DNA of 56,085 nt from Burkholderiales bacterium (GTDB taxonomy: Bacteria > Pseudomonadota > Gammaproteobacteria > Burkholderiales > Burkholderiaceae_E): assembly GCA_947487165.1 (NCBI GenBank), contig CANKWX010000017.1, forward strand, positions 1 through 56,085. The letters are read 5' to 3'. A program made the translations under genes and the position numbers. Positions 1 to 56,085 of this stretch are shown piece after piece (the stretch's first letter is position 1; each line of letters starts with the position of its first letter). A model generated the notes under the pieces. That model was not told the DNA's origin. It worked only from the letters and a program-made list of their open reading frames with translations, and did no database searches.

Positions 1-353
1 GATCGGGCGCGCTCGAGATCGTTGTAGCAGCTCACTCCCAGCAGTCGATTCGCGCCGATGCGCGCGCGCACCCGGCGCGGATCACCGTCATCGCGACCGA
101 TATGCACGCCGGCAGCATCGATCTCGCAGGCGAGCTCGACCTCATCATTGACGATCAGCGGCACGGCCGCCGCATCGGTCAGGCGTTTGACCGCAATCGC
201 AAGCTCGCGACGCTCGGTGGGTGTGCCGCCCTTGACGCGAAACTGCAGCGCGTCAACGCCGCCTTGCAGCGCCAGGCTCACCAGGCGCGTGAGGCGCGCC
301 AGGTCGGTGTCGTCGGGGGTGAGAGCGTACAGGCCGCGCAGGAGGGGCTTCAT
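1..353 (-). CDS. thiE: Thiamine phosphate synthase, N-terminal part (cut by window edge)
   Basis: The first 117 codons are visible; the 3' part lies outside the window. ThiE joins HMP-pyrophosphate to thiazole phosphate to make thiamine monophosphate in the cytosol. The translation starts MKPLLRGLYALTPD, typical of a ThiE first strand, and continues with the pyrophosphate/Mg region LIVNDEVELACEIDAAGVHIG and GRDDGDPRRVRARIG, then LLGVSCYNDLERA. The ATG is at 353-351. The gene is divergent from the rubredoxin gene, with about 150 bp between the starts. This pairing with rubredoxin and pilG is common in Burkholderiales. Family assignment is firm from these motifs. Confidence 0.9.
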   Translation of the reverse strand, partial: MKPLLRGLYALTPDDTDLARLTRLVSLALQGGVDALQFRVKGGTPTERRELAIAVKRLTDAAAVPLIVNDEVELACEIDAAGVHIGRDDGDPRRVRARIGANRLLGVSCYNDLERAR

Positions 354-505
354 CGGATTCCGGTAGAGGGGGTTATCGGTGTTTCAGCAGGTAGTGTGGC
401 GCGACGGATGCAGTCAAGCCGCCCGTCGGGGTTTCCCAGAGGCTCATCGGCGCAGGCAGGTAACATCCCCGGCTTCCTACTCTAATGGACAACGGTGGAA
501 CAACG

Positions 506-688
506 ATGAGTGATCAATCGACGACACGAACCTTCATGTGCCTGATCTGCGGCTGGATTTACGACGAAGCCGCGGGCCTGCCCGATGAAGGCATCGCGCC
601 TGGCACACGTTGGGAAGACGTGCCGATGAACTGGACCTGCCCTGAGTGCGGCGCCCGCAAGGAAGACTTCGAACTGGTCGAATTGTGA
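506..688 (+). CDS. rubA: Rubredoxin
   Basis: A small one-electron carrier of about 60 residues with a single Fe(S-Cys)4 site. Both metal-binding knuckles are visible: CLICGWIYDEAAG near the start and CPECGARKEDFE near the end, with the usual GTRWEDVPMNWTCP between them. That fits a classical short rubredoxin. An in-frame ATG at 485 would add seven residues (MDNGGTT). The ATG at 506 gives the usual family length and is preferred, but the choice is not certain. It lies 35 bp upstream of pilG on the same strand, so it is probably in the same transcript. The redox partner is not identifiable here. Confidence 0.93.
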   Translation: MSDQSTTRTFMCLICGWIYDEAAGLPDEGIAPGTRWEDVPMNWTCPECGARKEDFELVEL

Positions 689-723
689 GCACGCCATGAG
701 CATGAGGGGCTGCGAGGATAAAG

Positions 724-1125
724 ATGAGTGCAACAGATTCGATCGCCGGCCTCAAAGTGATGGTCATCGATGACAGCAACACGATCCGGCGCAGCGCCGA
801 AATTTTTCTGAAGCAGGCCGGCTGCGAAGTCATCGTTGCTGAGGATGGCTTCGATTCGCTGGCCAAGGTCTCCGACCATGCGCCCGACCTGGTGTTTTGC
901 GACGTCCTGATGCCGCGTCTCGATGGCTATCAGACCTGCGCGCTCATCAAGAAGAGCCCCCGACTGCACGCCACCCCGGTGGTGATGCTCTCGAGCAAGG
1001 ACGGGCTGTTCGACCGCGCCCGCGGCCGTATGGTCGGTTGCGAGGAGTACCTCACCAAGCCCTTTACCAAAGACAGCCTGCTTAAATGTGTTGCGCAGCA
1101 TGCGCGGCGCACGATCGGAGTCTGA
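724..1125 (+). CDS. pilG: Type IV pilus response regulator PilG
   Basis: A single-domain CheY-like receiver of 133 residues, first gene of the Pil-Chp system. The acidic pair D16-D17, phospho-acceptor D60 (LVFCDVLMP) and conserved K112 (EYLTKPF) are present. In the Pil-Chp system PilG is phosphorylated by the ChpA kinase and promotes pilus extension and cAMP production (family knowledge from Pseudomonas). GAGG at 714-717, six bases before the ATG, is a good ribosome binding site. The following pilH starts five bases after the stop, consistent with one operon. Confidence 0.95.
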   Translation: MSATDSIAGLKVMVIDDSNTIRRSAEIFLKQAGCEVIVAEDGFDSLAKVSDHAPDLVFCDVLMPRLDGYQTCALIKKSPRLHATPVVMLSSKDGLFDRARGRMVGCEEYLTKPFTKDSLLKCVAQHARRTIGV

Positions 1126-1130
1126 CAACA

Positions 1131-1511
1131 ATGGTGACCCTGGTGGCCCAGAAGATCATTCTTGTGGTCGACGATTCGCCGACCGAGCGTTTCTTTCTGA
1201 CTGACCTGCTCACGAAGAGGGGCTACGAAGTGCTCACCGCCGAGAACGGCGACGATGCCTTGGCCAAGATCAGGCTCGAGAGACCGGCGCTGGTCGTCAT
1301 GGACGTCGTGATGCCGGGCTCAAGTGGTTTTCAAATTACGCGGGCGCTCAATCGCGATCCGGCCACCCAGTCGATTCCGGTGATTCTGTGCACCAGCAAG
1401 TCGACCGAGACCGACCGGATCTGGGGCCTGCGTCAGGGTGCCCGCGATTACGTGACCAAGCCGGTCGATGCCGAGGTGTTGTTGGCAAAGATCGCGGAAC
1501 TGGTTCATTGA
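1131..1511 (+). CDS. pilH: Type IV pilus response regulator PilH
   Basis: A second stand-alone receiver (126 residues) with D14-D15, phospho-acceptor D58 (VVMDVVMPGSSGF) and K110 (DYVTKPV). The signature LCTSKSTETDRIWGLRQGA is typical of PilH rather than PilG. In the known system PilH antagonises PilG, favours retraction and may act as a phosphate sink. An in-frame ATG at 1086 lies inside pilG. The start at 1131, just after the pilG stop, gives the normal length. A GTG at 1134 is an alternative. Confidence 0.94.
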   Translation: MVTLVAQKIILVVDDSPTERFFLTDLLTKRGYEVLTAENGDDALAKIRLERPALVVMDVVMPGSSGFQITRALNRDPATQSIPVILCTSKSTETDRIWGLRQGARDYVTKPVDAEVLLAKIAELVH

Positions 1512-1524
1512 AAGGATGCGAGGC

Positions 1525-2061
1525 ATGCTTGATCAGGAAGAGCCGGTGATCTCGTTGCCATCGCTCGAGCCGGCCGCCGACACCAGCTCGCAGGTCGACA
1601 TCGCCGCCCGGCTCGGCCTCATGATCGGTGATCAGCGCTGGCTGGTCGATCTGTCGGAGGCCGGCGAAATCGTCCCGGTGCCCGATTCGATTGCCCGGGT
1701 ACCGCTGACTCGCGACTGGCTTGTCGGTCTGGTGAATCTGCGCGGCGCGCTGTACACCGTGGTCGATCTGCAGGCCTACGCCCGTCTGGGCCGCACCGAC
1801 AGCGGCAAGGATGCGCGCCTGCTGGCGCTTGCATCCCGATTGAACTTCAATGCCTCGATCATGGTCACCCGCATGATGGGCCTGCGCAATGTGTCCTCGA
1901 TGCGCAGCGACGACACCGACAGCGCTTACGCGCCTTTCGGCAGCGCAGGGCAACCCGAGTGGGTCGGCAACGCCCTGCTCGATGCCGATGGCAATCGCTG
2001 GTACGAGCTCGATCTCGCCAAGTTGGCTGCTGGAAGCGACTTTCTGCTGGTTGGCCGCTGA
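1525..2061 (+). CDS. pilI: CheW-like adaptor PilI
   Basis: A 178-residue CheW-domain protein that couples the PilJ receptor to the ChpA kinase. The CheW fold is recognisable from ARLGLMIGDQRWLVDLSEAG, the LVGLVNLRGALYTVVDL strand pair and the C-terminal WYELDLAKLAA. The start at 1525 has AAAGGA at 1511-1516, eight bases upstream, overlapping the end of pilH. ATG 1516 is possible but has no good site. The position between pilH and pilJ is the standard order. Nothing in it looks broken. Confidence 0.92.
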   Translation: MLDQEEPVISLPSLEPAADTSSQVDIAARLGLMIGDQRWLVDLSEAGEIVPVPDSIARVPLTRDWLVGLVNLRGALYTVVDLQAYARLGRTDSGKDARLLALASRLNFNASIMVTRMMGLRNVSSMRSDDTDSAYAPFGSAGQPEWVGNALLDADGNRWYELDLAKLAAGSDFLLVGR

Positions 2062-2086
2062 GCCCGCGCCAGAGAATCGACCCACC

Positions 2087-4255
2087 ATGCGAATCGATTT
2101 CAAGTTCCGTCGCCCCTTGCTGGCACTTGGAGGCGGTACCGCCTCGGCGCCTGCTGCGGCCGTGCCAGCCGCCGGTCGACGCGGTTTTTCCATTCCCTTG
2201 GTAGGCCGCCTGTCGTTGCGTCGCCAGATGCTCGTGCTGATGGGCCTGATCGCCGGATCGCTTCTGCTCGCGATAGGCTTCAATGCACTCGATGCCCGTC
2301 GGGCCTCGATGCTGGCGGTCCAGACGCGACTGGTCGGCGAGTCGCTGATGCACTCGCAGCGACTGGCCCGCAACGCACCGCTGCTGCTCAGCGGCGATGC
2401 AAAAGCCCTGGGCGATTTCGGCGACAGCCGGGTCCGTCTGGCGCAGGTATTGGGTCTGCTGCAGTCGGGCGGCGAGATCGACGATCGTCGGGTCAAGCCA
2501 CTGTCGCAGACGCTTGCGCAGGAGATCTCTGCGGTGACCGCTCTGTGGAGCCTGACCGATGCGGCAGCCACGACCCTCCAGAATGAGGGCGCCGCGCTGG
2601 CCGCGACCGCAAGCGCTTCACGAAAGGTGCTGACCGATGCGCCGGCACTGGCCGATCAGATCGATCAACTGATGCAACTGGCGACATCATCAGGCGCCTT
2701 GGCGGCCGATGTCGCGAGCCTTGCGCGCATGGGCGCCTTGACTGAGCGCCTGATGCGCCAGCTCACACAGCTCGCCGCTCAGGGTGGTGCCGCCGGGACG
2801 GCCTCGATCGATGCCCTGCAGGCGCTGGCGCCACGACTTGGCGCTTCTGTTCAGGCGCTGACAGCCGGCACCGATTCGCTGCGTCTGGCGCCGGGCCGGG
2901 AGGCCGATCTTCGCAAGCAGATCGGCTCGCTGTCGCAGGCTTATGCCGCGATCGAGGTGCCGATCGGCAAGGTGAGCGCCGGTGTGCCGACCTTGCGCAA
3001 GGCGTCCGAGGCGTCGCAGCGCATCGGCGCCGACAGCGAGGCATTGCGAACCGAACTGCTCGCCCTGCAATCAAAACTGCTGAGTGCCGACGATGGCCTT
3101 TCGCTGGCTGACCTTGCGACCGCGGCCGCCTTGCTGGTGGCTGCGCTGGCGGGCTCGGGCCTTTATTTTCTGCGCCAGCAGGATGTGCGTCGTCAGATCG
3201 TCGAGGCCGATGCGCAGCGTGCCAAGGCCGAGGCGATGCAACGCGATGCCCGTCGCGCCAACGACCAGAATCAGAGCGCCATTCTCAGGCTCATGAATGA
3301 GCTGCAGGAGGTCGCCGATGGCGATCTGACCGTCCAGGCCACCGTGTCCGAAGACATCACCGGAGCGATTGCCGACTCGGTCAACTACACCGTCGAAGAA
3401 CTGCGCAGTCTGGTGGCGCGCATCAACATCACCGCCGAACTGGTGGCCGATGCGTCGGCCAGCGCAGCGGCGATTTCGGGTGGTCTGCAAAGAGCAACCG
3501 AAAAGCAGACCCGTGAGATTCGCGAGACCGGCGAGTCGGTGTTGCGTATGGCGTCGCAGATCAGCGATGTGTCCGAAAGCGCTTCCGAGTCGGCACAGGT
3601 TGCGCGTCAGGCGCTTGGTGCGGCCGAGCAGGGACGTCAGGCGGTCGACAAATCGATCTCTGGCATGAACGGGATCCGTGACCATATTCAGGAGACCGCC
3701 AAGCGCATCAAGCGCCTGGGCGAGTCATCGCAGGAGATCGGCGAGATCGTCGAGCTGATTTCCGATCTCACCGAGCAGACCAATGTGCTGGCGCTCAATG
3801 CCGCGATCCAGGCGGCGTCTGCCGGCGAGGCGGGCAGAGGCTTCACGATGGTCGCCGAAGAAGTGCAGCGTCTGGCCGAGCGCGGCGCCGAGGCGACCCG
3901 ACAGATTTCCGGGCTGATCCGCACGATCCAGCTCGATACGCAGGATGCTGTCGCCGCGATGGAGCGCAGCACCCAGGGCGTCGTGCTGGGTACGAGACTT
4001 TCTGACGACGCCGGCAATGCACTGGGCGAGATCGGGCGGGTCTCGCGCCAGCTCGCCGAACTGATTGACGGCATCGCGCGCACGACCCAGAGCCAGGCGG
4101 TGTCAGCCGGTACGGTTGCTCAGAGTATCCAGCGCATCCTGCTGGTGACCGAGCAGACCAGTGACGGCACACAGCAGACCGCAGGGTCCATCGTTCAACT
4201 TGCCGAACTCGGGCGTGAGCTGAAGAGTTCGGTCTCCCGTTTCAGGGTGTCGTAA
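2087..4255 (+). CDS. pilJ: Methyl-accepting chemotaxis protein PilJ
   Basis: The inner-membrane transducer of the pilus chemosensory system, 722 residues. Transmembrane segments are at about 48-68 and 342-361, and they enclose a periplasmic sensor of about 270 residues typed as the PilJ N-terminal domain. A HAMP-like linker follows, then a long coiled coil. The signalling tip carries DLTEQTNVLALNAAIQAAS and GEAGRGFTMVAEEVQRLAER, the part that contacts CheW and the kinase. The start at 2087 follows the pilI stop by 25 bases; the open frame upstream overlaps pilI and is not needed. The stop overlaps the chpA start by one base (TAATG), so the two are probably translationally coupled. Confidence 0.95.
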   Translation: MRIDFKFRRPLLALGGGTASAPAAAVPAAGRRGFSIPLVGRLSLRRQMLVLMGLIAGSLLLAIGFNALDARRASMLAVQTRLVGESLMHSQRLARNAPLLLSGDAKALGDFGDSRVRLAQVLGLLQSGGEIDDRRVKPLSQTLAQEISAVTALWSLTDAAATTLQNEGAALAATASASRKVLTDAPALADQIDQLMQLATSSGALAADVASLARMGALTERLMRQLTQLAAQGGAAGTASIDALQALAPRLGASVQALTAGTDSLRLAPGREADLRKQIGSLSQAYAAIEVPIGKVSAGVPTLRKASEASQRIGADSEALRTELLALQSKLLSADDGLSLADLATAAALLVAALAGSGLYFLRQQDVRRQIVEADAQRAKAEAMQRDARRANDQNQSAILRLMNELQEVADGDLTVQATVSEDITGAIADSVNYTVEELRSLVARINITAELVADASASAAAISGGLQRATEKQTREIRETGESVLRMASQISDVSESASESAQVARQALGAAEQGRQAVDKSISGMNGIRDHIQETAKRIKRLGESSQEIGEIVELISDLTEQTNVLALNAAIQAASAGEAGRGFTMVAEEVQRLAERGAEATRQISGLIRTIQLDTQDAVAAMERSTQGVVLGTRLSDDAGNALGEIGRVSRQLAELIDGIARTTQSQAVSAGTVAQSIQRILLVTEQTSDGTQQTAGSIVQLAELGRELKSSVSRFRVS

Positions 4256-7200
4256 TGAGCATCGAGTCTCCCGATCTGACCGCGCTGTCATGGTGCCTTG
4301 GCGAAATTCGCGAATCACTCACGCGCGCCGAAGTCGCCATCGAGGCCCAGATCGCCCAGGGCGACGACGACCGCTCGCAGATCACGATTGCGCGCACCAT
4401 GGTCCATCAGGCCAGCGGCGCGCTGCAGTTCGTCGATCTCGAAGGTGTGCGGGTCGTCACGATGGAGGCAGAGCACCTGCTCGCGCTGTCCGAGCGCGGT
4501 GAGCTTGCGCTGTCGCTCGAGTCTCAGGGTGTGCTGGTCCGTGCGTTTGCTGCGGTCTGCGAATACCTCGAAGGGATTGCTGCCGGCTCGGGCGATTCCC
4601 CGCTCAAACTCTTTGCCAATTACCGTGAGCTGCTGGCACTGCGCGGCATCGAGCGCGCTGAGCCTGCCGATCTCTTTTTTCCGGACCTGAGCCGGCGTGC
4701 GCCGCCTCTCCTCAGCGGCGCCGGCACCGCCAATCGCGACATCGCGACGGTTCGCTCGGCGTTTGAGCGCGGCATGCTTGGCTTTCTTCGCGATCCGGGC
4801 GATTCGGCTGCGATCGGCCAGATGAGCAAGGCGGTCGAGCGACTGCTGCATGTCAGCCAGTCTTCGGCGCTGCGGACCTTCTGGTGGCTGGCGGTGGCCT
4901 TTCTGGATGGCCTTCGCGTCAAGGCCCTGCCGGTCAATCTGGTTGCCAAGCGCGAAGTCACCCGGATCCACCAGCAGGTCAAGCGCGCCAATGAGGTCGG
5001 CATTACGGTGCCTGACGGGGTGATTCGCGAACTGCTCTTTCAGATCGCCGCTGCCGGCAGTGGCTCGGAGAAGGTCGACGAAGTCAAACAATTGTTTGAC
5101 TTGAAAGATGCCATTCCGGCTGACCTGGAGCGGGTGCATTACGGTCTGGTCGACAATCGCGGATTGCGTGCAGCCCGCGACGCCACCGTCCAGACCAAGG
5201 CTGCCTGGGAGAAGTTCGCCAGGGGAGGTGCTGCCGATTTGCCGGCCTTTGCGAGCGCGGCCCAGCAACTCGATGCCTCGATGGCACGCCTGCCCTGGGG
5301 CGGACTCAAGCGCCTGGCTGCCACCATTGGCGGCCTGCGTCGGGCGCTGGTTGCAAGCAGCAGCAATCTGGCTGAGCTGCTGTCGCTCGAAGTGGCAACC
5401 GCTTTGCTTTTTGTCGAGCAGGCGCTCGAGCGCGGACCGGCCGAGGTTGATCAGTACGACCGTCGTGCGGCTGAACTGGCCGATCGGCTCGATGCCTTGT
5501 GCGAGCGCCAGGAAGGCGACGCCGAACCCATGCCCGAATGGCTGGCCGAACTGTCGCGTGCCGCGCAGACCCGGCTGACGCTGCAGGCGTTCGTTGGCGA
5601 ACTGCAAGTCAATCTTCGCGCCTGCGAGCGGGTGCTCGATGCGTTTTTTCGCGATCCCGGTGCGCGTGCCGATCTGCTGAGCCTTGGCACACTGCTGGGG
5701 CAGGTGAGCGGCGCGTTCAGGCTTCTCGGACATGATCAGGCCGCTGCCGGCGCTGATGCGGTGTCGGGCCGAATTGCCGTTTTCCTTGATGCAGCCGGCG
5801 AGCCTGCAAAGGCCGATTGCGAGCAGGTGGCCGCCAATCTCGGCGCACTTGGATTCTTTGCAGAGTCGCTGCGCGACGCCGATCGTCATCGCGGCGGCTT
5901 CCGGTTTGTGCATGACGAGCATGGTTTCGTTGCGCGCCTCCTTGAGCCGGGTTCGCAGTTGCTCGAGACCGTGACGGTCGTCGAGCCGACAGTCGAGCCG
6001 ACAGTCGAGCCGACCGCAGCGCCGATCGACAGGCCGGCAGCGATCGACATCTCGGCGCCAGCCCTGCTGACGGTTGAAGAATCGTCGATTCCGATGCTCT
6101 CGGACGCGATCGAGTTTGTTGCCGAATCGACTGAACCGAGCGGTAGCATTGTCGATACCGACGATTCCGCGACGGCCTTCGAAATCGTCGCGGTGCCGGT
6201 CGTAGTCGATATGCCGGCAGGGGCGATGAATCCGCAGCCGGATGATGCCGGGTTCGATGTCGAGCTGATGTCGATCTTCCTCGAGGAAGCCGGCGAAGTG
6301 CTTGCTGCGATCGAGGTCAATCGCCTTGTTTGCGAGCGTTCGCCGTCCGACTCGGAGGCGATGACCACCTTGCGTCGCGGTTTCCACACCCTCAAAGGGT
6401 CGAGCCGGATGGTCGGGCTCGACGCACTGGGCGAGGCAGCCTGGGCCATCGAGCAGGTGCTCAACGACTGGTTGTCGGGTGAGCATCCTGCAAACCACGC
6501 CCTGCTGACTCTGGTGGGCGAAGCCCACCGACTCCTTGTCGACTGGGTCGCGCTTCTGGGTCAGGACCCGCGTGCGACTGTCAATGCCCGAGCCCTGATT
6601 TCGCGCGCCGCATCGATCAAGGCAGGCGACGATGCGAGTGCCTTCGATGCGACCGCTTTCGAGAGTCCGGCAGACTCGCCTGAACTGATCGAGCTGCCGG
6701 TCGACTTCGGGTCGATCAAGCTTGACGCTGGGGGCGTCCATTTGCCGATGACCTTCGAGATCATCGGGCTCGAAGACAATCAGGCAAGGCCTGACCCGGT
6801 CGCCGATGAGGTGTCCGATGGCAGCGCCGCCACAGGGTTTGAGACAGCGCTTGAGGCAGAGGCCGCTGCTGGCGCCGACACGCAGGTCCGAGTCGGCGAG
6901 CGCATGCTCAGCGGATCGCTGTTCCGTATATTCCTCGACGAAGCCGACGACCTGTTGGGCAAGCTGGGCCAGACGCGGCAAAGCTGGGCCGCGATGCCGT
7001 CCATGCCGGCCTCCGACGAAGCGGTGCGCGCAGCGCATTCGCTGGCGGGCATCTGCCGGATCGTGGGTCTGCTGTCTGTGCGCAGTTGTGCCGAGGCACT
7101 CGAGCGCTTCCTGGCGGCACAGTCAGTTGCCGGTCGCTCGGTACTCAAGCTCGACCTCGCTGATTACGGGTTTGTTCTCGATCGTCTGACTGGCGCGCTG

Positions 7201-9750
7201 CATCAGTTTGCGGCGGGTCAGGAACCTGCGACCGACGACCTGATGAACGAACGCGCAGCCGATCTCGCGCGTCGCTGGTCAAGCGATGAGGCGGTCTCGG
7301 TGCCGGAAGCGGCTGCCGGCCTGCTGGCTTTCGAGGACGATCTCGAACTCGATGGCAAGGCCTCGCTCGACGATGATGAAACCGATCCGGTCGTTGCGCT
7401 CGATGATGATCTCGATCCCGATCTCGGCCCGGTATTCATCGAGGAAGCCGATGAACTCATGCCCCGGATCGGCGAGGCGCTGACCCAGTGGGCGCAGCGA
7501 CCTGCCGACATGGCGGCACCTGAATCCCTGATGCGACTGCTGCATACCGTCAAGGGCAGTGCCCGTATGGCCGGTGCGATGCGACTGGGCTCGCTGGTTC
7601 ATGATCTCGAAACCGAGATTGAACAGGCGATCGGTTTGCCGGTGGTGTCCGAGCAGGCTATTGAAGCGCTGATTGCGCGCAATGATCTGATCCTGACGGT
7701 CTACGAGGCGCTGCGCAATCCGAACTCTGCCGCAGCCACTGCCGCAGCGCTGCAGGCTCTCGCAACGTCCGATGGGTCGTCGGTGACTGACGACAGGTCG
7801 CTGACGCCGATGCAGGCTGTGACGGACGACCGCGTTTCCAATGAGCCCCCCGCGCTGAGCGACGCGATCGAGCTGGCCTCGAAAGTGCGCCGAGTGGAGT
7901 TGCGCCCGGCCGCTGTCCAGCCGACCGCCAGCCATCCGATGATTCGCGTGCGCGCCGATCTGCTCGACAGGCTGGTCAATGAGGCCGGCGAAGTGTCGAT
8001 TTCGCGTGCACGGCTCGACAACGAGATCGGCGGCATCCGTCAGTCGCTTGGCGAGCTGACCGAAAACGTCAATCGGCTGCGCTCGCAGCTTCGCGAAATC
8101 GAACTGGCGGCCGACTCGCAGATCCAGTCGCGCATCGCGCGCAATCGCGAGGTCGAGGGCGATTTCGATCCACTCGAGTTCGACCGCTACACGCGCTTTC
8201 AGGAGCTCTCGCGGATGCTGGCCGAGTCGGTCAATGACGTGGCCACCGTCCAGCAAAATGCGATGCGCAGTCTCGACGAAGCGGCCCGGGATCTGTCGCG
8301 CCAGCATCAGGTGACCCGCGAATTGCAGCAGGATCTGATGCGCATCCGCCTGGTGCAGTTCGGCAGTGTCGCCGATCGGATGTATCGCGTGGTGCGCCAG
8401 GCCGCCAAGGAAGTCGGCAAGCGCGTCAACCTCGAAATCAAGGGCGGCGATGCCGAACTCGACCGTGGTGTGCTTGAGCGCATGAGCGGGCCGATCGAGC
8501 ATCTGCTGCGCAATGCGGTGGCCCACGGCATCGAATCGCGCGCCGATCGGCTGTCGGCCGGCAAAGCCGAGACCGGCGAGATCTGCCTGACGGTGGGTCA
8601 GGCAGGCAGCGAGGTGACGCTGCGCTTTACCGATGACGGCGCCGGTCTCAATTATCCGCGCATCCTTGCGCGCGCTACCGAGCGTGGGCTGATCGCGGCC
8701 GGTGCCAGGCCCAACGAGCGAGAGCTTGCGCAGATGATCTTCATGCCGGGTTTCAGCACCGCGCCTGAAGTCACCGAGCTTGCCGGCCGTGGTGTCGGCA
8801 TGGATGTGGTGCGTGCCGAGGTGGCCGCCATGGGTGGGCGCATCGAGCTCGATTCGACACCCGGCTTTGGCACCTGTTTCGATGTTCATTTGCCGGTGTC
8901 GCTCGCGATCGCGCAAGTGGTGCTGCTCACGGTGGGCTCGATGCGCGTGGCAGTGCCCTCGGCGCTGGTCGAGCAGGTGCTGCAGCTCAAGCCGGATGCA
9001 CTGGCTGCCGGTTATGCCGATCACACCGTCCAATGGCAGGGTGCGTCGGTGCCGCTCTATTTCCTGGGCAGCCTGCTCGAGATGGCCGAATGCACGCCGC
9101 TTGCACAGCGCTACTCGCCGGTCGTGCTGCTGCGCTCGGGTGTCGAGCGCCTTGCACTCCACGTCGACCATGTCTCGCCGAGCACCGAGGTGGTTCTGAA
9201 GAACGTCGGCCCGCAACTGGCGCGTCTGACCGGGATGGCCGGCGCGACCGTGCTGGGCAACGGCGAGATCGTCCTGATCCTCAATCCGGTCCAGATCGCC
9301 CAGAGCGGCGCGGGCCATCAGGCCGGGCAGGGCGATACCGCAGGGTTTGCGCCGACCCGCATCGAAGTGCCGCACACCGTCATGGTGGTGGATGATTCGG
9401 TGACCGTGCGCAAGGTGACCCAGCGCCTGCTCAGCCGTGACGGCTATCAGGTGGTGCTGGCCCGTGATGGCCTCGATGCGATGCGCCAGCTGCAGGACGT
9501 CGTGCCCGATCTGATGCTGCTCGATATCGAGATGCCGCGCATGGACGGTTTCGATGTGGCTCGCAAGATGCGCGAAGACGAGCGCTGGAAGGGTGTGCCG
9601 ATCGTGATGATCTCGTCGCGCACCGCCGACAAGCATCGCGATCATGCCTTCTCGCTCGGCGTATCGCACTTCCTTGGCAAGCCCTACGAAGAGGGCGAGT
9701 TGCTGCGTCTGGTCAAGAAGCTCACCACCGAATCACAGCTGGTGAGCTGA
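4255..9750 (+). CDS. chpA: Hybrid chemosensory histidine kinase ChpA/PilL
   Basis: A 1831-residue CheA-type hybrid kinase for type IV pili. Phosphotransfer-like modules have histidines near residues 51 (VHQASGALQF), 711 (HTLKGSSRM), 928 (HSLAGICRIVG) and 1097 (HTVKGSARMAG). After a dimerisation helix comes the ATPase, with N-box LLRNAVAHGIES (N1420), TDDGAG and GRGVGMDVV. A CheW-like domain follows at about 1555-1690. The C-terminal receiver has VVDDS and phospho-acceptor D1757 (LLDIEMP). It is shorter than the roughly 2470-residue Pseudomonas ChpA, so it has fewer Hpt modules. A three-copy 12-bp repeat at 5981-6016 encodes a VEPT linker. The module at 928 has A where K is usual after the histidine. 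Confidence 0.95.
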   Translation: MSIESPDLTALSWCLGEIRESLTRAEVAIEAQIAQGDDDRSQITIARTMVHQASGALQFVDLEGVRVVTMEAEHLLALSERGELALSLESQGVLVRAFAAVCEYLEGIAAGSGDSPLKLFANYRELLALRGIERAEPADLFFPDLSRRAPPLLSGAGTANRDIATVRSAFERGMLGFLRDPGDSAAIGQMSKAVERLLHVSQSSALRTFWWLAVAFLDGLRVKALPVNLVAKREVTRIHQQVKRANEVGITVPDGVIRELLFQIAAAGSGSEKVDEVKQLFDLKDAIPADLERVHYGLVDNRGLRAARDATVQTKAAWEKFARGGAADLPAFASAAQQLDASMARLPWGGLKRLAATIGGLRRALVASSSNLAELLSLEVATALLFVEQALERGPAEVDQYDRRAAELADRLDALCERQEGDAEPMPEWLAELSRAAQTRLTLQAFVGELQVNLRACERVLDAFFRDPGARADLLSLGTLLGQVSGAFRLLGHDQAAAGADAVSGRIAVFLDAAGEPAKADCEQVAANLGALGFFAESLRDADRHRGGFRFVHDEHGFVARLLEPGSQLLETVTVVEPTVEPTVEPTAAPIDRPAAIDISAPALLTVEESSIPMLSDAIEFVAESTEPSGSIVDTDDSATAFEIVAVPVVVDMPAGAMNPQPDDAGFDVELMSIFLEEAGEVLAAIEVNRLVCERSPSDSEAMTTLRRGFHTLKGSSRMVGLDALGEAAWAIEQVLNDWLSGEHPANHALLTLVGEAHRLLVDWVALLGQDPRATVNARALISRAASIKAGDDASAFDATAFESPADSPELIELPVDFGSIKLDAGGVHLPMTFEIIGLEDNQARPDPVADEVSDGSAATGFETALEAEAAAGADTQVRVGERMLSGSLFRIFLDEADDLLGKLGQTRQSWAAMPSMPASDEAVRAAHSLAGICRIVGLLSVRSCAEALERFLAAQSVAGRSVLKLDLADYGFVLDRLTGALHQFAAGQEPATDDLMNERAADLARRWSSDEAVSVPEAAAGLLAFEDDLELDGKASLDDDETDPVVALDDDLDPDLGPVFIEEADELMPRIGEALTQWAQRPADMAAPESLMRLLHTVKGSARMAGAMRLGSLVHDLETEIEQAIGLPVVSEQAIEALIARNDLILTVYEALRNPNSAAATAAALQALATSDGSSVTDDRSLTPMQAVTDDRVSNEPPALSDAIELASKVRRVELRPAAVQPTASHPMIRVRADLLDRLVNEAGEVSISRARLDNEIGGIRQSLGELTENVNRLRSQLREIELAADSQIQSRIARNREVEGDFDPLEFDRYTRFQELSRMLAESVNDVATVQQNAMRSLDEAARDLSRQHQVTRELQQDLMRIRLVQFGSVADRMYRVVRQAAKEVGKRVNLEIKGGDAELDRGVLERMSGPIEHLLRNAVAHGIESRADRLSAGKAETGEICLTVGQAGSEVTLRFTDDGAGLNYPRILARATERGLIAAGARPNERELAQMIFMPGFSTAPEVTELAGRGVGMDVVRAEVAAMGGRIELDSTPGFGTCFDVHLPVSLAIAQVVLLTVGSMRVAVPSALVEQVLQLKPDALAAGYADHTVQWQGASVPLYFLGSLLEMAECTPLAQRYSPVVLLRSGVERLALHVDHVSPSTEVVLKNVGPQLARLTGMAGATVLGNGEIVLILNPVQIAQSGAGHQAGQGDTAGFAPTRIEVPHTVMVVDDSVTVRKVTQRLLSRDGYQVVLARDGLDAMRQLQDVVPDLMLLDIEMPRMDGFDVARKMREDERWKGVPIVMISSRTADKHRDHAFSLGVSHFLGKPYEEGELLRLVKKLTTESQLVS

Positions 9751-9766
9751 TGCGTATCAGGCTTGG

Positions 9767-9803
9767 GCGGCGATCGTGAGGGTCGCCGCGCAGGACTGCC
9801 TGC
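9767..9803. terminator. Tandem hairpins between convergent chpA and HD-GYP-like gene
   Basis: Two hairpins lie back to back. GCGGCGA at 9767-9773 pairs with TCGCCGC at 9783-9789, and GCAGG at 9790-9794 pairs with CCTGC at 9799-9803. The position, between two converging genes, fits a bidirectional terminator. There is no clear U-tract on either strand, so intrinsic termination is not proven. Confidence 0.4.
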
Positions 9804-9815
9804 GATAACCGTGCG

Positions 9816-10808
9816 CTACAGCGGCCCGGTGGCCGGCCACAAATGTTCGTTGTCGATCGGAAAGCCGAGTTCGGCAGCCGGTATGCAGGTCTCGATGCGC
9901 AGCTTCGATTCGATGCACAGGCGGTTGACCCCGTCGGGCCCGTTGGGTCCGTAGGTGGGGTGCATGACCCTGACCACCGGTGCGCTCGGGTCATAGGTGC
10001 GCCGGCACACCATGCCGACTTCGCCGTTGACCAGTCTGACCGGTGTTCCCGGCGGATAGGGACCGAGCACATCGCTCAAGGCCTTGCCGATCGAGGCATT
10101 GGCCACGCCGCTGGCACGGCCAACGATGAGCTGCAGCGCCTGATCGGGCGGTGCGCCCGGCCGATAGCCGCGTTCAGTGATCATGGCGCACCAGCGATCA
10201 GCCAGCATCAGCGCCTGTGCCGCAGGCCACAGCTGGTCGCCCGAGAGCTTGCGCGGATAGCCGGTGCCGTCGAGATGCTCGTGATGCTGTGTGACCAGTG
10301 CGAGCCACATCCGGTCTTCGAGTCCGGCGCCGCGCAACAGTGCGACGCTGACATTGGGATGATCAAGCACGGATGCGCGCTGCTCGGGCGACAGTGCACC
10401 GGCCTGCCCATAGAGCTGCTCCTGCAGCTCGTGCATGCCAAGGTTCATGGTGAGCGCGGCATTGATTGCTGTGCGTCGTTCGCTGGGCGAGGTGCCCATG
10501 CGCGTGAGCATGAATTCGAGCACGATGGCGGTGGCCAGCGAATGGCGAACGCCGTAGCGCCCGCCGGTCAGGCGCAGGGGCACCGACAGCATGGCATCGG
10601 TCTCGAGCAGGCAAAGTCTTTGCAGCAGGCTCGAGGCGGCCCTGATGTCGTCGAGCGCGATCGGTGAATTCTGGTGACCGTCGGCGATGGTCTGCAGCGA
10701 GACATCGAGCTTGTCGCGCATCGCGCGGATGTGCGCCCACGGTGTGCTCGGGGGAGTTGCCTGAGCCAGTGCGGTCGCGTCCTCGAAGGAAGTGAGTACT
10801 TCAGCCAT
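9816..10808 (-). CDS. HD-GYP domain protein with degenerate HD dyad
   Basis: A 330-residue cytoplasmic protein. Residues about 85-240 match the HD-GYP family, which normally hydrolyses cyclic-di-GMP. Visible are RHSLATA (H89), LDHPNVS (H150), the signature HHEHLDGTGYP (175-185) and LADRW (D204). Where active enzymes have LLHDIG, this protein has LTMNLG, so the HD pair is replaced by M121-N122. It is therefore likely to be inactive or to act as a c-di-GMP-responsive binding protein (inference). A C-terminal extension of about 90 residues (PVRLVNGEVGMV, VMHPTYGPNG) is not assigned. It converges with chpA, and a link to pilus control is plausible but unproven. Confidence 0.85.
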   Translation of the reverse strand: MAEVLTSFEDATALAQATPPSTPWAHIRAMRDKLDVSLQTIADGHQNSPIALDDIRAASSLLQRLCLLETDAMLSVPLRLTGGRYGVRHSLATAIVLEFMLTRMGTSPSERRTAINAALTMNLGMHELQEQLYGQAGALSPEQRASVLDHPNVSVALLRGAGLEDRMWLALVTQHHEHLDGTGYPRKLSGDQLWPAAQALMLADRWCAMITERGYRPGAPPDQALQLIVGRASGVANASIGKALSDVLGPYPPGTPVRLVNGEVGMVCRRTYDPSAPVVRVMHPTYGPNGPDGVNRLCIESKLRIETCIPAAELGFPIDNEHLWPATGPL

Positions 10809-10939
10809 CGGGTGAATCAGACTCGGTCGAGTTCAGACAAGGGAATGGCTGGCCACGAGCGGATCGAGGCAGCCTCTTTGACAGAATCGTCTCGCGCTTG
10901 TGTCCTGATGACCAGCCGCTTTCGGCCAGAGGGTGTCCT

Positions 10940-10957
10940 CTGCCGTCCGGACGGCAG
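10940..10957. other. 18-bp perfect palindrome
   Basis: CTGCCGTCCGGACGGCAG is a perfect inverted repeat with no loop. It lies in the 219-bp gap between the start of the HD-GYP-like gene and the 3' end of the photolyase gene, both on the minus strand. It could be an operator for a dimeric regulator or the stem of a terminator after the photolyase gene. No U-tract follows. Function is not known. Confidence 0.4.
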
Positions 10958-11027
10958 GCCAGCGGGGCTGCTCAGGCCTGCCTGCAACGGTTTTCCGGCT
11001 TACAGACTGAGGATCCCGGTTGTCGGA

Positions 11028-12638
11028 TCAGCGCCCGGCGTCGGTCTTGACAACCGAATAACGCGTCAGCGTGCGCAGCCGGGCCTGCGCATGATCGACC
11101 ACCGGCGCCGGATAGTCCCGGCCGATGACGCAGCCCAGGCGTACCTGGTCGGCAACAGGCACAAGCCACGGCGCATGGACCTGCGTGGCTGACAGGCCGG
11201 CGAGTTGCGGCAGATAGCGGCGGATGAACTGGCCCTGCGGATCGAATTTCTGCGACTGGGTGATCGGATTGAAAATACGGAAATAAGGTTGCGCATCGCA
11301 GCCGCTCGAGGCAGCCCACTGCCAGCCACCGTTGTTGGCTGAGAGGTCATAGTCGTTCAGATGCTGGGCGAACCAGCGCTCGCCGCGCCGCCAGTCGATG
11401 CCCAGGTCCTTGCACAGGAAGGAGGCGGTGACCATGCGCAGGCGATTGTGCATGTAGCCGCTTGAGCGGATCTGCGCAATCGCGGCATCGATCAGCGGAT
11501 AGCCGGTGCGGCCCTCGCACCATGCGGCAAAGAGCGCGTCGCCGGTCTCGCCGCCCTCCCACTCGATGCGCTCATACTCGGCTTTGAACGACTGGTGCTC
11601 GACGCGCGGATGGTGATGCAGGATCTGGAAATAGAAGTCGCGCCAGATCAGCTCCGAGAGCCAGGTGCGCGCGCCCTCGGCGGCGGACTCGTCGGGGCCG
11701 TTGTGAAGCGCGCTTTGCTCGGCGTGCCGAGCTTCGCGCACCAGGCGGCGAATCGGCACCGTGCCAAAGCGCAGATGGACCGACAGATAGGACGGGCCCT
11801 TGATCGCCGGGTAGTCGCGGGCGTCGCGATAACGTCCGATACGCGGCAGGAAATCTTCGAGCAGCGCGCTGGCGGCGCGCTCGCCCGGCGTGATCGCAAG
11901 GCTTTTGAGATCGGTCGGCGCAAAGCCGACCGCGGCAAGGCTCGGCACGCCATTGACCGGGTCTGTGCCGAGTGCGTCGGGGCTGTCAATCCCCTCGGCA
12001 TCGCGAAGCCAGGCAGGCAGCGGCGCGAGGCGGCGGTTTGCCAGTTCGGCCGTGGACTGCTCGGCCATGCCCTGCTCGGTCGTGGCCCGCTGAGTCAGCG
12101 GTGTGGGGCTTGGTCGATCGCTGCTCGCAGGGCTGAGGGCCTCGAGCCTGCGCAGCCAGGCATTGCGATAGGGCGTAAAGACCGAGAAAGGGCGAGCGGC
12201 AGCAGTCAGCACCTCATCGGCCTCGAAGATCACCTGATCCTTGACCAGGTGCAGTTGCCGGCCCTCGGTGCGCAGTTGTTTGTCGATCTGACGGTCGCGC
12301 TCCACCGCTGCCGGTTCGTAGTCTCGTGCGGCAAAGACCGATTGCACGCCGAGTCGTGCAGCCAGTGCGGGAATGGCGTGCTGCGACCGGTCGTGAACCA
12401 CGATCAGGCCGCCGCCCGATTCGCGCAGTTGTGTATCGAGTTCGCGCAGCGAGCCCGCGATAAACTCGACACGACGGTCGGCCTTGCTCGCCAGCGCATC
12501 GAGAATCTCGCGGTCGAAGACGAAGGCGCAGTAAAGGCGCCCGCACGATGCCAGCGCATGGGCGAGCGCGGCATGGTCCTGGAGCCGCAGATCGCGGCGA
12601 AACCAGACGAGAGCGGCAGAGTTGGGGTCGCGGGGCAT
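11028..12638 (-). CDS. phrB: Deoxyribodipyrimidine photolyase
   Basis: A 536-residue class I photolyase/cryptochrome-family protein that uses FADH and light to split cyclobutane pyrimidine dimers. The N-terminal antenna domain starts ALVWFRRDLRLQDHAAL. The C-terminal FAD domain has WASSSGCDAQPYFRIFNP, typical of CPD-I enzymes, followed by QSQKFDPQGQFIRRYLPQL, and SGYMHNRLRMVTASFL. It is longer than the 472-residue E. coli enzyme. The extra residues are mostly a polar insert around 185-235 (TTEQGMAEQSTAELANRR) between the domains. The start at 12638 is 61 bp from the divergent yqgE. Confidence 0.93.
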   Translation of the reverse strand: MPRDPNSAALVWFRRDLRLQDHAALAHALASCGRLYCAFVFDREILDALASKADRRVEFIAGSLRELDTQLRESGGGLIVVHDRSQHAIPALAARLGVQSVFAARDYEPAAVERDRQIDKQLRTEGRQLHLVKDQVIFEADEVLTAAARPFSVFTPYRNAWLRRLEALSPASSDRPSPTPLTQRATTEQGMAEQSTAELANRRLAPLPAWLRDAEGIDSPDALGTDPVNGVPSLAAVGFAPTDLKSLAITPGERAASALLEDFLPRIGRYRDARDYPAIKGPSYLSVHLRFGTVPIRRLVREARHAEQSALHNGPDESAAEGARTWLSELIWRDFYFQILHHHPRVEHQSFKAEYERIEWEGGETGDALFAAWCEGRTGYPLIDAAIAQIRSSGYMHNRLRMVTASFLCKDLGIDWRRGERWFAQHLNDYDLSANNGGWQWAASSGCDAQPYFRIFNPITQSQKFDPQGQFIRRYLPQLAGLSATQVHAPWLVPVADQVRLGCVIGRDYPAPVVDHAQARLRTLTRYSVVKTDAGR

Positions 12639-12664
12639 GGCGGCAGGCCTGGCAAAGCCTGCGA

Positions 12665-12693
12665 TTGTGCGGCCCCCATCCGGCCTTTACAAT
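12665..12693 (+). promoter_or_regulatory. Sigma-70-like promoter of yqgE, predicted leaderless
   Basis: TTGTGC at 12665-12670 and TACAAT at 12688-12693 are separated by exactly 17 bases. The predicted transcription start, about seven bases after the -10 box, falls on the A of the yqgE ATG at 12700. No Shine-Dalgarno sequence precedes that ATG, which agrees with a leaderless message. This is a sequence prediction only. Confidence 0.5.
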
Positions 12694-12699
12694 CGATCG

Positions 12700-13272
12700 A
12701 TGACCGACATCGACGCAGCCACCAATCTGACCAATCATTTTTTGCTTGCCATGCCCGGCATGGCCGACACCAATTTTGGTGGTGCGGTGGTCTTTCTGGC
12801 CGAGCACAGCCCCAAGGGGGCCTTGGGTCTGGTTATCAACCGGCCGATGGAACTCGATCTGAAGTCGCTCTTCGATCGCATCGATCTGAAGCTCGACATT
12901 GCGCCGCTCAGCACGTCCGCAGTGTTTTATGGCGGGCCGGTCCAGACCGATCGCGGTTTCGTTCTGCATCAGCCGCTCGGTGCCTGGAGCTCGACGGTCA
13001 CTGTCCATGACAGTCTGGGCCTCACCTCATCGAAAGACGTGCTCGAAGCGGTGGCGCAGGGCATCGGGCCCGAGCGGCTGATGGTTACGCTCGGCTATGC
13101 CGGATGGGGTCCGGGTCAGCTCGAAGACGAGATCGCCCGCAATGCCTGGCTTACGGTCGAGGCCGACCCCGATGTCATCTTCGCCACGCCGGTCGAAGAC
13201 CGCCTTGCGCGCGCCTATGGTCTGCTGGGCATCAATCCGGCCTTTCTGTCGTCGGCCGCAGGGCATGCCTGA
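12700..13272 (+). CDS. yqgE: YqgE/AlgH family protein (UPF0301)
   Basis: A 190-residue protein of the UPF0301/AlgH family, recognised by LAMPGMADTNFGGAVVFL, GALGLVINRPM and the ending YGLLGINPAFLSSAAG. The biochemical role of the family is not settled; AlgH was first reported as a regulator of alginate production. The ATG at 12700 gives the family's usual length and N-terminus. A longer open frame from 12622 runs into the divergent photolyase start and is rejected. The 3' end overlaps ruvX by eight bases, the typical yqgE-yqgF pairing. Confidence 0.93.
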   Translation: MTDIDAATNLTNHFLLAMPGMADTNFGGAVVFLAEHSPKGALGLVINRPMELDLKSLFDRIDLKLDIAPLSTSAVFYGGPVQTDRGFVLHQPLGAWSSTVTVHDSLGLTSSKDVLEAVAQGIGPERLMVTLGYAGWGPGQLEDEIARNAWLTVEADPDVIFATPVEDRLARAYGLLGINPAFLSSAAGHA

Positions 13273-13759
13273 GCTGCCCCGATCGTCGGCACAGACTCGG
13301 CCCGAGACCCTGCTCGCCTTCGATTTCGGCGTGCGCCACATCGGTGTGGCGCTGGGCAACACCCTGAGCGCTTCGGCACGTCCGCTGACGCTGATCGACA
13401 GCGCGCCCACCGATCAGCGCTTTGCCCGCATCGCCGAGCTGATCCGCACCTGGCAGCCCGACCGGCTGGTAGTGGGGCGCCCGCTCGACGAAGACGGCAG
13501 CCTCACCGAGACCACCCGCCTGGCCGAGCGCTTTGCCAATCAGTTGCGGGGTCGATTCGGCCTGGCGGTCGAGGCGGTGGATGAGCGCTTCTCCAGTCGC
13601 GAGGCGCAGGCTATCATCGCCGCCACCGGGCGCCGCGGTGCGCATAGCGTCCAGCACAAGGGCCATGACGATCCGATGGCCGCCGCGGTGATCCTGGCTC
13701 AATACCTCGACGCGCTGGGTCGCACCCAGTCGTCGCCACCCCCGGTGTCCACCTCATGA
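13265..13759 (+). CDS. ruvX: Putative pre-16S rRNA nuclease RuvX/YqgF
   Basis: A 164-residue RNase H-fold protein that trims the 5' end of pre-16S rRNA. The first metal-binding strand is LLAFDFGVRHIGVALGN. RLVVGRPLDEDGSLT carries the family's second motif, and VDERFSSREAQ with HDDPMAAAVILAQYLD supplies the other acidic residues. The start at 13265 overlaps yqgE, and the stop overlaps the pyrR start in ATGA, so the run is probably translationally coupled. Longer upstream starts lie inside yqgE in another frame and are not supported. Confidence 0.93.
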   Translation: MPELPRSSAQTRPETLLAFDFGVRHIGVALGNTLSASARPLTLIDSAPTDQRFARIAELIRTWQPDRLVVGRPLDEDGSLTETTRLAERFANQLRGRFGLAVEAVDERFSSREAQAIIAATGRRGAHSVQHKGHDDPMAAAVILAQYLDALGRTQSSPPPVSTS

Positions 13760-14325
13760 ACACGTCTGCCCAGGCCCCATCCTTCCCGGCTGATGCCTCC
13801 GCTGCGATCAATTCGCCCGATGCTGAAGCGATCTACGCACTCCTCAAAGCCGCGGTCGCCACCTGGCTTGCCAGCCACACCGACCGCCGTCCGGCGCTGG
13901 TCGGCATTCATACCGGTGGCGCCTGGCTTGCCGAGCGGCTGCATCGCGACCTGTGCCCCGATGCGCCGCTGGGCTTTCTTTCAAGCGCCTTTCACCGCGA
14001 CGATTTCGCGCACCGCGGCCTGCGCACCGGCACCGGCAGCGGCGCCGGCAAGACCCGCATCGAATTCGAGGTTGCGGGCGCCGACATCCTGCTGATCGAC
14101 GACATTCTTTACACCGGACGCACGGTGCGCGCGGCCATCAACGAGCTTTACGACTATGGTCGTCCGCGCAGTGTTGAATTGGCGGTACTGCTCGATCGCG
14201 GCGGGCGCGAGTTGCCGGTGCAGGCCGGGCTGTGCGGTGCCCGCCTCCCCTTGCAGCCCGAGCAGGGTTTCGTGCTCAGCCGGCTGCCCGAGGGCGGATT
14301 CAGCCTGACCGTGGAGCGTGCCTGA
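13756..14325 (+). CDS. pyrR: PyrR-type uracil phosphoribosyltransferase/regulator
   Basis: A 189-residue type I phosphoribosyltransferase with the PRPP loop [17 protein letters not shown] and the PyrR-like stretch [20 protein letters not shown]. In Gram-positive bacteria PyrR is an RNA-binding attenuator. In proteobacteria it often precedes pyrB, where its regulatory role is less clear. The flexible-loop region [13 protein letters not shown] is present. The gene overlaps ruvX and pyrB by four and one bases. I see no obvious PyrR anti-antiterminator stem before pyrB, and there is no intergenic room for one. Confidence 0.92.
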
Positions 14326-15275
14326 TGCGCAATCCCCAGCTCAACGATCATGGTGAGCTGCGCCATCTTCTGAGCATCGAAGGGCTGCCGCGCGACATCA
14401 TCACGCACATCATGGATACCGCTTCCTCGTTTCTCGAGGTCAGCGACCGTGAGGTGAAAAAGGTGCCGCTGCTGCGCGGCAAATCGGTCTTCAATCTGTT
14501 CTTTGAGAACAGCACCCGCACCCGGACCACCTTCGAGATCGCGGCCACGCGCCTGTCGGCCGACGTGGTCAACCTCGATGTGCGCACCTCATCGACCTCC
14601 AAGGGCGAGTCGCTGCTCGACACCATCGACAATCTGGCGGCGATGCATGCCGACATGTTTGTGGTGCGCCATGCGCAAAGCGGCGCGCCCTACATGATCG
14701 CCAGTCACGTCGGCCCCGATATCAATGTGATCAATGCCGGTGACGGGCGTCATGCGCATCCCACGCAGGGGCTGCTCGACATGTACACCATCCGGCACTT
14801 CAAAAAAGATTTTTCCAATCTCACGGTGGCGGTGGTCGGCGACATCCTGCATTCACGGGTCGCGCGAAGCGACATCCATGCGCTCACCACGCTCGGTGTG
14901 CCCGAGGTGCGGGCGATCGGTCCGCTCACGCTGCTGCCGCCGGGGCTTGAGCAGATGGGCGTGCGGGTCTTCACCGACCTGCGCGAAGGGCTGAAGGATG
15001 TCGATGTGATCATGACGCTGCGGCTGCAAAACGAGCGCATGCGCGGTGCGCTGCTGCCGTCGGCGCAGGAGTTCTTCAAGCACTACGGCCTGACTGCCGA
15101 GAAGCTCGCGCTGGCCAAACCGGATGCGATCGTGATGCATCCGGGGCCGATGAATCGCGGTGTCGAGATCGAATCTTCAGTGGCCGACGGCCCGCAATCG
15201 GTCATTCTCAAGCAGGTGACCTTCGGGATTGCGGTGCGCATGGCGGTGATGAGCATTCTGGCGGGTGGCCGATGA
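14325..15275 (+). CDS. pyrB: Aspartate carbamoyltransferase catalytic chain
   Basis: A 316-residue catalytic chain that condenses carbamoyl phosphate and aspartate in pyrimidine synthesis. The carbamoyl-phosphate site [16 protein letters not shown] and the loop containing [14 protein letters not shown] are complete, as are [12 protein letters not shown] and the C-terminal [13 protein letters not shown]. The ATG at 14325 shares a base with the pyrR stop; upstream in-frame residues belong to pyrR in another frame. With the inactive dihydroorotase-like gene next door this resembles the Pseudomonas pyrB-pyrC' pair, in which the two proteins form a dodecamer. No pyrI regulatory chain is seen. Confidence 0.96.
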
Positions 15276-16543
15276 AGATCACGATCAGCAATGGGCAGCT
15301 TGTCGATGCTGCCAGCGGGCTCGACCGCATCGGCCATCTTCATCTGGATGAAGGGCGAATCGTCGCCCTTGACGCGCCGCCTTCGGGCTTTGTTGCCGAG
15401 CGGGTGATCGATGCCAGTGGGCTGGTGGTCTGCCCGGGTTTGATTGATCTGTCGGCGCGGCTGCGCGAGCCGGGTTTTGAATACAAAGCAACACTCGAGT
15501 CCGAGATGCAGGCCGCACTCGCCGGCGGTGTCACCAGTCTGGTCTGTCCGCCGGATACCGATCCGGTCCTTGATGAGCCGGGTCTGGTCGAGATGCTCAA
15601 GCATCGGGCGCGCAATCTCGATCAGGCGCATCTTTATCCGCTGGGTGCGCTCACTGTCGGTCTGAAGGGCGAAGTGCTGACCGAGATGGCTGAGCTGGCC
15701 GAGGCCGGCTGCGTGGGGTTTTCGCAGGCCAACGAGGCATTGGTTGATACCCAGGTCATGGCGCGTGCGATGCAGTACGCGCGCAGTTTCGGATTCACCG
15801 TCTGGCTGCGACCCCAGGACGCGTTTCTGGCGCGCGGCGGTGTGGCGCACAGCGGGCCGGTCTCGGGGCGGCTGGGCCTGTCGGGCGTGCCGGTCAGTGC
15901 CGAGACGGTGGCCTTGCACACCCTTTTCGAGCTGATTCGCAGCAATGGCTGCCGGGTCCATCTGTGTCGGCTGTCGTCAGCGGCTGGCGTCGAGTTGCTG
16001 CGCGCGGCCAAGCGCGAAGGCCTGCCGGTGACCGCCGATGTGGCGGTCCATCACCTGCATCTGACCGATGTCGATATCGGCTACTTCGATACCTCGTGCC
16101 GGGTCGAGCCGCCGTTTCGCTCGCAGCGCGATCGCGAGGCGCTCGGTGCGGCGCTGGCCGACGGCACGATCGATGCGGTCTGCTCCGATCACACGCCGGT
16201 GGATGACGACGCCAAGCTCTTGCCCTTCGGCGAGGCCGAGCCGGGTGTCACTGGGCTTGAGTTGCTGCTGCCGCTGGCGCTGTCCTGGGCACAGCGTGCC
16301 GGTGTGCCGATGGCCACAGCCATCGCCCGAATGACGACCGACGCCGCCCGCATTGCCGGCTGCGATGGCGGCAGTCTGGCAATCGGCTCGATTGCCGATG
16401 TCTGCCTGTTTGATCCGCAAGCGCACTGGGTAGTGTCGCCCGCGACGCTGCGCAGCCAGGGTCATCACACGCCGTTTGCGCAGCGCGAGCTGCAGGGGCG
16501 GGTGCGCGCGACCCTGGTCGGCGGACGTGTGGCGTTTGGTTGA
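15272..16543 (+). CDS. pyrX: Dihydroorotase-like non-catalytic subunit (PyrC')
   Basis: A 423-residue amidohydrolase-fold protein of the dihydroorotase family. Active enzymes have DxHxHLREPG at the first metal site. Here the sequence is [12 protein letters not shown], so both metal-binding histidines are gone. Some later motifs survive ([12 protein letters not shown]). This matches the pseudo-dihydroorotase PyrC'/PyrX that stabilises aspartate carbamoyltransferase in pseudomonads. A separate active PyrC must then exist elsewhere (inference). It overlaps pyrB by four bases in ATGA. The C-terminal THR-to-GLY stretch [13 protein letters not shown] is normal for the fold. Confidence 0.92.
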
Positions 16544-16547
16544 GGCT

Positions 16548-17360
16548 GTGCGCCGTCTCTATCGCATCCCGGCGCTGATCGCGCTGCTGTTCGGCGGCCT
16601 GGCCACGGTCTTCGGCGTGTTTCCATTGGTGGGCGATGCGCGTCGCGAATGGCTGATCGCCAACTGGTCGCGCCTGATGATGCGGGCCTGCGGCGCGGTG
16701 GTTCGCGAGATGCCGATGCCAGGTGCGCAATCGCTCAGTGACATGCGCGGCCAGCATGGCGAAGGGCGGGGCCGCATGCTGCTGGCCAACCATATCTCGT
16801 GGCTCGATATCTTTGCGATCGACAGCCTCGCGCCGGCGTCCTTTGCGGCCAAGGCCGAGATTGCGGGCTGGCCGCTGGCCGGCACGCTGGTGGCCCGCGC
16901 CGGCACGGTCTTCATCGAACGCGGCAAGCGCCACGCGGTGCATGGCGTGATCCGGCAGATGGGCGAGAAGCTCTCGGCGGGCCTGCGCGCGGCGGTGTTT
17001 CCGGAAGGCACCACCAGCGACGGCAAGCGGCTGCTGCCCTTTCACGGCAATCTGGTGCAGGCCGCGCTGAACACCGGCGCGCCCCTGGTGCCGGTGGGCT
17101 TGCGCTATCTCGACCCCGATGGCGAGGCGAGCCACGCAGTGATGTTCGTGGGCGACACCACCTTCATGGACTCGATCTGGCGCATCACCGGTCATGCGCG
17201 GCTGATCGTCGAGGTACATGTGATGGCGCCGATCCTGCCGGGCGATGGTGTCACGCGTCAGGAGGTGGTGCGGCGGGCGCGCGCGGCGATCGGCGAGCGG
17301 CTAGGGCTCGAGATCGATGATTCGGTGCCGGAGCAACTGGCCAGGGTGAGGGCAGCGTGA
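16548..17360 (+). CDS. plsC: 1-acyl-sn-glycerol-3-phosphate acyltransferase family protein
   Basis: A 270-residue membrane-associated acyltransferase. An N-terminal hydrophobic helix (about 8-28) is followed by the catalytic NHISWLD (H82, D87) and the acceptor-binding FPEGTTSDGKRLLPF (151-165). PlsC-like enzymes acylate lysophosphatidate, but this branch also includes enzymes of ornithine lipid synthesis, so the substrate is open. No ATG is usable. GTG at 16548 is chosen; TTG at 16536, overlapping the pyrC' stop, is an alternative. It ends only four bases from the convergent apaH stop. Confidence 0.88.
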   Translation: MRRLYRIPALIALLFGGLATVFGVFPLVGDARREWLIANWSRLMMRACGAVVREMPMPGAQSLSDMRGQHGEGRGRMLLANHISWLDIFAIDSLAPASFAAKAEIAGWPLAGTLVARAGTVFIERGKRHAVHGVIRQMGEKLSAGLRAAVFPEGTTSDGKRLLPFHGNLVQAALNTGAPLVPVGLRYLDPDGEASHAVMFVGDTTFMDSIWRITGHARLIVEVHVMAPILPGDGVTRQEVVRRARAAIGERLGLEIDDSVPEQLARVRAA

Positions 17361-17364
17361 GGTC

Positions 17365-18207
17365 CTAATGCGCCGACGTATCCCGCTCCCGATGGCACTT
17401 CACCTGGAACAACTCCCGATCGTGCAGGCTCACCGCGGTCAGTGAGCCGCCCCAGACGCAGCCGGTATCCAGGCCGAGCAGATTGGGGCGCATCAGCAGC
17501 CCGAGCGTCGACCAATGTCCGAAGATCACCGTGACGTCTGCGGTTCGCCGGCCCGGCACATCGAACCATGGCGTGAGGCCGGGTGGTGCGTCGTCGGCGC
17601 CTTCTTTTACCTCGAAATCCATGCCGCCCTCGGCGTCGATGAAGCGCATGCGAGTAAGGCCATTGACGATGGTGCGCAGTCGGTCATCGCCCGACAGAGA
17701 ATGGCTCCAGCGGGTGGGCGTGTTGCCGTACATCACCCGCAGGAAGTCGACCCAATGCGGACCGCTCAGCACAGCCTGGACTTCGGCGGCGAGCGCCACC
17801 GTCTCTTCGGGTGACCATTGTGGAAAGACGCCGGCATGGACCATCAGATGGCCGTCTGCCAGATGGGCGAGTGGGCGGGTACGGACCCAGTCGAGCAGCG
17901 CCGTCCGGTCGTCGGCCAGCATGATGTCGTCGAGCGTGTCGCTGCGATGAGTTTTGCGAACGCTGGTGGCCGATGCCAGCAGGTGCAGGTCATGGTTGCC
18001 AAGCACGACGGTGGCGCGATCGCCCAGGGCCCGCAGCCGGCGCAGCGCCGCGAGCGAATGCGGCCCGCGATTGACCAGGTCGCCCGCGAACCACAGCGGG
18101 CGTGAGTTGCCGGGGTCGGCGCGATGCAGCAGCGCCCCGAGACGGGCGTTGCAGCCTTGCAGGTCGCCGATGGCCAGTGGTTGAGGGGTGGTTGTGGATG
18201 ACTTCAT
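17365..18207 (-). CDS. apaH: Symmetrical bis(5'-nucleosyl)-tetraphosphatase
   Basis: A 280-residue metallophosphoesterase that cleaves Ap4A to two ADP and can remove Np4 caps from RNA. The calcineurin-like motifs follow in order: [30 protein letters not shown] and [10 protein letters not shown]. The ApaH-specific [10 protein letters not shown] and the end GHWSTLGL / [14 protein letters not shown] are present too. The ATG at 18207 gives the normal length; an in-frame extension to 18294 overlaps the upstream gtrA-like gene. It sits 13 bases after that gene on the same strand and probably shares its transcript. Confidence 0.94.
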
Positions 18208-18220
18208 CGGGCTGTGTGAG

Positions 18221-18637
18221 CTATTTCTGGATGATCGCTCGGGCCGCAATGAAATTGACCACCATCGCCGCGATTGACCCGACCGCCACCGCAATGATCG
18301 CCGATCGGGGGTCAGCTTTCAGCACGCCCTGAAACATTACCGCCGAGACCGCGTAATTCACCGCACCACCCACCATCATCGCGCCCACATACCGCCGCCA
18401 TTCCTGGAGCGAAGCAGGGCGCTGTCCGGCATGCGCGAAGGTGAGCCGGCGATTGATCAGCCAGGTGGCGGTGGCCGCTGCGAGAAAGGAGATCACGCGG
18501 CCGAGGTAAAAACTCATGCCGAGGGCGAGTGTGGTCTGCAGCACGCCGGCATCCACCGCAAAGCCGGCGACGCCCGCCATGCCGAAGCGGATCAGTTGGG
18601 AGAGGCTGGGCATGGGTGGTGGGCCGGTCGTGGGCAT
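18221..18637 (-). CDS. GtrA family membrane protein
   Basis: A 138-residue protein with about four transmembrane helices and the GtrA/DPMS-like pattern: [49 protein letters not shown] and [13 protein letters not shown]. GtrA proteins are thought to flip undecaprenyl-phosphate-linked sugars across the inner membrane for glycosylation of surface polymers. The usual partner GtrB (polyprenyl-phosphate glucosyltransferase) is not in this window. It lies 37 bp downstream of the 4,6-dehydratase gene, so it probably serves the polysaccharide locus. Confidence 0.88.
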
Positions 18638-18674
18638 GTCGACGGCAGCGCCTCAAAGCCGGCGACCGGCCAGA

Positions 18675-20669
18675 TCAGGGCTTGTCGGGTGCCGGCCTGG
18701 GCTGGGTGTCGGGTGCGCTCTGATTGGTACCGGTGGCCACCAGGACCAGGCGCGCCGCTCCCTGCTGCGAGGTCTCGGCGTCGCTATGTTCGTCGCTTTG
18801 CGACATCTGCTCGCCCGGGGCGATTGCGCTGAGTCCGGCGGGCGGGAGGTATTCAGGCACCAGATGACGCAGCCAGCCCCGAACCTCGGCATCTTCGAAA
18901 GAGCGGTGCGTCAACAGCCAAGCGTCCAGGTCTATCGACCACTGTGATGCGGGCAGTTCCAGCGAGCGCTGGATCCGCAGTTTGTGATGATGGGTCGGCA
19001 GGGTGGTCTCGTCTGCTGCGAGCAGTTCTTCGTAAAGTTTTTCGCCGGGGCGCAATCCTGTGTACTCGATGCCGATGCTGTCATCGGGCAAGCCTGACAG
19101 ACGGATCATGTCGCGCGCCAGATCGGCGATACGCACTGGTTCGCCCATGTCGAGCATGAATATCTCGCCGCCCTTTCCCATCAAGCCTGCCTGCAGCACC
19201 AGCTGGGAGGCTTCGGTGATCGACATGAAATAGCGGGTGATGTCGGGATGGGTGACGGTGACTGGCCCGCCGCGGGCGATCTGGTCACGAAACTTCGGAA
19301 TGACGCTGCCGCTTGATCCCAGCACATTGCCAAAGCGCACGATCACCACCGGCAGGCCTGTGCGAGCGTGCGCCAGCTGAAGCATGAGCTCGGCCAGCCG
19401 TTTGGTGGCGCCCATGACATTGGTCGGATTGACCGCTTTGTCGGTCGACACGAACACCAGCTTGCGAACCTGATGGCGTGCAGCCGTCTCGGCCACGATG
19501 CGGGTACCCAGCGCGTTGTTGCGAACCGCCTGCCAGGCATTGAGCTCTTCAAGCATCGGCACGTGTTTGTAGGCCGCGGCATGAAAGACGATCGGTGGAG
19601 AAAATCGCTCGAAGGTTTCGTCAAGGCGTTGGCGGTCTTTCACGTCGCCGACAATCGGCCAGACGGTGAGGGCGGGATACAGGCGCTGCAGGTCTTCGAC
19701 CACCTGATAGAGCGCGTATTCGCTGAGTTCGTAGAGCACCAGCGCGCGTGGCGCAAAGCGCGCGATCTGACGGCACAACTCCGAGCCGATCGAGCCGCCT
19801 GCCCCGGTGATCAGCACGGTCTGGTTGCCGATCAACTGCGACAGGCCCTTGGTGTCGAGTTGCACTGGGGCGCGTCCGAGCAGGTCATCGAGCTCGATCT
19901 CGCGAAGCTCCGAGATCCGATGCGTGCCGCTGATGATCTGGTCGAGATCGGGCACGATCAGCAGGTGAAGACCCGCGCGCTCGCACAGCTCGAAGGCGCG
20001 GCGACGTGTGGCTGCACTCGCGCCGGGTGTGGCGAAAATTACATGGCGGGCGCTGGTGCGCTGGGCGACGTCGGCGATCTCGTCCCAGCTACCAAGCACG
20101 GTGTAGCCGGCAATGTCGCGGCCAACCTTGGTCCGGTTGTCGTCGAGCATGCCGATCACCTGCCAGGACGGGCTGCGTTCTAGTTCGCTCAGCAGTCGGC
20201 GTGCGCCGTCGCCCGCGCCCATTACCAGGACTGGCTTGCCCTGATCGCGCAGAAGATTGAACTGGCGATGCTCTTTCCACCAGCGATAGAGGATGCGCCC
20301 ACCACCCATGAAAAGGATAAGCAGCAGCGGATTGAGAAAGTAGAGTGCCCGCGGAATGCCCAGGCCGTGGCGCCACAACAGGAAGGTCACCGGCACGACC
20401 AAGGCCGACACACCGACCGCGGTCACGATGCGCTTGATGTCGTGCATCGAGGCGTAGCGCCATATGCCCCTGTAAAGGCCGAACCAGACAAAGCAGAGGA
20501 GTTCGATGACCACCACGACCGGCAGGGTCGCCACCAGCGCATCTCGCGGCTCGGGTGCCATCGAAAAATTGTAGCGCGCAACGAAGGTGATCGACCATGC
20601 AACCGAGGCAACCAGCACGTCATAGGCGACGGCGATCAGGTTCTGTGGGGCGAGGCGAATGCGGGTCAT
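18675..20669 (-). CDS. Membrane-bound UDP-sugar 4,6-dehydratase, WbpM/PglF/CapD type
   Basis: A 664-residue enzyme expected to convert UDP-GlcNAc to UDP-4-keto-6-deoxy-GlcNAc. About four N-terminal transmembrane helices (to residue ~125) precede a first Rossmann-like domain (VLVMGAGDGARRLL). The catalytic SDR domain begins VLITGAGGSIGSELCRQI. The active-site stretch STDKAVNPTNVMGATKR has Met in place of the usual Tyr of YxxxK, as in WbpM-class enzymes. Its product could feed both the WbpV-like reductase (25022-25981) and the aminotransferase (33450-34925). The last 40 residues are polar and low in complexity. The start overlaps the upstream phosphotransferase stop by one base. Confidence 0.92.
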   Translation of the reverse strand: MTRIRLAPQNLIAVAYDVLVASVAWSITFVARYNFSMAPEPRDALVATLPVVVVIELLCFVWFGLYRGIWRYASMHDIKRIVTAVGVSALVVPVTFLLWRHGLGIPRALYFLNPLLLILFMGGGRILYRWWKEHRQFNLLRDQGKPVLVMGAGDGARRLLSELERSPSWQVIGMLDDNRTKVGRDIAGYTVLGSWDEIADVAQRTSARHVIFATPGASAATRRRAFELCERAGLHLLIVPDLDQIISGTHRISELREIELDDLLGRAPVQLDTKGLSQLIGNQTVLITGAGGSIGSELCRQIARFAPRALVLYELSEYALYQVVEDLQRLYPALTVWPIVGDVKDRQRLDETFERFSPPIVFHAAAYKHVPMLEELNAWQAVRNNALGTRIVAETAARHQVRKLVFVSTDKAVNPTNVMGATKRLAELMLQLAHARTGLPVVIVRFGNVLGSSGSVIPKFRDQIARGGPVTVTHPDITRYFMSITEASQLVLQAGLMGKGGEIFMLDMGEPVRIADLARDMIRLSGLPDDSIGIEYTGLRPGEKLYEELLAADETTLPTHHHKLRIQRSLELPASQWSIDLDAWLLTHRSFEDAEVRGWLRHLVPEYLPPAGLSAIAPGEQMSQSDEHSDAETSQQGAARLVLVATGTNQSAPDTQPRPAPDKP

Positions 20670-21667
20670 TACTTGTGTGATTTATGTGTGGCGTCGTCGG
20701 CGTGACCTTCGTTCTGCATCGATTGTCGCCGATTCCAGGATCGCTGAACCATACCGTAAGCAAGCGCAAACGCTATCAGCAAACAGGCCGTTGCAGCCCA
20801 GCCGGCATCGGGTCGCAGGCCGGAAAGCGCGACGAGCGCGCTCGCCAGCATCAGCCCGTAGTAGAGCAGTGCGGTATTGCGATGTCCGAAGCCGCTCATG
20901 TTGAGCCGCTGATAGGCATGATCGCGATGCGCCTGCCAGACTTTCTTGCCTTGACCCATCCGCATGAGCAGGGTCGCCGAGCCGTCAAAAATGAAGGGCA
21001 GAAACGCAATCGCCGGAAAGATCGGATGCCAGAGGTTGCGCGCGACACCCAGGGCACCGAGCGCGCCCGCCAGCAGACCCATCGATGTCGAGCCTGCATC
21101 GCCCATGAAGATGCGAGCCGGCGGAAAGTTGAACAACAGAAAGCCGAGTGCGGCGCCAGCGACAATTGAGGCAGATATTGCGATTCCAGGATCATTGGCC
21201 TCAAGCGCTGCAATAGCGAGCGTACCGAATCCGAAAAACGCCTGGCCTCCTGCGAGGCCGTCTGAGCCGTCCATGAAGTTGTACAGGTTGATCAGCCAAG
21301 CGACCGTCACAGTAGCCAGAAGCAGGAACGGCCATGAAGCCGCGGGAAACGCAGTGATCGCCACGGTCACCGCCGCGATCAAGTGCAAGGGCATCCTGAT
21401 GCTGGCACGCAGGCCCTGGAGATCATCAACAAAGGATACGACGACGATGATTGCAAGGGCTGCCCAGATCGGCCAGGGTAGCGATGGTTTGAAGGTCAGC
21501 GAAGCGATCGTGATTGCTGCGAGGATGCCAAGTCCGCCGGTGCGGGGGACAGGGTTGGAGTGCAGCGACCGCTCATTGGGAAGGTCGAGGCTGCTGCGCG
21601 CCAGTGGGCTTCGCAGAATCAGCCAGATGGCCGGGACACAGACCAGAGCGGAGAATAGGAGGGGCAT
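20669..21667 (-). CDS. Undecaprenyl-phosphate sugar-1-phosphate transferase, WecA/WbpL type
   Basis: A 332-residue polytopic enzyme (about 10-11 helices) of the MraY/WecA family. It transfers a sugar-1-phosphate from a UDP-sugar to undecaprenyl phosphate and so starts each repeat unit. Family motifs are SFVDDLQGL (the Asp pair), NLYNFMDGSDGLAGG, FMGDAGSTSMGL and the cytoplasmic HRDHAYQRL. The neighbouring WbpM-type dehydratase and a WbpV-like reductase suggest UDP-QuiNAc or a related sugar as substrate, as in Pseudomonas O-antigen (inference). The ATG at 21667 begins a typical hydrophobic first helix. Confidence 0.92.
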   Translation of the reverse strand: MPLLFSALVCVPAIWLILRSPLARSSLDLPNERSLHSNPVPRTGGLGILAAITIASLTFKPSLPWPIWAALAIIVVVSFVDDLQGLRASIRMPLHLIAAVTVAITAFPAASWPFLLLATVTVAWLINLYNFMDGSDGLAGGQAFFGFGTLAIAALEANDPGIAISASIVAGAALGFLLFNFPPARIFMGDAGSTSMGLLAGALGALGVARNLWHPIFPAIAFLPFIFDGSATLLMRMGQGKKVWQAHRDHAYQRLNMSGFGHRNTALLYYGLMLASALVALSGLRPDAGWAATACLLIAFALAYGMVQRSWNRRQSMQNEGHADDATHKSHK

Positions 21668-21782
21668 CGGGGTGGTTGTTATCTCGAGCGTATAGCGGGG
21701 CGAGTGTGTTCCGAAGATTTATGACCCGCTAAGCTTGACCATCATTGCGTAGGGCGGCACCCCGTCCTGGGATTTGCCCCGC

Positions 21783-21812
21783 ATTATGGCGGCAAGGCAG
21801 GCTGTCAGTTAA
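21783..21812 (-). promoter_or_regulatory. Possible sigma-70 promoter for the initiating transferase-dehydratase unit
   Basis: On the minus strand TTAACT (21812-21807) and CATAAT (21788-21783) are separated by 18 bases. The predicted start would give an untranslated leader of roughly 110 bases before the ATG at 21667. The match is moderate and rests on sequence alone. Confidence 0.35.
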
Positions 21813-21840
21813 GTCATTGTCGTGCCAACAGGATCTGATT

Positions 21841-21860
21841 GGCTGCCGTGATCGGCAGCC
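21841..21860. terminator. Perfect hairpin downstream of wzz
   Basis: GGCTGCCG and CGGCAGCC flank a four-base loop (TGAT), making an 8-bp GC-rich stem about 200 bases past the wzz stop. It could end the wzz transcript on the minus strand. The following bases (AATCAGATCC) are not U-rich, so intrinsic termination is doubtful. Confidence 0.35.
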
Positions 21861-22056
21861 TCAAGCGGTACTCTTTTGACGCTTAGGTGCGGCGCGTGGG
21901 CATCCTGCGACTCAGCAGAACCCGGTGCGGGACGGTGCTGATCGAATGCTCGACCATGAAGGCCTGGCTCGAACGAGCACGTTAATCATCACTGAAAGAA
22001 ATCGCTCCAGGGGTCGACTTGGGGACAGTCCGCGACTGCTGACCGGCGGGTTCATT

Positions 22057-22920
22057 TCAGCGGCTGGTGTCGGTTTGTTTCTTCTCTTTCCGAAACAGCG
22101 CGAACACCAGGGCCAAAGCGACGCCAACGACCGCACCCGCCAGAGCGAACAGGCCCCGGTTTGGGTGAACAGGCCGCTCCGGCACGTAAGGCGCCTCGTA
22201 AGCGCGTGTTGAGAACGTGATCTCGGCGCCGATCTGTTCTTCAAGCCCCCGAACATACTCAAGTGCTCTGCGTGCCTGTTCCTCCCGGCTATTCAGCAGT
22301 TCAGCGGCGAGTACGCCTTCCGAAAAATGGGAAGTGCTGCGGTCGGCGGTCCGCAAAAGCTGTGCACGCGCAGTTTCGAGTTCTTTTTCAGAGGTTCTTA
22401 AGGCAGTGTTGGCATTCTCGAGCGACTTTCGAAGCCTTTGGATTGCAGGTTCGGCAAGACTATCGTGGACCTTTGCCAGTTCTGAGATCACCGCCTCCAA
22501 GGACTTCAGTGCCGTGTCAGCCGAGAGGCCGCGCACCGAGATTGAGACCAGGTTGGCGCGCTCGATATACCGTGCCCGCAAGGAATTCCTGAGGACATCA
22601 GATGGTGGGCTGTCGTCGCCCAGCGGTAGTTCCAACCTGGTAAGAACCGCATTTTCGAAGCGTGCCAAATCAATCCGCTCGATTACCCTTTGTGCCGATT
22701 CAACGGGGCGCGGCCCTCGGAACCCTATCCGAGGTGACGGCATCGGATCGCCGACCTGCCCGATCAATACCAGCGCTGAAGCTTCCCAGACTTTTGGCAC
22801 GAAAAGAGACGCGTAGCCAAACGCAAACGCTCCGCCGATCAGCGCGCCTGCCACGGCGAGCAGGAACATAGAAAGCGTACCCAGCGATTCAGGGTGACCG
22901 GACGGGAAGTTTGCTGACAT
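22057..22920 (-). CDS. wzz: Wzz-type polysaccharide chain length determinant
   Basis: A 287-residue PCP1-family protein that sets the modal chain length of a Wzy-polymerised glycan. Transmembrane helices are at about 17-40 and 258-279. Between them is a periplasmic domain with a long heptad-rich coiled coil (about 150-225). The second helix is preceded by the proline-rich YVPERPVHPNRG, a hallmark of the family. No cytoplasmic tyrosine kinase domain is attached. Wzy and Wzx are encoded on the same strand further upstream (26746 and 31910), consistent with a Wzy-dependent pathway. Confidence 0.9.
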   Translation of the reverse strand: MSANFPSGHPESLGTLSMFLLAVAGALIGGAFAFGYASLFVPKVWEASALVLIGQVGDPMPSPRIGFRGPRPVESAQRVIERIDLARFENAVLTRLELPLGDDSPPSDVLRNSLRARYIERANLVSISVRGLSADTALKSLEAVISELAKVHDSLAEPAIQRLRKSLENANTALRTSEKELETARAQLLRTADRSTSHFSEGVLAAELLNSREEQARRALEYVRGLEEQIGAEITFSTRAYEAPYVPERPVHPNRGLFALAGAVVGVALALVFALFRKEKKQTDTSR

Positions 22921-23850
22921 TGAGTGAAAAATAATTGTTGAATCAGTGCCAAAGACAGGGATTCAGGGCTGCCGGTGCCTTGAAATAGTTCAGTACTTCC
23001 CATGGCATGGCGCGCGGTGGCTGTGAGCTGAACATCAGTTCGTGCGAGGAGTCTTGAAGGATGCAGAGTCACGTGCACCGATTGCACACTCAACGCATCT
23101 TGGCTATGTGCTCATCGACAACGACAGGCCTATTGGTCGGCCGGTAAAACGTCGGTGCGCAGCATACCATCCCTTGCTCCGCCTGAAGCGCCGCGGCAGG
23201 CTGACAGCCTCGTGGGTAACGCGAGCCAGCCGAGCCTCGTTGATGGATACGAAAAGAGCTTGGTTCGACCTTGTTCCGGTTCGGCGCTGTCGGGTCGCTG
23301 TAAACCGTCCGGTGTCAGTGTCACCCCATCAATTTCCGCTCTGGGAGTATTGGGTGCCACCTGACAGGCTGATCTCCCGAGTGAAACGACATCTGATGGG
23401 CCCGAACGGCTGTTCACAAGCGCTCCTGGCTTCAACAGCTTGCCTCAAGTCGGTCGCCGAGAACTGTTACAGCAACATAAAAATGAGTGATCCATGTGTG
23501 CTGTTACACCACGCGTGATGAAGCTCGCGCGGACGTTCTCGGCTACAACGAGATATTCAGCACCGTAGGCCGTGCCATCCCGCCTTGCCTGGCAAGCCCC
23601 TCGCATCGGAGTTCGGGGCCTGGGTTCTCAAGCAGCAAGGAAAGAACTGGCGGCTTGGCCGCGCCGCGCAGGTGTCCGATTGAGGCAGGGCGCCTCAATT
23701 GCTTGGTGCAGGTGGACTCAGCACCCACGCGATCATTCCCCTTTGCGCGATGCTCGGGCGTCAACTATCGCCAAGTCGCCACACCATGATCATGGACCCA
23801 GCGGAAGGTATGCTCCTGCAGGTTGTCACCTGAACCTTATTTGCTCCGAA
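22921..23850. other. 930-bp AT-richer intergenic stretch with a transposase remnant
   Basis: The stretch separates wzz (minus strand) from an acyltransferase gene on the plus strand. Apart from a short IS3-type transposase fragment at about 23499-23570 I recognise nothing coding. Open frames present, such as 23130-23435 on the minus strand, match no family I know. Base composition is visibly more AT-rich than the flanking operons. A 12-bp perfect palindrome (CCATGATCATGG) is at 23784-23795. The stretch is probably scar tissue from past insertion events. Confidence 0.5.
23499..23570 (+). pseudogene. Remnant of an IS3-family transposase (OrfB C-terminus)
   Basis: The translation YTTRDEARADVLGYNEIFST closely resembles the conserved C-terminal stretch of IS3-family OrfB proteins (TRxEARADVFDYIExFYN). 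It then loses the pattern where RRHSxLGY should follow. Neither the DDE domain nor OrfA is present. I read this as a decayed insertion sequence fragment next to the transferred-looking acyltransferase gene. The match is short and made by eye. Confidence 0.4.
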
Positions 23851-24912
23851 ATGCTATCCCTTGAAAAGAACCACGCTTCGAATGCGTTGGACTTGCTGCG
23901 AGCTGCAAGTGCGCAGGTGGTATGTGTCGGCCACGCCTGGTCTTTTTTTATTTCAGGGCCAAAAATAGCCTTTCAGAGCATTGCTGTCTGTGTTTTCTTT
24001 ATTCTGTCGGGTTTTGTCATTACGCACACACTGCTTCGCCGCCATCGGGAAGGGTTTGGCGCGTATCTGATTGCGAGGGTTGCACGAATTTACTCTGTAC
24101 TTCTGCCATCGTTGATCGTTGTCGCTCTAGTCGATGTGAGTCTCGTTCTGTACGGATTGCATGAGAACCCTGGATATGTCACGCCAGTTATCTGGTTAAA
24201 AACACTGTTGTCGTTCAATAATTACACCGGTTTTGGCAGTGAATTCCTCCAGGCGCCATCGTTCGGCTCAGGTGGTCCGCTTTGGACATTGGCTCTTGAG
24301 ATTCACATTTACATGTTTATTGGCGCTGTGTTCTTCATGGTCAGTCGTCCGCGCCAGTATTTCTGGTTGCTTCCGGTGGCAGTGTTTTTCAGCCAAATGC
24401 CGATGGCATTTCTGACTGGTACGCCAATTGGTATTGGTTCTGGTCTGTTTGCGATTTGGCTCGGCGGCGCCGCCATTTGCGCGGTGTTGCCACAGGTTAT
24501 TGGCCCCCGAATCAGACGCGTTTTTGCACTGATGGGTTTGCTGGCCTTTATCGCTTACTGCAATTTGATAGAGCCGGGTCGTGAATATGATGTTGCTTTA
24601 TACCCGTTTCTTCTTGCGTCTTTTGCTGGCATCGTCGTTTTCGCCGCTGGTTTCGAAACTCGGTCGGAGGGCCGTTTTATTCGCACCATTCGGTTTTCCG
24701 CCAACTATTCATTCACGCTATACCTCGTCCATTATACTATTCTCTATGCTTTTTCTCGTATTGGTCTGACGGGCTGGAGCGGTTTCTTCGGAGGGGTAAT
24801 AACAGCAAACCTGATTGCTATCGCAATGGCAATACCCACTGAGATGCGTCACCGTGCTTTTGCTCGATGGCTGTCCGCGCTGTTCAAAAGGAAATCACTT
24901 TGGCCGGGGTGA
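23851..24912 (+). CDS. Acyltransferase family 3 (OafA/YrhL-like) membrane protein
   Basis: A 353-residue polytopic protein of the acyltransferase-3 family, which O-acetylates or otherwise acylates surface sugars using cytoplasmic acyl-CoA. It starts NALDLLRAASAQVVCVGHAWSFF, with the family's conserved RxxA...H pattern, and goes on through SIAVCVFFILSGFVIT, RVARIYSVLLPSL and YSFTLYLVHYTILY. About ten helices are apparent. The ATG at 23851 starts the domain directly; the open frame upstream to 23572 has no domain content. It is on the opposite strand to its neighbours and is more AT-rich, suggesting separate acquisition. Confidence 0.87.
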   Translation: MLSLEKNHASNALDLLRAASAQVVCVGHAWSFFISGPKIAFQSIAVCVFFILSGFVITHTLLRRHREGFGAYLIARVARIYSVLLPSLIVVALVDVSLVLYGLHENPGYVTPVIWLKTLLSFNNYTGFGSEFLQAPSFGSGGPLWTLALEIHIYMFIGAVFFMVSRPRQYFWLLPVAVFFSQMPMAFLTGTPIGIGSGLFAIWLGGAAICAVLPQVIGPRIRRVFALMGLLAFIAYCNLIEPGREYDVALYPFLLASFAGIVVFAAGFETRSEGRFIRTIRFSANYSFTLYLVHYTILYAFSRIGLTGWSGFFGGVITANLIAIAMAIPTEMRHRAFARWLSALFKRKSLWPG

Positions 24913-25021
24913 TTGTCCCGATGAACCAGATTCAACAATGTCTTCTGGATATATCCCCTCGGGGGAACAGCACATAGTGGTGTCTATGTCTGATCGGTCG
25001 GCGCCGGGACAGGCCTGGGGT

Positions 25022-25981
25022 TTATCTTCTGTTCCGGGCGAAGGCCGCCCCGGTGCGCAGTAGCCCCTCGCGTTGATCGATCTGAGATCTCCAACCTAGG
25101 AGCCGGCGTGCTTTGCTGGCATCGACCAGTAACGGTGAGGTCAGCCGGTCAATGTCTGCTGCTCGGCCAATCAGTCCTGCGGCTGCAAGCAGCAAACTTT
25201 TTTGTACCGGCACCAATCGTATTCGCCTCCCCATGCCCTCTGCCAGGGTTTTAACCAGTTCCGGCAGGGTCGATGCCGTATCGTCGGCGGCGACGAAGGT
25301 CTCGCCTGCCGCGCGCGGGTCGAGCACACAGGCCTCGATCAGGGTAGTCAGCGCTTCAATGCCGATCATCGCTCGGCGACTGTCGATGGCTCCAAAGGGT
25401 ATGGGCAGGCCGGTCTCCAACAAACGCATCAGACGCTGCAGGTTTCCGGGGCAGCCAGGGCCATAGACCAGTGTCGGACGCAGGATCACCAAATCCATGG
25501 ACGTCCCGGCGCAGAGCTGGGTAAGCTGCAGTTCGGCGTCGAGTTTAGAGTGCGCGTAGAGATCAACCGGGGAAGGCGTGTCCGCCTCGGTGAGGGGATG
25601 GTCGCTGCGGTTGCCGAGCACGCCAATCGACGAAACAAACACAAAGCGTCGAACGCCGCCTTCAAGCGCTGCGCGGGCCAGACGCGTGGCGCCTTCGACG
25701 TTCACACGTTCGAATGTACTTTGGTCGCTTGATTTGCCCTCTTTATTGTGGGCTACGCCCGCCAGGTGCACGACCGCGCTACAGCCGTTGAGCGCCGCGC
25801 GCCAGTCGGTATCAGGGCCGACCTCCCCGACCGCAAAGTCACGTGCTCCATCGGGCAGGGAGGCGCCAAGTCCGCGCCGTGACGCGGCATGCACGGTCAT
25901 CCCGCGTGTCGCCAGATGCGCACATAATGCGGCCCCGATAAAGCCTGTCGCACCTGTAACCAGGACGGATTGATGCGTCAT
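25022..25981 (-). CDS. NAD-dependent epimerase/4-keto reductase, WbpV/QuiNAc type
   Basis: A 319-residue extended SDR with VLVTGATGFIGAALC (cofactor loop), VVHLAGVAHN, FVFVSSIGVLGN and catalytic YAHSK. The combination VVHLAGVAHN and SSIGVLGN is typical of the WbpV-like group, which reduces UDP-4-keto-6-deoxy-GlcNAc to UDP-QuiNAc. That would use the product of the 4,6-dehydratase at 18675-20669. A UDP-glucose 4-epimerase role is the alternative. It is the last gene of the long minus-strand operon, 12 bases after the GT2 gene, and converges with the acyltransferase gene. Confidence 0.88.
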   Translation of the reverse strand: MTHQSVLVTGATGFIGAALCAHLATRGMTVHAASRRGLGASLPDGARDFAVGEVGPDTDWRAALNGCSAVVHLAGVAHNKEGKSSDQSTFERVNVEGATRLARAALEGGVRRFVFVSSIGVLGNRSDHPLTEADTPSPVDLYAHSKLDAELQLTQLCAGTSMDLVILRPTLVYGPGCPGNLQRLMRLLETGLPIPFGAIDSRRAMIGIEALTTLIEACVLDPRAAGETFVAADDTASTLPELVKTLAEGMGRRIRLVPVQKSLLLAAAGLIGRAADIDRLTSPLLVDASKARRLLGWRSQIDQREGLLRTGAAFARNRR

Positions 25982-25993
25982 TAAACGCTGTCG

Positions 25994-26749
25994 CTAGAAG
26001 GTGCGGTACTTCAGCCAGGCACGCGCCGAGTAGTTTGCAAAGCACCATGCCGAATGGATCGGGCCAAGCTTCTCGACCTCGCGGTAGGTTTTCCAGACCA
26101 TTTTCGCCGAGTTGCGCTTGTTTCTCGAGACCGACTCACTGACAACGCGATAACGCATCAGATCGCGGTGCAATCCCATCGCCAGACCACCCGGCTTCAG
26201 CAGTTCGAGCCAGCAGGCGAAGTCATCATAGTAGGTGCGCTTCATCCGGAATGGGCCGCTGGCAGCGCGATCGACAATCACAGTCGAGGTTGCGATCGCT
26301 GTGTTGCACAGCAGGGCGGAATAGTCGAGTTGATCGGGAACTTCGATCAATCGGCCGACGGACGTACCGTCTCCTGTGATCCGACGGAACTCTGTGAAAC
26401 TGAGCTTGCAGCCTGCGGTTCGCTGGAAATCAAGTTGCACCTGCAACTTGTCAGGCAGCCACAGGTCATCGCTGTCGAGGAAAGCGATCCAGCGTCCATT
26501 CGCTGCATCAAGTGCCGCATTGCGCGCGGCAGCAGGACCGCCGTTGCGAGGCTGCCGAATGAGTCTCACCCTGGGATCGCCTGCTGCCGCACGTTCGACG
26601 GTTGCTGCGGTGTCGTCCGGAGAGCAGTCGTCGACGATCCACATTTCCCACTTTTGCCAGGTCTGGGCTTGAACCGAATGGATGGTGTCAGTAATGAAGC
26701 TAGCCGCCTTCCAGGCCGGTGTGATGATCGAGACCAGATCAGAGTTCAT
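25994..26749 (-). CDS. GT2 family glycosyltransferase
   Basis: A 251-residue GT-A fold enzyme. It shows VSIITPAWKAASFI, the nucleotide-binding IVDDCSPDDT, NGGPAAARNAAL and the metal-binding FLDSDDLWLPDKLQ, all standard for inverting GT2 enzymes. A short C-terminal region carries RYRVVSESVSRNKRNS, which resembles the ending of O-antigen transferases. The start at 26749 overlaps the wzy stop by four bases (ATGA); the open frame upstream lies inside wzy. Donor and linkage cannot be read from the sequence. Confidence 0.9.
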   Translation of the reverse strand: MNSDLVSIITPAWKAASFITDTIHSVQAQTWQKWEMWIVDDCSPDDTAATVERAAAGDPRVRLIRQPRNGGPAAARNAALDAANGRWIAFLDSDDLWLPDKLQVQLDFQRTAGCKLSFTEFRRITGDGTSVGRLIEVPDQLDYSALLCNTAIATSTVIVDRAASGPFRMKRTYYDDFACWLELLKPGGLAMGLHRDLMRYRVVSESVSRNKRNSAKMVWKTYREVEKLGPIHSAWCFANYSARAWLKYRTF

Positions 26750-28140
26750 CGTGCGCCAGCGGCCACGGACCGCCTTGAAAATGTCCAGGGAATAAGCGGT
26801 GCGCCGAAGCGCGCGAGCCACCAAGTTTCGATCATGACTGCGCCAAGGAAAGTTGCGAATTTTAACCAGAAGGTCCATGCGACTAACCAGTTCAGCATCC
26901 CACCGATGAACAGCAGTCCCGCGGTAAACAGCATGTAGGTACCGCTCAGCGCAGTCAGCACCTGGCCGCGGAGCACCGCGTAGGCAATCTGGCGGAGTGC
27001 GAGGCCGTAGAGCAGCGATAAGCCAACGAGCGCCGCCCAGCCGAGATGTGGCCCGAAAATCTCGAAAAGCACCTCGGGGTAGCCGCCGGCGAACATCACG
27101 CCCTGCGTCAGAATCAGCTCACGCGTGCGAGAGTCTCCAAGGAGCATCCACATCAGGTACTGGATACCGGTATTGCGCGTGTTGTCGATCGGATCCTCAA
27201 ACATTGCGCGAAGTGCAAGCTGCTGATCGTCTTCGGCACGAGTGAAGGTGCGCTCCCATGTCGGCCACCAAATCTCGACCGGTTGCACTGCGATTCTCTC
27301 GATGACTTTAGAGATGGCATCCTCATCAGCGGCACGAACAGTCAAGTACGAGTTCAGCAGGGCAACGGCGACCAGCGTTGCGGCAGCGCAAGCCGCCACT
27401 GCCAGAGCGGGCCACGACAGCAGTTTCAGTTGTCTTGCTGGCAGTCTCGAAGCAATTGGGCAGCCGAGTCGCGCTGAAAGCGGTATTGCCGAAAACGGCA
27501 TCAAAAAGTAGGCGAAGAACACATAGAACGCCGACAGACGATGGCCGGTTAGAAATGCGTAAACGTAAAGCATCCCGATCAGTCCGATAAATCGAAGGTC
27601 GAGTCTGGCTTCCATGCGAGCGCCCAGGACACAGAACATTCCCAGCGCGAACGCGACTACGCCGCCGTACTCGAAAAGCCACAGGTGCAGAGGTCCGGCA
27701 ACGTTACGAGCATAGTCGTAGCGCTCCATGCCTTCGAAAAGAGGGATCGTCCCTCTCTGGAGCATATCGCCGTAGAGCGCCACGAGGAAAAGGAATGCCG
27801 CCCAGAACGCGAGATCGCCGAGTGTCGCGCCCCGCGTTACACGAGCGGGTGCCAGCGCAGAGACCGGGGCGCCACTTGCCGCAAACGGCAGGATCACAAG
27901 TAGCCCCGTTAAAGCCCAGGCGAAGAGGTAAACCGCACCGCCGCCGTCGCCGCCGATGTACCTCTCGAGTTGCGACGACCAGAATGGACCGCTCCCGTCT
28001 ACGACAGTTGCTGCGAGCATTCGCCAGACGATGGTGAAAAAGACGAAAGCGCCAGCGATCAGTGCCTCGGGTCGAGCACGCCCCGCCAGGGCGAGGAGCG
28101 TGAGCAGGCCGACGAGCAGTGGCCAGTCAAGCTCAGACAC
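26746..28140 (-). CDS. wzy: Wzy-like O-antigen/oligosaccharide polymerase
   Basis: A 464-residue, strongly hydrophobic protein with roughly 11-12 predicted helices and one large loop (about 275-345, FTRAEDDQQLALRAMF and PIDNTRNTGIQYLMWML). This layout matches Wzy polymerases, which have little sequence conservation, so the call leans on topology and on the nearby wzz and wzx. The start codon is GTG, three bases after the stop of the upstream gene. It would polymerise the lipid-linked repeat unit on the periplasmic face of the inner membrane. Confidence 0.8.
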   Translation of the reverse strand: MSELDWPLLVGLLTLLALAGRARPEALIAGAFVFFTIVWRMLAATVVDGSGPFWSSQLERYIGGDGGGAVYLFAWALTGLLVILPFAASGAPVSALAPARVTRGATLGDLAFWAAFLFLVALYGDMLQRGTIPLFEGMERYDYARNVAGPLHLWLFEYGGVVAFALGMFCVLGARMEARLDLRFIGLIGMLYVYAFLTGHRLSAFYVFFAYFLMPFSAIPLSARLGCPIASRLPARQLKLLSWPALAVAACAAATLVAVALLNSYLTVRAADEDAISKVIERIAVQPVEIWWPTWERTFTRAEDDQQLALRAMFEDPIDNTRNTGIQYLMWMLLGDSRTRELILTQGVMFAGGYPEVLFEIFGPHLGWAALVGLSLLYGLALRQIAYAVLRGQVLTALSGTYMLFTAGLLFIGGMLNWLVAWTFWLKFATFLGAVMIETWWLARFGAPLIPWTFSRRSVAAGAR

Positions 28141-28143
28141 TTG

Positions 28144-29532
28144 TCAGCCCTTGCAAGCGGCAAGAAGCGAGTCGGTAAAAATGCGGACATTGCTGGATTC
28201 CGGCACATACAGCTCTCCTGGCAAGGTGTGCCTCCAAACCAGTTCGAAGTACTGTTCGATCTCGTCACGCCCATGTGCAGGGGTGTCAGGCGTTGCCACT
28301 GCGCGCGCGACTGCGCTTTCGAGTTGGTCAAGGTGTTCGACAGCCTCGACGAGCGGCGAATCACGATAGAACGCATCGCCCATTACAAGCACTTGTTTGC
28401 CCAGCAGCGCGGCTTCTGCACCCGATTTCGAGTTGATGGTGACTACGGCATCGGCTCGGCGCAGCACATCGAAATTATTCGTTGTGGGCGGCAGAAGTGC
28501 GACCGAGTCATAGCGCGAGAGCAGGGCAAGCAGACGATTCGCATCGATCGCCCCGACCATCGCCGGATGCTCCTTGATGGCAATACGGTGTGTTCGGGGA
28601 ACGGAGCGGGCCAGATAATCAACAAAAGCAATCTGGTCAAGGAACTGCGGCGAGCGCAGCGTCAGCGCCATGTCACCGGGCACGTGCAGCGGGTAGTAGA
28701 CAAATCGGCCCAGCTCATCAAGCGGCGTATAGGAGCCCGACAATCTGTAGCTGTCGATGAGCATGCGTGCGTGGGTCACAACATGCTGCCCAATATGACC
28801 GAACTCTTGCCGCTTGCCGTGCAAGTGCTTGTCGGCCAACTTCTGCATCAGGCGCTTCACATTTCGAATATTGACTATCTTGCGAGAGGCCGAGGCGTAC
28901 TGATGGGCATCCTTTTTAGGAATGACGATTGCCTGGCTCTGCAATGTTTTGTCGAGGTAGTCCTTGACCTCTTTGGACGCCACCTCGCCGAGTGATCCGT
29001 CGAGATGCAAAGCGGCAAATGAATTTTTCAAATAAAACAATCGCCCTCTGAAGAACGATGGCTCGATGAACCAGTTGTTTACTCCGCAGGTCCGGGCAGC
29101 AAAGTAGCTTGCAACGACTGACAAAAAGCCACCGAGTTCCTGGATCATTTGCACACTGGGATCTCGTGCATGCACCGAGACACAGGCTCTTTGCGCCAGC
29201 GACAGGCAGGCGAGGAGTTTCGATTGCAGGGCTTGCGTTTCGCGCACGCCGAACGCGAAGCGCTCGTGCGCAAACCAGTGACTCAGATTGCCCATCTGAT
29301 ATTCGGTTTCCGCTTTGCTGAGCGAGGCTTCATCCGCAACGATTGCGCGCTCGCGCTCATTGAACGAAAACACCTCCAGCCCTTGGGCTGCCAGCAACTC
29401 GGTACTGCGGTCGTCGAATGACACGAATGCCACCTGCCTTCCGCGATCGCGTAGTTCGCGGCCCACGGCTGCCCAGAAGACTGTCTGGTACTCGGCAAGC
29501 GTCGTAATCAGTAGCGTCGGAATGGCACTCAT
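28144..29532 (-). CDS. Capsule-polysaccharide-type GT-B glycosyltransferase (PF05159-like)
   Basis: A 462-residue protein resembling capsule polysaccharide synthesis proteins. The N-terminus LLITTLAEYQTVFWAAVGREL looks like the first strand and helix of a GT-B fold. The C-terminal half has RIAIKEHPAMVGA and VVTINSKSGAEAALLGKQVLVMG, the motifs of KpsC/KpsS-like Kdo transferases and other CMP-sugar users. Since no other enzyme here looks like a nonulosonic acid transferase, it is a candidate (inference). It overlaps the next gene upstream in ATGA. Exact activity is unknown. Confidence 0.75.
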   Translation of the reverse strand: MSAIPTLLITTLAEYQTVFWAAVGRELRDRGRQVAFVSFDDRSTELLAAQGLEVFSFNERERAIVADEASLSKAETEYQMGNLSHWFAHERFAFGVRETQALQSKLLACLSLAQRACVSVHARDPSVQMIQELGGFLSVVASYFAARTCGVNNWFIEPSFFRGRLFYLKNSFAALHLDGSLGEVASKEVKDYLDKTLQSQAIVIPKKDAHQYASASRKIVNIRNVKRLMQKLADKHLHGKRQEFGHIGQHVVTHARMLIDSYRLSGSYTPLDELGRFVYYPLHVPGDMALTLRSPQFLDQIAFVDYLARSVPRTHRIAIKEHPAMVGAIDANRLLALLSRYDSVALLPPTTNNFDVLRRADAVVTINSKSGAEAALLGKQVLVMGDAFYRDSPLVEAVEHLDQLESAVARAVATPDTPAHGRDEIEQYFELVWRHTLPGELYVPESSNVRIFTDSLLAACKG

Positions 29533-30929
29533 CGAGGCGACACCTCCACCGATGCGAGTGCGAGGCCGGTTATCGGGTGGCGCGCGGCGGCGATCGAGGG
29601 AGCCGCAAGCCCGGTCAGGCCGGCGAGAGCGGCGATGTCGCCACCCACCTGTACTGGATCAAGCCGTTTACCCCGTCGTACTGGCTCGGTCCACGCGCGC
29701 ATGCGCGAGGCTGCGCGCGAGCCAACCAAGTTGGCAACGATTGCCTGCGCTCGTTGCGCGGGTCGGCTGCTTGCTCTGCTGGAAGCCAGTGATGCCGCTA
29801 AAGAGGGGTTCCTGCGCGGCTGGTCGCGGATTGCAGCTATCACGACATGCGCAACTCGCTCGGCTGCTTTACCGTCATTAAGATAAAACCAAGGCTCGAT
29901 GAATTGCTCGTAAAGGCCAGGGAAGTCGAAAGACTTTTCAATTTCATCTGCGCGCTGGACAGCGTCGAGCAGTGCCTCCGGTGAATTGGCCTTGAAGCTG
30001 ATCTTTGACGGCAGCGTGCTGTGGCCAGCCAGGTGGGGGGTGTTCAGGTACTCAACCGACACAGGCAGTCGACCGAGCATGACCGATTCCACAGAGGTGC
30101 CGCAGTTCAAGTGCAAGACGCAGCGAGCGGGTCTTATTGCGTTGAGGACGCTGCCGGCACCCGCGACGGTGACGTTTGCAAACTTCGAAAACCGAGCCCG
30201 ATAGATCTCGGGGTTTTCGAACGGGTGAGGGCGTACGACGAAAGCCTGTGATGGCAGCGAGCTGGCGAGGGTCTCGACAGCAGCAAGCATGCCGTCAAAC
30301 GCGTCCTTCATCTCCCGAAGCAGCGTGTCGATGTAATTGGGCGCCCAGCCTGCCGCGAGAACGGCAGCACGCTCCTCTTCGGGCGAACTGGAGAACAGAG
30401 GGTTCACCAGAGTGAAATTCATGTTGACCAGCACATGACCATGTTGAGGGAATTTCAATAGTTCGCGCCATTGCGGCCCAGCGTAGTCAAATCGCGGGCA
30501 ACCCGTGACATGCAGTCGTTCGGGCTGCATGCCGCTGCCTGACACAAAGGCTTTGTGCAGTTGCGTGCCCCAGAAAAAATAACCAGACAGCAACTCAGCA
30601 AAACCGCTCTCCCGGATGTAGCCGGCGAGCACCGTTGGCGCATTGGCACCATTTTCCGCGAGGATGCCTCCCTCGGTGTCAAGTACGAACACCGGTACTC
30701 CCTGCTTTGTGTAACCTCGTACCAGCTCCAGGTTGACGGGTCGCGCGAAGTTGACGATCAGGGCGTCGAGACCAAGCAGGGGCACATCGACCGCCTGGTC
30801 GTAAAGCGGCACAAGTACTGTCTGTGCACCCATGACCGCCAAGCGATGCGCAAGCATCGTAGCCCCAGGCAGGTCCCGCTTCGGATGATCGACAATCAGG
30901 CCGACACGCATTGGCAATGGGGCGGTCAT
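29529..30929 (-). CDS. Surface carbohydrate biosynthesis protein, GT-B-like
   Basis: A 466-residue protein starting MRVGLIVDHPKRDLPGA after a short leader. The C-terminal domain contains FVVRPHPFENPEIYRARF and LHLNCGTSVESVMLGRLPVS. This arrangement occurs in CDP-glycerol/capsule-type GT-B transferases and in proteins annotated as surface carbohydrate biosynthesis. The last ~80 residues (SLAASLASSRASSR onward) are low in complexity and may be an amphipathic or disordered tail. It overlaps both neighbours by four bases, so it is probably made together with the 28144-29532 protein, perhaps acting in sequence. Function is inferred only. Confidence 0.65.
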   Translation of the reverse strand: MTAPLPMRVGLIVDHPKRDLPGATMLAHRLAVMGAQTVLVPLYDQAVDVPLLGLDALIVNFARPVNLELVRGYTKQGVPVFVLDTEGGILAENGANAPTVLAGYIRESGFAELLSGYFFWGTQLHKAFVSGSGMQPERLHVTGCPRFDYAGPQWRELLKFPQHGHVLVNMNFTLVNPLFSSSPEEERAAVLAAGWAPNYIDTLLREMKDAFDGMLAAVETLASSLPSQAFVVRPHPFENPEIYRARFSKFANVTVAGAGSVLNAIRPARCVLHLNCGTSVESVMLGRLPVSVEYLNTPHLAGHSTLPSKISFKANSPEALLDAVQRADEIEKSFDFPGLYEQFIEPWFYLNDGKAAERVAHVVIAAIRDQPRRNPSLAASLASSRASSRPAQRAQAIVANLVGSRAASRMRAWTEPVRRGKRLDPVQVGGDIAALAGLTGLAAPSIAAARHPITGLALASVEVSPR

Positions 30930-31852
30930 CGGGCCGGTGTCAGGACGCAGCGCGTGGAAGCATCCTCCAAGCCGGTCATCTCGAAGCGCATAGGGGGCTC
31001 GGGGAACAAACGGGGCACGCTGATGTAAGAGGCGGTGTAAAGCAGACGGCTGTGACCGGCCGCGACGCGACTGCCCATATGCAGGCAGCGCGAAGTTTCA
31101 ACCGCGAACGTCGTCAGGCGGGGTGCGGTCACCGAAATCATCTCCTCAGATCGGGCGCGGCCGAGGATCACCTCGTCCGATCTGTGACTCTTCAGTGAAA
31201 AGCCGAATCGATCAGAAACAGGGCCCGGGAGGAAGGTAAAGGGCCCGTTGTTGGTATCCGGCACATCAGTGAGATAGACGAATACCTTGATGGTTCGAAC
31301 ATCGTCATGATCGCGATGCCACAACTGGGAGTAGGCGAATGGCTCATCGGACGGACGCGACAAGGTCAGCAGGACGTCATCGAGCTGTGGCAGTTCGCCC
31401 AGTGCGTGACCGACCATGGCAAGCAAGTTAGGCTGGAGTGCGAAGCGCACGAATGGATTGTCAGCAGGCAAACGACCGTTGTGCTTGTCTTCGTCGAGCA
31501 GACGTGTCCAAAAGAGTTTGTGACCCACCTGCTGCGCGAGTTGTGCAGTATCCGCCCGGTCGAGCTTGAATTGACCCGCCTCACTCAGTGCGCCTAGTAG
31601 CGCCGGATCGATGATTGAATCGATCCTCGCGTGACCGTACTGCGCAAGCGAACGTCCGAGCTCCCGTGATTGCGGGTCTGCCGGCAACTCGTTCAAAAGT
31701 CTTTTGCGCTCGCGGATGGCACCACTGTGACGGGTGCGCAGAGCCACTTTGATGCCTCGTGCCAGCGGTGTACGGTTGATGTGCCAAAGCAGCCGCCGCC
31801 ACTGCGACGTTTTACTGCGGACAGGCGCAGTACTGGCAGCGGGAGCAGTCAT
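30926..31852 (-). CDS. PhyH-like Fe(II)/2-oxoglutarate dioxygenase family protein
   Basis: A 308-residue protein with the double-stranded beta-helix iron site of phytanoyl-CoA dioxygenase relatives. H179-x-D181 lies in LWHRDHDDVRTIKVFVYLTD, and the distal H258 (CLHMGSRV) is followed by R269, a likely 2-oxoglutarate ligand. NNGPFTFLPGPVS between them is typical of PhyH proteins. Its place between wzx and two glycosyltransferases suggests oxidative tailoring of a sugar or acyl group in the repeat unit (inference). The substrate is unknown. It overlaps the downstream gene in ATGA. Confidence 0.8.
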   Translation of the reverse strand: MTAPAASTAPVRSKTSQWRRLLWHINRTPLARGIKVALRTRHSGAIRERKRLLNELPADPQSRELGRSLAQYGHARIDSIIDPALLGALSEAGQFKLDRADTAQLAQQVGHKLFWTRLLDEDKHNGRLPADNPFVRFALQPNLLAMVGHALGELPQLDDVLLTLSRPSDEPFAYSQLWHRDHDDVRTIKVFVYLTDVPDTNNGPFTFLPGPVSDRFGFSLKSHRSDEVILGRARSEEMISVTAPRLTTFAVETSRCLHMGSRVAAGHSRLLYTASYISVPRLFPEPPMRFEMTGLEDASTRCVLTPAR

Positions 31853-31909
31853 CTCAGCGGAATCCGTTATCGGGTTGGTTTACAAAAAGACTCGGCAGAC
31901 TCAGGTCGA

Positions 31910-33418
31910 TTACCTTGGAAACACGCTTGCGCCGACACCACGTAATCTGGCCCTGTCACCGTCATCCAGCACTTGCCAGTAGCAAAGAGCCCACTGCGCC
32001 AGCACCACCGCAACGGCCGCCGCCGCCAGCGCCCAGAGCGGGGCGTCCGCGAGTGGGTCATGAGAGAAAACCCGAATGACTGCCGGGATCGCAGCGATTG
32101 CGACGATCGCACCAAGGCGGCCGACAAACTTCGGGGGGAGTTTCACGGTCCTCGAGACCAACCACAACTGCCACGGCATGACCGCCAGAGACCCGACCAT
32201 CTGCCCGATCACGAAGCTTGTCTGACTGAAAGATTGTATCGTAAGTGCTGCGACGCCATACATGACCACGACCTGTGTGAGCGCCGCCCTGTTCATGGCC
32301 GCTAGCGCATTCGCCCTCACCATCATCGAGACCCCAGCGAAACCGACCAGTGACGTCAGTGCGGTCAGGGCGAACAGTCCACCGGTCCAGTAGCCGTAGC
32401 GTGAAAAGTCCTCGCCGAGCCATAGGCCAAGGATTCGGTCAGCCAAAGCGGCCGCCGTAAACATTGGCGGCACGATCGCAGTCGCGATCAGCAGGATCCC
32501 TGAGCTCACCAGGACGCCCATGCGGCGCGCATCGCCTGATTGATCGAGTGCTGCGGCCGCGGGCAGGACGCTGGCGTTAAGCAGCCCGAGCACAGCCTTC
32601 GCAAAACGCGGCAATCGGGTGATCACGTCAAACAGGCCGACTGCCGCCGGCCCAAGGACAAAGCCAACCGCAAGCTGAGGCAATGGGCCCTGTGCGACGC
32701 CGATCTGCTTGTTAACCAGCATTCGGCGGAAGTCGCTGACCAGACCATGGAGTGCCTCGCCATGCGGCAAGGCCAGACGCGGGCAATGTGAGGCGAGCAA
32801 ACGGCGGGCAAGTGCAAGGGCCACCAAGGCTCGCAGTACCGTCGAAATGATGAATGCGTAGCAGACCAGGTCGTAACTCAGGCCAACCGCGACCGCGGCC
32901 CACGCAGCACTTGCGTAACCGAGATTTGCCCAGACTTCGAGCGCGCGAAGTTGGCGGAAAATCTCGAAGCCCTTTAGCACGCCCTCGGCGACGAGACCCG
33001 GAAACAGTACAACCAGTGCGACTCCGCTCGCGCGTATCACTGAGATGAAACTGTCCCGGTGATCTTGCGAGACGCCGAACCGGTCGGCGAGCCAGGGCGC
33101 TGTCCAGAAAATGATGGTGCCGCCGATAACTGACACCACGATTGCGACCGCAAGCAGGGCACCGATCACGCCTGCCGTCGGTGTCCAGTCGGACGACGTA
33201 CGTGCACGAGCAACCGACTGCGTCGCGAGCTCGCCGAAGCCGACATCGACAACAGAAAGCGCTGCGAGCGGCGTCAGGAGCCGCAAAACGGTAATCAGTC
33301 CGAACTCTTCCAGCCCATAAGCGCTGACAAGCAACGGCACCAGCAGCAGCCCGACCACACTGACGATGAGGAAAGCTGCTGCCGAGATGGCTGTATTGCC
33401 TGCAAGCTTGCGCAGCAT
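31910..33418 (-). CDS. wzx: Wzx-type polysaccharide flippase
   Basis: A 502-residue polytopic protein with about 12-14 helices and the MATE/Wzx-like start NTAISAAAFLIVSVVGLLLVPLLV followed by YGLEEFGLITVL. It belongs to the MOP exporter superfamily and would flip undecaprenyl-diphosphate-linked repeat units to the periplasm. Together with wzy and wzz it completes a Wzx/Wzy pathway in this locus. It sits 31 bp downstream of the aminotransferase gene and 57 bp upstream of the dioxygenase gene on the same strand. Confidence 0.88.
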   Translation of the reverse strand: MLRKLAGNTAISAAAFLIVSVVGLLLVPLLVSAYGLEEFGLITVLRLLTPLAALSVVDVGFGELATQSVARARTSSDWTPTAGVIGALLAVAIVVSVIGGTIIFWTAPWLADRFGVSQDHRDSFISVIRASGVALVVLFPGLVAEGVLKGFEIFRQLRALEVWANLGYASAAWAAVAVGLSYDLVCYAFIISTVLRALVALALARRLLASHCPRLALPHGEALHGLVSDFRRMLVNKQIGVAQGPLPQLAVGFVLGPAAVGLFDVITRLPRFAKAVLGLLNASVLPAAAALDQSGDARRMGVLVSSGILLIATAIVPPMFTAAALADRILGLWLGEDFSRYGYWTGGLFALTALTSLVGFAGVSMMVRANALAAMNRAALTQVVVMYGVAALTIQSFSQTSFVIGQMVGSLAVMPWQLWLVSRTVKLPPKFVGRLGAIVAIAAIPAVIRVFSHDPLADAPLWALAAAAVAVVLAQWALCYWQVLDDGDRARLRGVGASVFPR

Positions 33419-33449
33419 TATTGCAAAGGGCGTCGAGTTGCTGACTGGA

Positions 33450-34921
<1,472 letters not shown>

Positions 34922-34925
<4 letters not shown>

Positions 34926-35569
34926 CGAATCCTCGCAGGAACGCCAGTTGCGGTGCAACCGTCTGGCAGGTCGGTTGTGACGACGGCGCCAGCGCCAACC
35001 GTGCAGTCATGGCCGATACGCAGGCCGGGCAATACTACTGAACTCGCGCCGAGCAATACCCGGTCGCCCACGACAACACCACCGCCGAGCGTGCAGTTCG
35101 GTGCGACATGGACTGCTTCGCCGAGCCGACAGTCATGATCAACAATCGCGCCGTGATTGACGATGGCTGCGGGGCCGACGACGGCCGCTGGCGCGATCAC
35201 TGCCCCTGCTCCAACGAAGCCCCCTTCACCAAGTTCGGCGAGCTCCGATATCGTGGCGGACGGATGCACAATGGTCGCGGGCGTAGCTCCCAGCAGTTGC
35301 AGTTCGCGCAGCAGCGCAATTCGCACGCGGTTCAGGCCGATCGCTACATGCACGCGCGAACCGGGAGCCACTGGTGCGCGGACCGGCCGTTCAATCGCAC
35401 GGCCGCCCCACAGAGGGTCGCTGGCAGGCCGTTCGCGGTCGTCGCGGACCTCGATCGGATCAGTAAAGCCCGCCGCGAGCAGCGCGTCGATGACCACTTT
35501 CGCATGGCCGCCCGCGCCAACGAGCACCAGCGGCGCACCCGTCGAAGGTGGTAGGCGTTCAGTAGGCAT
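34922..35569 (-). CDS. PglD/NeuD-type sugar O/N-acetyltransferase
   Basis: A 215-residue enzyme. An N-terminal nucleotide-sugar-binding Rossmann part (PLVLVGAGGHAKVVIDALL) is followed by a left-handed beta helix of hexapeptide repeats from about residue 100 (VHPSATISELAELGEGGFVGAG, VNHGAIVDHDCRLG, VAPNCTLGGGVVVGD). H in NHGAIVDHD is the expected catalytic base region. Next to a PglE-type aminotransferase it most likely acetylates the 4-amino sugar to UDP-N,N'-diacetylbacillosamine. The start at 35569 overlaps neuC by 11 bases; the longer frame upstream is within neuC. Confidence 0.92.
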
Positions 35570-36710
35570 TGAGCTTCTCCAGCAGGTCGACGTCAATCGG
35601 AAGTGTGGCGAGCAATTCGACAATGCGCTCGCCGGACCGACCGTCGCCCCAGGGGTTGACTGCTGCAGGGCGAGGTTCAGCCAGTGAAGCGCGGATCGCA
35701 CTTGTGATGTCGGCGCGGCGTGCGGGAACATCCCGGACATTAGGCCCTCGTTCGCGTCCGCGCTGTCTGTCGCCGACGTTGATGACCGGCAGCCCGAAGC
35801 TTGCAGCCTCGATGATCCCTGAAGAAGAGTTGCCCAGCATCAGGTCGGCCGTCGCCATCCACGATACGAAGGATCGGCGCGGCAGGTGGCTCTCGATCTT
35901 GCGGACATTAGCGCATGTTCCGCGCCGATTGATCGCTGCGCGGGCCAGATCGCCGCCTGCGTCCGCATTGGGCAGAAGGATCATTGCCTGAACGTCAGCG
36001 TCTTCGAGTGCATCAAGGATGGCATCAACCTGTTCACCAGCCTTGCTCATCTGCTGGACGACAGGATGGAAGATCATCAGTGCGACTCGACGCGAAGCGT
36101 CGAGACCGGCCTCGCTGCAGAGTGTTTCGCGGTCGAATTCGGCGAGTTCGGTCAACCCGTCAAGCCCGGGTGCGCCAGTCACAAAAACACGATCAGGCCG
36201 CTCGCCCATCCGGAGGAGTCGCTCGCGCGCCCCGTTTGTCGCCGTGAAGTGCCAGTGAGCGAGTTTGCTCGTGGCATGTCGTATCGACTCGTCGATCGTG
36301 CCCGAGCGTTCGCCACCATGCAGGTGTGCCACCGGCAGGTTCAGGTGTATCGCAGCGATTGCTGCCGCGAGCATCTCGCCACGGTCGCCGAGCACCATGA
36401 CCACGTCGGGTGGATCGCATGCGAATTCCTGAGCGAGTGCTGCCAGCAGCGTGCCGACCGACGCCGCCATATGCGCCCCGTCGCTGTGGGACAGGTCGAC
36501 AGGTATCCGTGCCCGAATTGGAAGTCCGCTCGCCTCGATTTCAGTCACTGTCATGCCAAAGCGTGGCTCAAGGTGCATACCGGTAACGACGAGCTCGATC
36601 GAAAGTCGCGGGTCGGCGTGAGCGCGCCGAAGCGTTGAGCTCAACAGACCGAAATCGGCGCGAGTGCCTGTCAGGTAGCACACGCGTCTTCTCACTCGAG
36701 GGTATCCCAT
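35559..36710 (-). CDS. Hydrolysing UDP-sugar 2-epimerase, NeuC/LegG type
   Basis: A 383-residue GT-B-fold epimerase/hydrolase. It shows VCYLTGTRADFGLL, VVMVLGDRGEMLAAAIAA, HLHGGERSGTIDESIRHATSK and GNSSSGIIEAASFGLPVINVGDRQRGRER, all diagnostic for NeuC and its legionaminic counterpart LegG. The enzyme inverts C2 and releases UDP, giving ManNAc or, with the neighbouring aminotransferase and acetyltransferase, 2,4-diacetamido-2,4,6-trideoxymannose. The second option is favoured by context. It overlaps the synthase gene by 19 bases. Confidence 0.92.
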   Translation of the reverse strand: MGYPRVRRRVCYLTGTRADFGLLSSTLRRAHADPRLSIELVVTGMHLEPRFGMTVTEIEASGLPIRARIPVDLSHSDGAHMAASVGTLLAALAQEFACDPPDVVMVLGDRGEMLAAAIAAIHLNLPVAHLHGGERSGTIDESIRHATSKLAHWHFTATNGARERLLRMGERPDRVFVTGAPGLDGLTELAEFDRETLCSEAGLDASRRVALMIFHPVVQQMSKAGEQVDAILDALEDADVQAMILLPNADAGGDLARAAINRRGTCANVRKIESHLPRRSFVSWMATADLMLGNSSSGIIEAASFGLPVINVGDRQRGRERGPNVRDVPARRADITSAIRASLAEPRPAAVNPWGDGRSGERIVELLATLPIDVDLLEKLNAY

Positions 36711-37705
36711 TGCAGCAATTGACCGGCGTCCACCGTGCGCCCCAGTCGTCGGCCGACTAACGCCTCTAGCGTGACTGGCGGAATGCCTGTTCCCGGGCGC
36801 ATCGTTGTGAGATCCGCGCGGGTGAGCACTGTGCCGGCTGGCAGTGTTCGAGCCGCGGCGATGCTGCGCCTTACGAGGGCGCGGGTTGCAATTTCCACCG
36901 GTTGCGGAGCCTTGGTTCCGTCACCTAATGCCTTTTCCACGCAGCGGATCGAGCGCACCAGTTCGGCTAGCTCCGCTGATTCAAGGGACGCAGCATGGTC
37001 TGGGCCGGGTAACGCACGCGAGACCGTGAAATGCTTCTCGATCACGGTCGCGCCAAGGGCGACCGCTGCGACGGATATCTCGATGCCTCGGGTGTGGTCA
37101 GAGTAGCCCACTGGCCGCCCAAAGGCTTCGGCCATCGTCAGCATTGCCCGAAGATTCACGTCCTGCGGCTCAGCAGGGTAGGACGACGTGCAGTGCAGGA
37201 TCGTCAATTCAGCCCGGCCGCCAGGCGAGGCTGTATCGATCCAGGCAATCGCTTCTGCCACCTCATCCAGCGTGCACATCCCGGTCGACAGTATCATTGG
37301 CTTGCCGTATCGCGCGAGCTCAGCCAGGAATGGCTGGTTGGTGACCTCGCCCGATGGAACCTTGATACGCTGCACGCCGAGCCGCGCGAGCATTGCCATT
37401 GATGGTTCATCGAAGGCTGTCGACATGAACTCAATGCCGCGCTCGGCACAGCGCGCTGCAATCGCGATATGCGCAGCTTCAGAGAGCTCAAGCCCTGCCA
37501 GCATCGAGCGCTGGTCGCCATCCCCGGTAGCCCGTTTCTGGTACTCGGCACGCCCTGCTCCTGCGACCACCAGCGCATCAGCTCGAAAGGTCTGAAACTT
37601 GACCGCATCGGCGCCCGCCTGGTGCGCTATGTCTACCAGCAGAAGTGCCCGCTCAAGCGAGCCGTCATGGTTGACGCCCGCTTCGGCAATGATGAATGTT
37701 CCCAT
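36692..37705 (-). CDS. Nonulosonic acid synthase, NeuB/LegI type
   Basis: A 337-residue enzyme that condenses a 6-carbon acetamido sugar with phosphoenolpyruvate. The TIM barrel starts FIIAEAGVNHDGSLERALLL and has DAVKFQTF, ILHCTSSYPAEPQDVNL, GYSDHTRGIEI and IEKHFTVSRALPGPDHAASLE. The C-terminal SAF (antifreeze-like) domain follows from about 275 (RRSIAAARTLPAGTVLTRADL). It carries no CBS or extra domain, unlike the second NeuB homologue of the same operon. With the upstream enzymes it most likely makes N,N'-diacetyllegionaminic acid; N-acetylneuraminate is the alternative. Confidence 0.92.
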   Translation of the reverse strand: MGTFIIAEAGVNHDGSLERALLLVDIAHQAGADAVKFQTFRADALVVAGAGRAEYQKRATGDGDQRSMLAGLELSEAAHIAIAARCAERGIEFMSTAFDEPSMAMLARLGVQRIKVPSGEVTNQPFLAELARYGKPMILSTGMCTLDEVAEAIAWIDTASPGGRAELTILHCTSSYPAEPQDVNLRAMLTMAEAFGRPVGYSDHTRGIEISVAAVALGATVIEKHFTVSRALPGPDHAASLESAELAELVRSIRCVEKALGDGTKAPQPVEIATRALVRRSIAAARTLPAGTVLTRADLTTMRPGTGIPPVTLEALVGRRLGRTVDAGQLLQWDTLE

Positions 37706-37716
37706 TTGTCGCTACC

Positions 37717-38517
37717 TCACCAGACCGTCAGGCCACCATCAACCACAAGGTTGTGACCGCTTACATACGTTGATGCGTCAGAGGCAAGAAACACAAACGC
37801 GCCTGTCAACTCGTCTGCGCGAGCCATCCTGCCCAGCGGCACGCGTGCGCCATAGCGTTGTTGAAAGGTTTCGTTCTGACCGCTGTAAACACCGCCCGGT
37901 GTGACCGCGTTGACGCGCACACCGCGCGCGCCCCAGTAAGAGGCGAGGTATTTCGTCAGGCCCCACAGGCCTGCTTTGCTGGCGCTGTATACCGCTGGCG
38001 TATTGATCGCGCGGCCTTCATACATCGACCCATCGTAGATCCGCTGGTCTGGCGCGACGATGCCGTAGACCGAAAGTGTATTCACGATGCTGCCGCTGCC
38101 GCGCTCAGCCATACCTGGGCCGAACACCTGGCACGCCAGCATCGCGCCAGTCAGATTCACCCCCATCACCTGGTTCCAGTCTTCAACCGGAAAGCTTTCG
38201 AAAGGTTCGAAGAAGTTCGGGCTCTTGGTCGCTGCGTTGTTCAATAGAACGTCGACTTTACCGACCGTCGACTCGACTGCGGTCCGCAGCGCTTCGAGTG
38301 AGTCCCTCTGCGTGATGTCTGCCCTGAAAGTACGCATCGCTGCAGCCGGATGACTGTCTCTGATTGCTGCCAGACGATCGTCATCGGTGTCGACCACTGC
38401 CACCGTCGCACCGTGGCGTAGCAGCGCATCTGTAACTCGCGCGCCGAGAATCCCGGCTCCACCAGTAATCAGTACGACCTTTCCGGCCAGTGAGAAGTCT
38501 TCGGGTGCTTTGCTCAT
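37717..38517 (-). CDS. SDR-family oxidoreductase (PtmA-like)
   Basis: A 266-residue classical short-chain dehydrogenase with VVLITGGAGILGARVTDALL, LLNNAAT, VNTLSVYGIVAPD, catalytic YSASKAG and PGGVYSGQNETF. It resembles PtmA, encoded in the Campylobacter legionaminic acid cluster beside the CMP-transferase gene ptmB, and the same neighbourhood is seen here. The precise step of PtmA-type proteins is unsettled. The stop lies 11 bases before the LegI-type synthase start; the gene overlaps the CMP-transferase gene in ATGA. Confidence 0.88.
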   Translation of the reverse strand: MSKAPEDFSLAGKVVLITGGAGILGARVTDALLRHGATVAVVDTDDDRLAAIRDSHPAAAMRTFRADITQRDSLEALRTAVESTVGKVDVLLNNAATKSPNFFEPFESFPVEDWNQVMGVNLTGAMLACQVFGPGMAERGSGSIVNTLSVYGIVAPDQRIYDGSMYEGRAINTPAVYSASKAGLWGLTKYLASYWGARGVRVNAVTPGGVYSGQNETFQQRYGARVPLGRMARADELTGAFVFLASDASTYVSGHNLVVDGGLTVW

Positions 38518-39197
38518 TTTTCGGCCTCTGCCATCAGCATCTCAACCAGTCTGAAATCAAGGGCTGAGTCGATGTCGATCGATCGTTCGCGAGGCATCAC
38601 ATGCAGCCGGACTCGGCCGTCCCACAGTCCGAGCTCAAGCGTACTGCGGTGCCAGACGTAGACCGAAGCATTCATCGACCAGACAGGCGGAGCTGCCTGT
38701 CGACTCGCCGTTCCCCGGCCGGGCACGATGAGCCCGATGTTCCCGTCGGGCTTTCGTTCGATCATGTTGAAGTAGGGGTTCTTCTCGGAGGGGTAGCCGG
38801 TGATCACCACATCGACCGTGGCGTCCAGCAGCGCGAGGCATTCAATGACATCCTGAACCAAGCGCAGCGGCGAAGTGGGGTCGAGATCAACAATGCGGTC
38901 AACCTTCATCCCGAGCTGTTCCATCGTCTCGACTGCATGCCGGATCACGGGAAGCTTGGGCGCGCTTGATGTCGATAGCTCGGCCGGGCGTCGGAAAGGC
39001 ACTTCTGCGCCATGCTCGCGGGCAATCGCCGCGATCTCGTCGTCATCAGTGGAGACCACCACGCGGTCAATCCCAGGGGTAACGAGCGCCTGCGCGATGG
39101 TGTGTGCGATCAGCGGTTTCCCGGCAAGGGTCTTGATGTTTTTTCGTGGCAGGCCGGTTGAACCGCCACGCGCGCAGATCGTACAAAGTGTGCTCAT
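38514..39197 (-). CDS. CMP-nonulosonic acid cytidylyltransferase (NeuA/PtmB type), first copy
   Basis: A 227-residue GT-A-like nucleotidyltransferase with the signature CTICARGGSTGLPRKNIKTL for CTP binding. It also has GKPLIAHTIAQAL, VVVSTDDDEIAAIA, DLDPTSPLR and the metal-binding ending RSIDIDSALDFRLVE. It activates a sugar acid to its CMP form before transfer. Overlap with the PtmA-like SDR gene mirrors the ptmA-ptmB order. A second homologue in the same operon (42426-43124) is clearly different in sequence, so each may serve a different sugar acid. Confidence 0.9.
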   Translation of the reverse strand: MSTLCTICARGGSTGLPRKNIKTLAGKPLIAHTIAQALVTPGIDRVVVSTDDDEIAAIAREHGAEVPFRRPAELSTSSAPKLPVIRHAVETMEQLGMKVDRIVDLDPTSPLRLVQDVIECLALLDATVDVVITGYPSEKNPYFNMIERKPDGNIGLIVPGRGTASRQAAPPVWSMNASVYVWHRSTLELGLWDGRVRLHVMPRERSIDIDSALDFRLVEMLMAEAEK

Positions 39198-40174
39198 GCT
39201 GCAGCTCGAAGAGATTCGTTTGCGCGGATGGCGAGCTCGGCGCTCGCCAGCCCGTCGGTCAGATCCGGCACGGCATCGCGATTCGCACCGATTGCGTCGA
39301 CCAGTTCACCCATGGCAGCGTGATATGTCCCGGCAACATCGAAGTCATCGGGCGACGCGAGCGATTCCTCTTGGCCACCACGCCTGCGCAGCACAAGCCT
39401 GCGTTCAAAAAGGTCCCATTCAAGACTCGCCTCGTCGCCGACAATCTCCCACCGGCGCATCGGTGTGCGACTTGCGTAGTCGAGCCCGACGGCGACGGCC
39501 GGGCCGCCTCGACGTCCCAGCACGATTGCTGCCGCATCTTCTGTGTCGATCTCGAGTCGGCTGTAGTGGCCCCCTACCGCGTAGACGGTGTCGAACTCCC
39601 CGAAGAGCCATCGGGCCGCGTCGAGCTCGTGGACCAAGTCGAGCACTACGCCACCTCCGAGCCGTGTGCTTGCGCCGTAGCCGCTGCGATAGTCGGTTCC
39701 ATTACGCCAATCGGGCAGCCACTGTCCGACCTGAAAGCTTGCCCTAACCGGCCGTCCGATTGCGCCAGAGGTGATCTCGTTGCGCAGTCGGCGAACCGAT
39801 GTCAGAAAGCGCAGGTTGCAGCCTGACAGTGTTGCTGGCGGTGATGCGATCGAAGCGAGCATTGATCGCACTCGATCCAGTTGGCAGCGGTCTGTCACGG
39901 CGGGCTTCTCTACATAACAGGCAAGCCTCGCGCAGAGCAGCGCTTCAAGCGCATCAGCATGGAGTGCCGAAGGCGTCGCTACGACCGTGATGTCAGGCGC
40001 GAGCCCGATCACGGTGTCGAGGTCGGGTACCACTTGCGCCCTCACCGCTTCGCTCCAGGCGTCGCGAGTACCGCTGCGTCGCGCGATGATCAGTTCACAG
40101 TCAGGCCAATGGGCCCGTATGTTATTCGCGTGACGACGACCTATCGAACCTGACCCGACGACCGCGACGCGCAT
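39194..40174 (-). CDS. Gfo/Idh/MocA family oxidoreductase
   Basis: A 326-residue NAD(P)-dependent enzyme. The Rossmann part begins RVAVVGSGSIGRRHANNIR, followed by VVATPSALHADAL and CYVEKPAVTDRCQ, the EKP motif of the family. The C-terminal sheet domain has GGGVVLDLVHELDAARWLFG, with the catalytic-type D..H pair. PtmF of the Campylobacter legionaminic cluster belongs to the same family. The start at 40174 overlaps the stop of the 751-residue fusion gene by one base (TGATG), indicating coupled translation. The substrate is not known. Confidence 0.88.
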   Translation of the reverse strand: MRVAVVGSGSIGRRHANNIRAHWPDCELIIARRSGTRDAWSEAVRAQVVPDLDTVIGLAPDITVVATPSALHADALEALLCARLACYVEKPAVTDRCQLDRVRSMLASIASPPATLSGCNLRFLTSVRRLRNEITSGAIGRPVRASFQVGQWLPDWRNGTDYRSGYGASTRLGGGVVLDLVHELDAARWLFGEFDTVYAVGGHYSRLEIDTEDAAAIVLGRRGGPAVAVGLDYASRTPMRRWEIVGDEASLEWDLFERRLVLRRRGGQEESLASPDDFDVAGTYHAAMGELVDAIGANRDAVPDLTDGLASAELAIRANESLRAAA

Positions 40175-42429
40175 CAGCGCTGTCCCAGCCAAGGCTCAAG
40201 ACGTTCAAGCGCGAGCCAGAAGCCGGAGCCGTTGTCTTTGTGGCCCTGCCAGATTTCGGGTATGAACGAAGCCTTCGGCGCGACCCGATCAAGCACTTCA
40301 CCGACCATCGCGAAGTCGATGTCACCCTCGCCGATCTGTAGTCCTTCGCCATCGACGCCGGCGGCGTCCACCATGTGCATGTGTGCAGTCAGTGGACCGA
40401 CCTGTTCGAGGAAGTTCTTGAAAGAAAGGTGCATGTGGTTGCAGGCGAGACTGGAATGGGAAACATCCAGGCAGACCCTGTATCCATAGCGCGTGCAGAA
40501 GGCGGCAATATCCCCTGCATCCACAAAAAGGTTGTGGAAGCGCTGCCCGCCGAAGTGCCAGGGGAAGGGGGGCATGGTTTGCGGGATGATCTCGACGCCT
40601 GCTGTGTCTATCTGACTGAGCGACTCCGCGATTCGCTCGTAGAGAGCGGAGCGTTGCGAGACCGGCAGCGGCCCATCCATGCTGAATCCACCAGCGTTGA
40701 TGACGATCAGTGGTCGCGGCGCCTTAGAAAAGCGCGGCTTCAAGGCGCGCGTGACATCGACGACTCGCTGCAATTCGTCAATCGATCGTCGGCGATAGGA
40801 CAGGTCATCGGCGCACAGGTCCAGGACATGGTCGCCAGCGAATAACTCCGGTGCGTGAACCACGAAGTCGAGGTCGTAGCGCTCTTCCAGGAACCGGCCT
40901 GGGTCCACATCCAGATCTTTATAGGACAGGTGAAACTCGACCATGTCAAAGTTGGACATCGGCAACATCCGGCGTAAGTCGTGGTGACGAACCGGGATTC
41001 CGAATGGCCTGTTAAATCGGTAGTGGCGCGCCGCCGAGCTGCCATCTTCCAGATCTGAAGGAAAGAACACGTCGCCCTGTGCGAACGCACGAGTCGCTCG
41101 CCGGCCGATAAGTGCATGTTTTCGGTAGGGAGATAAGCCTTGGCCAGGACTGCGGACCGAGATGGCTTCCTCTACGATCGTCTCGCCAACTTCGATTGCC
41201 CGTCCTGCGACAAGGCTCTTGCCCAGAACCTCCCGGTTCATTAGTTCGCCTTGGGTGATCCGTCTTTCATCGACAGAGCCAAGTGCCTCTTCCACCTCGC
41301 GAATGCCTTGTACCATCGCGGCAAACTCGGCAGGAAGCAGGCTCACCCGATGATCGTTACCTTCCATTGATCTGTCGATCGTGAGGTGCTTCTCAATGAC
41401 CTTCGCGCCGCGTGCGACCGCGGCAATAGGCACCGAGATGCCACGCTCATGACCTGAATAGCCGACAGGGCATTCGCCGATCTTCTCGAGCCGTGCCATG
41501 TACTTCAGGTGGATGTCTTTGAACGGCGCGGGGTAAGTCGAATTGACATGAAGCAGCACGTACTGTGCTTTCAATCGCTTGAGCAGCTGAACCGAATCGC
41601 GAATTTCGGCTTCGGTGGACATGCCGGTGGAGACGATAAGTGGCTTGCGTGTTGCAGCAAGCGCTTCAATGAGTTCGTGGTTGGTCAGGTCGGCAGACGC
41701 GACTTTATAAGCGGCCATGCCATATTCTTCGAGAGCCACAAGGCTTGCCTTATCCCAGGGCGTACACAGCGGCAATATGCCCCGGGCTTTGCAGTGGTCG
41801 AAGGCTGCAAACATTTGCTCATCACTGAGCTGGAATCGTGCGAGCAGGTCCAAGGTGTACTGAGCGCCGAGGTCTGCAGACGCATCGTCCGCGTCTCCAG
41901 CATTGCTATAAAGCGCTTCCATCCGCCGCATCTGGAATTTCGCGCAGTTCGCGCCGGCGGCGACTGCCTCATCAACCAGACGCATCGCGAGCTCGAGATT
42001 TCCATTGTGATTGTTGCCAATCTCCGCAATCACGAATGCCGGTGACTCGGCGTCGATACTGAACTCTCCGATCTGCAGTCGTGCCGACCGGCGGCTAGCG
42101 ACGCCCACGAGTCGGTTTTGGCGGTCCACCAGCGGAACGAAGGCAATGCGATCGGACAGTCGCTCTTCGATACGCTCGGCAGGCTCGTGTTCCGAACAGA
42201 CAACAAAGGTCCTGTTCATGACTGCCGATACAGGCTGGTTGAGATCGATGTCGGATTGCTCAACGAGCCAACGACGGAAATCGCCGTCGGTCAGTACCCC
42301 TTCAACGATGCCACTGTCAGTGATTGCGACAAGGATGCTGCCCTTGTTCTCACTGATCTTGCGCAGTGCCGTTAACAGCGACTCTTCGGTGAAGACCGCG
42401 TATTTCGCTATGGAGCGGTCGATGATCAT
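40174..42429 (-). CDS. CBS-NeuB synthase-SAF-TIM-barrel sugar isomerase fusion
   Basis: A 751-residue four-module protein. Residues 1-118: CBS pair ([32 protein letters not shown]). About 130-395: NeuB-type PEP-condensing barrel with [44 protein letters not shown] and [20 protein letters not shown]. About 399-460: SAF domain. About 470-751: xylose-isomerase-like TIM barrel (sugar phosphate isomerase/epimerase type) with [29 protein letters not shown] and FIPEIWQG providing likely metal ligands. The SAF and barrel modules are in one frame with no stop, so this is a real fusion in the sequence. It probably makes a second sugar acid and also acts on its precursor or product (inference). Confidence 0.9.
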
Positions 42430-43124
42430 TGCGCGAAGGCCTCCTTCATCAATGTTTCGACAATGGCAAAATCAACGAGTGAATCAATTTCCCAGCTTTC
42501 CTCCTCGGACATCACCTGCATCGCGATTCGGCCTCCCAGTCGATTTCCTGTTTTCAGAAGGAGCTCAGTTTTCGTCAGGTAGATTGATCCGTTCTCGCGA
42601 AAGCGTCTGTCCTCCTGCCGGATATCCTGACGCCGAGGCCTGTTCAGATAGTCATATGTCGCGCGAGGATTTTTTTCGTCCTGCCAGAAGAACGAATGGC
42701 TCTCGCAAGTGCTCAAGAGGGAATCGGCGCCGATGCGCTCAAAGGTCTCGATGGCCCGATCCAGCGCCCCTGGGTGCCGCAATGGGGATGTAGGCTGCAA
42801 CAATACGACGACATCGGGCGAGAACCCTTCATCTTGCAGCCGTCGTATCACCTCGATCAGCACCGGCTCTGTAGCCGTCGTATCTTGCGCCAGTTCTTTC
42901 GACCTCAGCCAAGGCACTTCTGCGCCTGCCTCTCGCGCTATGCGCGCAATCTCCTCGCTGTCGGTCGAGACGATTGTTCGCGCAATACGCGGGCAAGCGA
43001 TGGATTGACCAATCGACCAATCGATAAGAGGACGGCCTGCAATTGACCGGATATTTTTGCCTGGAACACCCTTTGAGCCGGCGCGCGCCGGGATGATGGT
43101 TAAGTAGGTTGGGTTTCCACGCAT
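42426..43124 (-). CDS. CMP-nonulosonic acid cytidylyltransferase, second copy
   Basis: A 232-residue cytidylyltransferase with [19 protein letters not shown] (CTP loop), [39 protein letters not shown] and [16 protein letters not shown]. The ending [14 protein letters not shown] carries the conserved metal-binding acids. It is closer to classic NeuA/NeuA-like sequences than the copy at 38514-39197. It is encoded directly before the fusion synthase, overlapping in ATGA, so it most likely activates that enzyme's product. Confidence 0.9.
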
Positions 43125-44077
43125 CAGGCAATGGCCTGAGTAAAGTAATCAATCGTTCGACCGAGCCCGGTTTCAAGCTGCACGGTTGGCGACCATCCAA
43201 GTCGGGACTGAGCAAGGGAAATATCGGGGCAGCGCCTGACCGGGTCATCGGAAGGCAGCGGCCGGAACACCAGTTGCGAACTCGAATGCGTCATGGCCAA
43301 CACTTTTTCGGCGAGCTCGCGAATCGAGAACTCCCCGGGATTACCAATATTGACCGGGCCGGTGAAGTCATCGTCAGTCGCCATCAAACGCATCAGTCCT
43401 TCGACCAAGTCGTCAACGTAGCAAAATGAGCGTGTCTGCTGACCTTGGCCATAGATTGTGATGTCCTCGCCTCGAAGTGCCTGCACGATGAAATTCGATA
43501 CCACTCTGCCATCGTTCGGGTGCATCCTCGGTCCATAAGTGTTGAAGATCCGTGCGACCTTTATTCTGAGGTTGTGCTGCCGGTGGTAGTCGAAGAACAG
43601 TGTTTCCGCGCAGCGCTTTCCCTCGTCGTAGCACGATCGAATCCCGACCGGGTTGACATTGCCCCAGTAACTCTCACGCTGCGGATGCATCGCGGGATCG
43701 CCGTAGACTTCGCTTGTCGACGCCTGCAGGATTTTGGCCTTTACGCGTTTGGCCAGCCCAAGCATATTGATTGCGCCGTGCACACTCGTTTTGGTGGTCT
43801 GGACCGGGTCAAACTGGTAGTGAATGGGTGAAGCAGGACAGGCGAGGTTGTAGATTTCGTCGACCTCGACATACAGCGGGAAAGTCACGTCATGACGCAG
43901 CAGTTCGAATTTTGGTCTGGCTAGCAGGTGTGCGACATTCGAGCGGCGCCCAGTGTAGAAGTTGTCAACGCACAGAACCTCGTGGCCTTGGTCAAGAAGC
44001 CGTTCGCAAAGGTGCGATCCGATGAAGCCAGCCCCCCCAGTCACGAGGACGCGTTTCAATTCGAACTGGTTAGTCAT
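43124..44077 (-). CDS. UDP-glucuronate decarboxylase (UDP-xylose synthase)
   Basis: A 317-residue extended [22 protein letters not shown] is the NAD loop, and [14 protein letters not shown] with the characteristic [19 protein letters not shown] (catalytic YxxxK) marks UXS enzymes. [17 protein letters not shown] follows. It would turn UDP-glucuronate into UDP-xylose. It is the first gene of the long minus-strand operon. The ATG at 44077 is preferred over an upstream in-frame codon at 44119. The stop overlaps the next start by one base (TGATG). Confidence 0.92.
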
Positions 44078-44449
44078 CAAGGTGCTTGCTGTGGTTGGTT
44101 GATTAACGCAACTGACCAAGGTCCGCGTGGCTATCCGCTGGGCAATTGGTTTGGGCAGAACTTAAGACAGTCTGCGGCAGATGCCTGAAGTATTACGCCG
44201 GCATCAATGCGGGTGAGTGTAACGCAAACGGCGCGATTCGGCGGTGAATCGCTACAGAAGCCGACCGAGATCGGCTGGGCCGGAAAGGGCGGTTGATCGT
44301 CACAGCCGGACCTGTACGCAATGACTGGTAGGGAAGTGGCGACCGGTTTCGATGATCTGTGTTGTCGACACACTCAGGCACTCGAAGTGGGGCCGAGGTC
44401 TGCGCATCTGCATGGGATACTGATCGCCTCGCTTCAGAGAGTTCAACGG
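44078..44449. other. 372-bp divergent regulatory region between the nonulosonic operon and fcl
   Basis: This gap must hold the promoters of the minus-strand operon and the plus-strand fcl gene. I could not find a convincing -35/-10 pair for either. It contains two hairpins: GCGATTC/GAATCGC (44233-44252) and AGCCGA/TCGGCT (44259-44276). No coding sequence is supported. Confidence 0.5.
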
Positions 44450-45442
44450 ATGACCCCCAACGCCCGCATCTACATCGCCGGCCACAGCGGCCTGGTCGGC
44501 TCCGCCTTATGCCGCGCACTGGCCGCCGCCTGCTACACACACCTCATCACCCGCACTCACGCCGAACTCGACCTGACTGACGCGCAAGCCACCGAGGCCT
44601 TCTTCGCGCGCGAAAAACCCGAGTATGTGTTCATCGCTGCTGCGCGCGTCGGCGGCATCCTGGCCAACAATGAATTCCCTGCTGATTTCATTCGCGACAA
44701 TCTCGCGATCGAAACCAACCTCATTACGGCTGCCCATCGTCATGGTGCTGCGAGGCTGCTGTTCTTTGGCGCGTCGTGCATCTATCCGAAATTTGCCGAG
44801 CAGCCGATCCGCGAAGACTCACTGCTCACCGGCCCGCTCGAGGCCACCAACCGGCCTTATGCACTCGCCAAGATCGCCGGGATCGAGATGTGCTGGAGCT
44901 ACAACCGTCAGCATGGCACGCGGTTTCTGTCGGTCATGCCGGCCAGTGCCTATGGTCCTAATGACAACTTCAGCCCTGAAAATTCGCATGTGCTGCCGGC
45001 GCTCATTCGTCGCTTCACTGAAGCTGCGCGCGACCGCGCCGAGTCGGTGACCCTGTGGGGCACTGGTACCGCCTTGCGCGAGTTTCTCTACAGCGACGAC
45101 CTGGCCGATGCCTGCCTGTTTCTGATGAACCTGGATGACGCAGCCTTCGATGACTTGCTTGGCAAGGGCATCGATCATCAGAAAGTTTTTCAGCCACCCC
45201 TGATCAACATCGGCTCAGGCACTGACTTGCCGATCTCGCAGCTTGCCGCCCGAATTGCCCGCCTTGCCGGCTTTGAGGGGCGCATCGACTACGACACCAG
45301 CAAGCCCGACGGCACGCCGCGCAAGCTGCTCGACAATGCGCGCATCGCTGCGCTGGGCTGGCAACCGAAGGTCAGTCTGGATGCCGGATTGCGACTGACG
45401 ATGGACCACTATCTGGCCACACCGGGACAAGGGCGACGCTGA
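44450..45442 (+). CDS. fcl: GDP-L-fucose synthase family protein
   Basis: A 330-residue SDR with IYIAGHSGLVGSALCRAL, VFIAAARVGGILANN, FFGASCIYPKFAEQPI and catalytic Y137-x-x-x-K141 in RPYALAK. It would epimerise and reduce GDP-4-keto-6-deoxymannose to GDP-L-fucose. GMD, which makes that intermediate, is not in the window, so either gmd is elsewhere or the enzyme acts on a related sugar. The ATG at 44450 starts the Rossmann fold directly. It is on the plus strand, divergent from the nonulosonic operon. Confidence 0.9.
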   Translation: MTPNARIYIAGHSGLVGSALCRALAAACYTHLITRTHAELDLTDAQATEAFFAREKPEYVFIAAARVGGILANNEFPADFIRDNLAIETNLITAAHRHGAARLLFFGASCIYPKFAEQPIREDSLLTGPLEATNRPYALAKIAGIEMCWSYNRQHGTRFLSVMPASAYGPNDNFSPENSHVLPALIRRFTEAARDRAESVTLWGTGTALREFLYSDDLADACLFLMNLDDAAFDDLLGKGIDHQKVFQPPLINIGSGTDLPISQLAARIARLAGFEGRIDYDTSKPDGTPRKLLDNARIAALGWQPKVSLDAGLRLTMDHYLATPGQGRR

Positions 45443-45565
45443 AACTGCGGCGCACGAGGCGTTCGCGGTGTCATCGCCGCGCCATTGTTCACGGCTGTGT
45501 CATGGCAGCGCTCTGTACAATTTGCGGGTTTTGCGGCCCACCCGCCCCACCCACCGGAGCCTTCC

Positions 45566-46978
45566 ATGGCAGCCCCTTCGATCTCGTCCTCGATCTTCAA
45601 AGCCTATGACATCCGCGGCATCGTCGATGGCGATCCTGCCAAGGTCACCCTCACCGATGCGGTGGCACGTGGTGTCGGCGCAGCACTCGGCCTTCAGGCC
45701 AGGGCCAAGGGCATCCCCGCAATCGTGGTCGGTCGCGATGGACGCCTGTCTGGGCCTCGTCTGATTGCGGCGCTCACGCAGGGCATCAACAGCGCCGGTG
45801 TGGAGGCGATCGACATCGGCATGGTGCCCACACCGGTGGTCTATTTCGCGACCGTGCTCACCAATACCGGCTCGGGTGTCGCAGTCACGGGCAGCCACAA
45901 TCCACCGGAATACAACGGCCTGAAGATGATGCTCGGTGGCGGCACGCTCTATGGCGATGGCATCCAGGATCTCTACAGATCGATCGTCGACCCCTCGTTT
46001 GCAGGCAAGCTCAATGCCAACGCACCGGTGCGCGTGACCCAGCGTGATGTCACCGGTGAATACCTCGCGAAGATCCTGGGTGATGTGAAGCTCTCGCGCC
46101 CGATGAAGATCGCGATCGACTGCGGCAATGGCGTGGCAGGCGCGCTTGCGCCGCAGCTCTTCAAGTCGCTGGGCTGCGAAGTGACTGAGCTCTTCACCGA
46201 GGTCGATGGCACCTTCCCCAACCATCACCCCGATCCGGCGCATCCCGAAAATCTCCAGGACCTGATCCGCTGCCTGGCCGAGACCGATTGCGAGATCGGC
46301 CTGGCCTTCGATGGCGACGGCGACCGGCTGGGTGTGGTGACCAAGTCCGGCCAGATCATCTGGCCCGATCGTCAACTGATGCTGTATGCGCAGGATGTGC
46401 TCGCGCATCGCCCTGGCGGGCAGATCATTTACGACGTGAAATGCACCCGCAATCTGGCGCCCTGGGTACGCAAGCATGGTGGTGTGCCGCTGATGTGGCG
46501 CACCGGCCATTCGCTCATCAAGGCCAAGCTGAAAGAGACCGGCGCGCCGCTGGCCGGCGAGATGAGCGGCCATGTGTTCTTCAATGACCGCTGGTATGGC
46601 TTTGACGATGGCCTGTATACCGGTGCCCGTCTGCTCGAGATCCTGTCGCGCTCTGCCAATCCGAGTGCGGTGCTTGAAGCCCTGCCGGATGCAATCGCCA
46701 CGCCCGAGCTGCACATCCACACCGCCGAAGGCGATAACTTCAAGCTGGTCGAGGCCCTGCAGCGCAATGCCAAGTTCGAGGGCGCCGATGAGGTGATCAC
46801 CATCGACGGCGTTCGGGTCGAGTATCCCGATGGTTTCGGTCTGGCGCGTGCCTCGAACACCACGCCGGTGGTGGTCACGCGATTCGAAGCCGATTCTGAG
46901 GCGGCGATTGCGCGCATCAAGGCGGCGTTCAAGGCGGCGATCATCGCGGTGGCGCCGGGGGTGGATGTGCCGTTCTGA
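45566..46978 (+). CDS. Phosphomannomutase/phosphoglucomutase (ManB/AlgC type)
   Basis: A 470-residue alpha-D-phosphohexomutase with all four domains. S110 in VAVTGSHNPPEYNG is the phosphoserine. D249-D253 in LAFDGDGDRLGV bind the metal. GEMSGHVFFNDRWYGFDDG is the sugar-binding loop. R in the C-terminal RASNTTPVVVTRFE contacts the phosphate. It makes mannose-1-P and glucose-1-P for GDP-mannose and LPS precursors. GGAG at 45556-45559, six bases before the ATG, is a good ribosome binding site. TACAAT at 45516-45521 is a possible -10 box without a clear -35. Confidence 0.93.
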   Translation: MAAPSISSSIFKAYDIRGIVDGDPAKVTLTDAVARGVGAALGLQARAKGIPAIVVGRDGRLSGPRLIAALTQGINSAGVEAIDIGMVPTPVVYFATVLTNTGSGVAVTGSHNPPEYNGLKMMLGGGTLYGDGIQDLYRSIVDPSFAGKLNANAPVRVTQRDVTGEYLAKILGDVKLSRPMKIAIDCGNGVAGALAPQLFKSLGCEVTELFTEVDGTFPNHHPDPAHPENLQDLIRCLAETDCEIGLAFDGDGDRLGVVTKSGQIIWPDRQLMLYAQDVLAHRPGGQIIYDVKCTRNLAPWVRKHGGVPLMWRTGHSLIKAKLKETGAPLAGEMSGHVFFNDRWYGFDDGLYTGARLLEILSRSANPSAVLEALPDAIATPELHIHTAEGDNFKLVEALQRNAKFEGADEVITIDGVRVEYPDGFGLARASNTTPVVVTRFEADSEAAIARIKAAFKAAIIAVAPGVDVPF

Positions 46979-47003
46979 TGCGGCTCGCTGATGCTTTAGC
47001 CTT

Positions 47004-47240
47004 ATGCGAACCACGATCCGAATCGACGATGACTTGCTTGCAAAGGCCAAGCGTCATGCGAGTGACAATGGGACGATGCTGACTGCGGTGATCGAGCAAT
47101 CTTTGCGAGTAATGCTGGCTCGTCGTCATTCGACTTCGCCTCGGCTAGCTATTCGCTTGAAGACTGCCGGGAGCGGTGGCGCGCTCGCAGGTGTCGATCT
47201 GGATCACAGCTCATCTTTGCTGAGCCGGATGGATACTTGA
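47004..47240 (+). CDS. VapB-like ribbon-helix-helix antitoxin, apparently orphan
   Basis: A 78-residue protein that begins MRTTIRIDDDLLAKAKRHA and continues LTAVIEQSLRVMLARR, the typical N-terminus of type II VapB/DUF2191 antitoxins, which bind DNA through this segment. A vapC toxin gene normally follows at once, but the next gene is waaA, starting 50 bp on. The C-terminus (GSGGALAGVDLDHSSSLL) resembles toxin-binding tails. Either the toxin was lost or the antitoxin acts alone. It lies 25 bp after the phosphohexomutase gene. Confidence 0.75.
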   Translation: MRTTIRIDDDLLAKAKRHASDNGTMLTAVIEQSLRVMLARRHSTSPRLAIRLKTAGSGGALAGVDLDHSSSLLSRMDT

Positions 47241-47289
47241 GGTTTTGCTGTTAGCCCCTTGCTGCGCCGCTCTCCCAAACCCTCCCCTG

Positions 47290-48651
47290 ATGCTGCGTCT
47301 CTATTCCCTTGGCTGGCTGCTTGCAACGCCGCTGGTCATGGCCTATCTGCTGTGGCGATCGCTTCGTCAGCCGGCTTACCTCGCGCACTGGTCGCAGCGC
47401 TTCGGTCTGATCGGCAAAAAACACGACCCTCGCCCCCTGATCTGGATTCACGCGGTCTCGGTCGGCGAATCGCGTGCCGCGCAGCCGCTGGTGCGCGCGC
47501 TCGCTGCGCGCTACCCGAACACCCGCATCCTGATGACCTGCATGACGCCGACCGGTCGTGAGACCGCTGCCGATCTTTTTTCCAAAGAACTCGGCGATCG
47601 TTTCATGCAGGCCTATCTGCCCTATGACTATGCCGGTGCCCCCGGCCGCTTTCTGCGCGCCTGGCGCCCGGCCATTGGCTTGCTGATGGAGACCGAGCTG
47701 TGGCCCAACCTGATGGCGGCGGCCGACGCTGAGGCCGTGCCGATGGCGCTGATCAACGCCCGGCTGTCGCCGCGTTCGCTCAAGCGGGGCTTGCGTCAGC
47801 GGTCGCTGATTGAGCCTGCCGCCCGCAGGCTTTCGCTGGTGCTGGCGCAGTCGTCGGGTGATGCCGAGCGAATCGCGCAGTTCGGTCGTGTGGCTGATGC
47901 GGTCACCGGCAATCTCAAATTCGACAATGCCCCGAATGCCGCACTGATGGCGCGCGGGCGTGCCTGGCGCAGCCTGATCGGCCGACCGGTGCTGCTGGCG
48001 GCCAGCACGCGCGACGGTGAAGAGGCGCTGATCTGGCAGGCCTGGCGGGCGCAGGGGCAGGTGGCCCCGTCGGTAACCGCATCTCGACCGGTCTCTCAGT
48101 CCGCATCGAAGGGCTCATCGATCGAACCCACCGAACCCACCGAGCATCCCCTTCTGCTGATCGTTCCCCGCCATCCCCAGCGTTTCGAGGCCGTGACCCG
48201 CGCCGCGCAGGCCGCAGGCTTTGTCGTGGCCCGGCGCGCCGACCTCGACGATCCCGGCTTCGATGCCTCATCGATCGACCTGCTGATCGGCGACTCGATG
48301 GGCGAGATGGATGCCTGGTATGGACTGGCCGACTGCGCCATCATCGGCGGCTCCTTGCTGCCCTTCGGTTCGCAAAATCTGATCGAGGCGTGTGCGGCCG
48401 GCTGCCCGGTGCTGATCGGGCCGAGCACTTTCAACTTTGAGCAGGCCGCGGCTCAGGCGCTTGAGGCCGGTGCGGCAGCGTCGGTGACTGATGCTGATGA
48501 TGCGATCGCCACCGGCCTGTCCATCCTGTCAGACCCCGCACGCAAGCAGGCCATGGCCGAAGCCGGCACTGACTTCGCGAGTCGGCATCGCGGTGCCACC
48601 GAGCGAACGGTCGCGGCACTTGCGCCGCTCATGGCGACATCACTGGCTTAA
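47290..48651 (+). CDS. waaA: 3-deoxy-D-manno-octulosonic acid (Kdo) transferase
   Basis: A 453-residue inner-membrane-anchored GT-B enzyme that adds Kdo from CMP-Kdo to lipid A precursor. It has the N-terminal anchor (about 1-22), WIHAVSVGESRAAQPLV, the catalytic Glu region LMETELWPNLM, LIVPRHPQRFEAV and GGSLLPFGSQNLIEACAAG followed by GPSTFNFEQAA. Between the two halves is a polar insertion of about 25-30 residues (SVTASRPVSQSASKG). The ATG at 47290 is preferred; a TTG frame upstream adds no domain. It ends in a hairpin that contains the stop codon. Confidence 0.93.
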   Translation: MLRLYSLGWLLATPLVMAYLLWRSLRQPAYLAHWSQRFGLIGKKHDPRPLIWIHAVSVGESRAAQPLVRALAARYPNTRILMTCMTPTGRETAADLFSKELGDRFMQAYLPYDYAGAPGRFLRAWRPAIGLLMETELWPNLMAAADAEAVPMALINARLSPRSLKRGLRQRSLIEPAARRLSLVLAQSSGDAERIAQFGRVADAVTGNLKFDNAPNAALMARGRAWRSLIGRPVLLAASTRDGEEALIWQAWRAQGQVAPSVTASRPVSQSASKGSSIEPTEPTEHPLLLIVPRHPQRFEAVTRAAQAAGFVVARRADLDDPGFDASSIDLLIGDSMGEMDAWYGLADCAIIGGSLLPFGSQNLIEACAAGCPVLIGPSTFNFEQAAAQALEAGAAASVTDADDAIATGLSILSDPARKQAMAEAGTDFASRHRGATERTVAALAPLMATSLA

Positions 48652-48676
48652 GGCCAGTGAGCCGTCACAGCGACGG
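48640..48676. terminator. Hairpins at the waaA/tolC convergent junction
   Basis: TCACTGGC (48640-48647) pairs perfectly with GCCAGTGA (48653-48660), placing the waaA stop codon in the loop. A second stem, CCGTC/GACGG, follows at 48662-48676. The junction is convergent (waaA plus, tolC minus), so a bidirectional terminator is likely. No strong U-tract is visible. Confidence 0.5.
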
Positions 48677-48696
48677 TCGCAATCCCGATGCAGGGC

Positions 48697-50271
48697 TCAG
48701 CGCGACGTTGCCGGCGTCGCCGGCGCGATCACCGGTGGCGGTGGCAACACGCGCGCGCCTGAGCTCACAGCTGGCGCTGTTGGCTGCGCGGCACGCCCGC
48801 CGCGATCGGTCGGCGGCGCGCGATTGGCATTGGCCGCGGCCGGTGGCCCCGAAGGTTTGCCGCCGCCATCCTGCATCAGTGGATCGCCGCTCATCACCGG
48901 CCGGGTGTCTTCCGGCGTGATCTTCGGCGGCGGTGTGCGCGGCGGCTCGAGCAGGGCATTGACACGCAAGACCTCCTGTTCGGTCAGGTCGCCGGCTGTG
49001 CCAAGCAGTTTGAGCGAATTGAGCACCACGCCATAGCGGGCAAAGGCCAGGTCACGCTGGGTCGAAAAGAGCTGCTGCGCCGCATTGAGCACGTCGATGT
49101 TGATACGCACGCCGACCTGATAACCGAGCTGGTTCGACTCCAGTGCCAATTGGCTCGAGCGCTCGGCCGCGGTCAGGGCCCGTACCTGCTCGAGGCCGCT
49201 CTTGACGCCGAGGAAGGTCTGCCTCGCACTTTGTTCGGCGGTGCGTCGTGATGTCTCGAGGTTCGACTCGGAGCTGCTTTGCAGGGCGATGGCCTCGCGC
49301 ACTTTCGAATCGACCGAGCCGCCGCTGTAGATCGGCAGGGCAAACTGCAGTTGCGCCTGTCCGAAATAGTTCTTGGCGCCGACCGCCGCTGGGGAAGTCT
49401 GGCCCGCAGTGCTTCGACCGGCACCTGTTTGCAGCGCCAGGTCAACCGTCGGGTAATGGCCGTAGCGCTGCTTCTCGATCTCGCGCTTGGCAATCTCGGC
49501 CTGCAGTTCGGCCTGCAGCACCTGAAGATTCTGAGCGCGCGCAACCGCCGCCCACTCATTTTCGCGAGCGGCTTGCGGCGGGGTGATGTCGACATTGGTC
49601 TTCAAGGTGTTGAGTTCGTCGACCGGCCTGCCAAGCAACTGCGCGAGCAGTGCGCGCTTGACCTGCAGGTCGTTCTCGAAGGCGACCTCCTGCGAGCGGG
49701 TCAGATCAAGACGCGACTGGGCTTCCTGCTGGTCAGTGATCGTTGCAGTGCCGACCTCGAAATTGCGCTTGGCCGACGCAAACTGCTCGGAGAAAGCCTG
49801 CTTTTGCGCCCTCACCACGGTCAGTGCGTCCTGCGCCGACAGGACGTCGAAATAGGCCTGTGCCACCCGCAGGATCAGGTCCTGTCTGGCGGCCGCGAGT
49901 TGCGCCTCGTAGACCTGAGTCGACAGCTCGCTCTGCTTGAGCGTCTCGCGATAAATCGGCCGAAACAGCGGCTGCGTGCCGATCAGGTTGAGTGACTGCG
50001 AATCGAATCGGCGTCTTTCCGGCGGGGCGGTCCAGTTGTTGTCGACGACGTTGAGGCCGGCGTTGGACGTCGCGCTGATATTGGGCAGCAACAGGGCATT
50101 GGCCTGGTTGATGCGTTCACGGCTGGCCTGCAACTGAGCCTGAGCGGAGGCAACCACCGGGTCGATTGCGGCGGCGGTCCTGACCGCCTCGAGCAGGTCG
50201 AGCGCATGCGCAGGGCCTGCTGAGAAGCCGAAGGCTGAGGCAATGGCCAGGGCAATAAGGCTGCGGGGCAT
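48697..50271 (-). CDS. tolC: TolC-family outer membrane channel protein
   Basis: A 524-residue outer membrane efflux protein. A signal peptide (SLIALAIASAFGFSAGPAHA) is cleaved at about residue 23. Two similar helical halves follow, beginning LDLLEAVRTAAAIDPVVASAQ and NEWAAVARAQNLQVLQAELQ. The conserved ending GYQVGVRINIDVLNAAQQLFSTQRDL is typical of TolC. A proline- and alanine-rich tail of about 75 residues is unusual in length. The ATG at 50271 has GGAG seven bases upstream. It lies 17 bp downstream of the rhodanese gene and probably completes the efflux system encoded at 51317-55711. Confidence 0.93.
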   Translation of the reverse strand: MPRSLIALAIASAFGFSAGPAHALDLLEAVRTAAAIDPVVASAQAQLQASRERINQANALLLPNISATSNAGLNVVDNNWTAPPERRRFDSQSLNLIGTQPLFRPIYRETLKQSELSTQVYEAQLAAARQDLILRVAQAYFDVLSAQDALTVVRAQKQAFSEQFASAKRNFEVGTATITDQQEAQSRLDLTRSQEVAFENDLQVKRALLAQLLGRPVDELNTLKTNVDITPPQAARENEWAAVARAQNLQVLQAELQAEIAKREIEKQRYGHYPTVDLALQTGAGRSTAGQTSPAAVGAKNYFGQAQLQFALPIYSGGSVDSKVREAIALQSSSESNLETSRRTAEQSARQTFLGVKSGLEQVRALTAAERSSQLALESNQLGYQVGVRINIDVLNAAQQLFSTQRDLAFARYGVVLNSLKLLGTAGDLTEQEVLRVNALLEPPRTPPPKITPEDTRPVMSGDPLMQDGGGKPSGPPAAANANRAPPTDRGGRAAQPTAPAVSSGARVLPPPPVIAPATPATSR

Positions 50272-50288
50272 CTGGGAGCTCCAGTCGT

Positions 50289-50612
50289 TCAATAGGTCGG
50301 GCAGGACGGGTCGACGATCCGGGCCCAGGCGTCAATACCGCCGTCGAGGTTCAGCACCTGCCCGAATCCCTGATGTTCGAGAAACAGGCCGACCTGCAGG
50401 CTGCGCATGCCGTGATGGCAGTAGCACACCACCGGCCGTTCGGGGTCGAGCTCGTTCGTGCGCTCGGTGATCTGGCCCATCGGGATGGCGATTGAGCCTT
50501 TGATGGCGCAGGTGGCCACTTCCCAGTCTTCACGCACATCGAGCAGTTGCGGGGCAGGGCGTGTCGCATCGGCGAGCCACGCGGCGAGGGAGTCAGGACT
50601 GAGTTCTTGCAT
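50289..50612 (-). CDS. Single-domain rhodanese-like sulfurtransferase
   Basis: A 107-residue rhodanese domain. LLDVREDWEVA is the N-terminal CH2A-type motif, and the active-site loop is CHHGMRSLQV with catalytic C65. FGQVLNLDGGIDAWA closes the fold. Such GlpE-like proteins move sulfane sulfur, for example from thiosulfate, but natural acceptors are rarely known. It sits between a methyltransferase-like gene and tolC, an order often seen in Burkholderiales. Start and length are normal for the family. Confidence 0.92.
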   Translation of the reverse strand: MQELSPDSLAAWLADATRPAPQLLDVREDWEVATCAIKGSIAIPMGQITERTNELDPERPVVCYCHHGMRSLQVGLFLEHQGFGQVLNLDGGIDAWARIVDPSCPTY

Positions 50613-50635
50613 GGTCTGGAGGGGCTGGGCTGGCG

Positions 50636-51316
50636 TCAGAACGTGAAAGTTTCACGGGCACGGAACCCGCGAAGCGGTTTGGCAACGGTCTCGAAGAGCA
50701 CCTCGGTGGTCGAGCCGTCGACTGCACCACGAGTCATGATCAGAGCCTGCATGACCGGCATCTTGCCTACGATGGCCGCCAAACGGCCGCCGGGGTTGAG
50801 CCGATCGACCAGTTCATCGGGCACGAAGGGTACTGAGCCCGAAAGCAGGATCACATCGTAAGTGGGCAAGTCGGCAAGGCCCTTGGAGCCGTCGGCCTCG
50901 CGGATCGTGAGGTTGGCGATCGCGGCGCGTGCCACGTTGTCGCTTGCAAAACGTGCGAGCTCAGCATCGATCTCGAGCGAGTCGACATGCCTGGCCCGAT
51001 AGGCGAGCAGGGCGGCCATATAGCCCGAGCCCGCGCCGATTTCGAGCACCGAGTCGCTGCGGCGCACCCGCAGCTCCTGCAGCAGGCGCGCCTCGATCTT
51101 GGGCGACATCATGGTTTCGCCACTTGCCCGGCCGCCCACGGTGAGCGGCAGATCGAGGTCGGCAAAGGCCATGTTGCGGTAGGCCGGCGGCACGAAATCT
51201 TCGCGTCGCACCACCGACAGCAGGTCCAGCACATCCTGATCCAGGACATTCCAGGGCCGTATCTGTTGCTCGATCATGTTGAAACGGGCGCGCTCGAAGT
51301 CCATTGGGATTCTCAT
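50636..51316 (-). CDS. Protein-L-isoaspartate O-methyltransferase-like protein
   Basis: A 226-residue SAM-dependent methyltransferase of the Pcm family. It has ERARFNMIEQQIRPWNVLD, REDFVPPAYRNMAFAD, the SAM loop SVLEIGAGSGYMAALL, VDSLEID and LNPGGRLAAIVG. Pcm repairs isoaspartyl residues. This variant, typical next to tolC, lacks the usual Pcm context (surE, nlpD, rpoS), so its substrate is uncertain. The ATG at 51316 directly follows the RND gene stop; an ATG at 51304 is an equally possible start. Confidence 0.85.
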   Translation of the reverse strand: MRIPMDFERARFNMIEQQIRPWNVLDQDVLDLLSVVRREDFVPPAYRNMAFADLDLPLTVGGRASGETMMSPKIEARLLQELRVRRSDSVLEIGAGSGYMAALLAYRARHVDSLEIDAELARFASDNVARAAIANLTIREADGSKGLADLPTYDVILLSGSVPFVPDELVDRLNPGGRLAAIVGKMPVMQALIMTRGAVDGSTTEVLFETVAKPLRGFRARETFTF

Positions 51317-54300
51317 TCAGGCCAGGGGGTCGACGCCGGATTCTAACGGTTGCGCCTTGCGTCGGCTGGTAAAACGCAGGCTGAGTTCGTCAAAGAGGGT
51401 GTAGAGCACAGGCACCACCAGCAGGGTCAGCAAGGTTGAGGCGATCACGCCGCCGATCACTGCATGCCCCATGCCCGCCCGCTGCTCCGAGCCTTCGCTG
51501 GTCGAAAAGGCCAGAGGAAGCATGCCGAACACCATTGCCAGCGTGGTCATCAGGATCGGACGCAGGCGGATGGCTGCCGCATCGAGCAGGGCCTGTGAGC
51601 GTTCGACGCCGCGTGCCCGCTGCTGATTGGCAAAGTCGATCAACAGGATCGCATTCTTGGTCACCAGGCCCATCAGCATGATGAAACCGATGACCGAGAA
51701 CATATTGAGCGTCGAGCGCCAGGCCAGCAGCGCGAGCATCACCCCGATCAGCGACAGCGGCAACGAGGCCATGATCGCGACCGGTTGCAGGAAACTGCGG
51801 AACTGCGAGGCGAGGATCATGTAGATAAAGGTCACCGCCAGCAGCAGTGCCTGCAATGCAAATCCGAAGCTCTCCTGCATGTCCTTGGTGGCACCGCCGG
51901 TCACGAAGGCATAACCTGGCGGCAAGGGCAATGCCTTGAGCCGACGCTGGATCTCGAGCCCGACTGTGCCGGGGGGCGCGCCCGAGACATTGGCCGTGAT
52001 CGCGATCTCGCGGGTCAGGTTCTTGCGGTTGACCTGGGTCGGACCGAGATCCTGCACCAGGCTGGCGATCTGGCGCAGCGGCACCATTCGAGGCGCGCCA
52101 TCGGCATCGAGCCTGAGCGACGCGACGCTGAGTCGACCGAGGTCTTCAATGTCATTGCGGCCTTCGAGCGGCAGACGCAGGCGCACATCGTAGGTTTCGT
52201 CGTCCGGCCCTTTCCAGGTGCCGGCGACCTCACCGGCGAGCAGGGGCCGCAGGGTGCTGCCCACCTGAGCCACGCTCACGCCGAGATCGGAGGCCAGATT
52301 GCGGTCGAGGTTGACCGCCACAACCGGCTTGGAAGGCTTGGAGCTGGTGTCGAGGTCGACCACCCCCGGCACGCTGCGAATGTCGTCCAGCGCACGAGCC
52401 GCCAAGGCTTCGAGCTGCTTTTGGTCCGGACCCTGCACGCTGATGTCGATCTGCTTGCCGCCAAAGCTGCTCGGCACACCCAGGTTGGTCACGGTGATCC
52501 CGGCGATCCGGGCCAGTCGCTCACGCGCCGGCGTCATCATCTGCTGCACTCTGCGGGTGCGGTCTTCGCGGTTTTTGAGGCGCACATAAATCGACGAATA
52601 GTTCTTGCCCTGCGCCAGGCCGGTATTGATGGTGGCGTAAGTAAAAAGCGCCTCCGGAAACTCGCGCAGCGCGGCTTCGGCCAGACGGGTCTTTTCGGCA
52701 GTCAGTTCGAGCGAGGAGCCGACCGGCGTATAGAGCTGGACGAAGAGTTCGTTGTTGTCGGCCTGCGGCACAAACTCCGAGCCGATGAGCTTGCCAAGCG
52801 AAAGCGCCGCCACAAAGCTGAGCACCGCACCGCCAAGCGTGAGCCAGCGATGCGACAGGCCCCAGCGCAGCACCGCCACATAGCCGCGTTCGAGTGCGGC
52901 CATCCAGCGCTCGAAGGCCCTCAATGCGCGCGCGATCGGGGCCTTGCCGCGAGCACCCGCGGCGTCGGGGTCGGGCCATACCGCCGAGAGCATCGGATCA
53001 AGGGTGAAGCTGATGAACATCGACAGCAGCACCGCAAATGCAACCGTCACCCCGAACTGCTTGAAGAACTTCCCGATGATGCCGCCCATGAAGCCGACCG
53101 GCAGAAACACCGCCACGATGGTGAAGGTGGTGGCCATCACCGCCAGCCCGATCTCGGCGGTGCCGTCGAGCGCCGCTTCGCGGTGATGCTTGCCCATGGC
53201 CTGGTGCCGCACGATGTTTTCGCGCACCACGATCGCATCGTCGATCAGCAGACCGACGCAAATCGACAGCGCCAGCAGCGTCACCACGTTGATGGTAAAG
53301 CCCATGGCATACATGACCAGGAAGGTGCCGGTCAGCGAGATCGGCAGCGTGAGGCCGGTGATGATGGTCGAGCGCCATGACGACAAAAACAGGAACACGA
53401 TGATCACGGTGAGCACTGCGCCTTCGATGATGTTGCGCTGTACGCCCGCGACCTGATTGCGGATCGAGGTCGACTGATCGCGTACCACCGTGAGGGTCAC
53501 ATCGGGTGGCAGCTGTCGCTTGAGATCATCGGCCAGCTTCCTGACCTCATTGACCACCGCGATGGTATTTTCGCCCTGCGATTTGATGACGTCGAGCGAG
53601 ATCGCCCGCTGGCCATCGACCATTGCCATCGACTCGCGGTCTTCCTGACCGTCGACCACCCGGGCCACCTGTGACAGATAGACCGGCTGCCCGCCGCGAC
53701 GCGCCACGACGATGCGCTCAAAGTCGGCGACCGATTTCAGCCGGCCCCGCACCTGCACTGCCTGCTCGCGGTCGCGGGTGAGGACTGTTCCGGCGGGCAG
53801 CTCCTGGTTTTCGCTGCGAACGCTGTTGAGCACCTGATCGACGCCGATCTTCAGCGCCTCCATTTCGGCCGGCCGCAGCACGATCTGCACTTCGCGATTG
53901 ACGCCTCCCACCACCGTCACGCGGCCAACGCCATGCGCATTTTCCAGACGCCGTTTGACGACCTGATTGGCCAGCGTGGTGAGTTCGCGGGCATCGCGGC
54001 TGGGTGAGAGCACCGCAAGCGAAATCACCGGGAAATCATCGGGGTTGAATCGCGCGACGGTGGGCTCCTTGACTTCTTTCTTGAAGCCGGCCTTGATCAG
54101 CGCGATCTTTTCGCGCACGTCCTGCGCCGCTTTCGCCGGGTCGGTGGCCAGGTCGAACTCGACGATCACCACCGAGGTGCCCTCGTAGGAACGCGAGGAC
54201 ACCTTGTTGATGCCGCTGATGGTGTTGACCTGCTCCTCGATCTTGCGGGTGACGTCGCTCTCCACAATCTCGGGTGAGGCGCCCGGGTACTCGGTTGAGA

Positions 54301-54439
54301 CCACCACATTCGGAAAGCTGATGTCGGGGAACTGGTCGACCGGCAACAGCCGGTACGAGAACACGCCCAGCACCACGAAGGCGAGCATCATCATGGTCGC
54401 CAGGACCGGGTTGCCGACAGAAATCCGTGTTAACCACAT
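51317..54439 (-). CDS. RND multidrug efflux transporter, AcrB/HAE-1 type
   Basis: A 1040-residue inner-membrane pump with 12 transmembrane helices and two large periplasmic loops. Visible are VGNPVLATMMMLAFVVLG (TM1), PDISFPNVVVSTEYPGASPE, the proton-relay pair in GLLIDDAIVVRENIV (TM4) and GLVTKNAILLIDFANQQRARG in the second half. It exports hydrophobic compounds by proton exchange, working with a fusion protein and TolC. It lies 17 bp after the fusion-protein gene. The substrate range cannot be read from sequence. Confidence 0.95.
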   Translation of the reverse strand: MWLTRISVGNPVLATMMMLAFVVLGVFSYRLLPVDQFPDISFPNVVVSTEYPGASPEIVESDVTRKIEEQVNTISGINKVSSRSYEGTSVVIVEFDLATDPAKAAQDVREKIALIKAGFKKEVKEPTVARFNPDDFPVISLAVLSPSRDARELTTLANQVVKRRLENAHGVGRVTVVGGVNREVQIVLRPAEMEALKIGVDQVLNSVRSENQELPAGTVLTRDREQAVQVRGRLKSVADFERIVVARRGGQPVYLSQVARVVDGQEDRESMAMVDGQRAISLDVIKSQGENTIAVVNEVRKLADDLKRQLPPDVTLTVVRDQSTSIRNQVAGVQRNIIEGAVLTVIIVFLFLSSWRSTIITGLTLPISLTGTFLVMYAMGFTINVVTLLALSICVGLLIDDAIVVRENIVRHQAMGKHHREAALDGTAEIGLAVMATTFTIVAVFLPVGFMGGIIGKFFKQFGVTVAFAVLLSMFISFTLDPMLSAVWPDPDAAGARGKAPIARALRAFERWMAALERGYVAVLRWGLSHRWLTLGGAVLSFVAALSLGKLIGSEFVPQADNNELFVQLYTPVGSSLELTAEKTRLAEAALREFPEALFTYATINTGLAQGKNYSSIYVRLKNREDRTRRVQQMMTPARERLARIAGITVTNLGVPSSFGGKQIDISVQGPDQKQLEALAARALDDIRSVPGVVDLDTSSKPSKPVVAVNLDRNLASDLGVSVAQVGSTLRPLLAGEVAGTWKGPDDETYDVRLRLPLEGRNDIEDLGRLSVASLRLDADGAPRMVPLRQIASLVQDLGPTQVNRKNLTREIAITANVSGAPPGTVGLEIQRRLKALPLPPGYAFVTGGATKDMQESFGFALQALLLAVTFIYMILASQFRSFLQPVAIMASLPLSLIGVMLALLAWRSTLNMFSVIGFIMLMGLVTKNAILLIDFANQQRARGVERSQALLDAAAIRLRPILMTTLAMVFGMLPLAFSTSEGSEQRAGMGHAVIGGVIASTLLTLLVVPVLYTLFDELSLRFTSRRKAQPLESGVDPLA

Positions 54440-54457
54440 GGCGATCAGGCCCGGATA

Positions 54458-55711
54458 TCAGCGTTGCATGCTGGTTTGGGGGGTGACCGCTGCGCCCGCC
54501 GGGCTTGCGCCGACGGGCTTCGGCCCAGCCGCCGGGCTCACGACGCGTACGGTCGATCCCGCCCGCAAACTGCCCAGGTTGGTGGCGACAATGCGATCAC
54601 CGGCATTCAGCCCCGATACCACCTCGATGCGTGAGCCATCGGCGCCGGTTTCGTCGCGAAGGCCGAGCTTGATGTCGCGCTCAATCAGCTTGTCGCCTTC
54701 GATCGCATAGACGAAGGTGCGCGCCCCCGCGTCGCGCACTGCGCCGCTCGGGATGGCGAGTACGCCGTTGCGTCTTTCGATGGCCAGCACGCCCTGAGCA
54801 AAGAGCCCCGCCCGAACCGACGGGTCGCGATTGTCCAGCGCAATGTAGACCGGCACCGAGCGCGTGCCCGCCTGGGTCGTCGGCGCAATCCGGACGATCT
54901 GCCCGATCTGGCGGGCACTGACGCCTTCGATGCGCAAATCAACCGACTGGCCGATCTTGACGCTACCGATCTCGGCGGCCGGCACCGGCGCTTCGATCTC
55001 CATTTTCGAGAGGTCAACGATCGACAGTACACGGCCGTCGATCGGAAGCTTTTCGCCTGGCTGCGCAAAGCGCTCGGCGACCACGCCGTCGATTGGCGCA
55101 ACCAGCACCGCGTCGGCAAGCGACTTGCGTGCAAGAGTCAGTTGCGCGGCCGCGGCATCGCGATTACCGACGGCGACCTCCCAGCCGGATCGGGAAGCAT
55201 CGAGGGCGCTTTGTGAAACGAAATTTTTTTCTTGCAGCTGGCGGGTGTTCTCGAGCGTGCGCAAGGTCTGGTCGACCTGCGACGTGGCCGACTTGAGCTG
55301 CGCCTCGCGCTCCTTGACCCGCACCTCATACTCGGTGAGGTCGATCCGCCCGAGCAACTGCCCGCGTCGCACGCTTGTGCCCTCTCGAACCGTGAGTTCG
55401 CGCAGTTCACCCTGCACCTTGGTCTTGACCACGGTCTGATTGACCGGACGCAGCGTGCCGGTCAGCGGAATGCTGCGGGTAAGGCCTTGCGGTGCAAGCG
55501 TGTAGAGGTCGTTGGCAGAAAACTCCACCTCGCTTGCGACCGTGACGCCTGGCGCGCGCGCTTCGATACCGGGCTTGGAGCCGGTCGTTTGCGATGACTC
55601 TGCGGCTGCGACAGTACGCGCAGCGCGCATCTTGTAGAACCAGCCGCCGGCGGCCAGCAATGCCGCCAGGACGAGGACGAGGACAACACGCGAGACACCG
55701 TTGCGATTCAT
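54458..55711 (-). CDS. RND efflux membrane fusion protein
   Basis: A 417-residue periplasmic adaptor. An N-terminal anchor (about 8-25, VVLVLVLAALLAAGGWFY) precedes the lipoyl half-motif VKTKVQGELRELTVREGTSV, a coiled-coil hairpin (VKEREAQLKSATSQVDQTLRTLEN), and VLVAPIDGVVAERFAQPGEK. Beta-barrel and membrane-proximal parts follow. It links the RND pump to the TolC channel. The start overlaps the end of the TetR-type gene in ATGA, so expression is coupled to the regulator. Confidence 0.93.
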   Translation of the reverse strand: MNRNGVSRVVLVLVLAALLAAGGWFYKMRAARTVAAAESSQTTGSKPGIEARAPGVTVASEVEFSANDLYTLAPQGLTRSIPLTGTLRPVNQTVVKTKVQGELRELTVREGTSVRRGQLLGRIDLTEYEVRVKEREAQLKSATSQVDQTLRTLENTRQLQEKNFVSQSALDASRSGWEVAVGNRDAAAAQLTLARKSLADAVLVAPIDGVVAERFAQPGEKLPIDGRVLSIVDLSKMEIEAPVPAAEIGSVKIGQSVDLRIEGVSARQIGQIVRIAPTTQAGTRSVPVYIALDNRDPSVRAGLFAQGVLAIERRNGVLAIPSGAVRDAGARTFVYAIEGDKLIERDIKLGLRDETGADGSRIEVVSGLNAGDRIVATNLGSLRAGSTVRVVSPAAGPKPVGASPAGAAVTPQTSMQR

Positions 55712-56085
55712 CGATTGGGGGGCAGCAGGGCAGCTTGAATGAGTTGTATGTGGGTGGCGAGCAGTCGTTGCGGGTCGATCGACTCGGCCAGAAAGCCGCT
55801 GCGCTCAAAGGAGTGGGCCCAGATCGCCTTGAGCACCAGCGGCGAAATCAGGACGTGTGCGGTGGCCTCGGCGTCGACCTGCCGGAACTCGCCGCGTTCG
55901 ATGCCGCGCCGGATCAGGCTCGCGACCAGTGCGTTGTTGGGTTGAATCACTTCGTCGTGAAAAAAGCTGGCCACTTCAGGGAAATTGCCGGCCTCCGCCA
56001 TGATGAGCTTGCACAGGCCGGCAAGCTTTGTGCTGCCGAATTCGATCCACCAGGTGTTGACGAACTGCTCGATCAGCACCGGGCC
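55708..56085 (-). CDS. TetR-family transcriptional regulator, C-terminal part (cut by window edge)
   Basis: Only the last 125 codons are in the window. The sequence FGSTKLAGLCKLIMAEAGNFPEVASFFHDEVI is characteristic of the ligand-binding C-terminal domain of AcrR/TetR repressors. The helix-turn-helix part lies beyond 56085. It overlaps the fusion-protein gene by four bases, so it most likely regulates the pump autogenously (inference). An internal GTG at 56079 is not taken as a start because the frame stays open to the edge. Confidence 0.85.
   Translation of the reverse strand, partial: GPVLIEQFVNTWWIEFGSTKLAGLCKLIMAEAGNFPEVASFFHDEVIQPNNALVASLIRRGIERGEFRQVDAEATAHVLISPLVLKAIWAHSFERSGFLAESIDPQRLLATHIQLIQAALLPPNR

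Follow-up and report, generated by a model that had tools for sequence, protein, structure and literature searches.

The window, by which we mean the whole stretch of 56,085 nucleotides that was analysed, contains on its minus strand a gene whose product joins several modules in one chain: a CBS pair, a NeuB-type condensing barrel, a SAF domain and a C-terminal TIM barrel of the kind found in sugar isomerases (Table 1). An earlier note on this DNA had claimed that these modules share a single, uninterrupted frame of 751 residues, and the open frames and Pfam matches bear this out. The 751-codon frame lies on the minus strand, and frame 1 of the plus strand over 40174-42429 holds stops. Searched module by module, the protein scores above the curated Pfam cut-offs for CBS (two stretches, E 5.7e-12), NeuB (E 4.8e-83; 278.8 bits against a gathering score of 22.1), SAF (E 2.2e-8; 35.0 bits against 21) and the AP_endonuc_2, or xylose-isomerase-like, barrel (E 1e-19). 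The C-terminal region thus does match a TIM-barrel isomerase profile. A model of the full-length protein has a pTM of 0.66, so the relative placement of the domains is uncertain.

The fusion gene looks like part of an operon, because it overlaps the gene for a NeuA-type cytidylyltransferase by 4 bases and that for a Gfo/Idh/MocA oxidoreductase by 1 base. Relatives stand in the same gene order in a Sphingopyxis locus (L010). By its Pfam scores and catalytic residues, the fusion is a member of the NeuB/SAF family of nonulosonic-acid synthases. Its score against the N-acetylneuraminate synthase equivalog TIGR03569 is 318.4 bits, below the cut-off of 399.65, whereas the neighbouring ordinary synthase NeuB2 exceeds that cut-off with 430.1 bits.

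Table 1. Features of the fusion gene and its neighbours in the window.
Feature	Position	Strand	Basis or remark
CBS-CBS-NeuB-SAF-AP2 fusion, 751 aa	40174..42429	minus	open-frame list, translation, Pfam
CBS pair, about residues 12-114, outer limits approximate	42088..42396	minus	Pfam CBS, two stretches, best 67-114; start judged from predicted secondary structure
NeuB condensing barrel, residues 151-386	41272..41979	minus	Pfam; H327 and H348 match NmeNANAS H215 and H236
SAF domain, residues 405-461, Ser427 replacing NmeNANAS Arg314	41047..41217	minus	Pfam, alignment
C-terminal sugar-isomerase-like TIM barrel, residues 472-751 (Pfam AP_endonuc_2 493-729)	40177..41016	minus	Pfam, model, folds
NeuA-type cytidylyltransferase	42426..43124	minus	overlaps fusion start by 4 bases
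Gfo/Idh/MocA oxidoreductase, directly downstream of fusion	39194..40174	minus	ATG at 40174 overlaps fusion stop by 1 base; start in open-frame list is TTG at 40192
Second nonulosonic-acid set: NeuA2, SDR, NeuB2, NeuC, NeuD, CBS-LegC aminotransferase	33450..39197	minus	open frames, profile matches
Ordinary NeuB2	36692-37705	minus	NCBI N-acetylneuraminate synthase model

We searched the contigs of 84,980 species with the C-terminal domain as the query; two patterns were used, and the number of genes may differ from the number of stretches found. At least 532 stretches encode a relative of the domain, and 80 loci were kept. These come from Proteobacteria, Cyanobacteria, Firmicutes, Bacteroidota, Chloroflexi and others, where phyla were assigned from record titles. 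The CBS, NeuB-SAF and barrel parts occur in one frame in 72 of the 80 loci; the order of modules is kept so widely that it is not due to chance, and the rarity that the earlier note had implied was overstated. The other loci lack the CBS part (four; L071, L085, L086 and L088), are cut by a contig end (three; L043, L064 and L081) or have a fusion broken by frameshifts (L033). We rejected the last of these as a natural separation of the modules: the sequence is a metagenome assembly, and its CBS, NeuB and barrel parts are each in another frame.

The barrel was also sought in four overlapping samples that include the window's class and phylum and amount to 1,260 genome searches; the counts include the centre genomes, which were known beforehand to be carriers. 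The window's class yielded it in 3 of 274 genomes (E <= 0.001); at E <= 1e-10, it turned up in 5 of 398 genomes of the window's phylum, 22 of 292 genomes of the cyanobacterial phylum of locus L015 and 3 of 296 genomes of the phylum of L046 (Sediminibacterium). None of these matches lies outside a fusion, and no standalone C-terminal barrel was found in the four samples at these thresholds. The open frames around the sampled matches are all 617 residues or longer, so that, at the sensitivity used (E <= 1e-10 in the phylum samples), the barrel is obligately joined to the synthase. Two weak, remote single-barrel matches (E 4e-5 and 7e-5, in frames of 306 and 299 residues) were left out of the counts; the E <= 1e-10 limit of the three phylum samples would hide such proteins.

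Gene neighbourhoods were compared in 84 loci, namely the 80 kept loci, the window, and L005, L007 and L008. The scanned loci extend at most 10 kb to each side, and some less, so that counts of presence are lower bounds. At least 68 loci have a NeuA-like gene, all from a single sequence cluster. In 51 it is adjacent to the fusion on the same strand with a gap of fewer than 150 bases (39 upstream, 12 downstream), often overlapping it; the remaining 33 have no adjacent NeuA, in some cases due to contig ends. Within the stretches available for five Crocosphaera/Cyanothece loci (L012, L016, L020, L028 and L031), no NeuA was found. Other nonulosonic-acid genes are less frequent: NeuC occurs in at least 3 loci, NeuD in at least 4, a LegC-like gene in at least 13 and a NeuB2-like gene in at least 14, and 64 of the 84 have none of these four in the stretch available. 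These counts indicate that the neighbouring genes do not as a rule make ManNAc, and that the usual unit is the fusion plus NeuA, with no neighbouring gene for ManNAc or a diamino sugar. We set aside GDP-mannose genes near the fusion as evidence, because a 475-residue ManC-like cluster (named by sequence inspection) is found in only 7 of the 84 loci.

To map the substrate pocket, we aligned 77 fusions and 13 ordinary synthases of the same loci with the synthase of Neisseria meningitidis (NmeNANAS, 1xuu); a second alignment comprised 86 fusions, i.e., the 77 and nine more. NmeNANAS and the fusion have the NeuB barrel and SAF domain in common, and the fusion adds the CBS pair and the second barrel. 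Residues E136, K164, Q166, K242, H327 and H348, among them the barrel's catalytic Glu and Lys and its metal His residues, are present in all 77 fusions; the counterpart of H348, NmeNANAS H236, has a metal role. Thirteen active-site residues have been listed for NmeNANAS (PMC6795526), of which the fusion keeps eight: Glu25, Gln55, Thr110, Lys129, Tyr186, Ser213, His215 and Glu234. His236 is also kept. Four of the others, Phe112, Asn184, Phe288 and Arg314, are replaced by Trp225, Ser297, Val401 and Ser427, and Asn74 cannot be placed.

In the N. meningitidis enzyme, whose substrate is unphosphorylated ManNAc, Arg314 contacts ManNAc; no other residue of the SAF (antifreeze-like) domain takes a direct part in the active site, and the R314A variant is inactive (PMC6795526). 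At the equivalent position, 77 of 77 fusions have Ser, which sets them apart from synthases of the TIGR03569 type, and 12 of the 13 ordinary synthases have Arg, the thirteenth having no letters there; in the larger alignment, position 427 is Ser in 85 fusions and Ala in one divergent protein. Similarly, the position of NmeNANAS H57 is Arg168 in the window protein and Arg in all 86 fusions, and is Tyr or Phe in all 13 ordinary synthases. The replacement of Arg314 by Ser, a new observation, would fit a mannose-type substrate. As judged by alignment, the pocket has the pattern expected when the N-acetyl group is no longer recognised, which would be in line with KDN, an acidic nine-carbon relative of sialic acid that is made from mannose. 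However, the changes at N184 and F112 are not explained by a mannose substrate, and count against a KDN synthase.

One relative has been studied genetically. In Serratia marcescens, capsule types KL1 and KL2 carry neuA and neuB, where neuB is a 2241-bp open reading frame with pfam03102 and a COG1082 isomerase/epimerase domain (Anderson et al., PMC9000132). The authors remarked on the extra domain and, in the part of the text available, gave it no function; the word isomerase is absent from a 2025 follow-up (PMC12077157). Mutants lacking neuB or neuA and neuB had fourfold lower sialic acid in a thiobarbituric assay and failed to accumulate capsule, and complementation restored sialic acid (PMC9000132, 2022). 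The KDN:Neu5Ac ratio of the wild-type capsule was about 20:1, and neither sugar remained after deletion of the entire variable region. It is important to note that KDN was measured in the wild type and this region deletion, and sialic acid in the neuB mutant by the thiobarbituric assay, after growth in defined medium; M9 in that work contains glucose. KDN was described there as apparently uncommon in bacterial capsules (PMC9000132).

Among 30 genomes of the genus Serratia that we searched, five encode the full fusion, 55-56% identical to the window protein over its full length and about 59% over the catalytic part. A second NeuB was not found in these five genomes, where the only other match was to CBS domains. 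In two Serratia loci (L072 and L116), the fusion is a 2241-bp frame in the order wzc-neuA-neuB-wzx, with wzc and wzx labelled by sequence inspection. From its length, domain content and gene order, the Serratia fusion of this type looks like the orthologue of the NeuB of S. marcescens UMH9 (KL1). Like the window protein, UMH9 NeuB combines a synthase with a COG1082 domain, belongs to the same length class and has NeuA directly upstream; it is needed for capsule and normal sialic acid in a strain whose capsule contains KDN and a little Neu5Ac (PMC9000132). Unlike for the window fusion, no CBS domain is mentioned in the available part of its description, and, unlike the Serratia system, the window has a second full nonulosonic-acid gene set beside the fusion. 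The suggestion of the earlier note that the enzyme makes a sugar acid other than plain sialic acid is therefore supported from two sides, by the Ser at the Arg314 position in 77 of 77 fusions and by the predominance of KDN in Serratia capsules (PMC9000132). Judging from the available text of PMC9000132, what looks like the same fusion has been studied in S. marcescens by genetics and not by biochemistry.

Other known systems are less similar. The NeuB fusion of Leptospira interrogans also has a C-terminal partner enzyme in one chain, but the partner is a phosphatase domain rather than a sugar-isomerase barrel (PMC3438082), and we rejected this type as the identity of the window protein. In the open-licence PMC literature, we found no enzyme assay of the fusion architecture. 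A paper on Vibrionaceae nonulosonic-acid clusters (PMC7371886) contains none of the words CBS, isomerase, fusion, fused and KDN. On present evidence, then, the fusion belongs to a widespread family, one relative of which has been studied genetically. What is new here, apart from the loss of Arg314, is that the barrel never occurs outside the fusion in our samples, that it combines an epimerase-like fold with Gln617, and that most loci lack NeuC and LegC.

The AlphaFold2 model of residues 472-751 has a mean pLDDT of 92.7. Its nearest solved folds in Foldseek are MJ1311 (3wqo; E 6.9e-11, TM 0.68), UlaE and D-tagatose/D-psicose 3-epimerases, at sequence identities of 11-21% in the 50 best rows, and a search of PDB sequences with a profile of the barrel reached only MJ1311. 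The barrel thus has the overall fold of ketose 3-epimerases of the D-tagatose 3-epimerase type. It differs from these proteins in having Gln617 in place of the Glu of MJ1311, in a long, conserved PPxPWHFGG loop and in being always fused to NeuB in our samples. Residues R481, H500, H525, Q617, D655, H658, H685, E725, W727, Q728 and H730 show no variation among the 86 sequences, whose identity falls as low as 26-29%; this supports the view that the barrel has a conserved and probably working active site. Among the metal ligands that the earlier note had proposed, D655, H658, H685 and E725 are in this invariant set, and the Asp and His of the single-metal site of MJ1311 are shared in the alignment. 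E613, by contrast, is probably not a ligand, as judged from sequence and strand ends. It is kept in 84 of 86 sequences, and of the three divergent relatives one has Asn and another Val there; it begins the predicted strand beta-5 (613-617) and aligns with a Lys of MJ1311, while the invariant Gln617, which ends the strand, lies at the usual Glu position, opposite the Glu of the MJ1311 LENMP motif.

In ketose 3-epimerases, the glutamates of beta-5 and beta-8 act as a pair of bases. The fusion barrel has Q617 on beta-5 and keeps E725 on beta-8. With only one Glu base left, a 1,2-isomerisation would be easier to imagine than epimerisation at C3. However, Gln617 could also mean that the site is altered or dead, which counts against an isomerase. 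Three pairwise comparisons with Escherichia coli proteins were also made, in which endonuclease IV was best (E 7.4e-4) and UlaE and Hyi were weak; the barrel may thus catalyse a hydrolytic reaction, another point against an isomerase. Endonuclease IV has a three-zinc centre. In this weak alignment, D655, H658 and H685 fall on its Asp, His and His, the Glu of ENTAG falls opposite P616, one off Gln617, and the Asp and His of VDRHH are opposite a gap, so that the full set of zinc ligands is not seen.

Our tentative proposal, whose chance of being right we put a little short of even, is that the fusion opens the pathway to CMP-KDN, or to a closely similar non-acetamido nonulosonic acid, as a bifunctional enzyme that brings its own isomerase to supply the aldose. 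The NeuB barrel and SAF lid would condense PEP with a mannose-configured hexose. The fused barrel, presumably metal-dependent, would most likely make this aldose by 1,2-isomerisation of a ketose of central metabolism and hand it over locally; candidate conversions are fructose to mannose or the corresponding 6-phosphates. The neighbouring NeuA would activate the product with CTP, and the ligand sensed by the CBS pair would probably be a nucleotide or CMP-sugar. The proposal starts from direct observations on architecture, conservation, gene neighbourhood and the loss of the N-acetyl-binding Arg; the product, a sialic acid and mainly KDN, would carry over to the window from the literature on the Serratia homologue. 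In the 33 loci without adjacent NeuA, which include the five cyanobacterial loci where none was seen, the KDN explanation fits less well. Moreover, many bacteria make mannose 6-phosphate with ManA, so the isomerase might be redundant. We regard as rather doubtful a bolder version, in which the barrel is a new single-metal isomerase of fructose to mannose (or fructose 6-phosphate to mannose 6-phosphate) that works only within the fusion, the fusion and NeuA are together enough to reach CMP-KDN from PEP, CTP and a common ketose, and KDN is common but overlooked on bacterial surfaces, including those of cyanobacteria. In any case, many phyla, and probably hundreds of species, have a fusion whose homologue is linked with a KDN capsule. 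If the assignment is true, KDN-type sugars would be widespread and predictable from one gene and the Ser427 marker, and there would be a candidate answer to where the mannose for bacterial KDN comes from.

It is also conceivable, though we consider it unlikely, that NeuB condenses PEP with mannose 6-phosphate and that the barrel removes the 9-phosphate of the resulting KDN 9-phosphate or otherwise adapts a phosphorylated intermediate. The barrel's superfamily includes metal-dependent phosphoesterases, endonuclease IV was the best of the three pairwise comparisons, and R481, the invariant Arg, follows the first barrel strand; however, the incomplete three-zinc centre in that weak alignment and the nearest folds, which are sugar epimerases, argue against it. 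The best-supported animal route to KDN runs from mannose 6-phosphate via KDN 9-phosphate (PMC13214540), a role of the same kind has been proposed for the phosphatase domain of the L. interrogans NeuB (PMC3438082), and in glucose M9 (PMC9000132) mannose 6-phosphate should be more available than free mannose. Against these precedents stands the N. meningitidis NeuB, which takes an unphosphorylated substrate (PMC6795526).

That the nearest folds are epimerases could also mean that the barrel works on the product of the condensation, epimerising or isomerising the ulosonic acid, and that most species end up with a sugar other than KDN. We think this improbable. It would agree with the constant attachment of the barrel to a synthase, and the CBS-less clade described below, with its kinase and heptose-type neighbours, may point to products that differ by clade. 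However, the sugars detected in Serratia are KDN and some Neu5Ac (PMC9000132), the pocket residues R168 and S427 are the same across clades (with one Ala at 427), and a 3-deoxy-2-ketoacid offers a ketose 3-epimerase no stereocentre at C3. There is, finally, only a slim chance that the barrel catalyses nothing and serves as a lid, scaffold or allosteric part. The Gln at the usual catalytic and metal position of the MJ1311 Glu would suit such a role, as would the regulatory CBS domains already in the protein, but at the other predicted active-site positions all 86 sequences agree, including those with as little as 26-29% identity; a dead domain would not usually be so conserved.

In a tree of the fusions, nine members without CBS domains form one clade (support 1.0). 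Two divergent CBS-less proteins (L112 and L113) fall outside it as the outgroup, and no HddA-type kinase was found in the stretch available for either. In the clade, by contrast, all nine have as a neighbour an HddA-type GHMP kinase with a related CBS domain; in L071 the kinase gene is split into two frames. Two of the loci (L110 and L111) also have GmhA-like and HddC-like genes beside the fusion, with scores under the equivalog cut-offs. As far as can be judged from these sequences, the CBS pair has apparently moved between synthase and kinase, which suggests that the two enzymes may share a signal.

CBS domains also open the LegC-type aminotransferase of the second nonulosonic-acid gene set, and therefore one gene cluster holds two CBS-bearing enzymes. 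In our comparison of loci, the gene order of this set is matched at a Sphingopyxis locus, L010. The window's genome encodes a third NeuB-type synthase on another contig, which scores 466.6 bits against its profile as an N-acetylneuraminate synthase and, judged by eye, retains arginine at the position of Arg314, the ManNAc-contacting residue of the Neisseria meningitidis enzyme.

Features in the window and on another contig of its genome
Feature	Location	Strand	Remarks
NeuA2, SDR, NeuB2, NeuC, NeuD, CBS-LegC (second nonulosonic-acid set)	window 33450-39197	that of the fusion	immediately behind the fusion
LegC-type aminotransferase	window 33450-34958		CBS domains at its start (Pfam)
Third NeuB-type synthase	contig C112, locus L002, 1501-2502		adjoins a NeuC-like frame

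The window proteins at 29529-30929 and 30926-31852 had no Pfam match (E limits 0.001 and 1); relatives of the former make up one cluster, found in 9 of the 84 loci. Within the locus stretches around the fusion in Crocosphaera/Cyanothece (L012, L016, L020, L028 and L031), no NeuA-like cytidylyltransferase gene was found.

Fusions that lack the CBS pair are adjoined by CBS-HddA-like kinases in loci L071, L085, L086, L088 and L107-L111, and in L110 and L111 also accompanied by GmhA- and HddC-like heptose genes. It is conceivable that the product of such clusters is related to heptose. The CBS-less gene clusters of L110 (3582-4427) and L111 (5888-6715) each also contain an unfused AP_endonuc_2 barrel of about 280 residues.
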